Source: an uncultured Lactococcus sp. (GTDB taxonomy: Bacteria > Bacillota > Bacilli > Lactobacillales > Streptococcaceae). From it: a DNA stretch of 64,000 nucleotides. The notes beneath the pieces are model-generated. The model saw only the letters and a program-made list of their open reading frames with translations, ran no database searches and was not told where the DNA came from. Where the stretch lies: contig NZ_CAKPUG010000004.1 of NCBI RefSeq assembly GCF_934191625.1, positions 62,001-126,000 of the forward strand, in the 5' to 3' direction. A program made the translations under genes and the position numbers. This document shows, piece by piece, positions 1 to 64,000 of the stretch (its first letter is position 1; each line of letters opens with the position of its first letter).

Positions 1-148
1 GGATTTCTCCAGTTATTCTAAGACCATGTAAATCTTCATAAGCTTTTGTATTCCCAATCTCAATAATTGACCAACCGTTTTTTAATAATGCATTGATTTC
101 TTCTGTGTCAGTAAGTATCTCAACATGATAAACATTTTCAAGTTCCAT
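1..148 (-). CDS. Small hypothetical protein, 3' end outside the window
   Basis: The reverse strand reads an open frame from ATG at 148 to the window edge (49 residues seen, starting MELENVYHVEIL). A GAAAGGAA ribosome binding site lies just upstream. The visible part is acidic and soluble, with no family I recognise. It is probably a small early or lysogeny-side prophage gene, transcribed away from the recombinase at 379. A terminator-like hairpin between its promoter and its start codon suggests attenuated expression. Confidence 0.55.
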   Translation of the reverse strand, partial: MELENVYHVEILTDTEEINALLKNGWSIIEIGNTKAYEDLHGLRITGEI

Positions 149-168
149 ATTATTCCTTTCGATTTAAG

Positions 169-241
169 TAAAAAAGTTTCTAGTTGGAGCTAGAAACTCT
201 AAAAATAAGTTGTGCAATTCTTAATTTCTACTCTAATTATA
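169..241 (-). promoter_or_regulatory. Extended -10 promoter plus terminator hairpin ahead of the leftmost gene
   Basis: On the reverse strand TGCTATAAT (-10 hexamer 241-236) has the TG of an extended -10 promoter and no clear -35. About 40 bases downstream is a perfect 9-bp hairpin, AGTTTCTAG/CTAGAAACT (198-175), followed by six T. This is an intrinsic terminator before the ribosome binding site of the gene at 148. The transcript would either stop as a short RNA of about 60 nt or be attenuated. Seen in sequence; function inferred. Confidence 0.45.
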
Positions 242-335
242 GCATAAAAAAAGCTAAAAATAGACCTGTTTTAATGATTTAAATAAAGGGTGTATAACTC
301 CTTATATATCAATAGTCTAGGCTCTATATTGTATT

Positions 336-360
336 TTCCGATTATGTTATATATTTACCA
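336..360 (+). promoter_or_regulatory. Control element repeated at 6964-6988 (copy 1)
   Basis: Twenty-five bases here match 6964-6988 with one difference. Both copies sit just upstream of the ribosome binding site of a rightward gene, and both lie in an intergenic region with a TGCTATAAT promoter pointing left. The similarity also extends upstream, where both have an AAGGG-GTA block. The likely role is a rightward phage promoter or operator read by one regulator. No perfect sigma-A hexamer pair is obvious. Confidence 0.45.
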
Positions 361-378
361 TTTTTTGGAGGTGATAGA

Positions 379-1200
379 TTGATAGAAATTCAAGAATATG
401 AAATGCATTTGATCGATAATGAGATCGCTGCAAACACACGAAAAAACTATTTGAATACTTTGCGGCAGTTGGATGCATTTTTGGAAATTAATGATTGTGC
501 ATTAAGTAAAGCAGCGTTGATTAAGTTTAAGCAATATTTGCGAGAACATGAATACAAGCCTAAGAAGCACTACACCATGAAAACCATTAACCAGAAAATA
601 ACGAGTATTAATGTATATCTCAACTGGTTAGAGCGAGAAGAATTCATAACTGATAAACTTTCTATCAAGCTTTTGAAAGCTCAAACAATGGAACACAGGG
701 AATCTATCACAAAGAGCGACTATAAAAAATTGTTAAAAAATTGTGATGACGAAGAATTAGAACTTTTCATTCTGACAATTGGGAATACTGGTGTGCGAAT
801 AACGGAAGTATGTTCTCTCAAAGTATCTAATCTCAACCAAAAGACTATTTTAGTTGAGAACAAAGGGAAAGAACGGGCAATTGCAATGCCACAATTTCTG
901 AAGAAGAGATTGAAAAAATTTGTGAGAACCAACGGTATTACAGATACCATCTTTGCAAAAGACCAAAGAACGTATCGTGCGGACTTGAAGAACCTTGCAG
1001 GCAAAGCAAAAGTGAATAAAGACAAGGTTTATCCTCACTCTATTAGACATTACTTTGCAAAAGCTTTCTTGGAAAATGGTGGGGATTCTACAGTTTTGCA
1101 GCAATTACTTGGCCATAAACAGATAGCAACAACAACTATTTATACTAAGCTCAATTCTAATGAGTTGAGCGAACAGTTTAGTAACATCAAAAACATTTAA
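379..1200 (+). CDS. XerC/XerD-like tyrosine recombinase
   Basis: A 273-residue phage integrase family protein. The N-terminal SAM-like DNA-binding domain covers about residues 1-105 and the catalytic domain the rest. Visible catalytic residues are Arg in TGVRITEVCSL, Lys in NKGKERA, the HSIRH box, His in LLGHKQ and the Tyr nucleophile in TIYTKL. The TTG start at 379 is chosen because GGAGGTGAT at 367-375 gives correct spacing, and the nearby GTG runs straight into a stop. It lacks the arm-type N-terminal domain typical of lambda-like integrases and is close in size to XerC/D, so it may resolve or integrate through a short site. It is the first of three tyrosine recombinase sequences in the window. 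Confidence 0.85.
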   Translation: MIEIQEYEMHLIDNEIAANTRKNYLNTLRQLDAFLEINDCALSKAALIKFKQYLREHEYKPKKHYTMKTINQKITSINVYLNWLEREEFITDKLSIKLLKAQTMEHRESITKSDYKKLLKNCDDEELELFILTIGNTGVRITEVCSLKVSNLNQKTILVENKGKERAIAMPQFLKKRLKKFVRTNGITDTIFAKDQRTYRADLKNLAGKAKVNKDKVYPHSIRHYFAKAFLENGGDSTVLQQLLGHKQIATTTIYTKLNSNELSEQFSNIKNI

Positions 1201-1412
1201 CACATGTGCCGTGATTCACACTAAAAGCGAACAGAAAAGTTTGTCCAGAACACGAATAATAACTGAAATCGTATTTTGTCATTGAAACCACGGGAAAGCT
1301 ATAGTGTTCACCAAATGGACTGCATCCCAGTAACAAGGATTGGAGTCTTTGTTACTGGATTTTATAGAAATTAAAGATTTAAAAAATAAATACTAAGAAA
1401 GGAAGTATAAAA
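1201..1412. other. Intergenic region with a 10-bp hairpin
   Basis: There is no gene here. An inverted repeat CCAGTAACAA (1327-1336) and TTGTTACTGG (1349-1358) forms a 10-bp stem that can extend by about three weaker pairs. It is followed by only a weak T-rich stretch. It may be a terminator for the recombinase or a structured leader of the replication gene. Confidence 0.4.
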
Positions 1413-2228
1413 ATGGCGATATTCCGAAATGTAAACATGAATTTTTGGACTGATACAAGAATCGTTGATGATTATACTCCAGAAGATAGGTACTTTATGC
1501 TTTATGCCTTGACTAACAGTTATACAAACATTATTGGCTGTTATGAAATAAGCATCAAACAAATGAGTAATGATCTAGGGTATACAAAAGATGTTATTGA
1601 GAGTCTTGTTACACGCTTTAATAACTTTCATAAAACAATTGAGTATGACTTTAAGACAAAAGAACTCTTTGTTAAAAATTGGAGTAAATATAACTGGAGC
1701 GTTTCTCCTAAGCTTGACCAACCGCTTTATAAAGCGATATGTAAAATAAAAAGTAATAAATTTCATGATGAATTGGCCAAAATTTACAATGATCGTGAAA
1801 CAGTAGAAGATAGTCTATCCATACCCTATAGATACAGTAGCGATACAACTAATAGTAATAGGAATAGTAATAGCTATAGAGATAGTAATAGAAATAGCAT
1901 ACATAGCGATGATACCCTATCGGTATCATATAAAAGTTCTGAATTAGAAAAACGGTTTGAAGCTTTATGGAAACAATATCCAAAGAAAGTAGGAAAACCT
2001 AAAGCATTTACAGCTTATAAAAAAGCTATAAAGTCAGGTGTAACAGATGAAGTGATTAGTCAGGGGATTGAGGATTACAAAAAGTATCTTGCAGCTAATA
2101 CATGGCAAAGCCCTGCGAATGGTCAGACTTGGTTTATGAATGAACGATGGAATGATGATACCAATGTTAGCATGACTCCACAAGTTCCAGAACGTCAAGA
2201 ATATAAAGATATGAACTTGCCATTTTAG
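1413..2228 (+). CDS. Phage replisome organiser (DnaD/replication initiator-like)
   Basis: A 271-residue protein of the phage replisome-organiser type, thought to bind the phage origin and help load the helicase. The N-terminal winged-helix region (about 1-120) begins MAIFRNVNMNFWTD and holds FWTDTRI and YFMLYALTNSY, typical of these proteins. The middle (about 135-165) is a Ser/Asn/Arg-rich linker coded by short DNA repeats. The C-terminal part has the FEALWKQYPKKVGK helix common in phage replication proteins. RBS AAAGGAAG lies upstream. The helicase loader follows at 2403, as expected. Confidence 0.8.
   Translation: MAIFRNVNMNFWTDTRIVDDYTPEDRYFMLYALTNSYTNIIGCYEISIKQMSNDLGYTKDVIESLVTRFNNFHKTIEYDFKTKELFVKNWSKYNWSVSPKLDQPLYKAICKIKSNKFHDELAKIYNDRETVEDSLSIPYRYSSDTTNSNRNSNSYRDSNRNSIHSDDTLSVSYKSSELEKRFEALWKQYPKKVGKPKAFTAYKKAIKSGVTDEVISQGIEDYKKYLAANTWQSPANGQTWFMNERWNDDTNVSMTPQVPERQEYKDMNLPF
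1800..1936. repeat. Candidate phage replication origin (short direct repeats inside the initiator gene)
   Basis: Within the initiator gene TAGTAATAG occurs three times, mixed with GATAG and ATAGC units, and the tract ends in a short palindrome, GATACCCTATCGGTATC. Origins of many lactococcal and other Gram-positive phages lie inside the replisome-organiser gene as such repeats. The tract also codes for the Asn/Ser/Arg-rich linker, so protein and DNA functions may share it. Binding is inferred. Confidence 0.45.
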
Positions 2229-2238
2229 GAGATAAAAC

Positions 2239-2424
2239 ATGGAAAAACTTAAGAGACAACTCATTGAAGAATTCGAGACACAGCACTATTCTTTAGGTGC
2301 TTTATTCAAGAAAAAATTAATGCAAGCAGATATCTATTCCATACAAGGAAAATTGCGAAGTATGGAGATGATGCCAGCGGTTGTAAGATTTGGAGGAAAG
2401 CAATGCAAAGCATCGGAAGTGTGA
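2239..2424 (+). CDS. Small hypothetical early phage protein
   Basis: A 61-residue basic protein (begins MEKLKRQLIEEFETQ) between the replisome organiser and the helicase loader. The ATG follows TAGGAGATAAAAC, a good ribosome binding site. The end overlaps the start of the next gene by 22 bases, suggesting translational coupling. No family recognised. Confidence 0.6.
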   Translation: MEKLKRQLIEEFETQHYSLGALFKKKLMQADIYSIQGKLRSMEMMPAVVRFGGKQCKASEV

Positions 2425-3296
2425 TTGGCAAGAATCCAAAAATAAAAGATAATTTCAAAAAACTGATAAAAAAAGTTTTAGATGATCAAGAAATAAAAGA
2501 TTTTATTTCAGAAAATAATATGTCTGAAGATGAAATTTCTCGAAGTTACTCTAGGTTTTTTGAATATGTCAAAGAACGTGACAAATTTAATTCTGGTGAA
2601 CAAACCCTTATGAAAGGACATAAGCCAGTTCTTGTTATGTCTGATAATTTTGCGACTGTTAGTTATCAGGAGACAGAAGAGCTTATAAGAACCAGAAAGC
2701 AGCAAAAGGATTATACAAGGCTCAATAGAGATAGCATAATCAATGATAATACAGTAAGGAAAGCTACTTTTGAAAATTTTATAGCTGAAACTGAAGAAGA
2801 AAAAGCAGCTTTAGGCTTTATGAAAAGAATTGCACAGTACTATAAAAAAGGTGGAACTGGGAATACAGTACTCAGTGGTCCAGCGGGTACTGGTAAGAGT
2901 CATTTGTCTATGGCCGTTTTAAAAGAGTGTTTAGAAAATGAAAATACAACAGTACTCTTCATAAGTTTCTCCGAAATGCTTGATCTCATGAAAGATTACT
3001 TTGGAAATAAAAGTAGTCAGTATAGTCCAGAGTACTTTAAACGGCTGATGGGTGAAGTAGATTTACTTGTTATTGATGATATAGGTGCTGAAAAAATCAC
3101 GGAATATTCGCAAGATGTACTAACAAAAGTTTTAGATTCACGAACTGAGACAATTATCACTACAAACTTAGATAGTAAAGAACTTCGAAATAAATATCAT
3201 GGAAGAATTTACAGCCGAATTTTTAGAGGAATTGATAATAAGGCTTTTAACTTTAAGGATATTAAAGATAAACGAGTTTCACAATTACCATTTTAG
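2403..3296 (+). CDS. DnaC-like helicase loader (AAA+ ATPase)
   Basis: A 297-residue helicase loader with an N-terminal partner-binding part (1-120) and an AAA+ ATPase part. Walker A is GPAGTGKS (about 158-165), Walker B is LLVIDDIGA and sensor 1 is ETIITTN. This is the DnaC/IstB-like architecture. Together with the preceding initiator it would place the host replicative helicase on the phage origin. GGAGG lies five bases before the ATG. No phage helicase gene is seen, so host DnaB is presumably recruited. Confidence 0.88.
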   Translation: MQSIGSVIGKNPKIKDNFKKLIKKVLDDQEIKDFISENNMSEDEISRSYSRFFEYVKERDKFNSGEQTLMKGHKPVLVMSDNFATVSYQETEELIRTRKQQKDYTRLNRDSIINDNTVRKATFENFIAETEEEKAALGFMKRIAQYYKKGGTGNTVLSGPAGTGKSHLSMAVLKECLENENTTVLFISFSEMLDLMKDYFGNKSSQYSPEYFKRLMGEVDLLVIDDIGAEKITEYSQDVLTKVLDSRTETIITTNLDSKELRNKYHGRIYSRIFRGIDNKAFNFKDIKDKRVSQLPF

Positions 3297-3305
3297 GAGC
3301 TAAGT

Positions 3306-3446
3306 ATGATACGGATGACTGATAAAGAAAAAGAAGTTCTGCTGAATCAGTTAAAAGCAGAGAGTAAAGAAACACAGAAATTTCATAAAGAGTTTCATGA
3401 ACAAATAGCAAATTTAGGAAATAAGAGGGCGAAAAATGACAATTGA
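3306..3446 (+). CDS. Small hypothetical early phage protein (46 aa)
   Basis: ATG at 3306 follows AGGAG with six-base spacing and codes 46 residues rich in Lys and Glu (begins MIRMTDKEKEVLLNQ). It is predicted helical, perhaps coiled coil. It lies in the compact early operon and overlaps the next gene by 11 bases. No recognisable function. Confidence 0.55.
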   Translation: MIRMTDKEKEVLLNQLKAESKETQKFHKEFHEQIANLGNKRAKNDN

Positions 3447-3720
3447 AAATACAATAGTGATGATAATTTGGATTGTAGCTGCATTAGTTTATACCTGGTT
3501 AGCAATTCAAGCTGAAAAATCACGTCGCTATTATGAAAAACAGGCGCATAAAGCAACCGAAGTGTTAGAACAACTCACAAAATTATGGAGTAAATCAGCA
3601 ACAACTCATAAAAAGGTGACTAAAGGCGAAATTTGCCATGAAAATACAGCAATGGCAACAGTGGACCATAAATTACTTTGTAAATCTTGTTATGAGCAGA
3701 TTGAGGTAGGTGATGACTAA
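3436..3720 (+). CDS. Membrane-anchored protein with C-terminal Cys/His cluster
   Basis: Ninety-four residues. One N-terminal transmembrane helix (about 5-24, IVMIIWIVAALVYTWLAI) is followed by a basic helical stretch. A C-terminal cluster, EICHEN, VDH and LLCKSCYE, could bind one zinc ion. An anchor joined to a small zinc knuckle is unusual in an early phage operon, and I do not recognise the family. The stop overlaps the next ATG by one base. Confidence 0.6.
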   Translation: MTIENTIVMIIWIVAALVYTWLAIQAEKSRRYYEKQAHKATEVLEQLTKLWSKSATTHKKVTKGEICHENTAMATVDHKLLCKSCYEQIEVGDD

Positions 3721-4040
3721 TGACACCCGAACAATTCTGGGAGAAAATAGACAGCTATTGTAAGAAGCATGATATTTCTTTCCAAAGGCTTTGCAAGGAT
3801 GTAGATATAGATGATAGCTACCTTTATAACTTAAAACGAAAGAAAAATAATTTTCCATCTATCAATAAATTCATTAGATTAAGGAAAGTCTTTACAGATG
3901 ATGAAATATTTGAAGTGCTCAAGACCTCAGACAGATTAACAGAAGAACAAGATGAAATTTTCGTCTCGCTCAATATCTCAAAGGAAATGAGAATGAAAAG
4001 CAGACTTGAGCGTAAAATACGACGTGGAGAAACAACATGA
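3720..4040 (+). CDS. Small helix-turn-helix-like early protein
   Basis: A 106-residue protein with an XRE-like helix-turn-helix pattern around residues 18-45 (ISFQRLCKDVDIDDSYLYNL). The C-terminal half is charged and helical. It overlaps both neighbours (TAATG upstream, ATGA downstream), so it is tightly coupled in the early operon. It may be a small DNA-binding regulator. The function is inferred from the fold pattern only. Confidence 0.55.
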   Translation: MTPEQFWEKIDSYCKKHDISFQRLCKDVDIDDSYLYNLKRKKNNFPSINKFIRLRKVFTDDEIFEVLKTSDRLTEEQDEIFVSLNISKEMRMKSRLERKIRRGETT

Positions 4041-4717
4041 CGATCACTGAACAACAATTTTATGACATGCTGGCTGTCAAAGAACATATGAATTTCACAA
4101 ACCGAATAAAAGAACTTGTTTTTGATAAAGATGGACGTGAAGAATTTTATACTAAAATTTTGGCTATCCATAACGATATGAGTATTGACTTTTTCAGGGA
4201 CTATTTTATGACACATTCGGCTGTTTCATCAAAAGGTCAACATTATACCCCAGATGAGCTAGGAAAGCTTACAGCATTGCTTGTGGGCGGTTCTGGTGGT
4301 GCGGATTTAACCGGAGCTGGAACAGGTACCCTTATTATTCAGAAATGGCAAAATGACCGCATGAGCGCAGGTTTTTGGGATTATTACCCCAGTAACTATT
4401 GGTATCAAGCCCTAGAATTATCAGACGAAGCTATTTCTTTCTTGATTCATGCCTTTGCAATCCGTGGAATGAATGGCGTGATTATTCATGGTGATGCGTT
4501 AAAAATGGCAGCGAAGCAAGTATATTTTATTCAAAATAGTGCTGATAATCCATTAGGCTTTTCAGAAGTAAATGTTATTCCACACAGCAAAGATGCCATG
4601 GAGTTTTTGGGAATCAAGGAATGGACCGAAGAAGCCATTGAACATATTGAAAGTAAATTTCCAGATTGGATTCCACTTATAGAAGAAAAGGAAGGACAGA
4701 TGAGTTTATTTGACTAA
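4037..4717 (+). CDS. N6-DNA-methyltransferase-like phage protein, probably without activity
   Basis: A 226-residue protein resembling the HsdM/N6-adenine methylase fold. GQHYTPDELGKL followed by DLTGAGTGTLII (about 70-98) matches the GQYYTP segment and the S-adenosylmethionine-binding motif I. The catalytic D/N-PP-Y/F motif is not seen; the closest segment is ADNPLGFSEVN. Much of the family length is also absent. It may be a degenerate methylase kept for binding DNA, nucleotide or host restriction subunits. It ends SLFD, like other HsdM-like phage proteins. Confidence 0.55.
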   Translation: MTITEQQFYDMLAVKEHMNFTNRIKELVFDKDGREEFYTKILAIHNDMSIDFFRDYFMTHSAVSSKGQHYTPDELGKLTALLVGGSGGADLTGAGTGTLIIQKWQNDRMSAGFWDYYPSNYWYQALELSDEAISFLIHAFAIRGMNGVIIHGDALKMAAKQVYFIQNSADNPLGFSEVNVIPHSKDAMEFLGIKEWTEEAIEHIESKFPDWIPLIEEKEGQMSLFD

Positions 4718-5663
4718 AAAAATAAAAAAAGAAAGATTATTTGTAGACTGCTATGATGAATGGATAGAAATGTATAAAGTTGATGCAGTGTCAGAAGTGA
4801 CTCTAGCTAAATATAGAATATCTTCTAAATTTCTAAGACAAGTATGTCCGAAGCTGTTTCTCTCTGATTTTGACCGTATGGAATATCAGAAGATTCTAAA
4901 TGAATATGCCAAGACTCACGAAAGACAGACCACAGCAGACTTTCACACACAAGTAAAAGCATGCATACGAGATTTATTCCATGACAGACAACTTGAAGTT
5001 GATCCAACTTATCGAGCAGTCATAAAAGGCAAAGCTCCATCTTTAGACAAGAAAAAGAAGTTTTTACAAGTTGAAGAATTGCAAAAGTTGTTGCATACAC
5101 TTGATTTAAATAATGAGCTAGGCGTGGATTGGATGGTATTCATTATTGCCAAAACAGGAATCCGATTTGCGGAAGCCTTGGCCATTACACCAGAAGACTT
5201 TGACTGGACTGAAAATAAACTCTCCATTGATAAGACTTGGGATTATAAGTCTGGTCATGGTGGTTTTAAACCCACAAAGACAAAAGGATCAGTCAGAAAA
5301 ATAACATTGGATTGGCAGACTATCGGACTACTTAAGCCAAAACTTGAAGACTTGCCACCTAATGATCCTATTTTTATTCAAAAATTGGAAAATGGGTCCT
5401 ATAAAAAATACTTTAATTCGACAATCAATAATTTCATGTCGAGAAAATGTAAAGAAGCAGGCATAACAGAAATTAGTTGTCATGGATTAAGACATACACA
5501 TGCATCAGTATTACTTTCTGCAGGGGTCTCAATTCACAGTATTTCAGCAAGATTAGGACATGCGGATGTTGGAGTCACTCAAGAAACATATGCCCATGTC
5601 TTGGACGAATTACAGAAAAAAGACGATCAGAAAATGATTGCGACATTAATGCAAATTGCTTAG
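4710..5663 (+). CDS. Phage integrase-type tyrosine recombinase within the early operon
   Basis: A full-length (317 aa) tyrosine recombinase with core-binding domain (about 1-120) and catalytic domain. Catalytic residues visible: Arg in TGIRFAEALA, Lys in PTKTKGSVRK, the HGLRHTH box, His in ARLGHAD and the Tyr in ETYAHV. It resembles the C-terminal part of Gram-positive phage integrases. The start is TTG at 4710, overlapping the previous gene by eight bases, so it is read in the lytic early transcript rather than beside an attachment site. That position is odd for an integrase. Confidence 0.82.
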   Translation: MTKKIKKERLFVDCYDEWIEMYKVDAVSEVTLAKYRISSKFLRQVCPKLFLSDFDRMEYQKILNEYAKTHERQTTADFHTQVKACIRDLFHDRQLEVDPTYRAVIKGKAPSLDKKKKFLQVEELQKLLHTLDLNNELGVDWMVFIIAKTGIRFAEALAITPEDFDWTENKLSIDKTWDYKSGHGGFKPTKTKGSVRKITLDWQTIGLLKPKLEDLPPNDPIFIQKLENGSYKKYFNSTINNFMSRKCKEAGITEISCHGLRHTHASVLLSAGVSIHSISARLGHADVGVTQETYAHVLDELQKKDDQKMIATLMQIA

Positions 5664-5672
5664 GAGATTGAA

Positions 5673-5933
5673 ATGACAAAAACAAAGCTGCAAATCATGC
5701 GTGAGAAGGCAGATATGAATCTTGAACAGTTAGCAATGAATGCTTTAATGATTCAAGTTGTAGAGCTTAATAGGTATTACAATTCACTAGAGAACTTTGA
5801 ATGTACGGTTGCTAATACGGTGGAATTATTGGAAAAAAGCGAGATAAACGGCATGAGGAATGTAGAAAATCCTAACTGGAAATATGTTGCCCAAGCCCTC
5901 GGCTGCTCGGTAGATGAATTGGTGGAGGAGTGA
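5673..5933 (+). CDS. Small hypothetical early protein, possible HTH remnant
   Basis: Eighty-six residues after TAGGAGATTGAA. The end (WKYVAQALGCSVDELVEE) looks like the last helices of an XRE-type helix-turn-helix protein, but the first helices are replaced by an unrelated helical insert. It could be a chimeric or decayed regulator. It lies in the early operon just after the recombinase. Confidence 0.5.
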   Translation: MTKTKLQIMREKADMNLEQLAMNALMIQVVELNRYYNSLENFECTVANTVELLEKSEINGMRNVENPNWKYVAQALGCSVDELVEE

Positions 5934-5935
5934 AG

Positions 5936-6238
5936 ATGAAAGCATATTATTTATCAGTTGAAGGTAGAGATGATGATGGTGGAGCAGTTGTATTCGCTAA
6001 AAACTATAAAGAAGCTTTAAATGAGTGGGATTGTGATTTAGAATATGAAAATTGGATTGATCGACGCTGTTGCAGAGTTCCTGAATTTGATGGTATGGAA
6101 AATGCTTCTCATTATGAAATGACACTAAAACAATGGCATGAAGGCTGGTGGTTTAATACTGTAGTTCAATGTCCTTGGGAAGGGGAAGCTACTGAGGCAG
6201 AATTTAAAGAATGGTATGACAAGGAGTATGCACAATGA
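5936..6238 (+). CDS. Small acidic Trp-rich early phage protein
   Basis: About 100 residues, acidic and rich in Trp and Tyr (for example LKQWHEGWWFNTVVQ). ATG at 5936 is preferred over GTG at 5930 because GGTGGAGGAG ends too close to the GTG. The next gene starts in the ATGA overlap at 6235. It resembles small accessory phage proteins of unknown role and may be a host takeover protein. No family assigned. Confidence 0.55.
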   Translation: MKAYYLSVEGRDDDGGAVVFAKNYKEALNEWDCDLEYENWIDRRCCRVPEFDGMENASHYEMTLKQWHEGWWFNTVVQCPWEGEATEAEFKEWYDKEYAQ

Positions 6239-6576
6239 CTGAAACAGTAAAAGAACGAATTTATCTGGAAGCGTTGGAAAAAATAAATAATCTGGCGATT
6301 GATGTAGCTATGGATTATGAAGAAACTGGAGTTGATTCTGTTGATTGCGGAAAATTAATAGAAATTGTGAACAAGGCATTTTTTTCAGAAACAAATCAAC
6401 AACCTATCGGAACTGAAAAACTTGAAAAGAAACTTGCCACGGCTGTTGAAGCGCTGAAAGAAATATCGAAGGAGAAAATACCTTTTAGAAATGGATGTTT
6501 TTATGGAGAGGAAACTTCAGAAGGTGCTTTAAAAGCTAAGCAAGCACTCGCAGAAATTGGAAGGGAAGATGAATAG
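6235..6576 (+). CDS. Small hypothetical early phage protein
   Basis: A 113-residue acidic helical protein coupled to the previous gene by ATGA. The C-terminal part (EALKEISKEKIPFRNG to ALKAKQALAEIGRE) has the shape of small phage proteins of unknown function. It is the last gene of the first early transcript before a leftward unit. Confidence 0.55.
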   Translation: MTETVKERIYLEALEKINNLAIDVAMDYEETGVDSVDCGKLIEIVNKAFFSETNQQPIGTEKLEKKLATAVEALKEISKEKIPFRNGCFYGEETSEGALKAKQALAEIGREDE

Positions 6577-6582
6577 AATATT

Positions 6583-6762
6583 TTAGAATATTTTGTGAAT
6601 AAAAAAAGAACTACAATTTGTAGATCTTGAATTGATAGCTCTGCGGTGTGAGGAAACTAGTCCTTCTTGTCCGCTGTTGTTAATTAGCAGAATCGCTCTA
6701 ATTTGATCAATGAGACTTAGAATGAAACTCAAGATAGTTGCACTACTCTCAATATTTGTCAT
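6583..6762 (-). CDS. Small leftward ORF, possible toxin-like hydrophobic peptide
   Basis: On the reverse strand ATG at 6762 follows AAAGAGGTGATGCTT, a convincing ribosome binding site, and codes 59 residues. The first 28 (MTNIESSATILSFILSLIDQ and on) are hydrophobic, loosely like small holin-like or type I toxins. The reading frame runs through a CTACAA/TTGTAG hairpin followed by seven T (about 6601-6620), which would end the transcript before the stop codon. The unit may therefore be a non-coding RNA or a shorter peptide. Treat as tentative. Confidence 0.35.
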   Translation of the reverse strand: MTNIESSATILSFILSLIDQIRAILLINNSGQEGLVSSHRRAINSRSTNCSSFFIHKIF

Positions 6763-6876
6763 AAGCATCACCTCTTTCTGTGTTTGGTACATGAAAAATA
6801 TAACTACGGATACCATTCCCAAGAACAGGAATAAACAAACGATTCGCCACACACGGCACAACTATTAATTACTTTT

Positions 6877-6885
6877 ATTATAGCA
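6877..6885 (-). promoter_or_regulatory. Leftward extended -10 promoter
   Basis: The reverse strand reads TGCTATAAT, identical to the element at 236-244 and 7613-7621. It would drive the leftward unit at 6583-6762 with a long leader of about 100 bases. No good -35 is visible. Confidence 0.4.
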
Positions 6886-6963
6886 CAAATAGTCCGTTTT
6901 AACCAAAATAAAAAAATCCTTATAAAGGCAGTGATTACAAGGGAGTACAGCTTATAAAGCCAC

Positions 6964-6988
6964 TTCCGATTATATTATATATTTACCA
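6964..6988 (+). promoter_or_regulatory. Control element repeated at 336-360 (copy 2)
   Basis: Matches 24 of 25 bases of 336-360 and lies before the ribosome binding site of the rightward gene at 7011. Paired with the leftward promoter at 6877-6885, it makes a divergent control region like the one at the left edge. Confidence 0.45.
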
Positions 6989-7010
6989 TAATTATAGGAG
7001 AATAAAAAAG

Positions 7011-7223
7011 ATGAAATTTAAAGGGAAGCCAATTGATATTGAACCTTATGAAGATGGATCATGGCCAAGTTGGTTTGAAGAAATTCTTGAAGAAGATGGT
7101 TATGTCCATGGATATTATGTTGATGGATATATAGTTGGTGGTGTAGTTGATGCTACAGATGAATGGATAAATCTTTCGTTCTGGTGTCCGGTTGATAAAG
7201 ATAGTGTCGAGGTAGTCAAATGA
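7011..7223 (+). CDS. Small acidic early phage protein
   Basis: Seventy residues after TAGGAGAATAAAAAAG. Very acidic and aromatic (begins MKFKGKPIDIEPYEDGSW). Similar short proteins starting MKFK..PI.IEPY occur in lactococcal prophages with no known role. First gene of the second rightward early transcript. Confidence 0.6.
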   Translation: MKFKGKPIDIEPYEDGSWPSWFEEILEEDGYVHGYYVDGYIVGGVVDATDEWINLSFWCPVDKDSVEVVK

Positions 7224-7495
7224 ATAAAGATAATCTGAATCGAATATATAACATTGAACAAGAAATAAAGCAGATTGATAGTTTTCTTTCTAGTTATGAC
7301 AAAAAGCCTAGAAAAATTAATCTAGAGTTATTTAAAAAACAGTTTAAATTTTCTTTGAGATTATGGGGATATGGATTGTTATCAGAAGCCACTATCATTA
7401 TGTCAGAAGAGTTGAACGGCCAGATATTGAAAGTTGTTAAAGACTATCGAGAAAAATTGATTGCTGAACAAAATGAATTGTGGGGAACAGAATGA
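7220..7495 (+). CDS. Small helical early phage protein
   Basis: Ninety-one residues, coupled to the previous gene by ATGA, predicted coiled coil at both ends (begins MNKDNLNRIYNIEQEIKQ). An ATGA at its end opens a 13-codon reading frame (7493-7534) that looks like a truncated gene. No family recognised. Confidence 0.55.
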   Translation: MNKDNLNRIYNIEQEIKQIDSFLSSYDKKPRKINLELFKKQFKFSLRLWGYGLLSEATIIMSEELNGQILKVVKDYREKLIAEQNELWGTE

Positions 7496-7537
7496 AATCA
7501 AGCTGGAAAAAGCAAAGGCTTGCTGAATTTTAGGTAA

Positions 7538-7621
7538 CAAAAAAAGCTACCTAGACAGCGAAGTAGCTTTAGAGAGATGAATAATTATATTATTAGTGCT
7601 CTGTCTATACCAATTATAGCA
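7538..7621 (-). ncRNA. Candidate leftward small RNA (about 68 nt)
   Basis: On the reverse strand TGCTATAAT (7621-7613) is followed about 40 bases on by hairpin AAAGCTAC/GTAGCTTT (7570-7543) and seven T. This gives a complete short transcription unit with no reading frame. Expression is inferred from promoter and terminator only. Confidence 0.4.
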
Positions 7622-7649
7622 CTTACTTTTTAGAAATGTGCTTATTAAA

Positions 7650-7708
7650 TAAAAAAAGCCCGCTGGAACGGGCTTAGGTAAATGATTTATTCTATCTAAA
7701 TTATACCA
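7650..7708 (-). ncRNA. Candidate leftward small RNA (about 44 nt)
   Basis: Reverse-strand TGGTATAAT (7708-7700) is followed by hairpin AAGCCCG/CGGGCTT (7675-7656) and seven T. It is the second such unit in 170 bases, just upstream of the late regulator gene. It would run against any rightward transcript entering that gene. Confidence 0.4.
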
Positions 7709-7727
7709 CAAAAGGAGAGCTTGATAC

Positions 7728-8147
7728 ATGGCAGATAAGTTAGATAGACTGATTAAAGATTATGTTACTGGTAATCTAGATAAACAAATTCAATCAAGAA
7801 TAAATACAATCACATTTAAAATAAAGTATAAAAGTAAGCCGGATAACTTAGGAATCAGAACTGCTTATAAAGGTGTCTCAGAACAGGAGAGTAAACTTTT
7901 ATTACAAGAGCGGATAGATAAGGAAATTGCTGAAGATACTTTATTGAATGAATTAAAGCAACATAAGAGTACTTTGGATTTGTGGTGGCCGTCAGAAGAT
8001 GAGCTGGCAAAGAGGGCATTGTATATCTATTACAAGAACAAATGGACATGGAATGGAGTTGCAATAGAAATAGGCTCTGATCGTTCAACTATTCTTAGGA
8101 GGATAGATAAGCTTAAAGCAAGAGTAAGTCCGTATATTATTTGGTGA
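7728..8147 (+). CDS. ArpU/RinA-like late transcription regulator
   Basis: A 139-residue basic protein. The last 60 residues hold a sigma-region-4-like helix-turn-helix (NKWTWNGVAIEIGSDRSTILRRIDKL). This layout, just before the packaging genes, matches the ArpU/RinA-type regulators that switch on late genes of Gram-positive siphophages. RBS AAAGGAG. The family call rests on position and the C-terminal helix-turn-helix. Confidence 0.65.
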   Translation: MADKLDRLIKDYVTGNLDKQIQSRINTITFKIKYKSKPDNLGIRTAYKGVSEQESKLLLQERIDKEIAEDTLLNELKQHKSTLDLWWPSEDELAKRALYIYYKNKWTWNGVAIEIGSDRSTILRRIDKLKARVSPYIIW

Positions 8148-8294
8148 ATAAAACTAATTCGAAATGTATGCGACTTTTGTGCGACAAATTTGCGACTTTT
8201 ACACTAGATTTTAATGCGATAATGGTAATATAAATAATTCAACAAAACACAACAACGTTCGGATGAATAAAGAGTGCTGAAATTATTCATAAGT

Positions 8295-8367
8295 AACTGA
8301 CATGGTCTAAGTGGTAAGACACTACACTTTTAATGTAGAGACGCGAGTTCGAATCTCGCTGTGGTTA
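8295..8367 (+). tRNA. tRNA-Lys(TTT)-like gene with a bulged acceptor stem
   Basis: All cloverleaf parts are present: D stem GTCT/AGAC with GG in the loop, anticodon stem CTACA/TGTAG with loop CTTTTAA (anticodon TTT at 8329-8331), a 4-base variable loop, T stem GCGAG/CTCGC with loop TTCGAAT, and A as discriminator. The acceptor 5' strand has eight bases (AACTGACA) against seven (TGTGGTT), so one G bulges or two pairs fail. No CCA is encoded. It may be a phage tRNA or a tRNA-like RNA. Confidence 0.6.
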
Positions 8368-8454
8368 TAGCAGGTACTAACAGGATAGATATCTGACTAA
8401 GATACGAAGTAAATTTCCTTGTGTTTAATGACATGGTATTCCTGAGCCATACTG

Positions 8455-8483
8455 AAGCTATCATAATATTGATAGCTTTTTTG
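8455..8483 (+). terminator. Intrinsic terminator before the HNH gene
   Basis: Stem AAGCTATC (8455-8462) and GATAGCTT (8471-8478) followed by a T run. It would end the early and tRNA transcript before the packaging genes. Confidence 0.7.
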
Positions 8484-8503
8484 TTTAGAGAGTGAGGATA
8501 GTT

Positions 8504-9007
8504 ATGCCAATTACTGGTAGATGTCGTGAAATACATTGCCATGCTATGGTTATTAGACCGCTTCATTATTGTAAGCAACATGCGGATAAAGAAGAAGCAT
8601 ACCAACAAAGTAGAATGCAATGGTCTGAACGTGATAACAAAAAGAGGTTCAAAGACTATGATCGCAAACGAAATGCTGATCCAAGTAAATCTGAACAACA
8701 TGGTTTCTATCAGAAGAAGCAATGGAAAAGCTTAAGAGCAGTAGCACTAAGGCGTGATAACTTTCTCTGCCAATACTGCCTCAATTATAAGCGGATCAGA
8801 GAAGGAAGCATAGGCGATCACATAGTTCCGTATGAAGTAGAGCCAGCTAACAAGCTGAACTTGGATAACATTGCGACATGCTGCTACTCTTGTCATACTA
8901 AAAAAACAAAATGGGAACAAATATATTATGGTACAGGATATGGGAACAAATTAAAAGCTGTAATTCCTATCAGAAATATCAAAGATTTACCTGATTTTCA
9001 AAAATAA
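8504..9007 (+). CDS. HNH endonuclease (packaging-associated)
   Basis: About 167 residues. An N-terminal Cys/His cluster (GRCREIHCHAMV and HYCKQH) is followed by the HNH nuclease: FLCQYCLNYKR, the GDHIVPYE box, and NIATCCYSCHTKK with paired cysteines for structural zinc. HNH proteins beside the terminase help cut cos DNA in many siphophages. ATG at 8504 is preferred to GTG at 8492 because GAGGAT gives the right spacing. The small terminase subunit follows. Confidence 0.88.
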   Translation: MPITGRCREIHCHAMVIRPLHYCKQHADKEEAYQQSRMQWSERDNKKRFKDYDRKRNADPSKSEQHGFYQKKQWKSLRAVALRRDNFLCQYCLNYKRIREGSIGDHIVPYEVEPANKLNLDNIATCCYSCHTKKTKWEQIYYGTGYGNKLKAVIPIRNIKDLPDFQK

Positions 9008-9145
9008 TCTTGTAAAAAAAGTTAAATACCCTCCCCCTATGCTTTATTTAGGGAAACCACACACATAGGTGTTTTCTTATGATAAAGACCATTTTTAAAA
9101 ATTTTCAATAAGGGGGGCTACCTTGGAAAAAGAAAGGAGAAACTT
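9008..9145. other. Probable cos/packaging region
   Basis: A 138-base gap between the HNH and small terminase genes with a C-rich block (about 9030-9040), short repeats around ACACACATAGG, and a G-rich block (about 9112-9119). Cos sites lie at this place in HNH-type siphophages. Inferred from position only. Confidence 0.35.
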
Positions 9146-9601
9146 TTGGCCAAAAGAAGTTTTAATAAGGTTAATGGTGGACATTTAAGCTATCAACCAC
9201 CAGACCACCTTGGGCGTACTGCAAAGCATATTTGGCGTAAAGTAGTCCTTTTTTTAGAAACACAAAAGCCTGTAGAAAGAATTGACCAAACTCTAGTAGA
9301 GATGTATTGTACGCAGTACGAAATATATAGAAATGCATATAATCATCTAAAAGAGAATGGCGAAGTACAGAAAATATTTAAACCGGTACAAGATAATATG
9401 GGGAATATTATTGACACTTCTTTTCAAGGATTCAAAAGAAATCCAATGACACAGATTTATTCTGATTCAATCAAAAATCTTACAAAAATCGGTTCTGAGT
9501 TAGGATTATCTCCAAAATCAAGGTCTGAACTAATGGAACTGAATATGCAAAAAGATGATAACGAAGATGATGGAATGGAGGCCTTCTTTGATGAAGATTG
9601 A
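9146..9601 (+). CDS. terS: Terminase small subunit (P27-like)
   Basis: A 151-residue DNA-recognition subunit of the packaging motor. LSYQPPDHLGRTAKHIWRKVV (split here as LSYQPPDHLGR and IWRKVV) and NPMTQIYSDSIKNLTKIG are typical of the P27 family. It ends in an acidic tail. TTG at 9146 is used because AAAGGAG gives six-base spacing. Its end overlaps the large-subunit start by 11 bases. Confidence 0.88.
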   Translation: MAKRSFNKVNGGHLSYQPPDHLGRTAKHIWRKVVLFLETQKPVERIDQTLVEMYCTQYEIYRNAYNHLKENGEVQKIFKPVQDNMGNIIDTSFQGFKRNPMTQIYSDSIKNLTKIGSELGLSPKSRSELMELNMQKDDNEDDGMEAFFDED

Positions 9602-11501
9602 TTTAACACAAACTCATGATGTCATAGGTACTTATCATACATTGAATTATGATGATATTCGAGCAATGTATCAAGATCCAGCTACTCAATATGCTTTTGA
9701 TGTTTTAGATGGTAAGTATACTACTGGATATTTAATGAAATTGGCTTGCTTTAGACATCTACAAGATTTAAAACGAATTGGTGGTGAAGATTTTCCGTTT
9801 AATTATGAAATAAAACATGTCAAAAGATTAATGAAATTCTCCAAAATGGCGCCCAATGTTGATACAATGGAACCCACTACGCTTATGGAATGGCAAAAAT
9901 TTATGTTGTCATTATTAATAGGCTGGAGGAATAAAGAAGGCGGTAAACGATTTAGTCGTGCAATTATTTCTGTAGGACGTGGGCAAGGTAAAACATACAT
10001 GCTGGCCATTTTAATGGCTTATTCATTTTTTGTAGAAAGTCGTGGTTTAAGTAACCAGGACTTTTTAGTTTCTTCTATTAATGCTAAACAGACAGGAAAG
10101 CTTTATGGATACCTTAAATCTATGATTAGTGTTTTGAGGACAGTAAATCCCTGGAAAAGCATTGCTGAGAAAACGGACCTAAGTTTGCAGGCAGACAAGA
10201 TTATTATGAGAAATCATAATAACGTCATACGTCCAATTTCTCACGAAGCAGGACAATATGATTCCTACCACTTTACGACTGCTATTTTTGATGAAATTGG
10301 TGAAGTTAAGAGTCGTGAAAAAATTTCTAAAATTGTATCTGGGCAAGTTAAAGTTCCCAACCGTCAATTTGTTCAAATTTCTACAGCTTATCCTGACCCT
10401 ACAGTTCCTTTTCATGAAGATGAGAAGATGTTGCAACAAGCAATGGAACAAGATTTTCTCAGAGACGCAGATACATATCTTTGCTTGATATGGTGTAATG
10501 ATAGTCTTGATGAAACATACAAACCAGAAACGTGGGTAAAATCAAATCCATTGCTAGATTTATCCTCTGAACATGATAATCTTATGCAAGGATTACTGGA
10601 TAAGCGTGATAATGATGTTCTTACGGGGGCTGTACATGATTTTCAGTGTAAAAATTTGAACATGTGGTTATCTTCTGATATTGACAGTTATTTAAATCTT
10701 GCTGATGTGGAAAAAGCAATTATCCCTGAATTTAATATCTATGGTAAACGGTGCTATGTAGGCATTGACTATTCGATGGCTTCAGATAATACTGCAATTG
10801 CCTTTATATATCCTTATCTCTCAAATAACGAACAAAATACATGGCATGTTGAGCAACATTCATTTGTACCATTTCAACAAGCAGGATCAATAGAAGCGAA
10901 AGAAAAGCAAGACGGTATCAATTATCGAGAACTTGAGAAAAAAGGTTTTTGTACAATAACAAGCCACCCTCAAGGGCTAATCAATGATGATGAAGTCTAT
11001 GAATGGATTGTAAATTATGTGGAAGATAATGCACTAGATATTATCTTTTTTGGCTACGATACTATGGGTGTAACGAAAGTTATTCAAATGCTTATTAATA
11101 ATACCGGCTTTAATTTACAACCTATACGCCAAAGAACAAGTGAATTAAAAGATCCTACTAAATTCTTACAAAAACTATTTGTAGAAGGTTCAATTACTAG
11201 ACTTGATGATAAAATCATGGAGAAATCACTACTCAATGCAGTTTTACGTGAAGATTCTATAGGGATACAAGTAAATAAGCGTAAAGCAACGTTAAAGATT
11301 GACGTTGTAGATGCGATTATTGATGCTTTATATCAAGGCATGTATCATTTTGAAGATTATGGTATAGCCAATGATAAAAGTTGGCAGGTGGAACATATGA
11401 CGCCAGAGCAAGTAAAAGAATGGGTCACAAGCCAAAAATCTGGATTATTAGATTTTGAAGAAGAAATAGATGATGATTGGGGATTTGATGAAGATTTTTA
11501 A
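9591..11501 (+). CDS. terL: Terminase large subunit
   Basis: A 636-residue packaging motor of the Terminase_1 type. The ATPase domain has Walker A SVGRGQGKTY and Walker B AIFDEIGE. The C-terminal RNase H-like nuclease shows acidic residues in YVGIDYSMASDNTA, FFGYDTMGV and VVDAIIDALYQ. ATG at 9591 has GGAGG upstream and overlaps the small subunit. A longer in-frame reading from 9555 has no ribosome binding site and duplicates small-subunit coding sequence. Confidence 0.93.
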   Translation: MKIDLTQTHDVIGTYHTLNYDDIRAMYQDPATQYAFDVLDGKYTTGYLMKLACFRHLQDLKRIGGEDFPFNYEIKHVKRLMKFSKMAPNVDTMEPTTLMEWQKFMLSLLIGWRNKEGGKRFSRAIISVGRGQGKTYMLAILMAYSFFVESRGLSNQDFLVSSINAKQTGKLYGYLKSMISVLRTVNPWKSIAEKTDLSLQADKIIMRNHNNVIRPISHEAGQYDSYHFTTAIFDEIGEVKSREKISKIVSGQVKVPNRQFVQISTAYPDPTVPFHEDEKMLQQAMEQDFLRDADTYLCLIWCNDSLDETYKPETWVKSNPLLDLSSEHDNLMQGLLDKRDNDVLTGAVHDFQCKNLNMWLSSDIDSYLNLADVEKAIIPEFNIYGKRCYVGIDYSMASDNTAIAFIYPYLSNNEQNTWHVEQHSFVPFQQAGSIEAKEKQDGINYRELEKKGFCTITSHPQGLINDDEVYEWIVNYVEDNALDIIFFGYDTMGVTKVIQMLINNTGFNLQPIRQRTSELKDPTKFLQKLFVEGSITRLDDKIMEKSLLNAVLREDSIGIQVNKRKATLKIDVVDAIIDALYQGMYHFEDYGIANDKSWQVEHMTPEQVKEWVTSQKSGLLDFEEEIDDDWGFDEDF

Positions 11502-11679
11502 AAATCTATTTTCATTAATTTGGAAAATATTTGATGTTTTGATGTTCATTGCTTTTGCAATAACTATTACAATAACAATGTTTATGTGGAACTTAACAGC
11601 TGGTGGGATTACTTTATCAGTTGTTTTTATATTGGCGGGTTTAGTTTCAGAATTTGTTGAGAAGAAGGGAGGTGATTAA
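11488..11679 (+). CDS. DUF1056-like small membrane protein
   Basis: Sixty-three residues with two predicted membrane helices (VLMFIAFAITITITMF and ITLSVVFILAGLVSE). Such short proteins between terminase and portal belong to DUF1056 in lactococcal and staphylococcal phages, role unknown. The start overlaps the terminase end by 14 bases. A longer start at 11470 is possible but lacks a better ribosome binding site. Confidence 0.65.
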   Translation: MKIFKNLFSLIWKIFDVLMFIAFAITITITMFMWNLTAGGITLSVVFILAGLVSEFVEKKGGD

Positions 11680-11681
11680 GG

Positions 11682-12848
11682 ATGCCACTTATTAACTTCT
11701 TTAATCAAACAAACGATCCACCAGAAAAGGGAAGTGTAAAAAATTACTTTCCTGATGGAAATGATGCTCAGATTATGGAGAGTTTGTTAGGAAATAGTAA
11801 CGAATGGGTGTCTGCTCATTCTGCATTAAGAAATTCGGATTTGTTTTCTATCATTCTGCAGCTTTCAAGTGACTTAGCAATCGTTAAAATCAATGCTGAT
11901 AAAAAAAGAAACCAAGGTATTATTGACAATCCAAGTACGAATGCAAGTAAGCATGGTTTTTGGCAATCTATGTTTGCCCAATTATTATTGGGAGGAGAAG
12001 CCTTTGCTTATAGATGGCGTAACCCTAATGGAGCTGATATTAAATGGGAATATCTGAGGCCTTCACAAGTTAATACATATTATTTTGAGTATGAAAATGG
12101 GATGTATTATAACATAACATTTGATGATCCTAAAATAAGTCCAATTTTACAAGCTCCACAAAGTGACTTAATTCATATAAGATTGCTATCAATAGACGGC
12201 GGTAAAACAGGTATAAGTCCACTCTATTCTTTAAGACGTGAATCCAAAATTCAAAAAGCTTCAGATAGACTCACTCTTAGCTCTCTAAATAGTTCTCTTA
12301 ATGTTCCTGGAGTACTTACAGTTAAGGGGGGAGGCCTTCTTAGTGATAATGAGAAAGCTTCTCGATCTCGTTCATTTATGAGACGTTCAAGAAGTGGAGG
12401 GCCAGTTGTATTAGATGATCTTGAAGAGTTTACATCTTTAGAAATAAAATCCAATGTTGCTCAACTACTTTCTCAAACGGATTGGACCTCCAAACAATTT
12501 GCAAAGGTATATGGTCTTCCAGATAGTTATATAGGAGGACAAGGAGACCAACAATCCTCAATTCAACAGATTAGTGGAATGTATGCCAGTGCCCTAAATC
12601 GTTATCTAAGGCCAGCTATTAGTGAATTAGAGTATAAGCTCAATGATCATATTAACGTAAATATGCGCCCAGCAATTGACCCTATGGGGGACAATTACTT
12701 ATCTACTATTAGCACGGCTACAAGATGGGGTGCATTGGCAGAAAATCAGGCGACATATGTGTTACAAGAAGCAGGTTATATCCCTAAGGATTTACCGGCT
12801 CCTGAAAACACCAATAAAAGAAAGGAGGTGAAAGATGACAGTAATTGA
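11682..12848 (+). CDS. Portal protein (HK97-type)
   Basis: A 388-residue portal forming the dodecameric ring through which DNA enters the head. Family segments seen: LRNSDLFSIILQLSSDLA, GFWQSMFAQLLLGGEAFAY, SPLYSLRRESKIQ, and the C-terminal SAIS-like AENQATYVLQEAGY. RBS GGAGGTGATTAAGG. The protease gene overlaps its last 14 bases. Confidence 0.92.
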   Translation: MPLINFFNQTNDPPEKGSVKNYFPDGNDAQIMESLLGNSNEWVSAHSALRNSDLFSIILQLSSDLAIVKINADKKRNQGIIDNPSTNASKHGFWQSMFAQLLLGGEAFAYRWRNPNGADIKWEYLRPSQVNTYYFEYENGMYYNITFDDPKISPILQAPQSDLIHIRLLSIDGGKTGISPLYSLRRESKIQKASDRLTLSSLNSSLNVPGVLTVKGGGLLSDNEKASRSRSFMRRSRSGGPVVLDDLEEFTSLEIKSNVAQLLSQTDWTSKQFAKVYGLPDSYIGGQGDQQSSIQQISGMYASALNRYLRPAISELEYKLNDHINVNMRPAIDPMGDNYLSTISTATRWGALAENQATYVLQEAGYIPKDLPAPENTNKRKEVKDDSN

Positions 12849-13542
12849 AATTAAAGGAGACATTGTCGATAGCAGTTACGGAATGATGTATGATTGGTTT
12901 GGACTTGATTATACAAGTCCATCTAAAGTTAACGATGCTTTAGCAAGTGCCCAAGATGAAGAAATTATTTTAAATATTGCTTCTAACGGTGGTGATGTAT
13001 TCGCAGCTTCTGAAATTTATAGTGCTGTAAAAATGAATGGAAAACCCGTTACTGTAAACATTCAAGGTTTAGCAGCTTCAGCGGCTTCAGTAATTGCAAT
13101 GGCAGGAGAAACGGTGAATATATCTCCAACGGCTCAAATAATGATTCATAAAGCTTGGTCACAACCAGCGGGCAATGCAGAAGATTTACAACATGAAGCA
13201 AACGTTTTAAATGGTGTAGATCAATCTATTGCAGCAGCCTATGAATTGAAAACAGGGATGAATCAAACAGATATTCTACAGTTAATGTCTAATGAAACTT
13301 GGCTTACTGCACAAGATGCAGTTGACAAAGGATTTGCGGATAATATTATGTTTGTGGATGCCAATAAACCTGTGTTCTCTAACTCAATTGGAAATATTCC
13401 AAGTGCTGATAAGCTTAATGAGTTCATGAATTTTATGAACTTTAAAAATCGCCATAATAAAACAAAAGCAGAACCAACTAAAGAAAACAAACAAAAAGTC
13501 AATTTACGTGATCGTAAGTTGGCTATTTTATTAGAAAAATAA
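12835..13542 (+). CDS. ClpP-like head maturation protease
   Basis: A 235-residue serine protease of the ClpP fold that cuts scaffold or capsid precursors. Catalytic Ser lies in GLAASAASVIAMAG and His in MIHKAWSQP; the Asp is likely in the helical segment near NVLNGVDQS. The C-terminal 40 residues are basic and could contact the capsid. AAAGGAGGTGAAAG precedes ATG. Confidence 0.9.
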   Translation: MTVIEIKGDIVDSSYGMMYDWFGLDYTSPSKVNDALASAQDEEIILNIASNGGDVFAASEIYSAVKMNGKPVTVNIQGLAASAASVIAMAGETVNISPTAQIMIHKAWSQPAGNAEDLQHEANVLNGVDQSIAAAYELKTGMNQTDILQLMSNETWLTAQDAVDKGFADNIMFVDANKPVFSNSIGNIPSADKLNEFMNFMNFKNRHNKTKAEPTKENKQKVNLRDRKLAILLEK

Positions 13543-13553
13543 AGGAGACTCAA

Positions 13554-14837
13554 ATGGGAGTTAAATTAACTGTAAATCAATTGAACGAGGCATGGATTGC
13601 TTCAGGAGACAAAGTAACAGATCTTAATGACAAAATCAATATGTCCCTCAATGATGAAAACTTTTCTGCAGAAGAAATGGTAACTTTGAAAAATCAACGT
13701 GATAATGAAAAAGCCCGTCGGGATGCACTCAAAGAACAACTTGTAGAAGCACAAGCAGAACAAGTTATAAATTTGCGTGAAGATAAAAAAGCACCGCTGA
13801 ATAAAAGTCAGAACGAACTTAAAGATAAATTCGTATCTGATTTTGTAAATATGGTTCGTAATCCTATGGCTTTTCTAAATACAGTCTCATCTAACGATGA
13901 TGGCGGAAGTGACGGTAGTGATAGTGCAGCCGGTCTTACTATTCCTCAAGACATTCGCACAATGATTAATACACTTGTTCGCCAATATGATTCATTGCAA
14001 CAATACGTACGTGTTGAAAATGTGACTACTGCAAGTGGTAGTCGTGTTTATGAAAAATGGACCGATGTGACACCGTTGACAGTAATGGATGCTGAAGACG
14101 GAACTATTCCAGATCTTGATAATCCACGTTTGACAATTATTAAATATTTGATTAAACGCTATGCAGGTGTTATTACAGCAACTAACACATTGCTTAAGGA
14201 TACTGCTGAGAATATTCTCAATTGGCTTTCTAGCTGGATTGCTAAAAAAGTAGTAGTTACTCGTAACCAAGCAATTATTGCTGTAATGGAGTCTGTACCA
14301 ACTAAACCAACAATTTCTAACTTTGATGATGTCATTACAATGATAAACACCTCTGTTGATCCAGCGATTGTTGCAACATCAACTCTTCTTACCAATCAAT
14401 CTGGATTAAATAAGATTTCACTTGTTAAAACTGCAGAAGGAAAGTATCTGCTTGAGCCTGATCCAACTAAACCCAACCAGTATCTTATCAAAGGGAAACG
14501 AGTAATCGTTGTCGCAGACCGTTGGCTACCTAATGGTGGTACTGCAAGTGTCCCAACTTATCCTCTTTATTATGGTGATATGTCACAAGCAATTACTTTA
14601 TTTGACCGTGAAAATATGTCATTACTCCCAACAAATATTGGTGCTGGTGCATTTGAAACAGATACAACTAAAATTCGTGTGATTGATCGTTTTGATGTTA
14701 AATCTACAGATTCAGAAGCCCTAGTAGCAGGATCATTTACTGAAATTGCTGATCAGATTGGTAATTTTACGGGTAATCAAACATCTACTACTACAACTAC
14801 TCAACCAACTACAACTACTACAACTGAAGCACAGTAA
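13554..14837 (+). CDS. Major capsid protein with Thr-rich C-terminal tail
   Basis: A 427-residue HK97-fold capsid protein. Residues 1-105 are charged and helical, the likely scaffold (delta) domain. The capsid fold follows (IPQDIRTMINTLVRQYDSLQ, and DVKSTDSEALVAGSF near the end). After the fold comes a Thr/Gln/Pro tail, STTTTTQPTTTTTTEAQ, with the same sequence as the end of the tail-tube protein. Such tails are natural substrates for O-glycosylation, and a glycosyltransferase-like gene follows after 15 bases. Confidence 0.92.
   Translation: MGVKLTVNQLNEAWIASGDKVTDLNDKINMSLNDENFSAEEMVTLKNQRDNEKARRDALKEQLVEAQAEQVINLREDKKAPLNKSQNELKDKFVSDFVNMVRNPMAFLNTVSSNDDGGSDGSDSAAGLTIPQDIRTMINTLVRQYDSLQQYVRVENVTTASGSRVYEKWTDVTPLTVMDAEDGTIPDLDNPRLTIIKYLIKRYAGVITATNTLLKDTAENILNWLSSWIAKKVVVTRNQAIIAVMESVPTKPTISNFDDVITMINTSVDPAIVATSTLLTNQSGLNKISLVKTAEGKYLLEPDPTKPNQYLIKGKRVIVVADRWLPNGGTASVPTYPLYYGDMSQAITLFDRENMSLLPTNIGAGAFETDTTKIRVIDRFDVKSTDSEALVAGSFTEIADQIGNFTGNQTSTTTTTQPTTTTTTEAQ
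14793..14837 (+). repeat. Thr-rich tail cassette in the capsid gene
   Basis: These 45 bases match 17876-17920 at 42 positions and encode the same 14 residues, so the cassette was copied between genes or kept alike by selection. It is a coding repeat, not a sequencing artefact, because the codons differ at synonymous positions. Confidence 0.8.
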
Positions 14838-14852
14838 CGAAAGGATAGAACG

Positions 14853-15719
14853 ATGAAATTTTTATTTGCTCAACCCGCGAAAAAGCGGTTTGTCTGGGAA
14901 CTGAGAACAGCAATTAAAAGCTTAGTAGACCTTGGGGTAGAAAAGAAAGACATCGTTCTTCTTTTTGCTCAAGAAGATGATTCAGTTGTTCAAGAATTTA
15001 GTGCTTGCGATGTTCATGTTTATTTAGATGATCGATTTGATAAATCTTATATTCCAAGCATTAAGCCGTTTTTATGGTGGAAATATCTTGAAGAAGATAT
15101 TGAACGTGAAAATGAGACTTACGTTTACCTTGATTCAGATACTGTTGTATTGGATCTTTCAGCTTTTAACCTTCGACCAACAAAAAGCCGCTGGTATTGC
15201 TCAGATACAGTAGGTTACTTAGGATATAGATATATTCAGAGTGTAACTCATGCAGAAGAAGTATTTGAGACAATGACTGATGCAATAAAAGTTCCTATAA
15301 AATGGATTGAGAGTATTGAAAAACAATCAGGAGGTGCACAATGGGTAATCAAAAATCCTAAGGCAGGTTATTGGCATGATGTATATGTGAACTCGATTGT
15401 ACTTTATAAGGCTATTGAACCTCTTGAAACTTCTCTTCAAAAATGGACAGCTGAGATGTGGGCTCAATTATGGACAATGTATCACTATGGCATTGATCCA
15501 AAAGTAAGTGACAAGTTAGACTTTGCATGGTCTATTGATGAAGAAATTGGCAGTAAGAAAATCATTCATAATGCCGGTGTTACTGATGACTCTACTCTCT
15601 TCTTTAAAGGTAAATATCAAGATACTCCACCATTGTCTGATTTAGCACAAAATTCAGGTAAAGTATCGGATATTTATGTGTCTAAAGTTAAGGAGGCAAA
15701 CTATGGTGGTAAAAGTTGA
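14853..15719 (+). CDS. Glycosyltransferase-like protein (GT-A, DXD) in the head module
   Basis: A 288-residue protein resembling GT8/GT32-type GT-A glycosyltransferases. An N-terminal Rossmann-like region (1-60) is followed by YVYLDSDTVVLD, with DSD at residues 94-96 as the metal and nucleotide-sugar binding motif. Further on are SGGAQWVIKNPKAGYW and a HNAGV box near the C-terminus. It lies between the capsid and connector genes, the place mycobacteriophages keep virion glycosyltransferases. Substrate inferred: Thr tails of capsid and tail-tube proteins. GAAAGGAT precedes ATG. Confidence 0.75.
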   Translation: MKFLFAQPAKKRFVWELRTAIKSLVDLGVEKKDIVLLFAQEDDSVVQEFSACDVHVYLDDRFDKSYIPSIKPFLWWKYLEEDIERENETYVYLDSDTVVLDLSAFNLRPTKSRWYCSDTVGYLGYRYIQSVTHAEEVFETMTDAIKVPIKWIESIEKQSGGAQWVIKNPKAGYWHDVYVNSIVLYKAIEPLETSLQKWTAEMWAQLWTMYHYGIDPKVSDKLDFAWSIDEEIGSKKIIHNAGVTDDSTLFFKGKYQDTPPLSDLAQNSGKVSDIYVSKVKEANYGGKS

Positions 15720-16023
15720 AAATCTTCTTGATCAGCTTGCTGAAGATGAAACTAGGAAAGCTCAGTTAGAATTTTATCTTAAGTCTGCAACAAGCTGGGT
15801 AAAAAACTCTATTACCTCTAAGGAAGAAGATGAAGATTTTTTTATTACAAAACAAGCAGAACCTCTTATGGATTTAGCTATATTAAGTTATGCTATGGAC
15901 CTATGGACGCATCGTTCAGAGAGAATGCCAGCGACCACAGCAGTAAGACATATGATTGGTCAATTACGTGGCTTATACTCCACTTGGAAAGAGGAGCAGG
16001 ATGAAGAAATTCAAACCCAATGA
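15703..16023 (+). CDS. Head-tail connector (gp6-like)
   Basis: A 106-residue adaptor expected to sit under the portal. Helical with DLAILSYAMDLWTHRSERMP, typical of the DNA-packaging or head-tail connector family. ATG at 15703 follows AAGGAGG and overlaps the glycosyltransferase end by 17 bases. The longer frame from 15676 lies inside that gene. Confidence 0.75.
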   Translation: MVVKVENLLDQLAEDETRKAQLEFYLKSATSWVKNSITSKEEDEDFFITKQAEPLMDLAILSYAMDLWTHRSERMPATTAVRHMIGQLRGLYSTWKEEQDEEIQTQ

Positions 16024-16348
16024 TCTTAATCGAAAATGTAAAATTGGTACTTTCAAGACAATTAAAACATCAACTGGAGGAAGTTTTAAATCTCTTGATT
16101 TAGATATGGCTAAAGAAATATGGTTCGGATTTAAAACACGAAGTCTATCCTTACAATATCAAATTCAAGGTACGGAAATAGCAGATACATTTGAAATTGT
16201 GGTTCGTCATAATCCTATTTTTACTAAAAAAATGGGGGTTCTTATAGATGAGACACTGTATGATATTAAAAATATTTCATCAGATGACTCTGCGTCAATA
16301 CAAAAATTTGACTTTCTGACTTTAAAAGAAAAAGTTACAGGGGCTTAA
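16001..16348 (+). CDS. Head closure / head-tail joining protein
   Basis: A 115-residue mostly beta protein of the SPP1 gp16 head-closure type: LNRKCKIGTFKTIKT at the start, AKEIWFGFKTRS in the middle, and YDIKNISSDDS near the end. GAGGAG precedes ATG at 16001, overlapping the connector gene. Confidence 0.75.
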   Translation: MKKFKPNDLNRKCKIGTFKTIKTSTGGSFKSLDLDMAKEIWFGFKTRSLSLQYQIQGTEIADTFEIVVRHNPIFTKKMGVLIDETLYDIKNISSDDSASIQKFDFLTLKEKVTGA

Positions 16349-16350
16349 CT

Positions 16351-16854
16351 ATGGCTACCTTCGAAGAAGCAATGAAATTACTTGTTGATGAAGCAGAAGC
16401 TTTGAGTACAGGAATGTCTGTTGAAGACAAAGCTAAAGTAACAAAAGCTGGTGCTAAAGTTTTTAAACAAGCTCTAGATTATGAAGTTAGAAATCGTCAC
16501 TACCGTCACCGTGATACTGGAGAAGACCCACATTTGGCAGATGATATTGTGATTAAAAATAAAAATATTGATGATGTTAAAGATGGTGAAAGCGTTGTAG
16601 GATGGGAAAGAAGCACTACAAAAGGAACTCATACCAAAGGATATATCGCTAATATCATAAATAATGGTAGCCGATTTCCTCAGTTTACAACTCGTTCTGG
16701 AAGAAAGTATAAAAAGCCTGGGGAAGTTGCAGTTCATGCAGATCATTTTATTGAGGAAACAAGAAATAATCCTGTTGTTAAGCAGGGAATATTAAAAGCA
16801 GAAGCAGAAGCTATGCGCAAAATTATCAATAGGAGAAACAAGAATAAGAAATGA
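16351..16854 (+). CDS. HK97 gp10-like tail completion protein
   Basis: A 167-residue protein with an N-terminal helix, AGAKVFKQALDYEVRN, HLADDIVI, NNGSRFPQ and HADHFIEETRNNP, matching the HK97 gp10 family that connects head and tail. The C-terminus is very basic. It overlaps the next gene by four bases (ATGA). Confidence 0.8.
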   Translation: MATFEEAMKLLVDEAEALSTGMSVEDKAKVTKAGAKVFKQALDYEVRNRHYRHRDTGEDPHLADDIVIKNKNIDDVKDGESVVGWERSTTKGTHTKGYIANIINNGSRFPQFTTRSGRKYKKPGEVAVHADHFIEETRNNPVVKQGILKAEAEAMRKIINRRNKNKK

Positions 16855-17246
16855 AAAGACCAGTACAACTTGTTGAGGATATTCTTAGAAAAAGTATTTT
16901 TCCTTTTGATGATATTTTTCTTGATGCAATACCTCAAGAAGAATTGAAAAATACGAATAAAACTCAAGTACTTCTTACTGAAGCTACAAATAGTCCCAGT
17001 GAGTATGGGAACTCAATGTTTACTTCATTTGATTATGGGGTTTATGTTCAAATTTTCTATACAAATAGTCTAGATGTAAATATAGATACAACTGAAAAAG
17101 AAATAGAGTTGATGGAACACTTTATTAATAATGAATGGCTTATTTCACAATCTCAAGCTCACTATCTTGATCCAGAAACAGGACAAATGATTAAAAACTT
17201 AATAGTGCAACGCACTATGACTTTAAGAGAAGTAGCAAATAGCTAA
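16851..17246 (+). CDS. Tail terminator-like protein (DUF806)
   Basis: A 131-residue protein of the DUF806 tail-terminator type, capping the tail tube where it meets the head. Position between gp10-like and major tail proteins fits. ATGA-coupled to the previous gene. Confidence 0.75.
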   Translation: MKRPVQLVEDILRKSIFPFDDIFLDAIPQEELKNTNKTQVLLTEATNSPSEYGNSMFTSFDYGVYVQIFYTNSLDVNIDTTEKEIELMEHFINNEWLISQSQAHYLDPETGQMIKNLIVQRTMTLREVANS

Positions 17247-17275
17247 TTTGCTTTTTACTAAGAAAGGAAACAAAA

Positions 17276-17920
17276 ATGGCAACTAAAGGTTTAAGAATGG
17301 TAACTCTAGGACTCCTCGACAAAGAAGGAGTATTAATAAAAGGAGAAGAAGGACTTTCTGAAAATGGGATTTTCCCAATTACTGATGAGATGTTGGGAAC
17401 GAAAACAGCTAATATTACAAACGTATCCAGTGCGCCTGCCATGATTTATGGTAATGATGGACAGGTTGATGCTGATATTGCTAAAGGTACGCCATCAGTT
17501 GCGTTTGATTTTAATGGTCTCCCTTTTGAAATCAAACAAAAAATCCTAGGTCGTACAAATGATGGTAAAGGGGGCTATACCCAAGGAGAAGCACCTAAAG
17601 TTGCTGCATTGATTCAAACAACAACTATTGGAACTGCTTCACCACAATATATTGGGTTTGCTTCAGGAAAAATGAATGAAGCTGCCCTAAATTTGCAAAC
17701 TAATACAAATGCTGTAGTTCGGGTAGATGATGCTTTGACATTCACTGGATTTTCAGTAAGTCGTTGGAACGGTCAGGCTATTAAATTCTTTGATGGAGGA
17801 GATGAAAGCTTCGTAGAAGAAAATATGTTAGCCGATGTATTTAATGGATATGATTCATCTACTACAACCACCACAACAACTACTCAACCAACTACAACCA
17901 CAACAACTGAAGCTCAGTAA
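17276..17920 (+). CDS. Major tail tube protein (phi13-type) with Thr-rich C-terminal tail
   Basis: A 214-residue tail-tube subunit of the phi13 family (begins MATKGLRMVTLGLLD; ASGKMNEAALNLQTN is typical). After the fold (about residue 190) comes SSTTTTTTTTQPTTTTTTEA, then Q. It shares the last 14 residues with the capsid tail. Probably displayed on the tube surface and a second target of the glycosyltransferase. GAAAGGAAAC precedes ATG. Confidence 0.9.
   Translation: MATKGLRMVTLGLLDKEGVLIKGEEGLSENGIFPITDEMLGTKTANITNVSSAPAMIYGNDGQVDADIAKGTPSVAFDFNGLPFEIKQKILGRTNDGKGGYTQGEAPKVAALIQTTTIGTASPQYIGFASGKMNEAALNLQTNTNAVVRVDDALTFTGFSVSRWNGQAIKFFDGGDESFVEENMLADVFNGYDSSTTTTTTTTQPTTTTTTEAQ
17876..17920 (+). 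repeat. Thr-rich tail cassette in the tail-tube gene
   Basis: Second copy of the cassette at 14793-14837 (42 of 45 bases alike, protein identical). It is extended upstream by further Thr codons. Confidence 0.8.
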
Positions 17921-17927
17921 CAAAATT

Positions 17928-17948
17928 AAGCGAGGAAACTCGCTTTTA
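17928..17948 (+). terminator. Intrinsic terminator after the major tail gene
   Basis: Stem AAGCGAG/CTCGCTT with a GAAA tetraloop and TTAT after it. It may lower transcription into the tail genes so that tube protein is made in excess. Confidence 0.75.
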
Positions 17949-17952
17949 TAAT

Positions 17953-17994
17953 GGAATAGTAAGGTTATTGCAGGTTCGATTCCTGCCTATTCCG
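17953..17994 (+). ncRNA. tRNA-like minihelix (acceptor stem plus T arm only)
   Basis: GGAATAG (17953-17959) pairs perfectly with CTATTCC (17987-17993). Between them are ten linker bases and a perfect T arm: GCAGG, loop TTCGATT, CCTGC. A G discriminator follows. The D and anticodon arms are absent, so this is a 42-base half-tRNA. It sits between terminator and tail chaperone genes. It may be a tRNA remnant, a processing signal, or a decoy for tRNA-binding enzymes. The structure is seen; the function is unknown. Confidence 0.6.
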
Positions 17995-18022
17995 TAAAAA
18001 ATATAATATAAGGAGTTAAATC

Positions 18023-18439
18023 ATGAAATTATCATTACCAGAAATCCGAGAAGAAGCTTTTGAGGTAAAAACATCAATTAAAAATATTAAAAAAATGCAT
18101 GCTTATCAATTGGAGTTAGCAAAGGGACAAGAAGAACTTGCTGCTGCTCAAGACGGATCTTTAGAAGAGCTGACTAAAGCGATTGCAATTGATGATATGA
18201 CAGTTATTAATAATGCTGAAAAGTTTATTACGGAAATTCTTGGATTGACTACAAAAGAAATTGATAAATTAGAAGACTTTGGGCGTGGTGAGTTTATGAA
18301 ATTACAGTCTAAACTGGTCCTTTCTCTTCAAGGTTATAGTGATGAACAAATTAATGAAATGTTTGAAGAGGAGGTGGATTCTGCCGAAAAAAAAGTTCAA
18401 GCATTGAAGAAAGAAAAGTCTACCACAATAACCAATTAA
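18023..18439 (+). CDS. Tail assembly chaperone (gpG-like)
   Basis: A 138-residue acidic helical protein at the place of the lambda G chaperone, between tail tube and tape measure. It should bind the tape measure during tail assembly. AAGGAG precedes ATG. Near its end a run of eight A (18387-18394) in frame GAA AAA AAA provides the slippery heptamer A AAA AAA. Confidence 0.8.
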   Translation: MKLSLPEIREEAFEVKTSIKNIKKMHAYQLELAKGQEELAAAQDGSLEELTKAIAIDDMTVINNAEKFITEILGLTTKEIDKLEDFGRGEFMKLQSKLVLSLQGYSDEQINEMFEEEVDSAEKKVQALKKEKSTTITN

Positions 18440-18600
18440 TAGATTTACAGTTATTTGAAAAAAATATCATAGAAAATTGGCACTGGACTCTTAAACAAGT
18501 GGAAGAACAAGATTACTATGATCTGATTGACGTGTTTAATGCCAAAGAAGATAATAAATTAGCTTCCTTTGATGATTTAAAGAAGATGTTTGGGCAATAG
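18367..18600 (+). CDS. Tail chaperone extension (gpT-like), read by -1 frameshift
   Basis: The -1 frame is open from 18367 to the stop at 18598-18600 and has no convincing start of its own. Slipping at 18388-18394 fuses residue 124 of the upstream chaperone to 68 more residues (ENWHWTLKQVEEQDYYDLID is in the extension), giving about 192 residues. Frameshifted G/G-T pairs are conserved in siphophages. FDDLKKMFGQ ends it just before the tape measure gene. Confidence 0.75.
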   Translation, partial: RGGGFCRKKSSSIEERKVYHNNQLIDLQLFEKNIIENWHWTLKQVEEQDYYDLIDVFNAKEDNKLASFDDLKKMFGQ

Positions 18601-18624
18601 TATCAAAAAGAAAGGCGACTGCAT

Positions 18625-21600
18625 ATGACAAGTGAAATGATTGGTTCTGTAACAACCGGTATTGATTTAAATGAAACAAAAGCAGTTGAAAGTCTCAATC
18701 GCTTAAAGTCTGCAGTTAAAGATAATACTCGTGAATGGCAGATTAATGAGGCACAAGCAAAATCTGCTGGGGATGCTGTTTCAGCAGCAAAACTAAGGTA
18801 TGAGGGTTTAAGCGAATCAGTTGCAAAGCAAAAAGTCTATATTTCAAATTTATCTGAAAGCTTAAAAACAATAAATAGAGACACAGAAGCTGGCGAACGA
18901 GCTTATCAAAAATATAATAGTCAACTTACATCAGCCGAACGGTCTCTAGCTTCTATGACTGGTCAGCTCAATCGTGCTAAGTCGGCTTATGAATATCAAC
19001 AAACAGGTATTGAAGAATTAAATAAATCTCTTAGTGCCAATGATAAGCTCATGAAGTCTCAAATTGATCTCTATGAGAAATCACATAATAAAATGGGCGC
19101 TGCTAAAGCCGAAGTTTCTGGTCTATCTACTTCATACGCAAGACAAACTGAAATTTATAGAGCCCAAGTCACTGAGCTAAAAAGATTGGAGACTGCTGAG
19201 GGGACAAGTTCAGAAGCACTTGTTAAGCAAAAAACAAGGGTAAATGAAGCTGGCTCAGCGTTACTAAATTATAGAAATAAACTTTTAGAAGCTAACCTAG
19301 CTGTTACTAAAATGCAACCCTTTAATCCAAATAATATCGTTGGAGAAGGGCTAAATACTGTCTATAAAACGACAGAAAAAGCTACAACAGCGATGGCTGC
19401 AGGGTATCAAAAAGTAAAAAGTGCTGCTTATCAGAGTGCATTTGGTATTGCAGCAATTGGCGCAGCGGCGGTTAAAGGTGCTCAAATGGCGTCAGAACTT
19501 CAAAACCAATACAAGACAACATTTAACTTATTGGTAACGGGTGGTGAGAAGGCTAAAGAGGCACAAGAAAACGTAAATAAAATGCAGGAAGAAGGAGCTG
19601 AGCTTTCTGTCAAGTATGGTAAGAGTCAGAAAGAAATTGCGGATGGATATCAAGAACTTGTAAAACGTGGTTATACAAGTGCACAAGCACTTTCAGCTCT
19701 ACCTACTATGCTTCAGGCATCTGTTGCTTCTGGAGATGAATTCACAGACGTTGTCCATAATTCTACTGCAGCACTTGAAAGTTTCGGTAAACGATCTGAT
19801 GATGTTGCAGGGATGACAAAAAACACTAAAGAAGTCGTCAATGAAATGGCTTATGCAGCCGATATGACTGCAACAGATTTCCACAGTATGGGCGTTGCTA
19901 TGGAATATGTAGGGGCATCTGCTCATCAAAGTAATCTAAGCTTATCAGAAACCGCATCCGCAATTGGTGTCCTTTCAAATAATGGACTTGAAGCAGATAA
20001 AGCTGGTACAGGTCTCAGAAAAGTGATTGTTTCATTGCAATCTCCAACAAAAGCAGCCGCAGGAGCTTTAGAAGAAATTGGGATAAAAACTAAAGATTTC
20101 ATTGACCAAAACGGTAATATGAAATCAATGACCGATATCTTTGGGCTTCTCAATCAACATGCAGAGAAAATGTCGTCCTTTGAAAAAGGGCAATTATTTC
20201 ATGCTTTATTTGGTACTACAGGTCAACAAGCAGGAGCAATTCTTGCTGAAAATGTTGAGCAGTTAGGTGAACTTGATGATAAGGTGAAAAAATCTGCCGA
20301 AGGTCAAGGATATGTTGTTAATCTTGCAAATAAGAATATGCAATCCACTCAAAATGAATTAAAACAATTTAAAGCAGCCGGAGAGGCTGTTTTAATTATG
20401 ATTGGTCAAAAATTTCTTCCTGTTATGTCTGATGCGGCAACCTCAATGGCTAAGGCATTTAACTCCAAAGAAGGAAAACAAGGACTTGAAGAAATTGCAG
20501 AATGGGTTGCTAGAATATTTCAAGGAATTGTAGACACCGTAAAATTTATTGGCACTCATAAAGATGAAGTTGTTAAATTTGGAGAGATATTTGCAGCAAT
20601 ATGGGCAATAAAGAAAATTGGTGATGTAATTGTATATCTTGAAAAATTAAAAAAATCATTACTTGAAATCCAAGCTATTGATGCATTATCTGGCGGATTA
20701 GGCACAGGAGGAATTGGGAAAAGTGTTGCTGCTGGAGCAGAAGGAGTAGCTTCAACTGCTGTTAAAGGAGGAGCTGCTGTAGAAGGTGAAGCAATAGCTG
20801 CATCTGGCGGATTGGCTAAAGCAACTTCTTTACTTCCTCGCCTATTAGCATTCATTGGCTCAATTGGCGGGAGCACTCTATTATCTGGAGGAATAAATGC
20901 TGGAACAGAACTGTTCAGTAAAGATTCAACTGCACAAAAAACAGGCGGAGTTGTGGGCTCTTTAGGCGGAGCCGCAGCAGGAGCCGCAATCGGCTCCCTT
21001 ATTGCCCCTGGTATAGGAACAGCAATCGGTGCAGCGATTGGGGGAATGGGCGGTAAGAACTTAGGTAAGAAGCTTGGTGATTTAATTAACGATGGGTTAA
21101 AAGATTCAGCCCTTAAGAGCGAAAAGTTACCCGTAGTTAAGTTTGATCCAAAAGCACCAACAAAAGATATGAAAGACTTTTCTAAGGATTATCAATCGTT
21201 TTTAGATAGAATTAATAAATCTTCAAATGTAGATATTATTGATGAAAAGTCTCTTGAGAAAGCCAAAAAAGAAACAGCTAATGCTTATGCCAAAATGTCT
21301 AAAGACATTGATAAGTTTTACCAAAAACAAGAAAAAGATTCTAAAAAGCAAGTTGATATACTTGTGAAAAATGGTGTTCTAAGTCAGGCTCAAGCAGATA
21401 AGCTTAATAAAGGGCAAAGAGAACAGGATAATAAGCAAAAAGCTGCTCAAAAAAAGAATCTTGAAGAGATGAAGAAGAATACTGATAAATATTATGCTTC
21501 CGTTGAAAAGGAGCAGAAAAGTTATCAAAATAAATCATCGACAGCCGCAAAAAATCATGCAAATCTCATCAAAAACATAAAGTCTGGTAATACTAATGCT

Positions 21601-23550
21601 CTTTTAGCTATAGAAAAGAAATACGGTAAGAATTCACCTCAATATCAAAAAGAGATGAATAAAGAGATTGCTAGTGAGAATAGTAAATTTAATAAGCAAC
21701 AAGAAAAACTAAAAAAAAGCCACAATAATAAAATGGAAGGGCTTGAAAAAAATTACGCTTCTGCTCAAACTAAAGCAGAAGAACAAATGAATTCTAAAAT
21801 CAATACGGCGACTAAAATTGCTCAAAATAAACAGTTAGATTTACTTGAAGACCTAAAAAACAAAAAAGAAAAATTAAATAGAAGTCAACTCATCGATACA
21901 ATCGAAAAAGCTGATGATGAATATAAAGCTGTAAAAGATAAAGCTCAGAAACAAAAAGATGCAGCAGTAAAAGCTGCTAATGAAAAATATAAAAAAACCG
22001 TAGCAGCGGCAGACAAAGAACGTGCAGAGAATAGTTCAATGTCTAAGGCGCAATATGATGCAGTTGTCAAAAATGCTCAAAAACAACGAGATGGAGCTAT
22101 TTCTGCAGCAAAAAAACAACAAAATGAAGTTACAGATAAGGCACAAAAGACTCATGATAAAACTATCAAACTTGCCAATGATAAAGCAGATAGCAATGTA
22201 AAAGCTGCAGCTCGTGAGCAAGGAGAGACTGTAGAACAGTATACTCAAGGATTTAGTAAAAGTCGTGATTTAATTAATTCATTTATTGATGGTATAAACG
22301 GTGTACTCAACTTCTTACATAAAGGTTGGGGGAATATTGGTCATATTAGTTTGAGAGGTTTTGCTACAGGTACTCGAGGGTTAGCTCAGAATGAAACTGC
22401 GATTGTTGGTGAGGAAGGATTTGAACTTGCTCATCATCCAAGCCGTGGTATTTTTGCTGTAGGTCAAAATGGTCCAGAGATTCGGAATCTCCAAGCTGGT
22501 ACCTCAATACTTCCCCATTCAATGTCAAAAGAATTTCTTGCAATGACTGCGAACTTACCAGGTCATGCTAATGGAGTTCCTGGTTTCTTATCTGATGCTC
22601 TTGCGTGGGTTAAGTCAACTTATACGGACATTACGAGTACACTATCAAAAGGTCCTAAAGGAGTAGTTGAGAGTATCTATAACAACCTTGGGTTAGATAA
22701 CTTAGAAAATAGTTTTCCTCCGGTAGTTACAAGGATAGCTAAAGGATCAGCACAAACAGCAGAAGATAATTTTATTAATTATTTAAAATCATTCTTTAAA
22801 AAAGCAGAGAAAGAACAGTCTGAAGCTGGCGGGAGTCAAGGGGCTCCAGCTGGTGCAGGAGTACAGAGATGGGCAGGTTTAGTAAAAAAAGCTCTATCTG
22901 CAAATGGACTTTCAACGAGTCAGGCAATGATTGATAAAGTTCTTCGTCAAATCCAGACAGAATCTGGAGGGAATGAAAAGGCGGTACAAGGTGGTTATGT
23001 CGATGTAAATACATTATCTGGGGACTTAGCTAAAGGCTTGATGCAGACTATTTCAGCAACTTTTAATGCTTATAAATTTCCTGGTCACGGTGATATTTTT
23101 AATGGGTACGATAATTTACTTGCTGCATTAAATTATGCAAAACACCGCTACGGTCCGGATCTTTCTTTTCTAGGACAAGGACATGGTTATGAAAATGGAG
23201 GAATTATTGCTGCTCATGGTTTATATGAAATTGCTGAAGGGAATAGACCAGAAATGGTTATTCCACTTGATCCACAAAAAAAATCAAGAGCAACTCAGTT
23301 ATTAAATCAAGCTACTCAAGTTATAAATGGTGGGCAAACAATTGAAGGTAACGAAACATATGGAGATTTAAAGTCAATGGTAATGTTACTCTCGCAATTG
23401 GTTCATTCCGTAGAAGATTTAAAGAAAAATCCTATACTCGCGTACGCCATGATTGATGGAAAGATAGCTTCAAAACATTTAGCGGCAAATATGGAACAGG
23501 CTATTTCGGATGTTGAGAATAAGAATAGATGGTTATGGGGGGAAAAGTAA
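18625..23550 (+). CDS. Tape measure protein with a lytic transglycosylase domain
   Basis: A 1641-residue protein that sets tail length. Residues 1-240 are coiled coil. The TP901-type tape measure core follows (about 290-600), then Gly/Ala-rich hydrophobic segments (about 690-810). A long Lys/Gln/Ala-rich coiled coil runs from about 840 to 1210. Near residues 1430-1530 an SLT-type domain is visible (QIQTESGGNEKAV with the catalytic Glu, GLMQTISATF, AALNYAKHRYG), so the protein may also open peptidoglycan on infection. Confidence 0.92.
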   Translation: MTSEMIGSVTTGIDLNETKAVESLNRLKSAVKDNTREWQINEAQAKSAGDAVSAAKLRYEGLSESVAKQKVYISNLSESLKTINRDTEAGERAYQKYNSQLTSAERSLASMTGQLNRAKSAYEYQQTGIEELNKSLSANDKLMKSQIDLYEKSHNKMGAAKAEVSGLSTSYARQTEIYRAQVTELKRLETAEGTSSEALVKQKTRVNEAGSALLNYRNKLLEANLAVTKMQPFNPNNIVGEGLNTVYKTTEKATTAMAAGYQKVKSAAYQSAFGIAAIGAAAVKGAQMASELQNQYKTTFNLLVTGGEKAKEAQENVNKMQEEGAELSVKYGKSQKEIADGYQELVKRGYTSAQALSALPTMLQASVASGDEFTDVVHNSTAALESFGKRSDDVAGMTKNTKEVVNEMAYAADMTATDFHSMGVAMEYVGASAHQSNLSLSETASAIGVLSNNGLEADKAGTGLRKVIVSLQSPTKAAAGALEEIGIKTKDFIDQNGNMKSMTDIFGLLNQHAEKMSSFEKGQLFHALFGTTGQQAGAILAENVEQLGELDDKVKKSAEGQGYVVNLANKNMQSTQNELKQFKAAGEAVLIMIGQKFLPVMSDAATSMAKAFNSKEGKQGLEEIAEWVARIFQGIVDTVKFIGTHKDEVVKFGEIFAAIWAIKKIGDVIVYLEKLKKSLLEIQAIDALSGGLGTGGIGKSVAAGAEGVASTAVKGGAAVEGEAIAASGGLAKATSLLPRLLAFIGSIGGSTLLSGGINAGTELFSKDSTAQKTGGVVGSLGGAAAGAAIGSLIAPGIGTAIGAAIGGMGGKNLGKKLGDLINDGLKDSALKSEKLPVVKFDPKAPTKDMKDFSKDYQSFLDRINKSSNVDIIDEKSLEKAKKETANAYAKMSKDIDKFYQKQEKDSKKQVDILVKNGVLSQAQADKLNKGQREQDNKQKAAQKKNLEEMKKNTDKYYASVEKEQKSYQNKSSTAAKNHANLIKNIKSGNTNALLAIEKKYGKNSPQYQKEMNKEIASENSKFNKQQEKLKKSHNNKMEGLEKNYASAQTKAEEQMNSKINTATKIAQNKQLDLLEDLKNKKEKLNRSQLIDTIEKADDEYKAVKDKAQKQKDAAVKAANEKYKKTVAAADKERAENSSMSKAQYDAVVKNAQKQRDGAISAAKKQQNEVTDKAQKTHDKTIKLANDKADSNVKAAAREQGETVEQYTQGFSKSRDLINSFIDGINGVLNFLHKGWGNIGHISLRGFATGTRGLAQNETAIVGEEGFELAHHPSRGIFAVGQNGPEIRNLQAGTSILPHSMSKEFLAMTANLPGHANGVPGFLSDALAWVKSTYTDITSTLSKGPKGVVESIYNNLGLDNLENSFPPVVTRIAKGSAQTAEDNFINYLKSFFKKAEKEQSEAGGSQGAPAGAGVQRWAGLVKKALSANGLSTSQAMIDKVLRQIQTESGGNEKAVQGGYVDVNTLSGDLAKGLMQTISATFNAYKFPGHGDIFNGYDNLLAALNYAKHRYGPDLSFLGQGHGYENGGIIAAHGLYEIAEGNRPEMVIPLDPQKKSRATQLLNQATQVINGGQTIEGNETYGDLKSMVMLLSQLVHSVEDLKKNPILAYAMIDGKIASKHLAANMEQAISDVENKNRWLWGEK

Positions 23551-23553
23551 CTC

Positions 23554-25098
23554 ATGGTATTTTCTATAAATTATAATGATTATGATATTTCTAGTATCGT
23601 CAGTGGATTTACGGCAATCAATAGAGGTATTGGAGCAACATGGAATAATGTTCTCGAGGATTCTTCTTCACACTATGGACAGAATTTCAATCATAACAAT
23701 AGCTCTTCTAAGACAATTAGTGTAGAACTTAGAAAAAGTGGAACAATAAAAGATTGGGCAATTCTACGTGAAAAACTTGCAAAGGTGTTGGATGTTAATA
23801 GTCCAGCACCTTTAATATTTGGTGATGAACCCAATAAGGTATGGTATGCATTGCCAGATCAAAACCAATCACTTTCAGAAAGTATATCTGACTTTGTTGC
23901 AACAGGTACACTTACATTTATTGTCCCTTCAGGGTATGCAGAGTCTATTGATACTAAGGTGTTGAATAAGGCAAGCTCTGGTGGAGAGAATGGAATAATC
24001 AAGCAAAATGCTGATGGAAGTGTAACGGTTGAAGTTAATAATAACGGTACTCTTCCCATTTACCCTACAATCAATATTACCCCGACATCTGAAACTGGTT
24101 TTCTAGCCTTAGTTGGAGAGAATGGAGTTCTTCAGATAGGGAATCCAGATGAAGCAGATACCACCACAGCGAAAAACCAAAAGTTAGTCTGTGATATTAG
24201 ATCACAGGCAGATTTTGAAGCAAACTTTGTACCCGATACGAGTTGGACAACTTCATGGCCAACGAATACGGAGGGGATTCCCTTAAATAGCACCATAGGT
24301 TGGGATAAGGATGGTATCAGAGTTAAGAATATGGCCGGCACGGATTTGTGGAACGGTGGTGTGCTTAGATATGAAGTTCCAAAGGATGATGTAGGAGAAT
24401 ATGTCAAGGATTGGCATGCTCAATTTAATATGATTTTCATCCAAGAAAGTCTTGTGCAATGTGGTCGACTCCAGGTTCATTTTGCGGATAGCAATAAGCA
24501 GCCACTGGCTTGTTTTGAAGTTTATAAAGGTGGGACTGGTGAGAATGCAACATTGAACTTCTGGCTTATTGGTGGCGATAGGACGTTGAAACATTTTAAA
24601 AACCATAGTTTTTCCGCTACAACTGGGAAAGCAGATAAAAACGGCTCCGCACTCTTTGGGCCTAGTCGAGGCGGACAAGCTGTTATCAAACAAGGTAATA
24701 AAATTTCTTTTTATTGGAAAGCTGCCGCAGAAACTTATCTCATGACACAAGAAACTGCTACAAGCACTAGACTTGCTTATGTGTATGTTGTTTTAGCAAA
24801 GCGTCGTAATTATCAAATGGTTAAAGATACAAGCTTACGCTCATTTAAGCTCATGAATTTAAACAATGAATATCCCGTTGATATTTTAAATAAGTATCAG
24901 CCTAACGATAAGATCACAGTGGATATGGCAAAATCTAAAATCTTTGTGAATGATATTGGTGCAACTTCTGATTTTATAACAGGATCTAATTTCTTTGCAA
25001 TCCCACCAGGAAAAAGTCAAAAGTTAGAGCTTGTATGTTCTCCGTGGACAACAACCCCACCTGATATTGAAGTAACTTGGAAAGAGAGGTATTTATAA
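23554..25098 (+). CDS. Distal tail protein (evolved Dit with carbohydrate-binding insertion)
   Basis: A 514-residue Dit forming the hub at the tail tip. The N-terminal belt domain (1-190) and the C-terminal end match the normal fold, but classical Dit is about 250 residues. The extra part, about 205-440 (SWTTSWPTNTEGIP, GGVLRYEVPKDDVGEYVKDW, SFYWKAAAETYL), looks like a beta-sandwich carbohydrate-binding module, as in evolved Dits of lactic phages. It probably helps recognise cell wall polysaccharide. Directly followed by Tal. Confidence 0.85.
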   Translation: MVFSINYNDYDISSIVSGFTAINRGIGATWNNVLEDSSSHYGQNFNHNNSSSKTISVELRKSGTIKDWAILREKLAKVLDVNSPAPLIFGDEPNKVWYALPDQNQSLSESISDFVATGTLTFIVPSGYAESIDTKVLNKASSGGENGIIKQNADGSVTVEVNNNGTLPIYPTINITPTSETGFLALVGENGVLQIGNPDEADTTTAKNQKLVCDIRSQADFEANFVPDTSWTTSWPTNTEGIPLNSTIGWDKDGIRVKNMAGTDLWNGGVLRYEVPKDDVGEYVKDWHAQFNMIFIQESLVQCGRLQVHFADSNKQPLACFEVYKGGTGENATLNFWLIGGDRTLKHFKNHSFSATTGKADKNGSALFGPSRGGQAVIKQGNKISFYWKAAAETYLMTQETATSTRLAYVYVVLAKRRNYQMVKDTSLRSFKLMNLNNEYPVDILNKYQPNDKITVDMAKSKIFVNDIGATSDFITGSNFFAIPPGKSQKLELVCSPWTTTPPDIEVTWKERYL

Positions 25099-28000
25099 TG
25101 CTTATTAGCATTCACGATCAGACATTGCAACGTGTCGGTTTTCTAAGTAATGAAAATCCACTGACTCCAGATTTTAAGAACGATAACTTCCATCGTTATT
25201 TAGCACAAGGGGCTTCAACGTTTGATTTTACTGTTAATAAACGTAAAAATGGTGTGCTCCAAGATTACGTGCAACATTTGAATGAACATGCCTATTTTAG
25301 TTTTCAATATGAGGGAGAAGACTTTCTTTTTGATTCCGTTATTGTAGAAGAAGATGATGATGAAGTTACTTTTAATTGCTTAACTCTTAATCTTGAAATG
25401 CGTAATGAGGAAGTCAAGAAATTAGAGAATTCCACTAGTCATAATATTCAATGGTATTTTGACAAGATGGGATTGATCAATTTTGCTCAAATTAAATTGG
25501 GAAAAAATGAAGTAGCAGATTACACACGAGTAATCAATTACGATTCGGAAGATACGAAGCTTTCTCGATTAATTTCTGTTATCCAAAACTTTGACGGTGA
25601 ATTTGAGTTTGTGACGAAATTAAAACGTGATGGCACGCTAGATAATATTACTCTTAATATTTACAAGAAAAATGACGGAGGTGATATTCAAGGTGTTGGA
25701 CAAAATAGAAATGATGTCATCTTAACTTTTGGAGAAAATGTCACAGGAGTTACAAGGAAGGTTGATAAATCACAAATCTTTAATGGACTTTATATAACAG
25801 GCAAGGACGGTCTTAATTGGAAAGATAAAGCTTGGTCCGTTAAAAATGCGGAAGGTGTAGAGGAATTTTATAAGCGAGCTGGTGAGGGTTATGCCAAAGC
25901 TCCTCTTTCTGCTCAGATGTTTCCTGCTCAAATTCAGTCAACAAAAGGGGATATATGGACCGTTAGAAGTAAAGAAACAGAGTATACCTCGCTTGAAGCA
26001 ATGTGGGGCTATGCCCTTAGTGAGCTGAGAAAAAAAGCTTATCCTTTGGTTGAATATGAAGTTCAAGCAACGAGCGGAGTAACAGTATCAAGTATGGGAG
26101 ATGGTACTCCTCTTCATATCGGAGATACCGTCCGAATTCAAGACATGAATTTCATGGATTCAAATGGAGATGTAGGATTATTTTTATCGGCCCGAGTTTC
26201 TGAACTTGAAATCAGCTTTACAAATCTAGCCAATAATAAAATCACATTTTCGAATTATGTGAAGTTGAAAAGCGAAGTTTCTGATGATCTCCTTGACCGT
26301 ATGCAATCAATTATTAACCAGAATACACCCTATCGTTCAGAGTTGAAGAGTACTAATGGCATACAATTTAAAAATGGTGAAGGTACAAGCGATTTGTCTG
26401 CACACATTTTCAAAGGAACAGAGGCAGTTGAAACAGTCGCGGATACTTATACCTGGTTTAGAGATGGCACACCAATGGCACAAACTCAAACCATAACAGT
26501 AAATGCTGCAAGTGTACCAGAAAAAGCAGTTTATTCTTATGAAGCTAAAATAAATGGTTCAGTAGTAGGTACATCATCCGTTACAATTACCAATGTAAAT
26601 GATGGCGTTCCTGGTAATGATGGTAAGACTTATTATCCTCATACGGCTTATGCACATAGTGCAGATGGGAAAGATGGCTTCACCATTGATTATCCAAATT
26701 TAAATCTTGAAAAGCATACTGCCCAATTGATTGGAACGGACAATAAACTTATTTGGGGTTCATTTGCAGCGAACACAAAAACGATAGCTTATGAAGCTGT
26801 GTCTATTTTGGGCGCTTCTAATATAAAAACAGCTATCCATTTCACACAAGTAACCACAGGACAATCGGGATGGCGGGGGCCTAACGGAAAGAATGGTGGA
26901 TCCTTTTCAGTAAAAGAAGGAGATAAATATACCATATCCGCTTATATCAAGAATAATGGTTCTACTCCATTAGAGGTAAATCTTACATTAGGTATGTCTA
27001 TCAGTGAAGACCAAGCTAGTCCATCAACACCTGCTCATTATGTAACAGTTCCTGCAAATAGTGATTATCACTTATATTCAGTAACGTTTACTATACCTGA
27101 AGGGAAAAAATGGGCATGGTCTTACTGTTATACCAGACAAGGAACTACTAGTGCTGATTGGGGTATGGCTGGTTATAAAGTTGAAAAGAGTTCCTCGCAA
27201 ACTTATTGGATGCCACACGAAAGTGAGGTAAGTCCAGAAGATTGGCCGACATATATTGGTGCATATAGCGATACCAGCCCTACTGCAAGTACTGACCCAA
27301 GTAACTATTCATGGGCTCTATTCAAAGGCAGTGATGGACAAAAAGGAGACAATGGAGATCCAGGGAAAGTTGTACAGCAAGATACAGAGCCTTCGGAGCG
27401 CTTCAAAGATATGCTTTGGCAATATACAGGAACTGAACCACTTAATGTAGAAGGAATTACTGCACAGCCCAATATGACTTATGTTTGGAATGGCACAGCA
27501 TGGCAAATATGGTTTTTGAATCCTGCAAATCTTCAAGCAGTAAATGCTTGGATTACAAATGCCATGATTGCAAATGCGGCTATTGATTTTGTCAAAATTA
27601 ACTCCGCAACGATTGAGAATCTTTCTGCAGTGAATTCAATTTTGGGTGATGTAAAAGCTGGGAAAATCACAAATGAATTTGAATATGATTCTTCAGTAGG
27701 GAAAACTGAAGGGACACTTGTTATAGATGAAATTGGTTTAAAAATGGATTATGTAGAAAATGGTGATGAAACCAAGCCGGGTTCGTTGCAAGTTTCTCCA
27801 TCAGGAATGACAGTTTCTAGATATAACACTGAAGGCGTTCGTGAAACAGCTTCTTATACACAAAAAGGAATGGTTATGAGTACCGATGTTCTTCCTATGA
27901 AGTTAGCATGGGAAGGCATTACAGCCACAGTTAACTATGAACGCTCCTTTGATGTTGTTTATATCACTGGAAGAGGTAACTGGGGGAAATTTGAAGCTGG

Positions 28001-28205
28001 TAAAGAGAGGTCCTTTACTGGTTTGCCTGAAAGTGTTTGGCCTCAATACGAAATTGCAAGTGGCGCAAGCTCAATGGGTGGGGCGCAAAATATGGCAGCC
28101 AAAATAACAACAGATGGACGAATAGGTATCACTAGTAGCGTGTCTAAGGACAATTGTTATGCAGGATTCTCTATTACTTATCGAGCTAGACCTAACCTGT
28201 CTTAA
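25098..28205 (+). CDS. Tail-associated protein (Tal) / receptor-binding baseplate protein
   Basis: A 1035-residue protein. The N-terminal 380 residues match the Tal/gp18-type hub (MLISIHDQTLQRVGFLSNEN start; DYVQHLNEHAYFSF). After it are Ig-like and carbohydrate-binding segments (about 420-750), a short collagen-like GSDGQKGDNGDPG, and a C-terminal beta region likely to bind the receptor. ATG at 25098 shares one base with the Dit stop. A start at 25077 lies in the Dit gene. Confidence 0.85.
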   Translation: MLISIHDQTLQRVGFLSNENPLTPDFKNDNFHRYLAQGASTFDFTVNKRKNGVLQDYVQHLNEHAYFSFQYEGEDFLFDSVIVEEDDDEVTFNCLTLNLEMRNEEVKKLENSTSHNIQWYFDKMGLINFAQIKLGKNEVADYTRVINYDSEDTKLSRLISVIQNFDGEFEFVTKLKRDGTLDNITLNIYKKNDGGDIQGVGQNRNDVILTFGENVTGVTRKVDKSQIFNGLYITGKDGLNWKDKAWSVKNAEGVEEFYKRAGEGYAKAPLSAQMFPAQIQSTKGDIWTVRSKETEYTSLEAMWGYALSELRKKAYPLVEYEVQATSGVTVSSMGDGTPLHIGDTVRIQDMNFMDSNGDVGLFLSARVSELEISFTNLANNKITFSNYVKLKSEVSDDLLDRMQSIINQNTPYRSELKSTNGIQFKNGEGTSDLSAHIFKGTEAVETVADTYTWFRDGTPMAQTQTITVNAASVPEKAVYSYEAKINGSVVGTSSVTITNVNDGVPGNDGKTYYPHTAYAHSADGKDGFTIDYPNLNLEKHTAQLIGTDNKLIWGSFAANTKTIAYEAVSILGASNIKTAIHFTQVTTGQSGWRGPNGKNGGSFSVKEGDKYTISAYIKNNGSTPLEVNLTLGMSISEDQASPSTPAHYVTVPANSDYHLYSVTFTIPEGKKWAWSYCYTRQGTTSADWGMAGYKVEKSSSQTYWMPHESEVSPEDWPTYIGAYSDTSPTASTDPSNYSWALFKGSDGQKGDNGDPGKVVQQDTEPSERFKDMLWQYTGTEPLNVEGITAQPNMTYVWNGTAWQIWFLNPANLQAVNAWITNAMIANAAIDFVKINSATIENLSAVNSILGDVKAGKITNEFEYDSSVGKTEGTLVIDEIGLKMDYVENGDETKPGSLQVSPSGMTVSRYNTEGVRETASYTQKGMVMSTDVLPMKLAWEGITATVNYERSFDVVYITGRGNWGKFEAGKERSFTGLPESVWPQYEIASGASSMGGAQNMAAKITTDGRIGITSSVSKDNCYAGFSITYRARPNLS

Positions 28206-28242
28206 AACAGTTCATGATTTAAAAATAAATAAGGGAGAAAAT

Positions 28243-28509
28243 ATGAAGGTATTAAAAAGGAACACTTTCAGATATATAGGTAGTACTGATGATGGAAGTG
28301 GGACAACAAGTGAAATGGCAGCAGTCATTGATGAAAATGGCTCATTTAAATTGGAAATAAGCCTTTTAAATTCAGAGCGATTTTTTAGCAATGAAACCCA
28401 ACATGAAGAAGTCATAGACTTCATGAGACAGGTTTTGGATAAGTCTAAGACTTTATCTACAAAACCTGTAGAACCAGACAGTCCAGCTGTACCCATTGTA
28501 GAAGAGTAG
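28243..28509 (+). CDS. Small phage protein between Tal and holin genes
   Basis: Eighty-eight residues (begins MKVLKRNTFRYIGSTDDG), acidic, with a Pro-rich end. AAGGGAGAAAAT precedes ATG. Its neighbours suggest a tail-tip accessory protein; no family recognised. Confidence 0.6.
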   Translation: MKVLKRNTFRYIGSTDDGSGTTSEMAAVIDENGSFKLEISLLNSERFFSNETQHEEVIDFMRQVLDKSKTLSTKPVEPDSPAVPIVEE

Positions 28510-28541
28510 TTAAAGAAATTAAATATGAAAGGAAAAAATAA

Positions 28542-28868
28542 ATGCATGTATTTTTAGGATTTACATTAGCAGAGTGGGTAGCAGCAGGAAGTTTGTTTAC
28601 TTTCGTTTTTGGTGGGTGTGCATCATTGATACGTTATTTTAGAAAGAGTATTTCTGATCCAATGACACTAGCTATTGATGAATTGCGTGAAGATTTAAAG
28701 GAGTCGCGTGAGCAGCGGAAAGAAAATGAAGGTAAATTGTTTGGAATTGCGGATGACCACACGAAACAACTTTATAACCATGAAGGTCGATTAAATACAC
28801 TTGAAACAATTACAAGTTCCAGTGTTATGCGTATTGATCGAGCAGAAAAAGAAATACAAGGAGAATAA
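28542..28868 (+). CDS. Membrane-anchored lysis-module protein (XhlA-like layout)
   Basis: A 108-residue protein with one N-terminal membrane helix (about 8-30) and a C-terminal coiled coil (ELREDLKESREQRKENE). This layout and place next to the holin resemble haemolysin XhlA-like or holin-associated proteins. Confidence 0.65.
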   Translation: MHVFLGFTLAEWVAAGSLFTFVFGGCASLIRYFRKSISDPMTLAIDELREDLKESREQRKENEGKLFGIADDHTKQLYNHEGRLNTLETITSSSVMRIDRAEKEIQGE

Positions 28869-28871
28869 TCT

Positions 28872-29102
28872 ATGTTTACAAAAACATTTTTAAAAGACAC
28901 ACTGGAACGTGCTGTAAAAACATTTGCACAATCAATGGTGGCAGTAATGACTGCAGGGGCTACTGGAGTACTCGATGTAGATTGGGTAAATGCTTTCAGT
29001 GTATCATTGCTAGCAACGCTTGTTTCAGTGCTTACATCTATTGGAAGTGGAACAGTTGGTGATCAGTCAGCAAGTGCCATTAATCTGAACAAGGAGGACT
29101 AA
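28872..29102 (+). CDS. Holin (r1t type)
   Basis: Seventy-six residues with two membrane helices (AQSMVAVMTAGATGVL and FSVSLLATLVSVLTSI), a charged N-terminus and a short acidic end, as in r1t-type holins. It forms the membrane hole that frees the endolysin. The endolysin starts right after. Confidence 0.85.
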   Translation: MFTKTFLKDTLERAVKTFAQSMVAVMTAGATGVLDVDWVNAFSVSLLATLVSVLTSIGSGTVGDQSASAINLNKED

Positions 29103-29924
29103 ATGTCTTACAATATCAAACAACAAATTCGAACAGATACACCCCAAGTTGGTTGTGTACCATATCGACAAATACATGCTCATTCTACAGGTAATACTGG
29201 AAGTACTGCACAAAATGAAGCGGACTATATGAGCCGTAAGGACCTCAACACTGGATTTTATACTCATGTGGTGGGAAATGGTCAAGTTATCCAAGTTGCC
29301 CCAGTAAATCGTGGAGCATGTGACGTGGGCGGTGGTTATAACTATGAAACTTATGCAGCAGTGGAACTGATTGAAAGCCACGGTTCAAAAGAGGAATTCA
29401 TGAGAGATTATAAAATCTACTGTGAGCTTCTTTATGATTTGGCCGAGCAAGCAGGAATTCCAACCACACTTGATACAGGAGATTTAGCAGGTATCAAAAC
29501 ACATAATTACTGCACCAATAACCAACCGAACAACGGTTCAGACCACGTAGATCCGATTCCTTATTTAACGAAATGGGGAATCACACAATTGCAATTTACG
29601 AATGATATTGCGAATTGCAAAGGAAATTCATCATCTAGTGGTGATACAAATAATGGAAGTTCAGAGCAAAAGAATTATTCTCAGGAGGAAGACGAAATGA
29701 TTAAATTTACAGTAAGAAAAGACAATCAAGCAGGAGGTACAGTAGGTTATCTCTACAACGGGGCATTTGTAGTAGGTGGTGCATCTGGTAAGTACAACAC
29801 TATTTATCAAAAGCTAAAAATGATGGAGAAAGATGGCTTGATTAAACCTATCAAAGCCGAAATTTCTACGGCTGAATATCAAGCGTTATGTGCAGTATAT
29901 CCTTCACATAAAAATAAAAAATAA
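29103..29924 (+). CDS. Endolysin: N-acetylmuramoyl-L-alanine amidase
   Basis: A 273-residue Amidase_2-type endolysin. Zinc ligands are seen at HAHSTGN, a central His near FYTHVVGNG, and SDHVDP. A Ser/Asn/Gly-rich linker (about 175-198) leads to a 75-residue C-terminal wall-binding domain ([14 protein letters not shown] and on). No signal peptide is present, so the holin is needed. The linker DNA has a perfect internal ribosome binding site, see 29697-29924. Confidence 0.9.
29697..29924 (+). CDS. Endolysin wall-binding subunit from an internal start
   Basis: Within the endolysin gene AGGAGG (29683-29688) lies eight bases before an in-frame ATG (29697). This would yield a free 75-residue C-terminal domain from the same mRNA. 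Several Gram-positive phage endolysins are known to form multimers of one full-length chain with extra C-terminal domains made this way. The signal is strong; production is inferred. Confidence 0.65.
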
Positions 29925-29955
29925 AAAGAATGTCTAATCGATTGATCAAGAATGC

Positions 29956-29988
29956 AAAAAAACCTCCATTTATTGCGAAGGTTTTTTG
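29956..29988 (+). terminator. Intrinsic terminator after the lysin gene
   Basis: Arms AAAAAACCT and AGGTTTTTT flank a short loop and end in a T run. It marks the end of the late transcript. Confidence 0.7.
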
Positions 29989-30005
29989 ATGGGAGTGAAT
30001 TTCTA

Positions 30006-30137
30006 ATGGAAAATATACTAGAAGAGATATTATCATTGCCTGAAATAAAATTGTTAGTAAATCATTGGCTAACATGGACGATGTTGTTGTTGGCCCTAAT
30101 AGGTGTTTCTATTTACTTGAAAAAGAAATCAGATTAA
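30006..30137 (+). CDS. Small single-pass membrane protein
   Basis: Forty-three residues from ATG at 30006 (GGGAGTG upstream). An amphipathic start (MENILEEILSLPEIK) is followed by one membrane helix (TWTMLLLALIGVSIYL) and KKKSD. It lies downstream of the lysis terminator and overlaps the end of the opposite gene by nine bases. The role is unknown. Confidence 0.5.
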   Translation: MENILEEILSLPEIKLLVNHWLTWTMLLLALIGVSIYLKKKSD

Positions 30138-30755
30138 TGTTTTGGCTATAAATTGTCTCCCTAGAGGAGAGAGTTTATAGCCCATTTTTTGTTTTCCTAT
30201 TCCTCCTCCGAATGTAAGAGATGAAATGTTGGATTGGAGTATACCTAAGTCGGCTAAGATATTAAGACTCCCGTCTACAAGTTCTTGCGAAAAGCCTTCT
30301 ACAGTTATGCCACCCTTAAAATCATCTGACGGATTAAAGAACGAAATAAGTGAAATTTGAAGGGGGGTTAGACGGTTCAATACTTCAAGAAAATATTCTT
30401 CTTCATTCCATGACGTTTGATTTATGCTTAAAATAGAATTTTTGTATAGATTTTTATAGAGATTTATTTTAAATTGAGACCTTGCTTTCTCCACCTCTTC
30501 ATTAATTGTTTCAAAGATGCCAATTAGTTGGTCTCTGTTAATCTCTTTATCGGATATTTTTTCAATCTGACTATTTATTTGTTTAAGGTCCTCATTTAAT
30601 GAGGTATAAAAGGCTTCGATTCTTTTGAACCGTTTCTCGTTTTGTCTACCGAAATACATTGTTTGTACAGGACCGCCAACTATAGGAATAGCTCCTATTC
30701 CTGCTTCAATTGCTAATTCTAAATATTCTTTTGGTGTCAATTTTTGTTCATCCAT
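30129..30755 (-). CDS. Unknown 208-aa cargo protein, possible phage-resistance factor
   Basis: It reads leftward against the phage late genes, with AAAGGAG before its ATG. A Gly-rich hydrophobic segment (AGIGAIPIVGGPVQTMYFG, about 14-32) could insert in a membrane. A coiled coil follows (about 35-95), then a winged-helix-like C-terminus (LGILQSNISSLT to GYKLSPLGRQFI). I do not recognise the family. Opposite orientation, location at the prophage right end and its neighbour (SieB-like) suggest a lysogenic cargo gene such as an abortive infection factor. Confidence 0.6.
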   Translation of the reverse strand: MDEQKLTPKEYLELAIEAGIGAIPIVGGPVQTMYFGRQNEKRFKRIEAFYTSLNEDLKQINSQIEKISDKEINRDQLIGIFETINEEVEKARSQFKINLYKNLYKNSILSINQTSWNEEEYFLEVLNRLTPLQISLISFFNPSDDFKGGITVEGFSQELVDGSLNILADLGILQSNISSLTFGGGIGKQKMGYKLSPLGRQFIAKTLI

Positions 30756-30982
30756 GAGTTCTCCTTTTCTTATAACAGTCTATAATATTTTAATTAAATA
30801 GTCTAATTTCGCTCGGTCGATTGACTGGGCATTTTGTTTTCTCTAGAGATTGAACAGTGATATAATACAATTATCAAAAGAAGAGGCTTGCTTCTGATTT
30901 TGTTTTTCTTAACTCCTGGTCTTATGGCTGGGAATTTTTTGTTATAATAAAAATATAAAATTTATTTTTATAAGGAGAATTG

Positions 30983-31537
30983 ATGAAAGAAACTATTATT
31001 GGCATTATTGACAAGCTGAATATCCAGATAATACTTTTAGCAATTTGGTTTGTTTCAATATTGGGCGTATTTATTCCTAAGGAATTGATTGAATACTTAG
31101 GGCTATTGCGGATAAAAAATCAATATCAGTGGATAATTTCACTAATTTTTTTAATTTTATGTGCTTACTACCTTGCCTTACTGCTATGGATGGCAAAAGC
31201 GAAGTTATTTACAAGGGTGAAAAATAGAAGATTAAAAAAATATTTTCCTAAAGTATTAAAAGAGTTAAGTGTTGCTGAGCAGAGGGTATTGCTTTATTTT
31301 TATGAAAAAAACGAACAAAAGTTTGGATTAGAAGCAAAACTTAATATTCAAAGTGCTGCAGTTAATGTTCTCTCTTCTAAGATGATTATCAGCAGAGGTG
31401 CATCTATGGGAAGCTTATATGAAGGGGTCAGCTATTATATACAACCTGGTGCACTTGATGAACTGAATAGAATGTTAGTTAATGGAGAAATAAAAATAGA
31501 CGGCGAAAGCTACGAATGGATTACATACGAGAAATAA
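30983..31537 (+). CDS. SieB-like superinfection exclusion protein
   Basis: A 184-residue membrane protein with two N-terminal membrane helices (about 12-32 and 48-70), then a basic cytosolic part. The C-terminal winged-helix-like domain (LSVAEQRVLLYFYEKNEQ) with SMGSLYEGVSYYIQPGALDEL resembles the superinfection exclusion protein B family. SieB-type proteins abort the growth of other phages in a lysogen. AAGGAG gives correct spacing to ATG at 30983. TTG at 30980 is less likely. Confidence 0.7.
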   Translation: MKETIIGIIDKLNIQIILLAIWFVSILGVFIPKELIEYLGLLRIKNQYQWIISLIFLILCAYYLALLLWMAKAKLFTRVKNRRLKKYFPKVLKELSVAEQRVLLYFYEKNEQKFGLEAKLNIQSAAVNVLSSKMIISRGASMGSLYEGVSYYIQPGALDELNRMLVNGEIKIDGESYEWITYEK

Positions 31538-31557
31538 GTTAAAATCGTGTATAATAC

Positions 31558-31615
31558 ATGCTATAATAAGTATCTGTTCATAATAGGTAAATCTCTATGA
31601 CAATAGGGATTTTTC
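31558..31615 (+). ncRNA. Candidate small RNA A1 (repeated at 32549-32606)
   Basis: An extended -10, TGCTATAAT, is followed by AAGTATCTGTTCATAATAGG and a hairpin (AATC.CTAT/ATAG.GATT) ending in five T, making a complete unit of about 50 nt. The body is very similar to the segment at 32549-32606. It starts 20 bases after the SieB-like gene. A short regulatory RNA, perhaps a type I antitoxin, is possible. Confidence 0.45.
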
Positions 31616-31672
31616 TGTTATACTCTAAGTACATAATTTCAATTTATCCCTACACTCTGTGGGGATTTTTAT
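31616..31672 (+). ncRNA. Candidate small RNA A2
   Basis: Immediately after A1, TGTTATACT (extended -10) is followed by AAGTACATAATTTC and a 9-bp hairpin ATCCCTACA/TGTGGGGAT (31646-31666) with T run. Same layout as A1, with a different stem. It may also simply act as a second terminator for A1 read-through. Confidence 0.4.
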
Positions 31673-31680
31673 ATAATAAA

Positions 31681-31705
31681 AAGAGCTATTTAAGGCTCTT
31701 TTCTT
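31681..31705. terminator. Terminator shared by A2 and the YolD-like gene
   Basis: AAAAGAGC and GGCTCTTTT arms flank a short loop, with T or A runs on both sides, so it can stop transcripts from either direction. Confidence 0.6.
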
Positions 31706-31706
31706 T

Positions 31707-31889
31707 TTACCACTCTTCATCGTAAGACTCTCGGTATCTTTTGTCAATAGAATCTTCAACGAGTTGTTCTTCAGTATATTTCTTTAGAGCTTCAGTTAGC
31801 TCCCCAGTAGCAAATGCACTCCACTTCATCATCCCTCTATCATGGTAATTACGAATAGATTCGTAGGGGCTATAAGAACGATCAACCAT
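31707..31889 (-). CDS. YolD-like protein (copy 1, prophage)
   Basis: A 60-residue protein with the core YSPYESIRNYHDRGMMKW and AFATGELTEA, matching the YolD-like family usually next to UvrX-type DNA polymerases. Almost the same core recurs at 59641-59817 (beside UvrX) and, more diverged, at 35953-36132. YolD-like proteins are suspected polymerase partners in place of UmuD. No polymerase lies next to this copy, so it may act on the chromosomal UvrX. AAGGAGTGATT precedes ATG. Confidence 0.75.
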   Translation of the reverse strand: MVDRSYSPYESIRNYHDRGMMKWSAFATGELTEALKKYTEEQLVEDSIDKRYRESYDEEW

Positions 31890-31903
31890 AAATCACTCCT
31901 TTA

Positions 31904-31932
31904 ATATAATATTGATTTATTCAATATTATAT
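31904..31932 (-). promoter_or_regulatory. Perfect palindromic operator of YolD-like gene 1
   Basis: ATATAATATTGA, five bases TTTAT, TCAATATTATAT: a perfect 12-bp inverted repeat directly before the ribosome binding site. The core ATTGA-TTTAT-TCAAT recurs ahead of UvrX (61277-61297) and, with one mismatch, ahead of YolD-like gene 2 (36151-36171). This is a shared operator, likely for a DNA-damage regulator such as HdiR. Regulator identity is inferred. Confidence 0.65.
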
Positions 31933-32009
31933 ATGAAAAGAAGTACAATTGCAATGTAAAAAAATTGATAAATTCAATTAAAACATTTTTAGTTTTTCAT
32001 ATTTTATAA

Positions 32010-32038
32010 TTGACATAGTGGGGATACTATGTTATAAT
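32010..32038 (+). promoter_or_regulatory. Consensus sigma-A promoter with internal palindrome
   Basis: TTGACA (32010-32015), 17-base spacer, TATAAT (32033-32038). The spacer holds inverted arms ACATAGT (32013-32019) and ACTATGT (32026-32032), a likely operator between the two hexamers. It drives the small-peptide genes that follow. A perfect promoter with a built-in operator implies strong, tightly repressed expression. Confidence 0.75.
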
Positions 32039-32067
32039 TAATACATAAAGTTAAGGAAGGAGGATAT

Positions 32068-32178
32068 ATGAAGTACAAACACAACAAAAAAGAGCCTTGG
32101 TCAAGAGACCAAAAGCTCGTAGTTGTAGCGATTGTGACACCAATCGTAACATGGCTACTTGATAAAATAATCAAGTAA
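32068..32178 (+). CDS. Small membrane peptide 1 (36 aa), possible type I toxin-like
   Basis: Thirty-six residues: a basic start with KKEPWSRDQK, then a membrane helix with a central Pro (VVVAIVTPIVTWLLDKII) and Lys at the end. AAGGAAGGAGG is a very strong ribosome binding site. Pro in the middle of one helix and a charged end recall Fst-type peptides, though the longer N-terminus does not. It is related to the peptide coded at 32245 by PWS..QK.LVA. Function is unknown. Confidence 0.55.
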   Translation: MKYKHNKKEPWSRDQKLVVVAIVTPIVTWLLDKIIK

Positions 32179-32185
32179 CTCCAAT

Positions 32186-32218
32186 AAGTAGGCGAGGGGC
32201 TAAGCCCAACGCTTACTT
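32186..32218 (+). promoter_or_regulatory. Two-level hairpin between the small-peptide genes
   Basis: Outer stem AAGTAGGCG/CGCTTACTT (8 of 9 pairs plus G-T) and inner stem GGGC-TAA-GCCC. It is followed by a weak T stretch, so it may attenuate transcription or protect the mRNA between the two peptide genes. Confidence 0.55.
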
Positions 32219-32244
32219 TCTAGTACTATCATATCAAAAATAAC

Positions 32245-32361
32245 ATGAAAAATAAACAGAAACAACCATGGAGCAGTTTTCAAAAAACTTTAGTAGCAAT
32301 TATAATAATAGAAACATTGATTTTAGTATATGTGCTATTAAGCAAACTAGGAGTTTTTTAA
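32245..32361 (+). CDS. Small membrane peptide 2 (38 aa), related to peptide 1
   Basis: MKNKQKQPWSSFQKTLVA is followed by a long hydrophobic stretch. It shares the basic start, PWS, QK and LVA with peptide 1. No ribosome binding site is visible, so translation may be weak or coupled by RNA structure. The next gene begins two bases after its stop. Confidence 0.45.
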   Translation: MKNKQKQPWSSFQKTLVAIIIIETLILVYVLLSKLGVF

Positions 32362-32362
32362 T

Positions 32363-32557
32363 ATGGAAAAAGAAACTAAAAAAAGAAAAGCAGTATATAA
32401 CCCTGAAGCAGATAAGAAATGGGCTGAAAAAAATAAGGAGCATAAGAGTTACCTTAAGTATCGTTCGACTGCTCGTAGTTTTATAAAAAATAAAGCAACG
32501 TCAGAAGACTTAGAAGAACTGAAGATACTCATTAAAGAGCGGGAGAGTATGTTATAA
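32363..32557 (+). CDS. Small basic helical protein (64 aa)
   Basis: Sixty-four residues, rich in Lys and Glu (KKWAEKNKEHKSYLKYRST, then ARSFIKNKATSEDLEELKIL). Similar short proteins are common in streptococcal and lactococcal plasmids and prophages, with no assigned role. AGGAG lies nine bases before ATG. The -10 element of small RNA B overlaps its stop codon. Confidence 0.6.
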   Translation: MEKETKKRKAVYNPEADKKWAEKNKEHKSYLKYRSTARSFIKNKATSEDLEELKILIKERESML

Positions 32558-32606
32558 TAAGTATTTGTTCTTAATAGGTAAGTCCCTGCTTCGGTGGGAA
32601 TTTTTT
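32549..32606 (+). ncRNA. Candidate small RNA B (repeat of A1)
   Basis: TGTTATAATAAGTATTTGTT and the following TAATAGGTAA match A1 closely. The hairpin that follows has a changed sequence around a TTCG loop but keeps pairing and a T run. Conservation of the body with a varied terminator suggests the body is functional. The two copies bracket the YolD/peptide block. Confidence 0.45.
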
Positions 32607-32785
32607 GATACAAAAAAGCTGTATATATTTATACAGCACCTTGCCTGATAAAAATTTGTTACGTTTTTAACTACGTTCGAAAATATCTTGATTTGAATTG
32701 ATTTGATGTTATTTTTTTAAAATGCTTATTTGTTGCCCCTAAACATTTACATTTGACTTAATTAGTATGGTATGGGAAAATATTT

Positions 32786-32844
32786 AATTATACTAAAATA
32801 GATGCCACTTAAATAGTTTAAGTGGCATCTATTTTAGTATAATT
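32786..32844. repeat. Perfect 28-bp inverted repeat with 3-base loop
   Basis: Left arm 32786-32813, loop TAG, right arm 32817-32844, all 28 pairs perfect (arms begin AATTATACTAAAATAGATGC). It ends four bases before the -35 of the retron promoter. It is too long and AT-rich for an ordinary terminator. Options are an insulating terminator, a fold-back element, a recombination or insertion scar, or a protein site. Confidence 0.75.
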
Positions 32845-32848
32845 TTAA

Positions 32849-32876
32849 TTGACTTTTTTATTTTTTTGAATATAAT
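32849..32876 (+). promoter_or_regulatory. Retron promoter
   Basis: TTGACT (32849-32854), 16-base T-rich spacer, TATAAT (32871-32876). The predicted start near 32883 falls at the first base or two of the retron RNA a1 arm. Confidence 0.75.
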
Positions 32877-32884
32877 GGTAGTTA

Positions 32885-33024
32885 GCATACAATTAGATTT
32901 TTGATTTGTGTTTCGCAAATCTTGACAACAATGGTAGATATGCCAGCAGTTCATGCGCCTAGAAGGTCCCATTGGATATGTTCAATGTTCCCTTTGATCG
33001 CTTCGCATAATGGTATTTGTATGC
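32885..33024 (+). ncRNA. Retron msr-msd RNA
   Basis: a1 GCATACAA (32885-32892) pairs with a2 TTGTATGC (33017-33024). Next to a1 is TTAG; the G at 32896 is the expected branching guanosine. The msr hairpin GATTTGTG-TTT-CGCAAATC (32903-32921) has the UUU loop known from retron msr RNAs. The msd part folds around ATGCG (32953-32957) and CGCAT (33004-33008), with inner pairs AAGG/CCTT and CATTGGA/TCAATG. All needed elements lie in order directly before the reverse transcriptase. Exact msd ends are unknown. Confidence 0.82.
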
Positions 33025-33056
33025 CTTTTTTTTATTATTTTATTTTGGGAGTTATT

Positions 33057-34706
33057 ATGAACTATATTGAAGCAAGAAAATCTGTGTCCAAAAGATTGAA
33101 TATACCTGATAAACTACTTACATATATTTTTCATAAAAGAATAGAATATTTTTACAAAGAAATACAAATACCACACAAGTCAGGAAAAATTAGAAAAATA
33201 AATGCTCCTAACGATAAATTGAAATCTGTACAAAAAGAAATTTTAAAATGGTTTATTGAATTTTTTGAAAGTGAAGGACTTAGCACACCTTTTTCACATG
33301 GTTTTGAGAAAAATAAATCTATAATTACCAATGCCAAAATACATGTTAACAAGAAGTATGTAATAAATTTAGATTTAGAAAATTTTTTTAATAGTTTTCA
33401 TTTCGGGCGTGTCAGGGGATATTTAAGTAAAAATTTTAATATTTCTATTGAAGAGGCCACTGTTATAACTAATTTAATTTGTTATAACGGAGTATTACCC
33501 CAAGGCGCACCGACATCCCCTATTGTTGCAAATATGATTTGTCATTATATGGATTTTAAAATACTCAAAATTGCTAAAAAGTATAAATTAAATTATACAA
33601 GATATGCTGATGATTTAACATTTTCTACAAATGATAAAAAAATGGAATCAGATTTTGATAACTTTATAAGTGATATAGAAAAAATAGTTAATGCTTCAGG
33701 TTTTAAAATAAATGAAAAAAAGACACGCATTCAATTTAGGACCAATATTCAAAAAGTAACCGGCTTAGTTGTAAATGAAAAAATTAATGTAAGTAATCAG
33801 TATTATAAGATAACTAGAGCTATGGCAAATAGTCTATATAAAACAGGTAAATATAATATTGATGGAAAATATGGCACAATTAATCAATTAGAAGGACGAT
33901 TTTGTTTTATCGACCAATTGAATTTTGAAAATAATAAGAAAAAAGGAAATAAGTCAGTGAAACATAGTGTTATAAATAACGCTAATACTAATCGTCGAGA
34001 AAAAGCTTATCAAGAATTTCTTTTTTATAAATATTTTTATGCAAATGATAAACCAGTCATACTTACAGAGGGGAAAACAGACATATTATATTTAGAAGCT
34101 GCTTTAAAAAATATGTATAAGGACTTCCCATTACTTATAGAGAAGATAAACAATCAATTTATATTCAAAGTTCAATTTTTAAAGAGAAGTAGGAAACTGG
34201 GCTACTTTTTAGGTTACACTGAGGGTGCGAGTGGCTTAGATAATATTTTCAAACTATATTTCGATAAAAAATTAAATTATTTTGCTAAGCTTGAAAAGAA
34301 GAGGATAATTGGTAATCAAAAGCCAGTTTTTCTTTTATATGATAATGAGACAATAAACGAGAGACCCTTGAGAAAGTTTCTTAATACTATTAAGATTAAC
34401 GAAAGTGATAAAAAAATATTTACAGAGAATAATTACCATCATATTGATAAAAATCTCTTCTTACTTACAAATCAATTAATTGATGATAAGCAGGAGATGG
34501 AAATAGAAGATCTCTTCGATGATGCAACATTGAAAACGGAAATAGGTGAAAAAACTTTTGACAGGAATGACAAGTCTGATACATCAAAAACATTCGGCAA
34601 AGCGAGGTTTGCTAAATATGTATTGAAGAATTATAATAATATAAATTTTGAAAACTTTAAACCTATGCTGCAAAATATTAGTAATATTATTGAAAATAAA
34701 ATATGA
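33057..34706 (+). CDS. Retron reverse transcriptase fused to a TOPRIM domain
   Basis: A 549-residue protein. The RT half shows retron hallmarks: NAKIH (92-96, the NAxxH motif), LDLENFF (105-111), PQGAPTSP (148-155), YADD (183-186) and VTG (234-236). The C-terminal half is TOPRIM-like: EGKTD (338-342) with the conserved Glu and FLLYDNET with acidic residues near 429. An RT-TOPRIM fusion is the architecture of retron Ec67 (Eco2, type I-C), an anti-phage defence in which the TOPRIM part is the toxic effector. The start at 33057 follows GGGAG; an earlier start would lie inside the msr. Confidence 0.88.
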   Translation: MNYIEARKSVSKRLNIPDKLLTYIFHKRIEYFYKEIQIPHKSGKIRKINAPNDKLKSVQKEILKWFIEFFESEGLSTPFSHGFEKNKSIITNAKIHVNKKYVINLDLENFFNSFHFGRVRGYLSKNFNISIEEATVITNLICYNGVLPQGAPTSPIVANMICHYMDFKILKIAKKYKLNYTRYADDLTFSTNDKKMESDFDNFISDIEKIVNASGFKINEKKTRIQFRTNIQKVTGLVVNEKINVSNQYYKITRAMANSLYKTGKYNIDGKYGTINQLEGRFCFIDQLNFENNKKKGNKSVKHSVINNANTNRREKAYQEFLFYKYFYANDKPVILTEGKTDILYLEAALKNMYKDFPLLIEKINNQFIFKVQFLKRSRKLGYFLGYTEGASGLDNIFKLYFDKKLNYFAKLEKKRIIGNQKPVFLLYDNETINERPLRKFLNTIKINESDKKIFTENNYHHIDKNLFLLTNQLIDDKQEMEIEDLFDDATLKTEIGEKTFDRNDKSDTSKTFGKARFAKYVLKNYNNINFENFKPMLQNISNIIENKI

Positions 34707-34870
34707 TGAATTTATTTTCCTGTATTTATAGGATTAATTGAGTGTTTGACATAACTTATAACAATCTAAAAAATTATGTATAGGTTTTTTTGGGGGGATA
34801 ACCATAAATAACAGTACCAAAAGCAGACCTAATATTATTTATTTATATTATTATAAACGTTTTAACAACT

Positions 34871-34883
34871 CCCCTCGCCTCCA
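34871..34883 (+). other. Attachment-site-like core, copy 1 (tmRNA 3' end-like)
   Basis: CCCCTCGCCTCCA looks like the end of a tmRNA (T-arm end plus acceptor strand and discriminator). CCCTCGCCTCCA followed by similar bases (CAGTTTATATAG) recurs at 36198. Many elements integrate at the ssrA 3' end and duplicate it. It probably marks the right end of the prophage, with intact ssrA left of the window. Confidence 0.55.
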
Positions 34884-34914
34884 TTGACCAGTTTATATAG
34901 ATTCTTATAGACTA

Positions 34915-34942
34915 GAAAATCGCTCTATTGAGCGGTTTTTTC
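34915..34942 (+). terminator. Intrinsic terminator near the prophage end
   Basis: CGCTC (34921-34925), loop TATT, GAGCG (34930-34934), then a T-rich stretch; flanking A and T bases extend the stem. Confidence 0.55.
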
Positions 34943-35038
34943 TTTTTTTGATATGATGAAGTTCTGTGAAATTTGGTATCAATGAGACCCTAAATGAGAC
35001 CCTAAATAAAAAATGCAGTTAGTTTAAAACTGCTCTTT

Positions 35039-35287
35039 TTAAAAATCAATATAATTTGAAAATCTTTCTCCAATATCATCCACAGCTTTTTCAGTTATGT
35101 GAGTATATACATTCATTGTTGTATTTAAATCAGAATGCCCAAGCCGTTGTTGTGCTTGTTTTAATGTCATACCGGCATCGAAAATCAAACTTGCATGAGT
35201 ATGTCTAAATCCGTGAATTTTAATCGGTTCGAACTTAGTAGCGCCTTGTTTCAAGTAACGGAGTTCTAATTTATACAGGGCAAACAC
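35039..35287 (-). pseudogene. C-terminal fragment of a phage integrase
   Basis: Eighty-two residues hold only the end of a tyrosine recombinase: HGFRHTHAS, QQRLGHSDLN and VYTHITEKAVDD, including the HxxR box, His and the Tyr nucleophile. The core-binding domain and first catalytic Arg are absent, and the start is not supported by a ribosome binding site. It faces an att-like sequence, as expected for an integrase of a decayed element, and is unrelated in detail to the intact recombinases at 379 and 4710. Confidence 0.8.
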
Positions 35288-35416
35288 TTAACTATTAAAA
35301 TAAAATTACCCTAACCAGAATGGTTAGAGTTTTTTTTTCTTACAAAAATGTAAGATGCGGTAGAATAAAAAGGGATTAGAATAGACTTTGTAAAATAAAA
35401 TGAAAAAGGTATTAAA

Positions 35417-35773
35417 ATGAATAAAGTATTAATGGGTATAGTGGCTGTAGTGTTAATAGTAATTGGAGGTGGTTATGCTTGGTATAATTCAGAATATGGT
35501 GGAACAGAGTATTACGTTCAAATACATGAAGATGGAAAAATAGAAAAACTAAAAGCAGATAATGGGGATACAATAACTCGATATAATTATTCAATTACGG
35601 GTTATGACTCAAAAGGTAATTCTCAGACATTAAAAATGGGAGAATCACATAATTTGAAACATGATGCTTATTTGGAGGTATTGAATAATAAGAAAAAAGG
35701 TGTTATCAAATGGAAAGAAGTTCAGGAGAAAGATGTACCAGAAAAAGCTATTGAAAAAATTGAGCAAAAATAA
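35417..35773 (+). CDS. YxeA-like small secreted/membrane protein (copy 1)
   Basis: A 118-residue protein of the YxeA (DUF1093) type: an N-terminal membrane helix or signal (VLMGIVAVVLIVIGGGYAWY) and a small beta domain (YYVQIHEDG, SHNLKHDAYLEV, VIKWKEVQEKDVP). It is closely related to the protein at 42143-42490. The role is unknown. It lies in the remnant between the two att-like sites. Confidence 0.78.
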   Translation: MNKVLMGIVAVVLIVIGGGYAWYNSEYGGTEYYVQIHEDGKIEKLKADNGDTITRYNYSITGYDSKGNSQTLKMGESHNLKHDAYLEVLNNKKKGVIKWKEVQEKDVPEKAIEKIEQK

Positions 35774-35874
35774 AAAAATTCTTGGGCGATTGATTAGGAT
35801 TTTTAAAATAAATTCACAGATGATTACATATACCTAGAATGTTTTGCTACACTTAATATACAAACCAATTACAC

Positions 35875-35910
35875 CACTCACTCTCTTTTCATGAGAGTGA
35901 GTGCTTTTTT
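35875..35910 (+). terminator. Strong intrinsic terminator
   Basis: An 11-bp stem CACTCACTCTC/GAGAGTGAGTG with a 7-base loop and six T. It ends the YxeA-like transcript. Confidence 0.85.
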
Positions 35911-35952
35911 ATAAAAAAAGAGCTTATAAAGCTCTTCAGTATGTTAAATTTG

Positions 35953-36132
35953 TCATTCCTTATCATAAGAGTCACGATTACGCTTATCTATGGAATCTTT
36001 GATAAGTTGTGCCTTAGTAAATTTCTTTTGAGCTTCAACAAGCACGCCAGTAGTGAAGGCAACCCACTTTATTATCCCTGTATCGTGGTAATTGCGGATG
36101 TATCCATAAGAGGTGTAAGAACGATCGACCAT
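35953..36132 (-). CDS. YolD-like protein (copy 2, diverged)
   Basis: Fifty-nine residues from ATG at 36132 after AAAGGAGTGATTT. RSYTSYGYIRNYHDTGIIKW lines up with copy 1, but key residues have changed (DRGMMKW to DTGIIKW, ELTEA to VLVEA). The frame is intact. It has probably lost strong selection and may be decaying inside the element remnant. The same type of operator lies upstream. A hairpin with T run (35914-35938) ends it. Confidence 0.65.
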   Translation of the reverse strand: MVDRSYTSYGYIRNYHDTGIIKWVAFTTGVLVEAQKKFTKAQLIKDSIDKRNRDSYDKE

Positions 36133-36150
36133 AAATCACTCCTTTACAAA

Positions 36151-36171
36151 AACATTGATTTATTCATTGTT
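36151..36171 (-). promoter_or_regulatory. Operator of YolD-like gene 2 (imperfect)
   Basis: AACATTGA-TTTAT-TCATTGTT, one mismatch in the inverted repeat shared with 31904-31932 and 61277-61297. The spacer TTTAT is identical in all three. Confidence 0.55.
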
Positions 36172-36197
36172 ATACATAAAACTACTTAAAACACAAT

Positions 36198-36209
36198 CCC
36201 TCGCCTCCA
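36198..36209 (+). other. Attachment-site-like core, copy 2
   Basis: CCCTCGCCTCCA followed by CTGGTCAGTTTATATAG, matching the sequence at 34871 and after. It probably marks the outer end of a remnant element (integrase fragment, YxeA-like, YolD-like). Confidence 0.5.
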
Positions 36210-36488
36210 CTGGTCAGTTTATATAGTTTCTTTTAATATATTTTCCTACACTTTACCACATAGAGATAACTAAATTGATAATTCAAAATAAAAAACTAGC
36301 CTGTTTTAGCTAGTTAAAAATCAATCTGTCTGGAGAAGTTATTCCAATATTATCTTTAGGATATTCAGTTATATAAGGAGAAGCGTTTTTTTTGAACTCC
36401 CACTAGCTTATAATACTCAAAATTGAATTGCTCCTTAAAATAGTGCTAATACGGCTTTGGTCCTCCAGCCCTAGGTGGGGGATATTTA

Positions 36489-37112
36489 TTATTTTAGATG
36501 GCGCTTGATCACTGTGGATATGATAGCACCATTGATATAACTGGTGGTAGCTACTCCCAGCATTATAAGAAATATAGCCATTATTTTTGTTAAAGGATGG
36601 CTCGGTGATACATCCCCGTACCCTACTGTTGTAATTGTCACGACAACCCAGTAAATAGCATCCAAATCGGATACATGCTCAATTTCTCTAAAAACATACA
36701 CGTTTGCAAGAAGGTAAATAGAAAAATAAACTAATAACTCTTTAAAAGTTTCTATTTTAAATAAATCTGAAAGAGTAAAATCATTAGAGACTTTTATTGT
36801 TCGAGTTAATTTGAATAAACGCGAAACTCTCACCAATCGTAACAATCTAAAAGTTTTGAAAATGCTTAAAAACTGTATTGGGATGCATGATAAAATATCT
36901 GCTGTGTGTTGTTTCAAATAGTTTGGAATATTTTTGTGCGTAGAAGTTTTTATAAATATGAGAGTAGAAATGATTAAATCAATAACGAATAAGCCATTTA
37001 TTAAAAGATCTAACCGATTTGAAATAGGAGCAAAAAGTGAAATAACAGCAATTACGACGATAAATAAAGTGTATAAATCATTATTGTAGAGTTTGTGTAA
37101 TATTTTAATCAT
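36489..37112 (-). CDS. Voltage-gated-type potassium channel
   Basis: A 207-residue ion channel: four or more membrane helices, an S4-like basic helix (FRLLRLVRVSRLFKLTRTIK, with regularly spaced Arg), and the pore with the potassium filter TVGYGD, followed by the last helix. It is a short Kv-type channel lacking a cytosolic RCK domain. GGGGG before ATG serves as ribosome binding site. It lies in the variable region right of the remnant. Confidence 0.85.
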   Translation of the reverse strand: MIKILHKLYNNDLYTLFIVVIAVISLFAPISNRLDLLINGLFVIDLIISTLIFIKTSTHKNIPNYLKQHTADILSCIPIQFLSIFKTFRLLRLVRVSRLFKLTRTIKVSNDFTLSDLFKIETFKELLVYFSIYLLANVYVFREIEHVSDLDAIYWVVVTITTVGYGDVSPSHPLTKIMAIFLIMLGVATTSYINGAIISTVIKRHLK

Positions 37113-37435
37113 TTATAGTCCCCCAAAAAAGAAATATAGTTTTCCGATAAACGTTATTATAAATAGGTTTCTGAACTTTTTTTGCAAAATATATTTTCTT
37201 TATTCCAAAAGTTGAAATATAGAATACTGTGTTTTTCTTTTTCGGAGATATGAACCATAACGCTTGTTTTTACATTGAACTTTCTCATTACAAATTTCGT
37301 AATCCTTTCTTTTCTAACCCTAAATGTCTTAGAAAACATTCTTGGACCAAAATAGGACATCTTCTTTTAATACCACGCAATGTTGTCATAGTCATCTACA
37401 TATGGTCTTAGATTATCAAGAAAAATTAGGTTCTG
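37113..37435. other. Gene-free stretch
   Basis: These 323 bases between the channel and the truncated repressor have no reading frame with a ribosome binding site. An open frame on the reverse strand (37157-37360) has odd composition and no start signal. Confidence 0.4.
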
Positions 37436-37813
37436 CTATTCCAACTCTTGAGTTTGTTCCTCTATTTGTCTTTGGGTGAACTGAAGTACGCTTTCTTGAC
37501 GAGGAACAGTAAGGCACTTCATATTGTTTACTGCTTTTTGGATAACAGAGGACTCTCCTTGCTCATGGTCTCTAGGAACATCATAACCCATAAGCCAAGC
37601 TTCACTAACATGAAGTGTTTTAGACAGGAGTATTAATCTTAAATTATCAGGAGTAGATTTTCCGTTCACATATTGAGAAAGGTAATTTTTAGGCATTTTT
37701 ATATTAAGTTCTTTTTTATATATTTCAGCCATTTTCATAATGTCAACTTGTTTCAAACCACGTTCTGACATTATTTCTTTTAATCTTAGCTGAGTATTTG
37801 AGCTTTTATTCAT
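37436..37813 (-). CDS. XRE-family repressor, short or truncated (prophage-like)
   Basis: A 125-residue protein. The N-terminal helix-turn-helix (about 8-68: LKQVDIMKMAEIY and MPKNYLSQYVNGKSTP) resembles phage CI-type repressors, ending SEAWLMGYDVP. The S24 peptidase domain of full-length repressors is missing; about 45 polar residues take its place. It is either a short XRE repressor or a remnant. Strong promoter at 37844-37872. Confidence 0.7.
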   Translation of the reverse strand: MNKSSNTQLRLKEIMSERGLKQVDIMKMAEIYKKELNIKMPKNYLSQYVNGKSTPDNLRLILLSKTLHVSEAWLMGYDVPRDHEQGESSVIQKAVNNMKCLTVPRQESVLQFTQRQIEEQTQELE

Positions 37814-38137
37814 TTTTATACCTTTATTTTAATATTTGACAAAATTATAAAATAAATTAAAATAGAAGTCAAAAATATGAACTTTTTAGTTAAAAAATTC
37901 ACTATTCTAATTAAAATAGATAGTATAGTTAAGCGAGTATCAGAGAAATATTGCCTTAATAACATATCGATTGTCGTTTGTATACTATATTTAATGGATA
38001 GTAAGTCACATTCATTATTAGCCGTTTAATTTTTTATTAAAAATAAGATTAGAAGAGGTATGGTTTTGAAATTAAAAAATAGATAGCGATTTTAATTTAT
38101 TTGTTTTTATAATATAATGAGAGTAAGGAGGAAATTT
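37814..38137. other. Intergenic region between repressor and lipoprotein
   Basis: Holds the divergent promoters: the repressor promoter (37844-37872) and, near 38107-38116, a TATAAT-like box for the lipoprotein. Nothing else is supported. Confidence 0.4.
37844..37872 (-). promoter_or_regulatory. Sigma-A promoter of the XRE repressor
   Basis: On the reverse strand TTGACT (37872-37867), 17-base spacer, TATAAT (37849-37844). Flanking bases have several TTAAAAT/ATTTTAA-like half sites that might be operators. Confidence 0.65.
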
Positions 38138-39079
38138 ATGAAAAAATTAGCATTACTATCTGCTTTGGTTCTGTCTTCTTTTACACTCGCAGCTTGTTCA
38201 TCAAATAAACCAAAAGAAGACAAGAAGTCTGAACCAAAAGTTGAAGAAACAAGTAAAGAATTAACAAAAGATAAGGATGAATCACTTTCGAGTGAAAAAA
38301 CGTCTGCATCCAGTACTGTTGCTAAAAATTGGGAAGAATTATCATTAAATCAGAAAATATCTCTTTTAATACAAAAGGCAAGTAAAGAATTTAACTTTAC
38401 TTCTTCGACAGAAGAGGAGATAGAACAGCAAAATTTATCTCATGAATGGGCAATGGATGGAACGATAGAGAACGGCTCGATCCTTATTCCGGAAGCTGTT
38501 AGTAATGACCCATATCGAATTTCTACTCAAGGAAATATAATAACTATTGAAGCCGGGAATGGTATGGTTCAGAAGAAACAATTTACTAAAGAAGAGCTTT
38601 TTAAAGAATTTTTCAATAATGAACAAGCGCAGCAAGCCACTAATAATTTAGCATCGAAGATCATCTCGGTAGAGCGATTAAATGAAATTATTAAAGAAAA
38701 GTTTCATTTGGATACACCCCCGAGTTCAGCCCCTTTACAAGATTTAGATACTGATGCCATTTTAAATAGTGATTTTTCTACGCTGAAGGGATCTTGGAAA
38801 AATGGTAAAGGTGATGTGTTAGTAATTAATTCTGATAAAAGTGCTACATTAAATGGGGAGCCCTATATTATAGATATTCCAAAAATTGATCAAAACTACG
38901 AACCATATTTATCTCTACGTGCTGAGAGCACAGGAGCTGTTGCAGGAGCAGCAATAGGAATGTATAAAATTGGTGAACAAAATAAATTTGGTGATCAGTC
39001 AGATACTTCAAAACCAAGACTAGTAATAACACAAAATAGTGCAAACTTTCCTGCAGATATGTATCTTTACAGAGATTAA
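38138..39079 (+). CDS. Lipoprotein with C-terminal DUF6287-like domain
   Basis: A 313-residue lipoprotein. Signal peptide with lipobox LAAC (Cys about residue 20), a Lys/Glu/Ser-rich linker to about 65, then a helical part. A C-terminal beta domain (LKGSWKNGKGDVLVINSD and SLRAESTGAVAGAAIG) is similar to that in the lipoprotein at 42573. Anchored outside the membrane. AGGAGG precedes ATG at 38138. Confidence 0.7.
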   Translation: MKKLALLSALVLSSFTLAACSSNKPKEDKKSEPKVEETSKELTKDKDESLSSEKTSASSTVAKNWEELSLNQKISLLIQKASKEFNFTSSTEEEIEQQNLSHEWAMDGTIENGSILIPEAVSNDPYRISTQGNIITIEAGNGMVQKKQFTKEELFKEFFNNEQAQQATNNLASKIISVERLNEIIKEKFHLDTPPSSAPLQDLDTDAILNSDFSTLKGSWKNGKGDVLVINSDKSATLNGEPYIIDIPKIDQNYEPYLSLRAESTGAVAGAAIGMYKIGEQNKFGDQSDTSKPRLVITQNSANFPADMYLYRD

Positions 39080-39142
39080 TTTAAATATTACTATACTTGA
39101 AGCCAACGTGTGTACAATAACCTGCTCCTGTCATTTAGGAAA

Positions 39143-39168
39143 GCCGCTTGATAAAGCGGTTTTTTTAT
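39143..39168 (+). terminator. Terminator of the lipoprotein gene
   Basis: CCGCTT-GATA-AAGCGG stem followed by seven T. Confidence 0.75.
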
Positions 39169-39203
39169 ACAAAAAAGCACCTATTTTATACAGGCGCTGT
39201 TAC

Positions 39204-39362
39204 TTATGCTATCGCTTCTAAATTATACACGGCTTCTTCAATGGTGTTCCCAATACTACTTAATGAAGTTGTAGCGTCCACCATAGAAGCTTTAAATAAA
39301 TTTGTTGAAGTATCGAGAGATACTGTGTATTTGAAGTTTTTAGTGTTATTAGTGAATGTCAT
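39204..39362 (-). CDS. Small protein with conserved leader (copy 1, 52 aa)
   Basis: MTFTNNTKNFKYTVSLDTS is followed by a variable middle and IEEAVYNLEAIA. It is a paralogue of the 51-residue protein at 45462-45617. AAAGGAG precedes ATG, and a terminator (39173-39198) follows. The 5' leader is also conserved between the two loci. I do not know the family; size and soluble nature might suit a peptide regulator or a secreted factor without leader. Confidence 0.65.
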   Translation of the reverse strand: MTFTNNTKNFKYTVSLDTSTNLFKASMVDATTSLSSIGNTIEEAVYNLEAIA

Positions 39363-39389
39363 ATGCATTCTCCTTTCTTTTTTCTCTTC

Positions 39390-39434
39390 GAAAGGACACT
39401 ATAACGAATATAACGAAATTCTATTCTTATTGTA
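39390..39434 (-). promoter_or_regulatory. Conserved promoter and 5' leader of small protein copy 1
   Basis: On the reverse strand TACAAT (39434-39429) is followed by GAATTTCGTTAT and a second CGTTAT, then AGTGTCCTTTC. The same 32-base block, three or four bases different, lies at 45648-45679. The CGTTAT direct repeat downstream of the -10 could bind a regulator or fold as an RNA element. Confidence 0.5.
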
Positions 39435-39467
39435 GCACAATTAACTTGAAACAGAAACTCAGATTAC

Positions 39468-40007
39468 TTAAAGATTTGTTAAAATTCCACTGCTATCCTT
39501 TGATATTAGGTAGTAAAGGCAAGCGGCAATGGACCATGCCCAAATAATATGTCCAAAAAATTCTGAGAAGTGTTCAGTAAAAGGCTGTTTCCATGGTGCA
39601 GGGATGGTTTTCGTAATAGGTAATAAGACAATATGCCAAACGAACCAGATAATGATTCCATAGGCAACCCCTTGCCAAAGGGCAATGACGGGCCAGTATT
39701 GTGCAATGAAAATAAATAATGTAGCAAAAAATATGGAAAAACTAAAGTGCAAAATTAAAGAGAACCAGTACACTTTTTGATCACGGGAATATAAAACATA
39801 AGCATGAGTAAGTGAAGATGGCACACCAAATTGTTCTAGCAGACGTTGGGGGGGATTAGTGGCATTTCGTTCAGAAGTTCTAGGTGGTAGTATTGCTTCC
39901 CAACCAATCTTAACCATTCCAGAAATCATACCTGAAATAAATCCATACCAGATACTTTGAAAAATTATTTCCTGAAGAGAAGTGTTAGGGATAGTTAATG
40001 AAAACAT
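39468..40007 (-). CDS. YagU-family inner membrane protein
   Basis: A 179-residue protein with about four membrane helices. GFISGMISGMVKIGWE followed by PPRTSERNATNPPQ and LTHAYVLYSRDQ match the YagU (DUF1440) family, in E. coli linked to acid tolerance. Stands alone with its own promoter. Confidence 0.8.
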   Translation of the reverse strand: MFSLTIPNTSLQEIIFQSIWYGFISGMISGMVKIGWEAILPPRTSERNATNPPQRLLEQFGVPSSLTHAYVLYSRDQKVYWFSLILHFSFSIFFATLFIFIAQYWPVIALWQGVAYGIIIWFVWHIVLLPITKTIPAPWKQPFTEHFSEFFGHIIWAWSIAACLYYLISKDSSGILTNL

Positions 40008-40167
40008 AGAATGACTCCTTTTAATATAATTTATATTTTAACAAAAAAAATTGTAAGCCTATGTGTTAGAACTCTTAAAATAAAACTCCTGTGTAGCAGG
40101 AGTTTATCTATTTATACAATAAAGAGTAAGCGAGGCTGTTATCCTCTTTGCGAATATTAGTTTCCCA

Positions 40168-41730
40168 TTAGCTATTTAATGAGCTTTTTGAATCTTGAGT
40201 TTCAAATTTTGAATGATACCCATAAGCTGCTAAGATAACAAATACAGGCAAGGCTTGAATAAGATAGCGACTCCTTCCACCTTCAAATAAAAGCAAGAAG
40301 GCCATAAGACCAATCATAGATAAGAGTAACCACATAACTTTAAAATCATATCTTGCTTTTAAAGTTGAAAGTAAAATCCCCAATATCATAATAATATAGA
40401 TGATTTGCGCAAAGAATCTAAAGAAAAAAGTGTTTTTTCCATTGGCGTAACCTTTACCATTGCTATCAGTATAAATAAAGCTTCTTAAAAATTTCCCGAA
40501 ATTTGAATGAATAAAAGGTGAAAGTTTTTCGCTCGGATTAATATTGTTTGTGACAAGGAAACCAGTTTTACCTCCACCATCAGCGCCCCAGGCATAGGTG
40601 CCATCACGGACAGTTTTACAATATTTCACATATAGGAACTTAACATACCCTAAAGTTCCTAATTTCTTTAGTCTTTGTTTGAAGACATCAATATTCACTT
40701 TTTTCTTTTCTTTAGCAGTTTTTGCTGATCTAGTAAGCCTAACGTCTGGTACATTATACATACCATTTTTTGAGATGCCTAACATTAAAAAATGAGTCAT
40801 AGGAAATGCTTTATTCTTATCAAACTGAATATAAGTTTGATTATTTTTATAAAGTGTAAAAGGTATTGCAAACACTAATACACCAATAAAAAAGACTATA
40901 AAAGAGATAAGCAGTGGTTTAAGTTTTCTTTGTTTAACAATATAAATTAAAAAATAGGCTATCACAAAGATAATCGCAGAGGGCTTTAGATAGTAAGCTA
41001 TGGAGCTGAAAAAACCAGCAGAAAGTAAGGACATTATCCTGTATTTGGGAGCAATACCGCTTTGGTTGTATCTACTTAAAAAGAATATTCCTAAACTTAC
41101 AAAAGGTAAAACAAATGTGTCACTGTAGGTGTTTAGAAACCAAGGACTAAACCCAATGGACGACATGAAAAGTAAGATACTGTATTTAGCTGTTTGTTTA
41201 TTAAAGAGATTCTTTGCTGTGAAATATGATATTGCTATAGAAAAATCTATAGCTATCATATTTAAAACTTGTAAAAAAGTTAGACTATGAACAATTTTCA
41301 TAAACAAGAAAAGGAGAAGATTATTAGGATAGTTCTGCAGATAGATCCACTTTTGAGAATTTATATCTCCCATAGCAGCATGATACACCCCATAAACATC
41401 ATACCCTGAAAGCCCTGATGCAAATAAAAGGATAACTACTTGAAATAATAACATCACCCCAAATAAAGCCTTGATATTGTTTTCTAAAAATTTAAAAACA
41501 GTTGATAGCCAAACTTTTAATTTATTGCGGTTTAGATAGGACACAGTTAGTGCTATTACACTCAACAAGAAGATAGAAGCTCCATTTTTTGAGTAAATTT
41601 TTTCTAAAGAAAAATTTTCGGAACGAACAGCACTGAAGAGCCAAAAAGAGCTAAATAGGAAAGCTACTACAAATAGTAGCTCGTATAGAATGTTTTTTTT
41701 AGTTAGTGTGTTTTTTGTATTCTTTACCAA
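40168..41730 (-). CDS. Polytopic membrane glycosyltransferase (GT39-like / TIGR03766-like)
   Basis: A 520-residue protein with 11-13 membrane helices and an early extracellular loop holding SGYDVYGVYHAAMGD. This is the usual place for catalytic acidic residues in GT-C transferases such as PMT/ArnT. It probably transfers lipid-linked sugars onto wall polymers or exported molecules. TTG start at 41730 with GGGAG nine bases before it. Confidence 0.7.
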   Translation of the reverse strand: MVKNTKNTLTKKNILYELLFVVAFLFSSFWLFSAVRSENFSLEKIYSKNGASIFLLSVIALTVSYLNRNKLKVWLSTVFKFLENNIKALFGVMLLFQVVILLFASGLSGYDVYGVYHAAMGDINSQKWIYLQNYPNNLLLFLFMKIVHSLTFLQVLNMIAIDFSIAISYFTAKNLFNKQTAKYSILLFMSSIGFSPWFLNTYSDTFVLPFVSLGIFFLSRYNQSGIAPKYRIMSLLSAGFFSSIAYYLKPSAIIFVIAYFLIYIVKQRKLKPLLISFIVFFIGVLVFAIPFTLYKNNQTYIQFDKNKAFPMTHFLMLGISKNGMYNVPDVRLTRSAKTAKEKKKVNIDVFKQRLKKLGTLGYVKFLYVKYCKTVRDGTYAWGADGGGKTGFLVTNNINPSEKLSPFIHSNFGKFLRSFIYTDSNGKGYANGKNTFFFRFFAQIIYIIMILGILLSTLKARYDFKVMWLLLSMIGLMAFLLLFEGGRSRYLIQALPVFVILAAYGYHSKFETQDSKSSLNS

Positions 41731-42142
41731 AAATGTTTACTCCCATTAATAGAATTACCCTTGACTTAGACTGTATTTAAAAACGTAAGTTATGTTTTCT
41801 GTCTATTTAATTTTAGGGTTTTATACCTGTATTATAGATAAAAAACACTTCTTTTGCAATTTTTTATTTTATATGGTTAAGTTGGCTATTTTTTGCCATT
41901 TGTAAATAATAATTATAGGTTTCTAAAGTAAATAATATATGTTATGCAGCCTACTTCGTACTTCCAAAACATATGTTAAGTAAATAGTGAATACCCAAAC
42001 TTAGAGCTGCCTTAAGTTTTATTATTACAATAATGTAAGGGCATTATAGACCAAGTAGGAGTAAAATAATGCTAGCAACTTAAAGTTGTCATTTGAATAG
42101 AAAAGTAAAAGAGTTTTAGAAAAAATAGGTGAGGTATTCAAT
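41731..42142. other. Gene-free region
   Basis: A 412-base AT-rich stretch between the glycosyltransferase and YxeA-like copy 2. No frame with start signals, no strong hairpin. A promoter for the YxeA-like gene is expected near 42040-42120. Confidence 0.4.
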
Positions 42143-42490
42143 ATGAAAAAAGTATTAGTAGGATTCATGGCGTTCGTAGTGATTATTATCGGTGGAGGTT
42201 ATGCCTGGTATAACTCAGCTTATGGCGGCGAGAGCTATTATGTCCATATTCAAGAAGATGGTGAGGCTAAAAAAGAAAAAGATGATTCGGGTCAAGAATT
42301 CACCAGATACTATTATAGACTGACCGGTTATGATGAAAAAGGCGAAGCTAAAGAATTAGAGTTCACTGGAAGTCATAATCTTAGACATGATGCTTATTTA
42401 AGAGTAGTTTACAACAATAAGAAAGGCGTAACTAGCTGGGAGGAAGTACAGAAACAGGATATTCCTCAAAATGTACTGAAAAAAATTTAG
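42143..42490 (+). CDS. YxeA-like protein (copy 2)
   Basis: A 115-residue paralogue of 35417-35773, sharing GGGYAWYNS.YGG, SHNL.HDAYL and the membrane-signal start. AGGTGAGG upstream. It is in the chromosomal variable region, so copy 1 in the element remnant was probably gained or copied from such a gene. Confidence 0.8.
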   Translation: MKKVLVGFMAFVVIIIGGGYAWYNSAYGGESYYVHIQEDGEAKKEKDDSGQEFTRYYYRLTGYDEKGEAKELEFTGSHNLRHDAYLRVVYNNKKGVTSWEEVQKQDIPQNVLKKI

Positions 42491-42572
42491 GAAAGAGTAT
42501 TGATTATTAAAAAACTACGTTATAAAAACGTAGATTTTTTAATTTATAATGCAGAAACAGTTGAGTGATTGA

Positions 42573-43313
42573 TTATTGGGCTTTAGGATACGTATCTGTT
42601 GTAGCATCATATGTGACTAGATAAATGGTACCATCAGGTAAAACTTTGTATAATCCAACGGTACCACTCCCGCCATTTTCTCGTGTTTCTTTTGAAAAAA
42701 CTTGGATTACAAAAGAATCTTGTGTTTTAATAGCGTCAAAATAATAATCATCTGGATTGAAAAGATAGGCTTTAAAATAATTAAGTACAGTATCTTTAGT
42801 AAAATTGTTATTGTCAAGTTGGGCTGCTAAAGTGAAGCTAGAAGCAGTACCACTATTATCTGTAATTCGAATTGTTTCAATTTTATCTGCTGTTGCATTA
42901 AAGAAAATTTCAATTTGTCCTTGATTAAAAGAATAAACTTGGCTAAAAGGTTGGCTTTTGCTCTTAGATTTAAAAGTACTATCGTTGACAATTACAGAAC
43001 CGATGTCTTTACCTGTATGAGAAAAGTATTCAATATGATCTTTTGTGATTATTAGAACATCGTTGTTGCTGTTTTTGTAAAGCCCAGGAAAGTTTGAGTA
43101 ATCTCCTTTGGCAAACTGTTCTAAGGATATAGGATAACTTTTTCGCTCTTCGCTTGATTCTGCATTCTCCTGAGAAGAATTAGCGACGGAAGAGGAGGAA
43201 GTTTGATTACTTGATTGTTTTTCTTGTGCAAAATTGGCAGTGTCATCTTTTTGTTCAGCTCCACAACCCACAAGTAAAAGTAGCGGAATAAATCCTAATA
43301 TAATTTTTTTCAT
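42573..43313 (-). CDS. Lipoprotein with DUF6287-like domain (copy 2)
   Basis: A 246-residue lipoprotein (MKKIILGFIPLLLLVGCGAE; Cys 17). A Ser/Gln-rich linker is followed by a beta domain (FAKGDYSNFPGLYKNSNNDV, IITKDHIEYF) similar to the lipoprotein at 38138. Ends with a second domain (FKAYLFNPDDYYFDAIKTQD). Likely surface-exposed, function unknown. Confidence 0.7.
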   Translation of the reverse strand: MKKIILGFIPLLLLVGCGAEQKDDTANFAQEKQSSNQTSSSSVANSSQENAESSEERKSYPISLEQFAKGDYSNFPGLYKNSNNDVLIITKDHIEYFSHTGKDIGSVIVNDSTFKSKSKSQPFSQVYSFNQGQIEIFFNATADKIETIRITDNSGTASSFTLAAQLDNNNFTKDTVLNYFKAYLFNPDDYYFDAIKTQDSFVIQVFSKETRENGGSGTVGLYKVLPDGTIYLVTYDATTDTYPKAQ

Positions 43314-43526
43314 AAATTAATCTCCTGTTTACAGTATATCATAGAAAAAAAGTGTGCGCTTACTTTTGCTGTGTGGAAGAAAATTACTAGAATAAAGATA
43401 AAAAAACACGATACATCCAACCTATAATTCAAAATTTTCTCTATTAAATTAAAACAACATTTCATTTTGTTTTAACAGTGGACGATGATACAATGGAAAG
43501 GTTATTATTTTTTAGAAGGAGAAAAT

Positions 43527-44402
43527 ATGGAAAGTAAGAGATATAAAGAATTGAAAATCGCTGAAAAAGGCGCGTGGATTAGTATTTCAGCTTATATTAT
43601 TTTAGCTTTTACAAAGATATCTATTGGATTATTTGCTAATTCAGAAGCACTGCGTGCAGATGGCTTGAATAACTTTACAGATGTGATTGCCTCAGTTTCC
43701 GTACTTGTAGGCCTGAATCTTGCTCGAAAGCCAAAGGATGCTGATCATCGTTATGGGCATTGGAAATTTGAGAATATTGCAAGCATGATTACTTCTTTTA
43801 TCATGCTTATGGTAGGGCTTGAAGTATTATATTCTTCTTTTGAAAAGATTATCAATAAATCTTTTACGCCACCAAATCCTTTATCGGCGTTAGTCGGTAT
43901 CGGTTCTGCTTTAATCATGATAGCTGTGTACATTTATAACAGCAGGTTAGCAAAAAAAGTTAATTCCCAAGCCTTGATGGCAGCAGCAAAGGATAATTTA
44001 AGTGATGCTTATACCTCTATTGGAGCAGCTATAGCAATTGCAGCCTCTTATCTTCACTTTTATATTTTAGATACGGTGGCGGCCTTTATTATTGGTATTA
44101 TTATTATTAAAACGGCCATTGATATTTTCAGAGAAAGCAGTTTTACTTTATCTGATGGTTTTCCTGAAGAAGATTTGAAAAAGTACAAGAAACTTATTTT
44201 AGAAATTCCTGGTGTGAAAGGTGTCCCTTTTCTTAGAGGGAGGACTTACGGAGCCAACATTTTTCTAGACATTGTTATCTATGTGGATGCTCAACTTTCG
44301 GTTGCGGAAAGCCACTTGATTACAGAAGAAGTTGAGAAGCAGCTATCCGATAAATTTGAGGTTTTTGACATTGATGTACACGTGGAACCTTTTCCCAAAT
44401 AA
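43527..44402 (+). CDS. Cation diffusion facilitator (Mn/Fe/Zn efflux)
   Basis: A 291-residue CDF-family proton-driven metal exporter. Six membrane helices with LRADGLNNFTDVIAS in helix 2 and DNLSDAYTSIG in helix 5 (metal site Asp residues), HRYGHWKFEN after helix 2, and a C-terminal regulatory domain ending FDIDVHVEPF. The DGLNN/DN pattern suggests Mn or Fe rather than Zn, with low certainty. GGAGAAAAT precedes ATG at 43527. Confidence 0.88.
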   Translation: MESKRYKELKIAEKGAWISISAYIILAFTKISIGLFANSEALRADGLNNFTDVIASVSVLVGLNLARKPKDADHRYGHWKFENIASMITSFIMLMVGLEVLYSSFEKIINKSFTPPNPLSALVGIGSALIMIAVYIYNSRLAKKVNSQALMAAAKDNLSDAYTSIGAAIAIAASYLHFYILDTVAAFIIGIIIIKTAIDIFRESSFTLSDGFPEEDLKKYKKLILEIPGVKGVPFLRGRTYGANIFLDIVIYVDAQLSVAESHLITEEVEKQLSDKFEVFDIDVHVEPFPK

Positions 44403-44433
44403 AAAGTACCGGTAAATTAACCGATACTTTTTT
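44402..44433 (+). terminator. Terminator of the cation efflux gene
   Basis: AAAGTA and CGGT arms pair with ACCG and TACTTT, one mismatch, then seven T. Confidence 0.65.
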
Positions 44434-44435
44434 TC

Positions 44436-44540
44436 TTACATGATAGGTAAGAGTGAAGTTAACATCATCATTCCGAAAGAAATAATGATAAAAAGTGCAA
44501 TTGCTACTTTTATAATTGAGGTAAATAAAATTTTAACCAT
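44436..44540 (-). CDS. Possible small membrane protein (34 aa)
   Basis: Reverse-strand frame from ATG at 44540: MVKILFTSIIKVAIALFIII and 14 further mostly hydrophobic residues. AAGGA lies too close to the ATG for a normal ribosome binding site, so this is uncertain. The peptide at 44593 is similar in plan. Confidence 0.3.
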   Translation of the reverse strand: MVKILFTSIIKVAIALFIIISFGMMMLTSLLPIM

Positions 44541-44592
44541 TCCTTAATTCTATCAAAAAGAAAGAAAATAGGCAAAAGAAGCTTAGAACTTT

Positions 44593-44700
44593 TTAAGCAA
44601 TGAAGGCCAGCATTTTTGTTCCTATATAAATAAGAAGAAAGAGGCAAACTGCTAAGATAAGCAGGGCTTGAATAAATGCTTTAAAATAAATTTTTATCAT
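44593..44700 (-). CDS. Possible small membrane protein (35 aa)
   Basis: Reverse-strand frame from ATG at 44700: MIKIYFKAFIQALLILAVCL and 15 further residues. Similar to the peptide at 44436 (M.KI.F start, one long helix). No clear ribosome binding site. Confidence 0.3.
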   Translation of the reverse strand: MIKIYFKAFIQALLILAVCLFLLIYIGTKMLAFIA

Positions 44701-44836
44701 AGATGAATTTTAACAAAAATGGCAATGAGAAGCAAAACTTCTGTGATTAAAGTTCATATTATGAACTCGCAAAAATATAGTTTCTCATCAACTTTATTAA
44801 ATCGAAAAAGACCTTGATATTTCAAGATCTTTTTAG

Positions 44837-45280
44837 TTAGGGAAGAAAAGGTTCGGTGGGTAAAGTATCATTATCAATATCGACAACAGGATAATTTTCT
44901 TGATAGACTTGGTCAAATGCGCCAAAATAACTCATCTGCCGTTTAGAGAAATCAACCTCATATCGAATCACCCCCGCCTTCCAAAGTGAAAATAAAAATT
45001 CGGAAAAGGAAATTTTACCCTCTTGGTTTGCACGAATATTTTGAACCAGGGCAATTTGATCAAAATCTGGGCAAGGACCTACGCGTCCGATTAAAGGATT
45101 TCCTGGGTTTACGAGTGACCCAGATTCCGAGAAGTAGAAACTGTCTCCAGAAGGGAGGTACCATATATTTTTTATTATTCCTTCTTGCCTTAAGCATTCG
45201 GCCAAATATGGGAAACCCTTAGATTTAGTACCTACATGGTGTGCTTTGAGCATCGCTCTTTGAATATTTTTTGAAATCAT
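44837..45280 (-). CDS. DUF1398-like protein
   Basis: A 147-residue soluble protein (KGFPYLAECLRQEGIIKNIW, then FSEFLFSLWKAGVIRYEVDF and RQMSYFGA) matching the DUF1398 family, function unknown. ATG at 45280 is preferred to an upstream frame start at 45328. Confidence 0.75.
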   Translation of the reverse strand: MISKNIQRAMLKAHHVGTKSKGFPYLAECLRQEGIIKNIWYLPSGDSFYFSESGSLVNPGNPLIGRVGPCPDFDQIALVQNIRANQEGKISFSEFLFSLWKAGVIRYEVDFSKRQMSYFGAFDQVYQENYPVVDIDNDTLPTEPFLP

Positions 45281-45395
45281 GTGTATAATCTCTTTTCTAT
45301 TCAGATATCTATGATGCCATTTAAACATATTTTAGGTAAGAAGTAAATTTTTAGGAAATAAAATCACAAAAATCAGTATTTAAAGTACAAAAAAA

Positions 45396-45426
45396 GGCAT
45401 CTACTTAAACGTGTGAAGTAGATACC
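45396..45426 (-). terminator. Terminator of small protein copy 2
   Basis: Reverse-strand arms GGTATCTACTT and AAGTAGATGCC (one mismatch at most) followed by seven T. Confidence 0.8.
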
Positions 45427-45461
45427 ATCACGAGGAATGTTCATCCATTGCTATGAGCTCC

Positions 45462-45617
45462 TTATGCTAATTCTTCCAAGTTGTGCATTGCTTCTTCGAT
45501 GGTACGACCAAGCGCATAAACAGCTGGATCATTAGCCAAAAATACTTTAAAAATGTCTTTTGAAGTATCTAAAGATACTGTATACTTGAAATTTTTGTTT
45601 TTGTTAGTGAATGTCAT
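45462..45617 (-). CDS. Small protein with conserved leader (copy 2, 51 aa)
   Basis: MTFTNKNKNFKYTVSLDTSK begins it and IEEAMHNLEELA ends it; identical start to the paralogue at 39204. AAAGGAG precedes ATG. An 11-bp terminator (45396-45426) follows. Unknown family. Confidence 0.65.
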   Translation of the reverse strand: MTFTNKNKNFKYTVSLDTSKDIFKVFLANDPAVYALGRTIEEAMHNLEELA

Positions 45618-45647
45618 AATGCATTCTCCTTTCTCTATATTGTTGAC

Positions 45648-45692
45648 GAAAGGACACTATAACGTACATAACGAAATTCCATAATCATTGTA
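45648..45692 (-). promoter_or_regulatory. Conserved promoter and 5' leader of small protein copy 2
   Basis: TACAAT (45692-45687), with TTGTAC 17 bases upstream as -35, then the CGTTAT-repeat leader shared with 39390-39421. Confidence 0.55.
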
Positions 45693-45830
45693 ACACAAAG
45701 TTTTGAAAAGTACAAAAAAGCTACTTAGAAGAGAGTTCTTTAGTAACCATTATAACTTTTTACCGAAACATTTGAATTGTCGAAGTAAAAAAGAGATAAT
45801 AGATTTAGAAAAGAAGAAGCGGAGGTACGA

Positions 45831-46259
45831 ATGATGGAAAAACAATATCACAATATTTTAGTCGCACTAGATGGTTCAGAGCAGTCTTATAATGCAGTAC
45901 ACGAAGCAATTACTTTGGCAAAGAGCAACAATGCAAAACTTCATGTTTTGACCGTTAAGGATATGGAACACCGTTACGGTATGACAGGTTTTGGTATTGT
46001 GGAAAATCCTGAAATTGATATGATGGCGCAAGATATTTTGAAGAAAGCGGCCGAGATTATTGGTGACGAAGTGCCTTATGACAGTTATGAAATTGTTGGT
46101 GCACCCAAACATATGATTGTCCAATTTTCAGGAGACAAGAAGATGGATTTAATTGTTATGGGTGCAACTGGAGCGGGGATGATTAATAAACTCATGTTGG
46201 GTTCAACCACACAGTTCGTTGTAAACCATGCTCCTTGTAATGTCTTGGTTGTGAAATAG
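45831..46259 (+). CDS. Universal stress protein (UspA family, copy 1)
   Basis: A 142-residue Usp-fold protein. ILVALDGSEQSYNAVHEA at the start holds the nucleotide-binding Asp, and the end GATGAGMINKLMLGSTTQFV has the G-2x-G-9x-G-S motif of ATP-binding Usps. GGAGG precedes ATG. The neighbouring copy at 46503 is a paralogue with its own promoter. Confidence 0.9.
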   Translation: MMEKQYHNILVALDGSEQSYNAVHEAITLAKSNNAKLHVLTVKDMEHRYGMTGFGIVENPEIDMMAQDILKKAAEIIGDEVPYDSYEIVGAPKHMIVQFSGDKKMDLIVMGATGAGMINKLMLGSTTQFVVNHAPCNVLVVK

Positions 46260-46422
46260 GTACAAAAAGTAGTTTGGCATTATCTCGCATGCAAGCTTTA
46301 ATTTTTAGTACTATTTAAGAAAGTGGCGATATAATACCAGTATTCCAGTAAGATGTTATCTTATCACTTCAATGCGCTCACTATTGTGGGTGTATTTTTT
46401 TACTTGGTTTTGAATAGAGACG

Positions 46423-46468
46423 GTTTTTAGGGAAATGATTTCGTTTTTAGGGAAAGAAAATGTACAAT
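46423..46468 (+). promoter_or_regulatory. Promoter with tandem direct repeat before the second Usp gene
   Basis: GTTTTTAGGGAAA occurs at 46423-46435 and again at 46443-46455, a spacing of 20 bases; TACAAT lies at 46463-46468. The downstream copy overlaps the -35 place. Two-turn spacing suggests an activator or a response regulator bound on one DNA face. Confidence 0.5.
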
Positions 46469-46502
46469 AGAAGTAGAGATAAACATAAAAGGAGGAATGA
46501 TT

Positions 46503-46937
46503 ATGACTGACTATTATAAAAATATTTTGGTTCCTGTGGACGGTTCTGAGCAATCTTACAAAGCGGTAGATGAAGCGATACGTATTGCCCGTCTCAATCA
46601 TGCAAAACTACATGTTCTTACAGTAAAAGACATTAATAAATATTATGGTGCTGTGCATAAAGGCATTGTAGAAACACCAGGATTGGATCAACTTGCGCAA
46701 GATATTTTAGCGAACTGTAAAGATATTATCCGTGAACAAGTTGAATATGAAACTTACGAAATCGCAGGGAAACCGAAACTAAGAATTGTTAATTTTGCGG
46801 AAGAAGAAGATAAAAATATTGACTTAATCGTGATTGGAGCAACCGGAACAGATATGTTTGACCGCCTTTTAGTAGGCTCAACAACAAATTATGTCATTAA
46901 TCACGCACCTTGTAATGTTATTGTGGTTAAAAAATAG
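46503..46937 (+). CDS. Universal stress protein (UspA family, copy 2)
   Basis: A 144-residue paralogue of the previous gene (ILVPVDGSEQSYKAVDEA; GATGTDMFDRLLVGSTTNYV). ATG at 46503 is chosen: GGAGG at 46491-46495 gives seven-base spacing, while ATG at 46497 is too close. Ends in a strong terminator. Confidence 0.9.
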   Translation: MTDYYKNILVPVDGSEQSYKAVDEAIRIARLNHAKLHVLTVKDINKYYGAVHKGIVETPGLDQLAQDILANCKDIIREQVEYETYEIAGKPKLRIVNFAEEEDKNIDLIVIGATGTDMFDRLLVGSTTNYVINHAPCNVIVVKK

Positions 46938-46956
46938 TCTCCTTTGTTTGATTTGA

Positions 46957-46985
46957 GAAAAGTCCTCGCATTGCGAGGACTTTTT
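46957..46985 (+). terminator. Strong intrinsic terminator
   Basis: AAAGTCCTCGC-ATT-GCGAGGACTTT perfect stem and five T. Confidence 0.9.
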
Positions 46986-47126
46986 GAATAACTGCTCAAC
47001 AAAAGAAAAGATAAAAAAGATTCTTTGTTAATTACAAAACAAAAGAATTTGACTTTTTAATATATTATGTTTCAATAGTAGAGGGCTTTATAATTAAGCT
47101 TATGTAAAATAAGAGGAGTGAAACAG

Positions 47127-47606
47127 ATGGTTGAAAAGATGCTGAATTGGGTGGCAAGTTTGCCGCTCTGGCAAGCCACCTTGTTCTTGTTTATTGTTGT
47201 TTTCTTTAGGGCACAGATGACCTTTGGTCTAGGAAAACTCATTCATATGGGAATATTGAAGACAAAATGGGGGAAAAAGGCAGAGAAATCCGAAGAAAAT
47301 CGAGCAGGAATGCTTGCTCTTCAAAAATATGGATGGCCCGTTATACCTTTGAGTTTCTTGACAGTAGGTTTTCAAACTGTGGTGCAGCTTGCTGCTGGTA
47401 TGTTAGATTGGAAATGGAGCAAGTATACACTGGTAGCTCTTCCGGGCTATTTAGCCTGGGGCTTTGTCTATGCTGCAGGAGGACTAACCTTATTCCGCTC
47501 GATTGCTAACGGCTCAATTGGCTTATTGATTCTTTTTGTTATTATCGTGTTGTTACTTTGGAGTGTTGGGACATTTTTAGTGAAAAAACTTAAGCCCAAT
47601 GCATAA
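47127..47606 (+). CDS. Integral membrane protein, DedA-like in part
   Basis: A 159-residue protein with four helices. KYGWPVIPLSFLTVGFQTVVQ and SKYTLVALPGYLAWGFVY resemble the re-entrant region of DedA/SNARE-associated proteins, but it is shorter than the family norm. ATG at 47127 is preferred to GTG at 47118 because of the AGAGGAG spacing. Role unknown. Confidence 0.6.
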   Translation: MVEKMLNWVASLPLWQATLFLFIVVFFRAQMTFGLGKLIHMGILKTKWGKKAEKSEENRAGMLALQKYGWPVIPLSFLTVGFQTVVQLAAGMLDWKWSKYTLVALPGYLAWGFVYAAGGLTLFRSIANGSIGLLILFVIIVLLLWSVGTFLVKKLKPNA

Positions 47607-47680
47607 CACAAGGAACTTGTTCATATTTTATTTTTTTATTTAAATATGAATTCAATATAAAAACACAACCTTGGTTGTGT

Positions 47681-48277
47681 TTATTTTTGTTTAAAATTAA
47701 AAATTTGTGTTTTGTCAGCTTTATATTCTGTTAAAGCATGTGCAGCATCTCGTTTTTCTTCAATCATGCTGACATATTTGGCAGGAGCTTGGAACTTGTT
47801 GAAAGCTTCTTTATCAAGAACGAGAGTTTTTTTCGTCATGCTTGATTCCCCTAAGACAACATATTCCGTTGTAGCAGCAGCAAAACTTTGTCCTTTTTCG
47901 TCTTTGATAGTTTTTACTTGTGTATCAGCTGTCCATAAAGTAGGAGTTTTTGGAAGTGAAGTAATATGTTTGAAATTGAATTCGTCCCCTTTTTTGCTGA
48001 CTGCGTTAACAGCTTTTGCCTGAATCAATTTCTCAGCAGATGCAGCATCTAATACTAAAGTGTCCGTTTCAGTGACATATTTTCCTTCAACAGTGATGTT
48101 ATTTTTTATATAAGTTTGGTTGTCTTTCAAGCTGTGATCAAGTTCTTTTTTGTCTGAACTATAAAGTATGATGCCGTGAACTGGCTGGTGGAATAAAGAG
48201 ATAACTTTACTAACGGCAAAGTAGCCTCCTGCAATAAACAAGATAAGTGCTGGAATAATCCAAAGTTTCTTTGTCAA
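47681..48277 (-). CDS. Membrane-anchored extracellular protein
   Basis: A 198-residue protein with an N-terminal membrane helix (IIPALILFIAGGYFAVS) without a lipobox, then an extracellular beta-rich domain (PVHGIILYSSDKKELD, TLVLDAASAEKLIQA). It may be related to the BA_5634-type lipoproteins of Firmicutes, low certainty. Single gene between terminators. Confidence 0.55.
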   Translation of the reverse strand: MTKKLWIIPALILFIAGGYFAVSKVISLFHQPVHGIILYSSDKKELDHSLKDNQTYIKNNITVEGKYVTETDTLVLDAASAEKLIQAKAVNAVSKKGDEFNFKHITSLPKTPTLWTADTQVKTIKDEKGQSFAAATTEYVVLGESSMTKKTLVLDKEAFNKFQAPAKYVSMIEEKRDAAHALTEYKADKTQIFNFKQK

Positions 48278-48366
48278 TGTATTGTTGTCCTTTTCTAAAT
48301 TTTTTTTATTTCTTTATTTATTTTATCAAGGAATTATGACTTAAAAACTTACTCTTCTGTAAGATA

Positions 48367-48388
48367 AAAAAGCACTTGTGTGCTTTTT
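48367..48388 (-). terminator. Terminator of the PPDK regulator operon
   Basis: AAAAAGCAC-TTGT-GTGCTTTTT stem; T-rich on the reverse strand. Confidence 0.7.
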
Positions 48389-49190
48389 ATTTTTGAATAA
48401 GATTCTCAATAAGCATTGAGCTTTCTTCAATCGAACGTTTACTTACATCAATTGTCTCTATGCCCAATTGCTCAAAAAGTGTTTCTGCATATGCCAACTC
48501 TTCAAGAATACGCGTTTCATCAGAATACATGGATTTTGTTCTAAGTCCAAGCGTTTGTTCCCGATAGCTTCGTATATTACTTAAACTTTCAGAAGTACTG
48601 GTTAAGCCAATAATCTTATGTGGATCCACTTTATAAAGTTCTTTAGCCACTTCGACCTCTGGAATAATCGGGAGATTTGCTACCTTGTAACCTTTGTTGG
48701 CTAAGTACATACTCAGTGGCGTTTTCGAAGTTCGAGAGACACCAAGAAGCACAATATCAGCATTTAAAAATCCTTTAGGATCCTTGCCATCGTCATATTT
48801 CACCGCAAATTCGATAGCAGCAACACGATTAAAATAGGCTTGATTTAATCGATGTACACTGCCAGACTCTTGTGTAGGCTGCTCACCTGAGCGTTCTTCA
48901 ATCAGTTGCATGAGTGGCGACATAAAGTCGACATAGGCCAAATCATGTGTATCTGAAAATTTTTGGACACAATCTACTAAAGACTTATCAACGAGAGTGA
49001 TAGCGACAAGTGCATTTTCTTTCTTGGCATCATTCAAAATTTCTAATAGTGAATCTTTATCATTGGTAAAAGGATAAAGTTGAACATCTGATAAATCAAC
49101 AGTTGGAAATTGTGCCACAACAGCAGAAATAATTTTTTTGGCTGTTTCACCGACAGAGTCAGTAATGAGATAAATTTTTATATTTTGCAT
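48387..49190 (-). CDS. Pyruvate, phosphate dikinase regulatory protein (kinase/pyrophosphorylase)
   Basis: A 267-residue DUF299 bifunctional enzyme that switches PPDK off by ADP-dependent phosphorylation and on again by phosphorolysis. ITDSVGETAKKI starts it, and the P-loop-like VSRTSKTPLSMYLANKG with KVANLPIIPE and GLTSTSESL are typical. ATG at 49190 follows AAAGGGGGC. It lies directly after the CcpN-like repressor and opposite ppdK, its substrate. Confidence 0.9.
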   Translation of the reverse strand: MQNIKIYLITDSVGETAKKIISAVVAQFPTVDLSDVQLYPFTNDKDSLLEILNDAKKENALVAITLVDKSLVDCVQKFSDTHDLAYVDFMSPLMQLIEERSGEQPTQESGSVHRLNQAYFNRVAAIEFAVKYDDGKDPKGFLNADIVLLGVSRTSKTPLSMYLANKGYKVANLPIIPEVEVAKELYKVDPHKIIGLTSTSESLSNIRSYREQTLGLRTKSMYSDETRILEELAYAETLFEQLGIETIDVSKRSIEESSMLIENLIQK

Positions 49191-49200
49191 TTTGCCCCCT

Positions 49201-49833
49201 TTAATCTTCACCTTGTATTTCATTTCCTGTTTGGATGAAAGCTTTCATGATGTGTTTGATAGATATTTTACCAATTATCTTTTTCGAATCTGCTTTTTCA
49301 AGTACAGGCAAACTATCAACTTCGTAGCGAGAAAGAATATTTCCAGCTTCAAGTAAAGTTTTATCGGCGGTTATGGTATGTATATTGGGCATACGTGTCA
49401 TTATCACGGCAACAGGAGTTTTCTCCAGATTATTGCCACTAATAGCGAAGCGGAGAAGATCTTTTCGAGAAAGAAGCCCAGCTAAATCGCCATTTTCATT
49501 TTTGACATAAATACTGCCAATATCATAGAGAAAAAGACTTGTAGCAGCGTCGTAAACAGACATATCTTGCTCCACAATCAGGGGTGAAGTCATAAAGTCG
49601 GCTACTTTTTTTGAATAGCAACTTTCAATATAAAGAGGTTGCATTTTTTGCCCTGTATAAAAATAGCCAACTTTTGGCTTGGCATCAAGTAACCCTGTCA
49701 TGGTAAGGATAGACAAGTCGTTCCTTAAAGTTGCACGGCTTAAACCTAAAGTTTGTGCAATTTTTTCACCACTGATAGGCTGTTCCGCTTTTACAATATT
49801 AATTATTTCAGTTTGTCTAGTTGTTAGTTTCAA
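49201..49833 (-). CDS. ccpN: CcpN-like HTH-CBS repressor
   Basis: A 210-residue regulator. The N-terminal winged helix-turn-helix (GEKIAQTLGLSRATLRNDLS) is followed by two CBS domains (about 75-205: MTSPLIVEQDMSVYDAATSL; VIMTRMPNIHTITADKTLLE). CBS pairs sense adenine nucleotides. CcpN represses gluconeogenic genes in Bacillus. Here the divergent target is ppdK, and near-identical operators lie at both promoters, consistent with autoregulation. Confidence 0.85.
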   Translation of the reverse strand: MKLTTRQTEIINIVKAEQPISGEKIAQTLGLSRATLRNDLSILTMTGLLDAKPKVGYFYTGQKMQPLYIESCYSKKVADFMTSPLIVEQDMSVYDAATSLFLYDIGSIYVKNENGDLAGLLSRKDLLRFAISGNNLEKTPVAVIMTRMPNIHTITADKTLLEAGNILSRYEVDSLPVLEKADSKKIIGKISIKHIMKAFIQTGNEIQGED

Positions 49834-49853
49834 GTGTCACTCCTTAATAAATA

Positions 49854-49867
49854 GGACATACTATATA
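49854..49867 (-). promoter_or_regulatory. Putative CcpN operator before its own gene
   Basis: GGACATACTATATA contains ACATACTAT, also found in the operator arms in front of ppdK. It lies 21 bases upstream of the gene start. Confidence 0.55.
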
Positions 49868-49961
49868 TTATATGTGTTTTATCCTTTTAAATCAATTAAT
49901 AAAAAGGAAAGTTGCTATATATAATATAAATAGACCAAAAAAGAATGCGATTACAAAAAAC

Positions 49962-50018
49962 TTGACAACGAATGTGTCATACTATATAATGTGTTTATTC
50001 ACCAAATAGTATGTCACA
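49962..50018 (+). promoter_or_regulatory. ppdK promoter and paired CcpN operators
   Basis: TTGACA (49962-49967), 17-base spacer, TATAAT (49985-49990). TGTGTCATACTAT (49973-49985) covers the spacer up to the -10, and its near-exact inverse ATAGTATGTCACA (50006-50018) lies downstream of the start. Repressor bound at both could loop or block RNA polymerase. Confidence 0.8.
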
Positions 50019-50034
50019 TATAAAGGAGACGCGA

Positions 50035-52653
50035 ATGTCACGAGCAAAAAAACGTGTTTATAACTTTACAGAAGGTTCAAAAGAACAAAAAGATCTCTTG
50101 GGAGGAAAGGGAGCAAATCTCGCAGAGATGACAGGAATTGGTTTACCAGTACCCAAAGGCTTTACCATTACTACAGAAGCTTGCTTAGAATATCTGGATT
50201 CGAAAAAATTATTGCCTGAGCTAGTTAAGGAAATAGAAGAACATATTGCTAAGCTAGAAAAAGAAACTGGAAAACAATTTGCAGATGAGGAAAATCCGCT
50301 TTTAGTTTCGGTCAGGAGTGGCTCAAAATTTTCAATGCCGGGCATGATGGACACTATTTTGAATTTAGGTTTAAACAATCAAAGTGTTGAAATCTTTGCA
50401 CGTAAGACTGGAAATCCTGTGTTTGCTTATGATTGCTATCGCCGTTTAATTCAAATGTTTGGCGATGTGGTTAAAGGTGTAGATAAAAGTATTTTTGAAA
50501 ATGCACTAACACAATATAAATCAGCCTATGGTTACAGCTCTGATATTGAGATGAAAGCGGAAGATTGGAAGGATATTATTCAACAATTTAGCACAATCTA
50601 TCTGAAAGAAGTTGGTGAAAATTTCCCCCAAGATCCTACTAAACAACTTTATGCAGCTGTAGAAGCGGTGTTTACTTCTTGGAACAATCCGCGTGCTGTA
50701 ACTTACCGTCGTATTCATGAAATTTCTGATAAACTTGGAACAGCTGTTAATATTCAAGAAATGGTTTTTGGTAATACTGGAGGGGATAGCGGTACGGGTG
50801 TTGCTTTTACACGCAATCCATCAACGGGCGAAGCAGGAGTTTTTGGCGAATTTTTACTGAATGCTCAAGGAGAAGATGTTGTAGCAGGCATTCGGACACC
50901 ACGACCAATACAGGAGCTCAAAAAAGATCAACCAGCAATTTACCTACAATTTGAGAAAATCTGCCATCAGTTGGAAGCTCATTATCAAGATATGCAAGAT
51001 ATTGAGTTTACTATCGAAGAAGGAAAACTCTTCATTCTTCAAACACGTAACGGGAAACGAACAGCAAAAGCTGCCTTTAAAATTGCAACGCAAATGGCAG
51101 AAGAGGGTGTCATAAGTAAGGAGGAGAGCCTGAAACGCTTAACACCTTCAATGATTACTCAGTTGCTTCATCCTGTGTTTGATGAACAAATATTAGCGGA
51201 AAGACAAGCTATAACAAAGGGGTTACCTGCAAGTCCTGGTGCTGCCTCTGGAAGAGTATATTTCCATGCAGAAGATGCACAAAGAGCCCACGCAGCTGGG
51301 CAAAAAGTTATCCTTCTTAGAACAGAAACTTCACCAGAGGACATTGAAGGGATGATTGTGAGTGAGGCTATTGTTACCTCACGTGGAGGAATGACATCTC
51401 ATGCCGCCGTTGTAGCACGAGGTATGGGAGTATGCTGTGTAGTTGGATGTGAACAATTAACAATAAATGAAAAATCCAAGCAAGCCTACTATGGTGCATG
51501 TATTATAAACGAAGGTGATTTGCTATCGGTAGATGGTACAACAGGAAACATTTACCCGGGAGAAATCAAACTGGATAAGGCACAGGATTTAGATCTTTTA
51601 GTAAAAGTGCTTAGATGGGCCTCTCACGTAGGTAACATGCAGGTAAGAGCAAATGCTGAAACTGTTGAAGATATTAAAACGGCGTTAGATTTTGGTGCAA
51701 GCGGTATCGGCTTGGCGCGTACAGAACATATGTTCTTTGGAAAAGAACGAATTTTGGCAATGCGGAAAATGTTCCTCTCAGAAGATCAACTACAGCGCAA
51801 GCAATCACTTGAAATGCTTAAAGCATTTCAGAAAAAAGATTTTACTGAAATTTTGAGTTTAACCGAAGGCATACCTTGTACGATTCGTCTTCTAGATCCG
51901 CCCTTGCACGAATTTATGCCAAAATCTAAGGAAGAATATGAGCAAGTGGCAGAAGCTTGTGGGCAAACGGTTGACTTTATCATGCAAAGAGGAAAAGAGC
52001 TTGAAGAGTTTAATCCAATGTTGGGACATCGTGGTTGTCGTTTAGCCATCACCTATCCCGAAATATATGAAATGCAGGTTGAAGCAATAATGGAAGCTGC
52101 TTTGGACATTGCTAAAACAGGAAAGCAAGTCAAACCAGAGATTATGATTCCTTTAGTTGCTGAAGAAAAAGAGTTATCTTATATTAAAAAAATGTTGGAA
52201 GACAAAATCCGAGATGTTTTTGAGAAACATCAGATGAAAATTGCATATAAAATCGGGGCCATGCTTGAAATTCCAAGGGCCTGCTTGACGGCAGATCAGC
52301 TTGCGTCTTCCGCACAGTTCTTTAGTTTTGGTACTAATGACCTGACACAGCTGACTTATGGCTTTTCTCGTGATGATTCTGTCAAATTTTTGTCAGACTA
52401 TATTGAGAAAGGCATTTTAAAAGATGATCCCTTCCAACATTTGGATCAAAAAGGCGTGGGCAGTTTGATGAAAATGGCAATAGAGCTAGTTAAGCCGCAA
52501 CATAAGGACATCAGTTTTGGCGTATGTGGCGAAGTAGGAGGTGATCCAGACTCCGTTGCCTTCCTTCAAAAAATCGGTTTGGATTATGTATCATGCTCAC
52601 CATACCGTGTGCCAGCAGTCCTTCTGACGGTTGCACAGATGAGTATCAAGTAA
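50035..52653 (+). CDS. ppdK: Pyruvate, phosphate dikinase
   Basis: An 872-residue enzyme interconverting pyruvate, ATP and phosphate with PEP, AMP and pyrophosphate. The ATP-grasp domain has GGKGANLAEM and VRSGSKFSMPGMMDT. The swivelling domain carries catalytic His in GGMTSHAAVVARG. The PEP/pyruvate domain has RTEHMFF, LGHRGCRLA and the Cys in GVCGEVGGDP, where the usual His (CGEHGG) is Val. ATG at 50035 follows AAGGAG; the earlier ATG at 50011 lies in the operator. In a lactic acid bacterium it may serve PEP supply or pyrophosphate use. Confidence 0.95.
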   Translation: MSRAKKRVYNFTEGSKEQKDLLGGKGANLAEMTGIGLPVPKGFTITTEACLEYLDSKKLLPELVKEIEEHIAKLEKETGKQFADEENPLLVSVRSGSKFSMPGMMDTILNLGLNNQSVEIFARKTGNPVFAYDCYRRLIQMFGDVVKGVDKSIFENALTQYKSAYGYSSDIEMKAEDWKDIIQQFSTIYLKEVGENFPQDPTKQLYAAVEAVFTSWNNPRAVTYRRIHEISDKLGTAVNIQEMVFGNTGGDSGTGVAFTRNPSTGEAGVFGEFLLNAQGEDVVAGIRTPRPIQELKKDQPAIYLQFEKICHQLEAHYQDMQDIEFTIEEGKLFILQTRNGKRTAKAAFKIATQMAEEGVISKEESLKRLTPSMITQLLHPVFDEQILAERQAITKGLPASPGAASGRVYFHAEDAQRAHAAGQKVILLRTETSPEDIEGMIVSEAIVTSRGGMTSHAAVVARGMGVCCVVGCEQLTINEKSKQAYYGACIINEGDLLSVDGTTGNIYPGEIKLDKAQDLDLLVKVLRWASHVGNMQVRANAETVEDIKTALDFGASGIGLARTEHMFFGKERILAMRKMFLSEDQLQRKQSLEMLKAFQKKDFTEILSLTEGIPCTIRLLDPPLHEFMPKSKEEYEQVAEACGQTVDFIMQRGKELEEFNPMLGHRGCRLAITYPEIYEMQVEAIMEAALDIAKTGKQVKPEIMIPLVAEEKELSYIKKMLEDKIRDVFEKHQMKIAYKIGAMLEIPRACLTADQLASSAQFFSFGTNDLTQLTYGFSRDDSVKFLSDYIEKGILKDDPFQHLDQKGVGSLMKMAIELVKPQHKDISFGVCGEVGGDPDSVAFLQKIGLDYVSCSPYRVPAVLLTVAQMSIK

Positions 52654-52661
52654 GAGGATGT

Positions 52662-52693
52662 AAAAAACCTTCGATAATTAACGAAGGTTTTTT
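52662..52693. terminator. Bidirectional terminator between ppdK and psiE
   Basis: AAAAAACCTTCG and CGAAGGTTTTTT perfect 12-bp stem with an 8-base loop. Confidence 0.9.
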
Positions 52694-52694
52694 C

Positions 52695-53093
52695 TTATTT
52701 TAAATCTCCCCAAAGGTTGAGCATCACGGTCCCAATAATGAGGACGAGAATGGCTGAACATTGGAGGAATAGGCTAAGTTGAGAGGTTTCGTGATTGGAT
52801 ATCAAAAGACGAACGATAGAAGCAACTGCAATGTAGATATATTTCTTGATAGTTGGGTGATCATTATCGGAAAGATAGTGGATAATGAGTTCTAAGAATT
52901 CTAAGAAGAGGAAAAAGGTTAGGATCCGGTCAATGATATCGTAAAAACTGTAATCAATAAATCCAGTAGTGAATGATGAGAGCAGTACCCAAATCTCTTT
53001 AAACATAAGGAAAGCAATAACCAACCCGAGTAAGCTTAAACAGACTTTTATGATGATATTAAAAGTTTTCGATAAAAAATTAAATTGAATCAA
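52695..53093 (-). CDS. psiE: PsiE-family membrane protein
   Basis: A 132-residue protein with four helices, matching phosphate-starvation-inducible PsiE (FFLFLEFLELIIHYL, IYIAVASIVRLLI). TTG start at 53093 with GGAGG seven bases before. The regulator is not visible. Confidence 0.85.
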   Translation of the reverse strand: MIQFNFLSKTFNIIIKVCLSLLGLVIAFLMFKEIWVLLSSFTTGFIDYSFYDIIDRILTFFLFLEFLELIIHYLSDNDHPTIKKYIYIAVASIVRLLISNHETSQLSLFLQCSAILVLIIGTVMLNLWGDLK

Positions 53094-53389
53094 ATGAGAA
53101 CCTCCATGATTTGTCGTGTAATTTTATAATTCTAGTATAGCATAGGAACAACGGCTTTGAGGAGGAATTAGACTTGGAAAAATGAATTGAATATTTGAAA
53201 ATAAGAAAAGTATTATTAAAAATGCTGGCTTTATTATTACGGGATTCAAATGTATGAATTGTACATAATGATATTCCAGAGTTTCTAAATTGTTTTTTAC
53301 CTTAGGCTATGGGATAATTAGTGTACAAAAAGAAGGCGCGTTTTATAGCAAGTCGTCATCTATTTACTTTATAGAAAAGAGGAAATAAT

Positions 53390-53770
53390 ATGATTAATCT
53401 GTGCAACATGCTTTATGTCTCGGATGTCCCAAAGCACGCAGAATTTTGGGCAAAAATTGGTTTGAAAGAACTTCGTCGCCAAGGTTCAGGACTACAAGAA
53501 ACAGTAATTTTCGCTGTAGATGCGGCTGCCCCAAGCGCACGTATTCAATTATGGAATCTTGATTTTATCCGTCAAAACTCACCAGAAGTGGCAGATATGA
53601 AAGGCTCAATGCTTTTTACTGTAGAAAACCTAGAAGAGTGGCACATACGTATTGCTGAAGTAACAGATACAGCAAGTGAAATTAATGATTTCCAAGGGAT
53701 GAGGAACTTTAACTTCCAAGATCCTGATGGAAATTATTATGCCTTTGCGCAGTCTGAGTTACCCGAATGA
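53390..53770 (+). CDS. VOC-superfamily (glyoxalase/bleomycin-resistance-like) protein
   Basis: A 126-residue protein with the beta-alpha-beta-beta-beta repeat (MLYVSDVPKHAEFWAKIGL; NFQDPDGNYYAFAQS at the end). Metal-binding residues are only partly present. Substrate unknown. AGAGGAAATAAT precedes ATG. Confidence 0.8.
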   Translation: MINLCNMLYVSDVPKHAEFWAKIGLKELRRQGSGLQETVIFAVDAAAPSARIQLWNLDFIRQNSPEVADMKGSMLFTVENLEEWHIRIAEVTDTASEINDFQGMRNFNFQDPDGNYYAFAQSELPE

Positions 53771-53777
53771 TTATTAT

Positions 53778-53807
53778 AAAAAAATCCCTAAGCAAAGGGA
53801 TTTTTTT
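53778..53807 (+). terminator. Terminator after the VOC gene
   Basis: AAAATCCCT and AGGGATTTT stem with T run. Confidence 0.8.
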
Positions 53808-53819
53808 GTGTAATTATTT

Positions 53820-54023
53820 GAGAAAAGGACAAATGTCCTTTTCTCGATAAACATAAATTGATACAATCGACATATAAAGCGCTATCATAAAAAGAACTTA
53901 AGATTTAAGGGGTGTTATCCATCAATCATAAAGCTGTAGAAATCCTATTTTCTGGTTTTTCAATGCGAATGATTCACGACTCATATCTTTTGTTCATCTT
54001 AAAGTCTAGAGGAGGCTTTCACA
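53820..54023 (+). promoter_or_regulatory. ECF operon leader with palindrome and possible structured RNA
   Basis: A 12-bp palindrome GAGAAAAGGACA/TGTCCTTTTCTC (53820-53845) has no T run. TTGATACAATCGA (53858-53870) is a possible Crp/Fnr half-palindrome. ACTTAAGAT (53896-53904) can pair with ATCTTAAAGT (53996-54005), enclosing about 90 bases ending eight bases before GGAGG. This could be a riboswitch that hides the ribosome binding site. No known class is recognised. Confidence 0.4.
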
Positions 54024-54632
54024 ATGAAAAGAGGAATTAAATACGATTTCACTCTTATTGCATTATTGCTCATTCCTGTCGGCGTTTCCATCAATGTGGT
54101 AGGTTACCAATTATCGACTATCTTAAAACTACCTGTTTTTATCGATATGATTGGTACTCTAATGGTATCAATCATTGCAGGACCGTGGGTTGGAGCTTTA
54201 ACAGGATTTTTAGGGAATGCTGTTAGCGGAATGCTAAATCCTATTTCCATCGCTTATGGCATGGTTGCCTTAGCTGTTGGTTTGATTTCAGGATTTTTAT
54301 CAAAATGGAAATTTTATAAAAATCCTATAGGAATTATTTTTGCTATCGCTATTTTAACAGTTGTTTCTGCTACTTCGGCAGCGGTGGTTACAGTATTTAT
54401 GTTTGGCGGTATTACAGGTGCTGGAACAGATCTTTTAACAGCAGCATTTTTAACGACAGGGCGTGCGCTTTGGGATTCTGTTATTACGACAAACATTATC
54501 ACAGGTGGGATTAATACAATTATTAACTTTACAATCGGCTTTTTAATTGTAAAAAAGATTCCAGACAGATTTTTGGTGAAGTTAAATTATGGTGCACCTT
54601 ATGTGCGTAAGGGAGAAAAAAATTATGAATAA
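54024..54632 (+). CDS. ECF transporter S component, likely for a nucleoside or ribose-linked compound
   Basis: A 202-residue membrane protein with six helices and the S-component shape (VFIDMIGTLMVSIIAGPWVGAL, GNAVSGMLNP). It binds substrate outside and toggles in the membrane. Its own operon has T and two A subunits and enzymes for nucleoside cleavage and ribose phosphorylation, so a nucleoside is the best guess. AGAGGAGG precedes ATG. Confidence 0.8.
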   Translation: MKRGIKYDFTLIALLLIPVGVSINVVGYQLSTILKLPVFIDMIGTLMVSIIAGPWVGALTGFLGNAVSGMLNPISIAYGMVALAVGLISGFLSKWKFYKNPIGIIFAIAILTVVSATSAAVVTVFMFGGITGAGTDLLTAAFLTTGRALWDSVITTNIITGGINTIINFTIGFLIVKKIPDRFLVKLNYGAPYVRKGEKNYE

Positions 54633-55350
54633 ACTCTATCCTTCTACAAAATTTGCGTTTGTTACTTTAGTTATCATTATTTCCATGTTTGCTCCGGGCT
54701 ACTATCTCCAATATGGTCTCTTCCTTTTCATCTTGTTTCTTTCTATTCTTTCGGGAAAACTTCTCCCTTTTCTTTCAATTTTCTTTAAATCTATCTTTTG
54801 GGTTTTGGCTTTTATTTTCGTTTTCCAAGTGTTGATTATCAGAAATCTGGATTCACAAAGTTTATGGTGGATATTTGCTTACTCACAGATGGGTTTGGAA
54901 AGCAGCTTGTTAATGACCTCTAAGATTGCGGCTATCAGTAGTGCAATTATATTATTCTTTCAAGTCACAGAAGTCAAAGATATTAATCATGTGATGGAGA
55001 AGTCTGGGGTACCTAAAAAAGTTACTTTTGTCATTGCCTCAACCATACAGCTGATTCCACAGATGTCCATCCTGTCAAAAACTATTTCAGATGCACAACG
55101 CTCGCGTGGTATTGAAACTGAAGGAAGCCTCATGGTAAGAATAAAATCTTTTTTCCCGATGATTGCGCCGCTCGTACTTTCTTCAATCCAGCAAACTGAA
55201 GAACGAGTGTTAACATTGGAGTCACGTGCTTTTTCATCGAAATGTAAGAAAACATCCTTTTATAAACTGGATAAAACAAAGATTGATTATATACTTATAT
55301 TTATTTTTGTAGCTATTCTCATTGGATTCATTATTTGGAGGAACATATAA
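54625..55350 (+). CDS. ECF transporter T component (EcfT/CbiQ family)
   Basis: A 241-residue transmembrane coupling subunit. The Ala-Arg-Gly signature lies in SDAQRSRGIE and a second in TLESRAF, the coupling helices that touch the ATPases. ATG at 54625 follows AAGGGAG and overlaps the S gene by eight bases. The longer in-frame start at 54589 is inside the S gene. Confidence 0.88.
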   Translation: MNKLYPSTKFAFVTLVIIISMFAPGYYLQYGLFLFILFLSILSGKLLPFLSIFFKSIFWVLAFIFVFQVLIIRNLDSQSLWWIFAYSQMGLESSLLMTSKIAAISSAIILFFQVTEVKDINHVMEKSGVPKKVTFVIASTIQLIPQMSILSKTISDAQRSRGIETEGSLMVRIKSFFPMIAPLVLSSIQQTEERVLTLESRAFSSKCKKTSFYKLDKTKIDYILIFIFVAILIGFIIWRNI

Positions 55351-55351
55351 A

Positions 55352-56203
55352 ATGAATATTCTATCCTTAAAAAATATAAATTATACTTACCCTTTAGAAA
55401 AGCAACCCACGATTCAAGATTTTTCCTTTGAGTTTCAAGCAGGTAAAGTTTATGGCTTGGTTGGTGCAAATGATTCAGGAAAAACAACATTGTGTAATAT
55501 TATTCGTGGCTTTATTCCCTCTTTTTATCGTGGAGAATTAAATGGAGAAGTGCGTTTGAAAGAGAAGGAGCTTCATACTTATGATGATGGAGAACTTGCT
55601 TCAAGTATTGGCTACTCTTTTCAGAATCCCTTTACACAAATTTCTGGAGTCAAGGAAAGAGTGGATGAAGAAATTGCCTATGGTATGGAAAATTTGGGTG
55701 TTCCAAGAGAAGCCATGCTGGAAAAAGTAGAAGGATTGCTTAAACTTTTTAAACTTGAACAACTCCGAGACAAGAATCCCTTTGAGTTATCAGGGGGGCA
55801 GAAACAGCGTGTAGCCTTAGCATCTATTGTAGGGCTTGATCCCGAGATTATCATTTTAGATGAGCCGACTTCTCAGCTTGACCCACAAAGTACGGAAGAT
55901 ATTTTTGAAATTATTAGCTTCTTAAAGCAGCAAGGGAAAACCATCATTTTAGTGGAACATAAAGCTGACTTATTAGCTGAATATTGTGATGATATTCTTG
56001 TGATGAGTCAAGGGAGGCTAGTTTTATCAGGTGATTTAAAAAGTGTGTTTTCAAATGAAAAAGTTTTAGAATTTGGTGGGCAGTTACCGCAAGTCGCTCT
56101 CTTTTTCTTAGCAGCAGTAAAAAGTAAAAGAATGCCTAAGCAAGATACGCTTCCTTTGAATCTCGAAGAAGCTTATCAAAAATTGAGAAAGGAAGGCCAG
56201 TGA
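55352..56203 (+). CDS. ECF transporter ATPase 1
   Basis: A 283-residue ABC ATPase: Walker A GANDSGKTT, Q-loop SFQNPFTQ, signature LSGGQKQR, Walker B IIILDEPTSQLD, switch His in VEHKAD. Fully canonical. ATG at 55352 has GGAGG upstream. Confidence 0.9.
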   Translation: MNILSLKNINYTYPLEKQPTIQDFSFEFQAGKVYGLVGANDSGKTTLCNIIRGFIPSFYRGELNGEVRLKEKELHTYDDGELASSIGYSFQNPFTQISGVKERVDEEIAYGMENLGVPREAMLEKVEGLLKLFKLEQLRDKNPFELSGGQKQRVALASIVGLDPEIIILDEPTSQLDPQSTEDIFEIISFLKQQGKTIILVEHKADLLAEYCDDILVMSQGRLVLSGDLKSVFSNEKVLEFGGQLPQVALFFLAAVKSKRMPKQDTLPLNLEEAYQKLRKEGQ

Positions 56204-56204
56204 G

Positions 56205-57002
56205 ATGTCTTATTTAGAGTTAAAAAATGTATCTTACAGCTATCCAAATGGATTTGAAGCGATTAAAAATGTTGACTTAAGCTTTGAACGTGGAGAATCT
56301 GTTGCAATTATTGGGCAAAATGGTGCAGGAAAAACGACAACAGTTAAACTTATGAATGGTCTTTTGAAGCCGACTCAAGGTCAAGTCTATATTGATGGAA
56401 AATCGACGCAAAATATGACAACCGCACAAGTTTCAAAATTTGTTGGCTATGTCTTTCAGAATCCTGACGAGCAAATCTTTCAAGAAACAATTTATAAAGA
56501 AATTGCTTATGGTTTACTTTACCAAAAGTTAGCGCCCGATGTGGTGAAAGAACGTGTTCTTGCAGCAGCAAAACTCTGTCAGTTGGAGAGTGTACTGGAG
56601 GAACATCCTTATAATTTACCCTATTCAAAACGAAAATTTGTTACGATTGCATCTATTATTGCACTTGATACAGAAATTATTATTTTAGATGAACCAACGG
56701 CAGGTCAAGACCGTCTTTCTACTGGTTTACTAGGTGAGATTATTCAGTATCTCCAAAGTCAGAACAAAACAGTCATCACCATAACACATGATATGGAATT
56801 TGTGGTTCAGCAGTTTACGCGCGTGATTGTTTTTGCCGATAAAATGAAACGGAAAGACAGTACGCCAGCAACAGTTTTTCAGGATAAAGCTTTACTCAAT
56901 CTAGCTAGCCTGAAAGAACCTTACATACTTCAGTTGGCGAAAATGCTAGGACATGAGGGTGTCTTAACTATTGAAGAATTATTGATGAAGGAATTCAAAT
57001 GA
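56205..57002 (+). CDS. ECF transporter ATPase 2 with atypical signature motif
   Basis: A 265-residue ABC ATPase. Walker A GQNGAGKTT, Q-loop VFQNPDEQ, Walker B IIILDEPTAGQD and switch His in ITHDMEF are normal, but the signature LSGGQ is replaced by LPYSKRKFV. One of the two nucleotide sites of the heterodimer is then likely non-canonical. Coupled by ATGA to the next gene. Confidence 0.88.
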   Translation: MSYLELKNVSYSYPNGFEAIKNVDLSFERGESVAIIGQNGAGKTTTVKLMNGLLKPTQGQVYIDGKSTQNMTTAQVSKFVGYVFQNPDEQIFQETIYKEIAYGLLYQKLAPDVVKERVLAAAKLCQLESVLEEHPYNLPYSKRKFVTIASIIALDTEIIILDEPTAGQDRLSTGLLGEIIQYLQSQNKTVITITHDMEFVVQQFTRVIVFADKMKRKDSTPATVFQDKALLNLASLKEPYILQLAKMLGHEGVLTIEELLMKEFK

Positions 57003-57934
57003 GAAAAATATTAATTGACTGTGATCCTGGACATGATGATGCCTTGGCTATCTTATGTGCTCTAGCCAATAAAGAAAAGTTAGAAATATTAGGAGTAACA
57101 ACGGTTGGTGGCAATCAAACGCTTGAAAAAGTTACAGCAAATGCTCAAAATATTTTAGCTTTTGCTCAAGCAGAAGTTCCTCTTGTCAAAGGGCAAAGTC
57201 AACCACTTGTAAAAACCTTTGAACCGAGTGATGAGGCCCATGGAAAGTCAGGAATGGATGGTCCTTACTTTGAAAACTTAGTTTATCCGATTACTGATGA
57301 GAATGCGGTCCTGTTTATGGCAGAGAAAATTCAAGCCAGTAAAGAAAAAGTGACACTGGTTGCTTTAGGGCCGTTGACGAATATTGCTTTACTACTTAAA
57401 ACCTTTCCAGAAATCCATAATCAAATCGAAGCGATTAGTTTAATGGGTGGAGGGATTAGGAACGGTAATGTCACATCGCTTGCTGAATTTAATATTTATG
57501 TCGATCCAGAGGCAGCACATATTGTTTATCATTCAGGGCTTCCTATCATCATGTCGGGCTTAGATGTGACTGAACAGGCAGAAATCAAAGTAGAGGAGAT
57601 TGAACTACTTCAAAATAAGGGGAAATTTAGCCATTTGGCTTATGAACTCCTAAGTTTTTATAACAAATCTGGACGACAGTTTGGCTTTGTGAACAGTCCA
57701 ATTCATGATTTGTGTGCTGTAGCTTATCTGCTTAAAGCAGAGATTTTTGCAGGTCATCATTATTTTGTCGATGTCAATACAAGTGAAGGTATTGGTCGAG
57801 GTCAAACCTTTGCAGATAAACGTTTAGTATCGCCTCACAAAGCCAATGTCTTAGTTTTAGAAAATGTCGAGCGAAAGCATTTTGTAGAACTGCTCCTGTC
57901 TGCTTTAGAAAGGTTAGATAGCGAAGTCATATGA
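56999..57934 (+). CDS. Nucleoside hydrolase (IunH/RihA family)
   Basis: A 311-residue ribonucleoside hydrolase that cuts nucleosides to base plus ribose. The Asp cluster DCDPGHDDA at residues 8-16 binds calcium. ALGPLTNIALLLK and NIYVDPEAAHIV are typical. It should act on the compound imported by the preceding ECF transporter and feed ribose to the next gene. Confidence 0.92.
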   Translation: MRKILIDCDPGHDDALAILCALANKEKLEILGVTTVGGNQTLEKVTANAQNILAFAQAEVPLVKGQSQPLVKTFEPSDEAHGKSGMDGPYFENLVYPITDENAVLFMAEKIQASKEKVTLVALGPLTNIALLLKTFPEIHNQIEAISLMGGGIRNGNVTSLAEFNIYVDPEAAHIVYHSGLPIIMSGLDVTEQAEIKVEEIELLQNKGKFSHLAYELLSFYNKSGRQFGFVNSPIHDLCAVAYLLKAEIFAGHHYFVDVNTSEGIGRGQTFADKRLVSPHKANVLVLENVERKHFVELLLSALERLDSEVI

Positions 57935-58797
57935 AAAAGATAACTGTTTTAGGTTCCTGTGCTGTGGATTTAGTCGTGAGTAGTCCCAAACGCCCTTCTG
58001 TGGGAGAAACAATCATTGGCGATTATTTTGAGATGTTTGCGGGAGGAAAAGGAGCAAATCAAGCAGTCGCAGCAGCCAGATTAGGTGCAGATGTCACTTT
58101 TTTAGGGTGTGTTGGCCAAGACGACTTTGGTGATTTCATTCTGGATAATTTTAAGAAGAATAACGTAAATACTACTCACGTAAAAAAGATAAATGGTGTC
58201 TCAAGTGGGGTTGCGCACATTGTCTTATCTGAGGGAGATAACAGTATTATTGTTATTAAAGGTGCCAATGACCATGTCACTAGAGAGTATGTTCAAGAAA
58301 ATATAGAAGTGATTGAAGAAGCAGATATAGTTCTGGTTCAGCAAGAGATAGCAGAAGAGGCTGTTTTAGCACTGGCGGAAATTTGTAGAGAAAGTGGAGT
58401 TCCATTTATTTTAAACCCAGCACCTGCAAGAGCATTGCCCAAAGAAATACATGAAGCAGCAATGCTCATTACACCGAATGAACATGAAGTGAAAGCCATC
58501 TTCCCATCAACAGATACATCAGAAGTTCTAAGAAACTATTCAGGAAAACTTTTGATAACTGAAGGTATAAAAGGAGCGCGTTATCATGATGGAATTCAGG
58601 AATGCATTATTCCAGCTTATCAGGTGCAAGCGGTAGATACTACAGGAGCTGGAGACACATTTAATGGTGCATTGGCAGTGGCTCTAGCTGATGGAAAAGA
58701 ACTTGTATCCAGTATTGATTTTGCAAACAGAGTAGCCTCCATTTCAGTAATTGAATTAGGGGCCCAAGCAGGTATGCCTTACTTGGAAAACTTATAA
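57931..58797 (+). CDS. rbsK: Ribokinase (PfkB family)
   Basis: A 288-residue sugar kinase. FAGGKGANQAVAAARLG near the start and DTTGAGDTFNGALAV near the end are the two PfkB signatures; the last has the catalytic Asp. It phosphorylates ribose freed by the nucleoside hydrolase. ATGA overlap with the previous gene. Last gene of the operon. Confidence 0.92.
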   Translation: MKKITVLGSCAVDLVVSSPKRPSVGETIIGDYFEMFAGGKGANQAVAAARLGADVTFLGCVGQDDFGDFILDNFKKNNVNTTHVKKINGVSSGVAHIVLSEGDNSIIVIKGANDHVTREYVQENIEVIEEADIVLVQQEIAEEAVLALAEICRESGVPFILNPAPARALPKEIHEAAMLITPNEHEVKAIFPSTDTSEVLRNYSGKLLITEGIKGARYHDGIQECIIPAYQVQAVDTTGAGDTFNGALAVALADGKELVSSIDFANRVASISVIELGAQAGMPYLENL

Positions 58798-58807
58798 TAC
58801 TAAAAAT

Positions 58808-58842
58808 AAAGGGCTGTAGTATTACTACAGCCCTTTATTTTT
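58808..58842. terminator. Bidirectional terminator between ribokinase and Crp-type genes
   Basis: A 13-bp perfect stem AAAGGGCTGTAGT/ACTACAGCCCTTT with loop ATT and T run. Confidence 0.9.
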
Positions 58843-59530
58843 TGATCTCCTCTTGCATGCGCTCAACCTGTTGGTTATTAAAGTAAATTTTTTTCTTGAT
58901 AACATTAATTTCATTATTGACTTTGAGCTTTTGTATAGCTCTCCCTACCGTTCTTGTACTCACACCTATTTGGCTAGCAATATCGGCATAACTGGTTTCA
59001 ACTTGGTAGTGATTTTGTTTTGTTTCAAAACTTTTTTGATTGAAATAATCAATAAAAAATAATCGAAGACGATCAATTCCCTGATAATAGTAGTTAATGC
59101 CTTCTTTTTTAGAACTTTGGTAGAGGTCAATTGCCAATAAAAAGCTTGATTTTCGTAAAAGTGTCAGATTGTTCATCAAAAGCTCATAAATAATTGCAGA
59201 ATCAACACGAACAAGATGAACCTCGGTAATACATCTGATGCTTGCAACATACATCTCTTTACGGCTCAAAATTTCCAAGAGACCAATATTTCCATTGGTT
59301 TTATCAACTCTAAAATAGTTGTATTCATTACCATCCTCAAAAGAGCGTTGACCAACAGCTAGGCCATTAATAATAAAATAGATTGCATCGGGGAAATCAC
59401 CTTTTTCGATAATAGTACTACCAGCTTCAAAGACCATAGGACATCCGTGTTCTTTGATAAGCTCTTTCACATCAGAGTAATTCAGAGGTTCTCTGACTTC
59501 ATATTTTTTCCAAACATTTTTTAAATTCAA
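58835..59530 (-). CDS. Crp/Fnr-family transcription regulator
   Basis: A 231-residue protein: cNMP-binding-like jelly roll (about 20-140: EAGSTIIEKGDFPDAIYFII) and Crp-type helix-turn-helix (SYADIASQIGVSTRTVGRAI). No cysteines for an Fe-S cluster at the N-terminus. Convergent with the nucleoside operon, so it may be its regulator, perhaps ArcR-like. Confidence 0.82.
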   Translation of the reverse strand: MNLKNVWKKYEVREPLNYSDVKELIKEHGCPMVFEAGSTIIEKGDFPDAIYFIINGLAVGQRSFEDGNEYNYFRVDKTNGNIGLLEILSRKEMYVASIRCITEVHLVRVDSAIIYELLMNNLTLLRKSSFLLAIDLYQSSKKEGINYYYQGIDRLRLFFIDYFNQKSFETKQNHYQVETSYADIASQIGVSTRTVGRAIQKLKVNNEINVIKKKIYFNNQQVERMQEEIKK

Positions 59531-59640
59531 GAGAGTACTCCTTGATTACGTGTAGTAAGGGTTTTGATAAAGCAACTTCTTTATTTTATTATATCGAATT
59601 TGCTTTGCTTGATAAAATACTTTTCCAATATATGAGAAGG

Positions 59641-59817
59641 TTAATCCGCATGCTCTGATTGTACTGATTTATTCTTTTCCTTTAATTCCTCTTTCTCACG
59701 CAGCTTCCGCTGTGCTTCAGTAAGTTCTCCAGTGGCAAAAGCACCCCATTTCATCATGCCTCTGTCATGGTAGTTACGGATGGATTCATAAGGGCTATAT
59801 GAGCGATCAACTGTCAT
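59641..59817 (-). CDS. YolD-like protein (copy 3, beside UvrX)
   Basis: A 58-residue protein, RSYSPYESIRNYHDRGMMKW and AFATGELTEA as in copy 1. ATG at 59817 follows AGGAGGAG and overlaps the uvrX end by 11 bases. This is the standard UvrX-YolD order. Confidence 0.85.
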   Translation of the reverse strand: MTVDRSYSPYESIRNYHDRGMMKWGAFATGELTEAQRKLREKEELKEKNKSVQSEHAD

Positions 59818-61258
59818 TTTTTTCTCCTCCTGCGGCTGCATGGCCGCCAATCATTTTGCTTCTTTCTAAAACTCTAGAGCCAGCTGTCAAAACGCTGGCT
59901 TTTTGAATAGCTGTAAAGTCAAATTTATCACGTATTTCATCGATGGCATTTTGTAGAGCTTCCTGTTTTTGATGAGTGATGGTCTTAGATTCATTAGGGA
60001 GCATTGTTTCAAAAAGATTAAGTTGCTTGATATTTTCGCTCGATAAATCAAAACCGCCGATACCGATTTCTCTTACAATTTCACCATGATATTTTTCTCT
60101 AAAGAGGCGCAAAAACTCGGCTTGAATTTCCGATGTACTTTGAGTGGGTTCAATTTTACTAGCTATTTTGATCGAAGAAGCATACTCTTTGTAGGAAGGT
60201 TTGACATAGAGCGAGAGCCCGCCCGCGAGTTTTTTGCCTTTTCGGAGGCGAATTGCAAGATGCTCAGCCATTTCCTTAATCACCAGCTCAATTTCATATT
60301 GCTGTACATAGTCGCGTGGCAAAATCTGACTGTTGCTGTAACTTTCTGATTTTTTATGGTGCTTTTCGCGGACATTGGTTTCATCAACACCATGTGCATG
60401 AAAAAATTGTTGTAGACCAACGATTCCCATTTTTCGTTTAATTCGATCAGGGTTCGCATGGGCTAGATCCTTGATAGAATAAATACCTAAATTATTGAAT
60501 CTTTTCTCTGTCCGTCTCCCGATTCCCCAAAAATCAGTCATCTTTTGAAGTGTCCAAAGCTTCTCAGGGACGTCCTCATAGCGAATGAGCGCCCGCATAG
60601 TTGCACTGTGCTTGGCATAATTGTCCATCGCCAACTTGGCCAGCAAAGGGTTATCTCCCATTCCAACGGTTACAAACAGTCCCATTTGTTCAAGAACTTT
60701 TTGCTGTAAATCTTGGGCTAACATATCCATTTGTTCATATTTATCTTTGACCTCAGGATAGAAAAGATTCAAGGATTCTGTAACATCAAGGAAGGACTCG
60801 TCAATAGAATAAGAGTGAATTTCTTCAGAAGAAGTATAGTTGGTCAAAAGCTGCTGCATCTCGATATTCTTATCAATATAAAGAGCCATCTGTGGGGGAA
60901 CAATATGTGTGCGTCTAGCCCAACTTTCGATAAAAGCGACATATTGCAAGGGAGGTTCCGTGCGTTGCCCATAAATGTTAGTATGTTTGGCATACCAACG
61001 CCGGTAATTGAATCTCCGGTTTTCCAGTAAAAAAGGTAAATCAGCAGCACGACTGACGTTAGATTTTCCAAAAACCTCTTTAAATTTTGGACTTGAAGCT
61101 AAGATTAGACCATAGGAATGATCTGAGCGGCTCATGACACAAAGAGAAGTCTCCAAAGGATGAAGCCCTCTCTCCACACATTCGATTGAGGCATAATTCG
61201 ATTTTACATCTTCAAAAAAAATTGCACGCCGTGGTTCATGCGTATAGTCAATAAACAT
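59807..61258 (-). CDS. uvrX: Y-family DNA polymerase (UvrX/UmuC-like)
   Basis: A 483-residue translesion polymerase. IFFEDVKSNYASIE begins the palm with FxDxxSFYASxE-like residues (the first Asp is in EDV), YSIDESFLDV carries the second catalytic pair, and NFWGIG-like FWGIGRRTEKRFNNLG is the helix-hairpin-helix. The little-finger domain follows. It copies past damaged bases and probably raises mutation rates. Operator 61277-61297 just upstream suggests damage control. Confidence 0.9.
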   Translation of the reverse strand: MFIDYTHEPRRAIFFEDVKSNYASIECVERGLHPLETSLCVMSRSDHSYGLILASSPKFKEVFGKSNVSRAADLPFLLENRRFNYRRWYAKHTNIYGQRTEPPLQYVAFIESWARRTHIVPPQMALYIDKNIEMQQLLTNYTSSEEIHSYSIDESFLDVTESLNLFYPEVKDKYEQMDMLAQDLQQKVLEQMGLFVTVGMGDNPLLAKLAMDNYAKHSATMRALIRYEDVPEKLWTLQKMTDFWGIGRRTEKRFNNLGIYSIKDLAHANPDRIKRKMGIVGLQQFFHAHGVDETNVREKHHKKSESYSNSQILPRDYVQQYEIELVIKEMAEHLAIRLRKGKKLAGGLSLYVKPSYKEYASSIKIASKIEPTQSTSEIQAEFLRLFREKYHGEIVREIGIGGFDLSSENIKQLNLFETMLPNESKTITHQKQEALQNAIDEIRDKFDFTAIQKASVLTAGSRVLERSKMIGGHAAAGGEKNDS

Positions 61259-61276
61259 ATTATACCTCTTTTAACA

Positions 61277-61297
61277 AATATTGATTTATTCAATATT
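61277..61297 (-). promoter_or_regulatory. Operator of uvrX shared with the YolD-like genes
   Basis: AATATTGA-TTTAT-TCAATATT, a perfect 8-bp inverted repeat, identical in its central 21 bases to the operator at 31904-31932. It lies at the -10/start region. Confidence 0.7.
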
Positions 61298-61483
61298 ATA
61301 TACCTAAAAAAGAAAGAAAACAAAGAAAAATAATTGTTGATTCAATATTTATTCTTTATGTAATCTAAATGATGCTTTATAAAAAAATGTAACACAAAAA
61401 ACATGGGTGTCTCAAATTATTAGTAAAAATAGAAAAGGGGATGCTATAATATAAGTAATGAAATTGTAACATAAGGAGGAGTT

Positions 61484-61975
61484 ATGAAAGTTTTACTCAA
61501 TCAAAAAAAGCCCCTATACTGGAATAAGGTAAAGAAAGCTTCAGTGGTTGGTATGACCACTTTGCTGGTTGTCGCTAAAGGAACAGCGCCTGCCGTTGCC
61601 CATACTGTGCGCGCTCGCTTCTGTGGTTCAGAGCTTGCTATTGGGCAAATCCATGAAGTACCAGAACAAGATGTATTGATGGATCACTTTGTCGGGCAGG
61701 AAGACGGAACGCAAACTCCAATGACTTCTGAGAAGTACGAGAACAAGATTGTAACAGAAGAAGGTTATATACCGATTGTGCCATTAGCGGAAACTCAGGA
61801 AGACGCACCGGCACGCCTCAAAGGTCCGCTACAAAATCCTGCTTACTATATGAAAGAAACAGTTGAACATTTTACAGAAAGACCTTGGAATATCGTGACA
61901 AAGACCACACTTGCTACAGGTGTATTGTTGGCAGTAACCAGTGGAATTGTCTTGAAAAACATTTTGAAGAAATAA
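61484..61975 (+). CDS. Unknown membrane-spanning protein
   Basis: A 163-residue protein with a hydrophobic segment near residues 20-40 (ASVVGMTTLLVVAKGTAPAV) and another at the end (TLATGVLLAVTSGIVLKNIL). The acidic middle likely faces outside. No family recognised. AAGGAGGAGTT precedes ATG. Strong terminator after it. Confidence 0.6.
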   Translation: MKVLLNQKKPLYWNKVKKASVVGMTTLLVVAKGTAPAVAHTVRARFCGSELAIGQIHEVPEQDVLMDHFVGQEDGTQTPMTSEKYENKIVTEEGYIPIVPLAETQEDAPARLKGPLQNPAYYMKETVEHFTERPWNIVTKTTLATGVLLAVTSGIVLKNILKK

Positions 61976-61976
61976 A

Positions 61977-62012
61977 AAAGAAGAACTACTTCTAAAGTGG
62001 TTCTTCTTTGTA
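61977..62012 (+). terminator. Intrinsic terminator
   Basis: AAGAAGAACTACTT and AAGTGGTTCTTCTT pair (one wobble) and T run. Confidence 0.8.
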
Positions 62013-62133
62013 TAAATAAAGTTTTCTCTAAATTAAAAAGTATAATTATTGGCAAGACGAAATGACATAGAGTACAATTATTAGTAGAGGTTAAATTAAT
62101 AATGCAAATGAATTAAAAATTAGGAGGGATTTC

Positions 62134-63273
62134 ATGGAAAAAGAAGAAAAAGTTAAAATTTTACAAGATTTGATAAAAATTAAATCGATTAACGGAAATG
62201 AAGAAGAAGTCGCTGTTTATTTACAAAACTTATTGAAAAATCATGGAATTGACTCCAAATTAATTCAATATGCCGAAGGGCGCAGCAGTTTAGTAGCCGA
62301 AATTAAGAGTGGCTCAAGTAGACGAGTTTTGGGGCTGACAGGTCACATGGATGTTGTCGACGTTGGTAATGAATCCCTTTGGACTTATCCGCCATTTTCC
62401 GCAACTATTGACGGTGATAAATTATATGGGCGCGGTTCAACAGATATGAAATCAGGTCTTGCAGCCATCACGATTGCAATGATTGAATTAAAAGAAGCTG
62501 AGACAAAATTTGATGGAATCATCCGTTTACTGGCTACGGTAGGAGAGGAAGTTGGTGAACTTGGTGGACGTCAGCTTACAGAACTCGGTTATGCGGATGA
62601 TTTAACCGGTTTAATTATTGCTGAGCCGACCAATTATAACTTGGTCTACACGCATATGGGATCGATTAACTATTCTGTAGTTTCAGCAGGTAAAGCTGCG
62701 CATAGTTCACAACCTCAAGAAGGTTTTAATGCAATTAATCATTTAAACGAATTTATTACTGCCATCAATGCTGAAATGGATAAAATTGCTGAAGAATACC
62801 CTGATGCAGAATTGGGAACGACTATCCATAATGTGACTGTTATCCGAGGTGGTGATCAGGTGAATGCCATTCCGGGAGAAGCCAGTCTTGAAGGAAATAT
62901 CCGAAGTGTGCCCACCTATGCCAACGATAAGATTAAAGCCAAACTTCAAGAAGTAGTTGATAAAGTGAACGAAGATAGTGATTATAAACTTACATTAACG
63001 ATTGACGAAGATAAAGTGGCAGTGCAGTCCGATAAGGATTCAATTTTAATCCAAACTATTCAAAGTGAGTTTGAGACACCTCTACCAGTTATTGGCATCG
63101 CAGGAACTACTGATGCTGCTGAGTTTGTGCAAGCAAAAAATAAATTTGACTTTGTCGTCTTTGGTCCAGGAGTAAGTAACCTCCCTCATCAAGTTAATGA
63201 GTATGTTGAAATTTCAAATTACTTAGACATGATTGATACATACCAGAATATTGCTAAAAAATATCTAGATTAA
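62134..63273 (+). CDS. M20-family metallopeptidase (ArgE/DapE/ACY1-like)
   Basis: A 379-residue zinc hydrolase. TGHMDVVDVG (metal His and Asp), GRGSTDMKSGLAA (bridging Asp), TVGEEVGELGG (catalytic Glu) and a dimerisation domain in the middle are normal. The substrate is uncertain among succinyl-diaminopimelate, acetyl-amino acids and dipeptides. AGGAGG precedes ATG. Confidence 0.88.
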   Translation: MEKEEKVKILQDLIKIKSINGNEEEVAVYLQNLLKNHGIDSKLIQYAEGRSSLVAEIKSGSSRRVLGLTGHMDVVDVGNESLWTYPPFSATIDGDKLYGRGSTDMKSGLAAITIAMIELKEAETKFDGIIRLLATVGEEVGELGGRQLTELGYADDLTGLIIAEPTNYNLVYTHMGSINYSVVSAGKAAHSSQPQEGFNAINHLNEFITAINAEMDKIAEEYPDAELGTTIHNVTVIRGGDQVNAIPGEASLEGNIRSVPTYANDKIKAKLQEVVDKVNEDSDYKLTLTIDEDKVAVQSDKDSILIQTIQSEFETPLPVIGIAGTTDAAEFVQAKNKFDFVVFGPGVSNLPHQVNEYVEISNYLDMIDTYQNIAKKYLD

Positions 63274-63294
63274 AATAATTTAGAGTGGAGAAAA

Positions 63295-63318
63295 TCAAGC
63301 AGTTGCTTGGTTTTTTTG
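63295..63318 (+). terminator. Intrinsic terminator
   Basis: CAAGCA-GT-TGCTTG stem followed by seven T. Confidence 0.75.
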
Positions 63319-63428
63319 TATGTAAATGAGTAATTGATGCAGAACGACATTATCAATATAAGAATAAACTTTGTGAAGAAAATATCATTTCGTTTTGAAA
63401 CATAAAAGAAACAATGTAAAATATAAGT

Positions 63429-63442
63429 TGTAAACGCTTATA
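63429..63442 (+). promoter_or_regulatory. Possible cre site before the reductase gene
   Basis: TGTAAACGCTTATA matches the CcpA cre consensus (WGWAARCGYTWWMA) at all but one position, 30 bases upstream of the start. Carbon-catabolite control is inferred. Confidence 0.5.
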
Positions 63443-63471
63443 AAATATAAACAAAAAGAAAGTTGGAAAAA

Positions 63472-64000
63472 ATGAAAATTGCAATTGCAGGTGCTGGTGC
63501 TATGGGAAGCCGTTTTGGCTATATGCTTTCTCGGTCTGGACAAGATGTTATCTTGATTGATCCATGGAAAGACCACGTGGAAGCTGTTCAAGAAAGTGGA
63601 TTACAGATTAACATGAACGGGGAACATCTTGTTTCAAAAATTCCTATGTATCTGCCTTCAGAGGTAGTAGATAAGAATTTGGAAGTTGACTTAATTATTT
63701 TGTTCACGAAAGCCATGCAGTTGGACACAATGCTGCAGTCTATCCAGTCTGTAATATCTGCTAATACCAAAGTTCTATGTCTCCTTAATGGTATTGGGCA
63801 TGAAGATATTGTCGAAAAGTATGTTGCTAAAGAAAATATTCTCCTTGGAAATACTATGTGGACCGCAGGTATGGAAGGACCAGGCAAAATCAAATTATTT
63901 GGTCAAGGCACTGTCGATTTACAAAATATTCATCCTGCTGGAAGAGAGGGCGCAGAAGAAGTCGTTACTGTCTTAAATAAAGCAGGGCTAAATGCAACAT
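63472..64000 (+). CDS. Ketopantoate reductase (PanE/ApbA family), 3' end outside the window
   Basis: The first 176 residues of an NADPH-dependent 2-dehydropantoate 2-reductase-type enzyme: GAGAMGSRFGYML (Rossmann), VLCLLNGIGHED and NTMWTAGMEGPGKIKL are family motifs. In lactococci panE-like enzymes also reduce 2-oxo acids such as 2-oxoisocaproate, so the pantothenate role is not certain. Start ATG at 63472, weak AAAGTTGGAAAA ribosome binding site. Confidence 0.88.
   Translation, partial: MKIAIAGAGAMGSRFGYMLSRSGQDVILIDPWKDHVEAVQESGLQINMNGEHLVSKIPMYLPSEVVDKNLEVDLIILFTKAMQLDTMLQSIQSVISANTKVLCLLNGIGHEDIVEKYVAKENILLGNTMWTAGMEGPGKIKLFGQGTVDLQNIHPAGREGAEEVVTVLNKAGLNAT

What the first reader, a model, noticed from the sequence alone, without database searches (positions are those of the whole stretch)
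32849..34706. Complete retron with an RT-TOPRIM fusion in a lactococcal prophage
In sequence: promoter, a1/a2 arms, TTAG branch context, msr hairpin with UUU loop, msd hairpin, then an RT with NAxxH, PQGAPTSP, YADD and VTG motifs fused to a TOPRIM domain (EGKTD). The fusion matches the architecture of retron Ec67 (type I-C), known mainly from enterobacteria. In a Gram-positive prophage, next to SieB-like and other cargo, it is likely an uncharacterised anti-phage system that protects the lysogen.
Basis: partly seen in the sequence, partly recalled or inferred. Interest (0 to 1): 0.93.

Follow-up and report, generated by a model that had tools for sequence, protein, structure and literature searches.

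The report
Retron defence cassette in lactococcal prophage
A virus lying dormant in a Lactococcus chromosome carries a complete retron, a small machine that makes a DNA-RNA hybrid and is fused to a nuclease; it is a clear Gram-positive relative of a known anti-virus system of E. coli, and its relatives are already common in databases.

Summary

The novelty claim fails: I-C retrons are widespread in Firmicutes and already annotated, also in L. lactis. Distinctive are lineage details: the Firmicutes group has DNE instead of DND in the TOPRIM active site (154 of 154 against 0 of 35), and the lactococcal subclade lacks an aromatic residue that Eco2 needs for DNA synthesis (0 of 8). Most likely mechanism: msDNA holds the TOPRIM nuclease off until a phage disturbs it. 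Function was not tested.

The parts
32548..32605 (+). Shared intergenic terminator; left border of the retron stretch
   Evidence: 93% identical over 58 bases to L. garvieae phage PLgT-1 (L185 5943-5999), followed there after 7 bases by the attR-side sequence; terminator-like hairpin 32585-32598. A related copy lies at window 31558-31596 and at L185 3955-4027.
32786..32844 (.). Near-perfect 59-bp palindrome just upstream of the promoter; probable transcription barrier or terminator
   Evidence: 94.9% inverted self-match; terminator-like; no exact copy of its core in viral contigs. Role inferred.
32849..32876 (+). Promoter: TTGACT, 16 nt, TATAAT
   Evidence: 11 of 12 consensus matches; a start near 32883 would fit the 5' end of a1. 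Not shown experimentally.
32885..32895 (+). ncRNA a1 arm
   Evidence: 10 of 11 pairs with a2; 9 of 11 pairs of this helix have changes on both sides over 23 sequences.
32896..32896 (+). Branch guanosine (TTAGA context), predicted 2'-5' priming site
   Evidence: Invariant column in the alignments; role by homology to Eco2 rG15 (PMC12405507).
32903..32921 (+). msr stem-loop, 8 bp, UUU loop 32911-32913
   Evidence: 6 of 8 pairs with changes on both sides, 97.3% of cells paired.
32933..33012 (+). msd template (about 80 nt), borders inferred
   Evidence: Starts at the conserved AATGG junction and ends one base before the base opposite the branch G, by analogy with Eco2; the core is not conserved and does not fold better than shuffles.
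33014..33024 (+). ncRNA a2 arm
   Evidence: Pairs with a1. Preceded by TGG, where the 70 relatives whose arms were placed have GAG (26, 33, 11).
33057..34706 (+). RT-TOPRIM fusion protein, 549 aa (RT about residues 1-329, TOPRIM about 330-549)
33603..33614 (+). YADD catalytic motif (residues 183-186)
   Evidence: Both D invariant in 190 of 190 aligned I-C sequences.
34068..34082 (+). TOPRIM EGKTD (E338, D342)
   Evidence: E, G and D invariant in 190 of 190; align to Eco2 E374 and D378.
34341..34349 (+). TOPRIM D429-N-E431: DxE instead of DxD
   Evidence: E in 154 of 155 Firmicutes-group sequences (1 gap), D in 35 of 35 outside; one change on the tree.
34500..34508 (+). TOPRIM E482-I-E484 (Eco2 S513 and E515)
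   Evidence: Alignments.
34811..34886 (+). Right border of the retron stretch plus att core CTCCCCTCGCCTCCA (34869-34883)
   Evidence: 82% identical to the end of the PLgT-1 record (L185 6007-6082); core exact at 34869-34883.
30980..31537 (+). Neighbouring cargo: SieB-family superinfection-exclusion protein (not part of the retron)
   Evidence: Pfam PF14163 E 3.1e-18; no tblastn match at E 1e-5 in 50,697 phage records.

Best explanation
It is a complete type I-C retron carried as cargo next to attR of a prophage in a Lactococcus garvieae-group chromosome. Shown by sequence: the ncRNA and RT-TOPRIM gene are one conserved unit. Inferred from Retron-Eco2: the RT primes at the 2'-OH of G32896 and copies about 80 nt of the msd; the branched msDNA stays bound to the RT-TOPRIM protein and holds the TOPRIM nuclease off; when an infecting phage damages or removes the msDNA (for Eco2, a DenB-type ssDNA nuclease is the likely trigger), the TOPRIM domain is released, cuts nucleic acid (RNA, in Eco2), and aborts the infection. 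The lysogen's population is thereby protected against competing phages. The confidence given is for this general scheme; the exact trigger and substrate are left open, so the second rival overlaps with it.
For: Family and fold. RT placed in the I-C clade (SH-aLRT 100), inside the Firmicutes subclade (99) and a lactococcal subclade (100). ncRNA: covariation, window hit of a model built without it, and 14 of 15 RT-TOPRIM-carrying genomes but 0 of the other 320 hit by the same model, each time upstream of the RT. Catalytic positions of both domains kept, two of them as other acidic residues. Mechanism from Eco2: PMC12405507 (abstract, Results, Discussion read); tRNA cleavage as told in PMC12956279 (passage). 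Cargo slot: PLgT-1 has no such cassette between the same flanks. Eco2 and Eco1 likewise sit beside a terminator in a prophage (PMC6868368, passages). A type III retron protected S. thermophilus, a related Gram-positive (PMC12322248, passages).
Against: No experiment here shows cDNA, nuclease activity or protection. Residues important in Eco2 differ: F46 is I36, thumb H281 is N258, R332 aligns with H303 in a shorter, low-confidence loop (pLDDT under 50), D462 is E431, S513 is E482. a1/a2 has one U-U mismatch, and the base before the unpaired G is not the A seen in relatives. The window RNA alone does not beat shuffles. One phage comparison cannot tell insertion in this prophage from deletion in PLgT-1.
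Confidence: 0.85

Rival explanations
1. It is a type I-C retron by descent but its msDNA synthesis or defence is impaired: a decaying or hypomorphic copy kept by hitch-hiking in the prophage.
For: Loss of the template-stacking aromatic residue, thumb His to Asn, altered base before a2 and a U-U mismatch in a1/a2. In Eco2, F46A lowers msDNA and defence (PMC12405507).
Against: The ORF is intact over 549 codons; a 99% identical protein exists elsewhere whose upstream reading implies the same a2 (P0001); the F46-equivalent change is shared by 8 of 8 lactococcal members (the window and seven proteins of 546-610 aa as listed), so it is an old tolerated state, not fresh decay.
Confidence: 0.1
2. It works as a retron but answers to something other than the Eco2 trigger, for instance host recombination or SSB-type factors touched by lytic lactococcal phages, and the DxE TOPRIM cuts a different substrate (DNA rather than RNA). 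Not exclusive of the general scheme above.
For: DxE in place of DxD at a metal-binding position throughout the Firmicutes group. Retron-Eco8 is triggered by phage SSB (PMC13158370, passage), and TOPRIM effectors differ in substrate (PMC12405507 Discussion).
Against: The other catalytic positions are conserved, and Glu can bind the same metal. I saw no trigger or substrate data for any Firmicutes I-C retron.
Confidence: 0.3
3. The RT is not a retron RT but a group II intron, DGR, Abi or DRT reverse transcriptase.
For: Weak profile similarity, e.g. TIGR04416 73.6 bits and Drt2 36.7 bits.
Against: Both far below their cut-offs (300 and 390); Ec67 family 555.6 above 450; linked msr-msd RNA.
Confidence: 0.01

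Closest known systems
Retron-Eco2 (Ec67), type I-C, E. coli
   Different: 36% identical over the aligned residues; DNE for DND, E for S513, I for F46, N for H281, shorter loop at the trimer contact; predicted cDNA about 80 nt against 67; other host phylum.
'Retron Ec67 family RNA-directed DNA polymerase/endonuclease' of Lactococcus lactis (P0006, P0007)
   Same: Closest named relatives, 57% identical, same lactococcal subclade (support 100); already annotated as this family.
   Different: Sequence divergence only, as far as seen; their DNA and ncRNA could not be fetched.
Other Firmicutes I-C retrons (Streptococcus, Listeria, Enterococcus, Staphylococcus, Bacillaceae, Lachnospiraceae)
   Same: Same ncRNA plan and DNE active site.
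   Different: a1 there is mostly CGTGTGG... (GCGTATGATTA-like in streptococci), here GCATACAA...; GAG before a2, here TGG; streptococcal proteins are mostly longer (519-698 aa as read).
Prophage loci of Ec67 and Ec86 in E. coli
   Same: Retron as exchangeable cargo beside a terminator in a prophage (PMC6868368 passages).
   Different: There near cos of a 186-related prophage; here near attR of a BK5-T/4268-like lactococcal prophage.

Membership tests
Type I-C retron (Eco2/Ec67) | Retron-type RT with NAxxH, YADD and VTG motifs | tested here: met
   NAKIH, YADD, VTG present; 190-sequence alignment; NF038237 555.6 bits against cut-off 450.
Type I-C retron (Eco2/Ec67) | RT phylogenetically within the I-C clade | tested here: met
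   100-row tree (quick search, SH-aLRT only): I-C clade support 100; window inside it. The one 'other' row inside, L031, is cut off by its contig end.
Type I-C retron (Eco2/Ec67) | C-terminal TOPRIM effector fused to the RT | tested here: met
   Full-length profile match 2-547, full-length fold match. Pfam alone reports only RVT_1.
Type I-C retron (Eco2/Ec67) | Canonical TOPRIM E, D, DxD, SxE, K residues as in Eco2 | tested here: inconclusive
   E338, D342, D429, E484 and K515 kept; D462 is E431 and S513 is E482; the first change is fixed in the Firmicutes group, so it does not exclude membership.
Type I-C retron (Eco2/Ec67) | Upstream ncRNA with a1/a2 arms, branch G and msr stem-loop | tested here: met
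Type I-C retron (Eco2/Ec67) | Makes branched msDNA | not testable with these tools
   Needs msDNA isolation.
Type I-C retron (Eco2/Ec67) | Trimeric, self-inhibited msDNA complex | not tested
   Only a monomer was predicted; the R332-type contact is not conserved.
Type I-C retron (Eco2/Ec67) | Anti-phage activity through TOPRIM nuclease | not testable with these tools
   Needs plaque and nuclease assays.
Group II intron RT / DRT2 | NCBIfam score above cut-off | tested here: not met
   TIGR04416 73.6 against 300; NF041746 36.7 against 390.

The most novel reading that the evidence does not exclude
Firmicutes type I-C retrons are a functionally re-tuned branch: one ancestral DxD-to-DxE switch changed the TOPRIM nuclease's metal site and substrate or rate, and the lactococcal branch further changed how the RT grips its template and where it starts (loss of the F46 aromatic, changed base before a2), so that these retrons sense and kill by a different trigger and target than Eco2.
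Probability: 0.25. Interest if true: 0.6.

Novelty: new member of a known kind. Interest (0 to 1): 0.36.

Why it matters
As a member of a known family it is ordinary. It is useful because it comes with an ncRNA model checked on independent genomes, a phage with the same slot but no retron (PLgT-1), and a Gram-positive host group. It makes one question directly testable: does the I-C mechanism worked out in E. coli hold in Firmicutes, whose sampled members carry a changed TOPRIM metal-site residue and whose lactococcal branch lacks an aromatic residue that Eco2 needs for good DNA synthesis?

Tried and rejected
Rfam at gathering threshold lists only two tRNA-like matches in the window; with a loose threshold on 32700-33150 it lists 19 weak matches, all on the upstream palindrome, mostly plant and animal microRNA models, all below their gathering scores. 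Single-sequence folding and shuffles do not prove the ncRNA. A conserved msd hairpin was looked for in 23 predicted cDNAs with DNA parameters: z-scores from -1.92 to +1.44, no signal. Searches with the single protein found no relative in genome contigs or viral contigs; alignments did. An ncRNA pattern and the palindrome gave 0 hits in viral contigs, and one msd pattern gave 0 in the window. No near-identical DNA in plasmids. No whole genome is held for this window. Literature: 'retron' with 'Lactococcus garvieae' gave three papers, none about this retron by title and abstract start (listing only); 'retron, Lactococcus, prophage, reverse transcriptase' gave 20, of which I saw passages of three; 'retron, type I-C, Firmicutes' gave two unrelated ones; 'toprim, DxD, DxE, nuclease' gave one unrelated paper. 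I therefore claim only that I saw no report of the DxE switch in these searches and in the parts of the Eco2 paper that I read.

Rows dropped: of the 79 TOPRIM-positive loci (of 184) 14 were left out of the tree and 10 out of the residue counts, as frameshifted, incomplete or near-duplicate; the 27 other RTs in the tree were picked by hand from the remaining 105. L013 and L024 were not tried for arms; L081 had no upstream DNA; the arm finder placed L012 and four streptococcal loci (L172, L177, L179, L182) wrongly. The a1/a2 arms were chosen by complementarity, which inflates for that helix; searches do not share this weakness for the window and the streptococci, which were not in the model. 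A3 used 18 and A4 used 22 of the 59 non-window loci whose arms were found. The 155 'Firmicutes-group' sequences are the window, the 120 listed protein hits (assigned by similarity; only 7 of them are on the tree) and 34 loci; the 35 outside are all loci. In one search one RT-carrying genome (G106) was missed by the model, although the arm script finds an ncRNA there (L174).

Full report

NON-CODING RNA. Arms a1 (32885-32895) and a2 (33014-33024) pair at 10 of 11 positions with the branch G at 32896. The window alone is not significant. Comparison settles it. Upstream of the RT, 26 of 27 loci and 33 of 34 have arms bordered by AGA and GAG; the misses are L012 (wrongly placed) and L081 (no upstream DNA). 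On an alignment of the window and 22 relatives, 98.6% of 437 cells pair, against 83.9% in shuffles and at most 52.6% in slid versions; 15 of 19 pairs change on both sides, and 71 cells do, against 17.7 in shuffles. A covariance model from 18 relatives without the window or any streptococcus finds exactly one place in the 64 kb at E up to 10: 32883-33026, 68 bits, E 3.6e-13. The same model finds 14 of 335 genomes of the family of Streptococcus orisasini; all 14 are among the 15 with an RT-TOPRIM hit at E 1e-60, each just upstream of that gene on the same strand; 0 of the other 320 are hit. The fifteenth (G106) is missed by the model, but the arm script finds an ncRNA there.

PLACE IN THE FAMILY. 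In a 100-row RT tree (quick search, SH-aLRT support) the I-C sequences form one clade (support 100; it also holds L031, whose contig ends inside the gene). The Firmicutes members form a subclade (99; every host named in it is Bacillota), and the window with P0001-P0007 a lactococcal subclade (100). P0001 is 99% identical, P0002 64%, and the named L. lactis proteins P0006 and P0007 57%. None of the 335 family representatives has a close copy (15 hits, identities 46-53%). I-C retrons on plasmids of Enterococcus and Staphylococcus, and in a 2.9-Mb Listeria record filed as a plasmid, and the names show that the Gram-positive occurrence is already on record.

WHAT DIFFERS FROM ECO2. Eco2 catalytic residues (PMC12405507, Results read) map by the alignment to E338, D342, D429, E431 (Eco2 D462), E482 (Eco2 S513) and E484. 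The catalytic lysine is given as K562 in the paper; in the chain residue 562 is not a lysine by my count, so I report only that K515 (chain K546) is the one near-universal lysine between residues 500 and 534 (188 of 190, 2 gaps). At 431 the Firmicutes group has E in 154 of 155 sequences (one gap), the 35 outside have D in all; on the tree this is a single change among 73 rows (41 E, 32 D). At 36, the equivalent of Eco2 F46, F is found in 140 of 147 other Firmicutes-group and 34 of 35 outside sequences, but in 0 of 8 lactococcal ones (6 I, 1 E, 1 K). Eco2 H281 aligns with N258 (that column has H in 96 of 190). The msd core is not conserved and does not fold better than shuffles, which agrees with the flexible, insertion-tolerant distal msd of Eco2 (PMC12956279, passages).

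SURROUNDINGS. The window is a chromosome of the Lactococcus garvieae group by one marker: its Y-family polymerase is 92% identical to L. formosensis and 92-94% to partial L. petauri and L. garvieae proteins. The prophage structural genes are 77-79% identical to 4268, BK5-T and bIL286-like phages in the 20 listed of 24 records. After the endolysin (29103-29924) come cargo genes including a SieB-family gene, a shared terminator and the retron. In phage PLgT-1 of L. garvieae the sequence matching 32548-32605 is followed after 7 bases by the sequence matching 34811-34886; so the cassette is an extra stretch of about 2.2 kb (32606-34810) ending about 60 bp before the att core 34869-34883, which lies close to one end of the PLgT-1 record. 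Insertion here or deletion there cannot be told from one phage; the terminator is repeated in both, which could serve for exchange of cargo. A second, degenerate core at 36195-36209 (3 mismatches; two such matches in 4 of 100 shuffles) and an 82-aa integrase C-terminus (35039-35287, Pfam Phage_integrase) point to an older prophage remnant at the same site. The core resembles a tmRNA 3' end from memory; ARAGORN finds no tmRNA in the window, so that is a guess.

MECHANISM. By homology to Eco2: the msDNA-bound complex is inhibited; a phage ssDNA nuclease (DenB) is the likely trigger; the released TOPRIM is an RNase (PMC12405507 abstract, Results, Discussion), reported to cut tRNA (PMC12956279, passage). 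Each step is inferred for this locus. The sequence shows only that all parts are present and conserved.

VERDICT. Observation confirmed; retron reading supported; 'known mainly from enterobacteria' not supported. New member of a known kind, with clade-level active-site differences worth one direct test.

Noticed in passing
34341-34349 and Firmicutes I-C relatives: DxD to DxE switch in the TOPRIM active site, fixed in the Firmicutes I-C group as sampled, one change on the tree.
   Followed up: partly
33162-33164 (residue 36): The lactococcal subclade (8 of 8) lacks the aromatic residue equivalent to Eco2 F46 that stacks on the template; all 8 have F at residue 32 instead.
   Followed up: partly
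L011, L014, L025, L170-L184: Streptococcal-family I-C retrons mostly have longer proteins (519-698 aa as read) and often longer ncRNAs (125-202 nt among the 11 correctly placed); the extra protein part was not studied.
   Followed up: no
32786-32844: Near-perfect A+T-rich palindrome directly upstream of the retron promoter; role unknown, perhaps a transcription barrier.
   Followed up: partly
31707-31889 and 35953-36132 (both -): Small 60-aa ORF and its paralogue on either side of the att core (74% DNA identity); related DNA also in L. garvieae phages PLgT-1 and Bacchus.
   Followed up: partly
8296-8367: tRNA-like gene in the prophage (Rfam 55.9 bits; not called by ARAGORN), anticodon TTT by eye; tRNA-Lys is annotated at the matching place in lactococcal phages CAP and D7138. 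Interesting beside an RNA-cutting effector, but no link was tested.
   Followed up: partly
379-1200 and 4710-5663 (+): Two integrase-like ORFs inside the early region (phrog_1), besides the integrase C-terminal scrap at 35039-35287.
   Followed up: no
30129-30755 (-): 208-aa cargo protein of unknown family beside SieB; only a weak Avs2 profile hit (E 2.8e-4), probably chance.
   Followed up: no
L187 3602-4198 (phage PLg-TB25): After the same shared terminator this L. garvieae phage record carries a histidine-phosphatase-family gene instead of a retron.
   Followed up: partly
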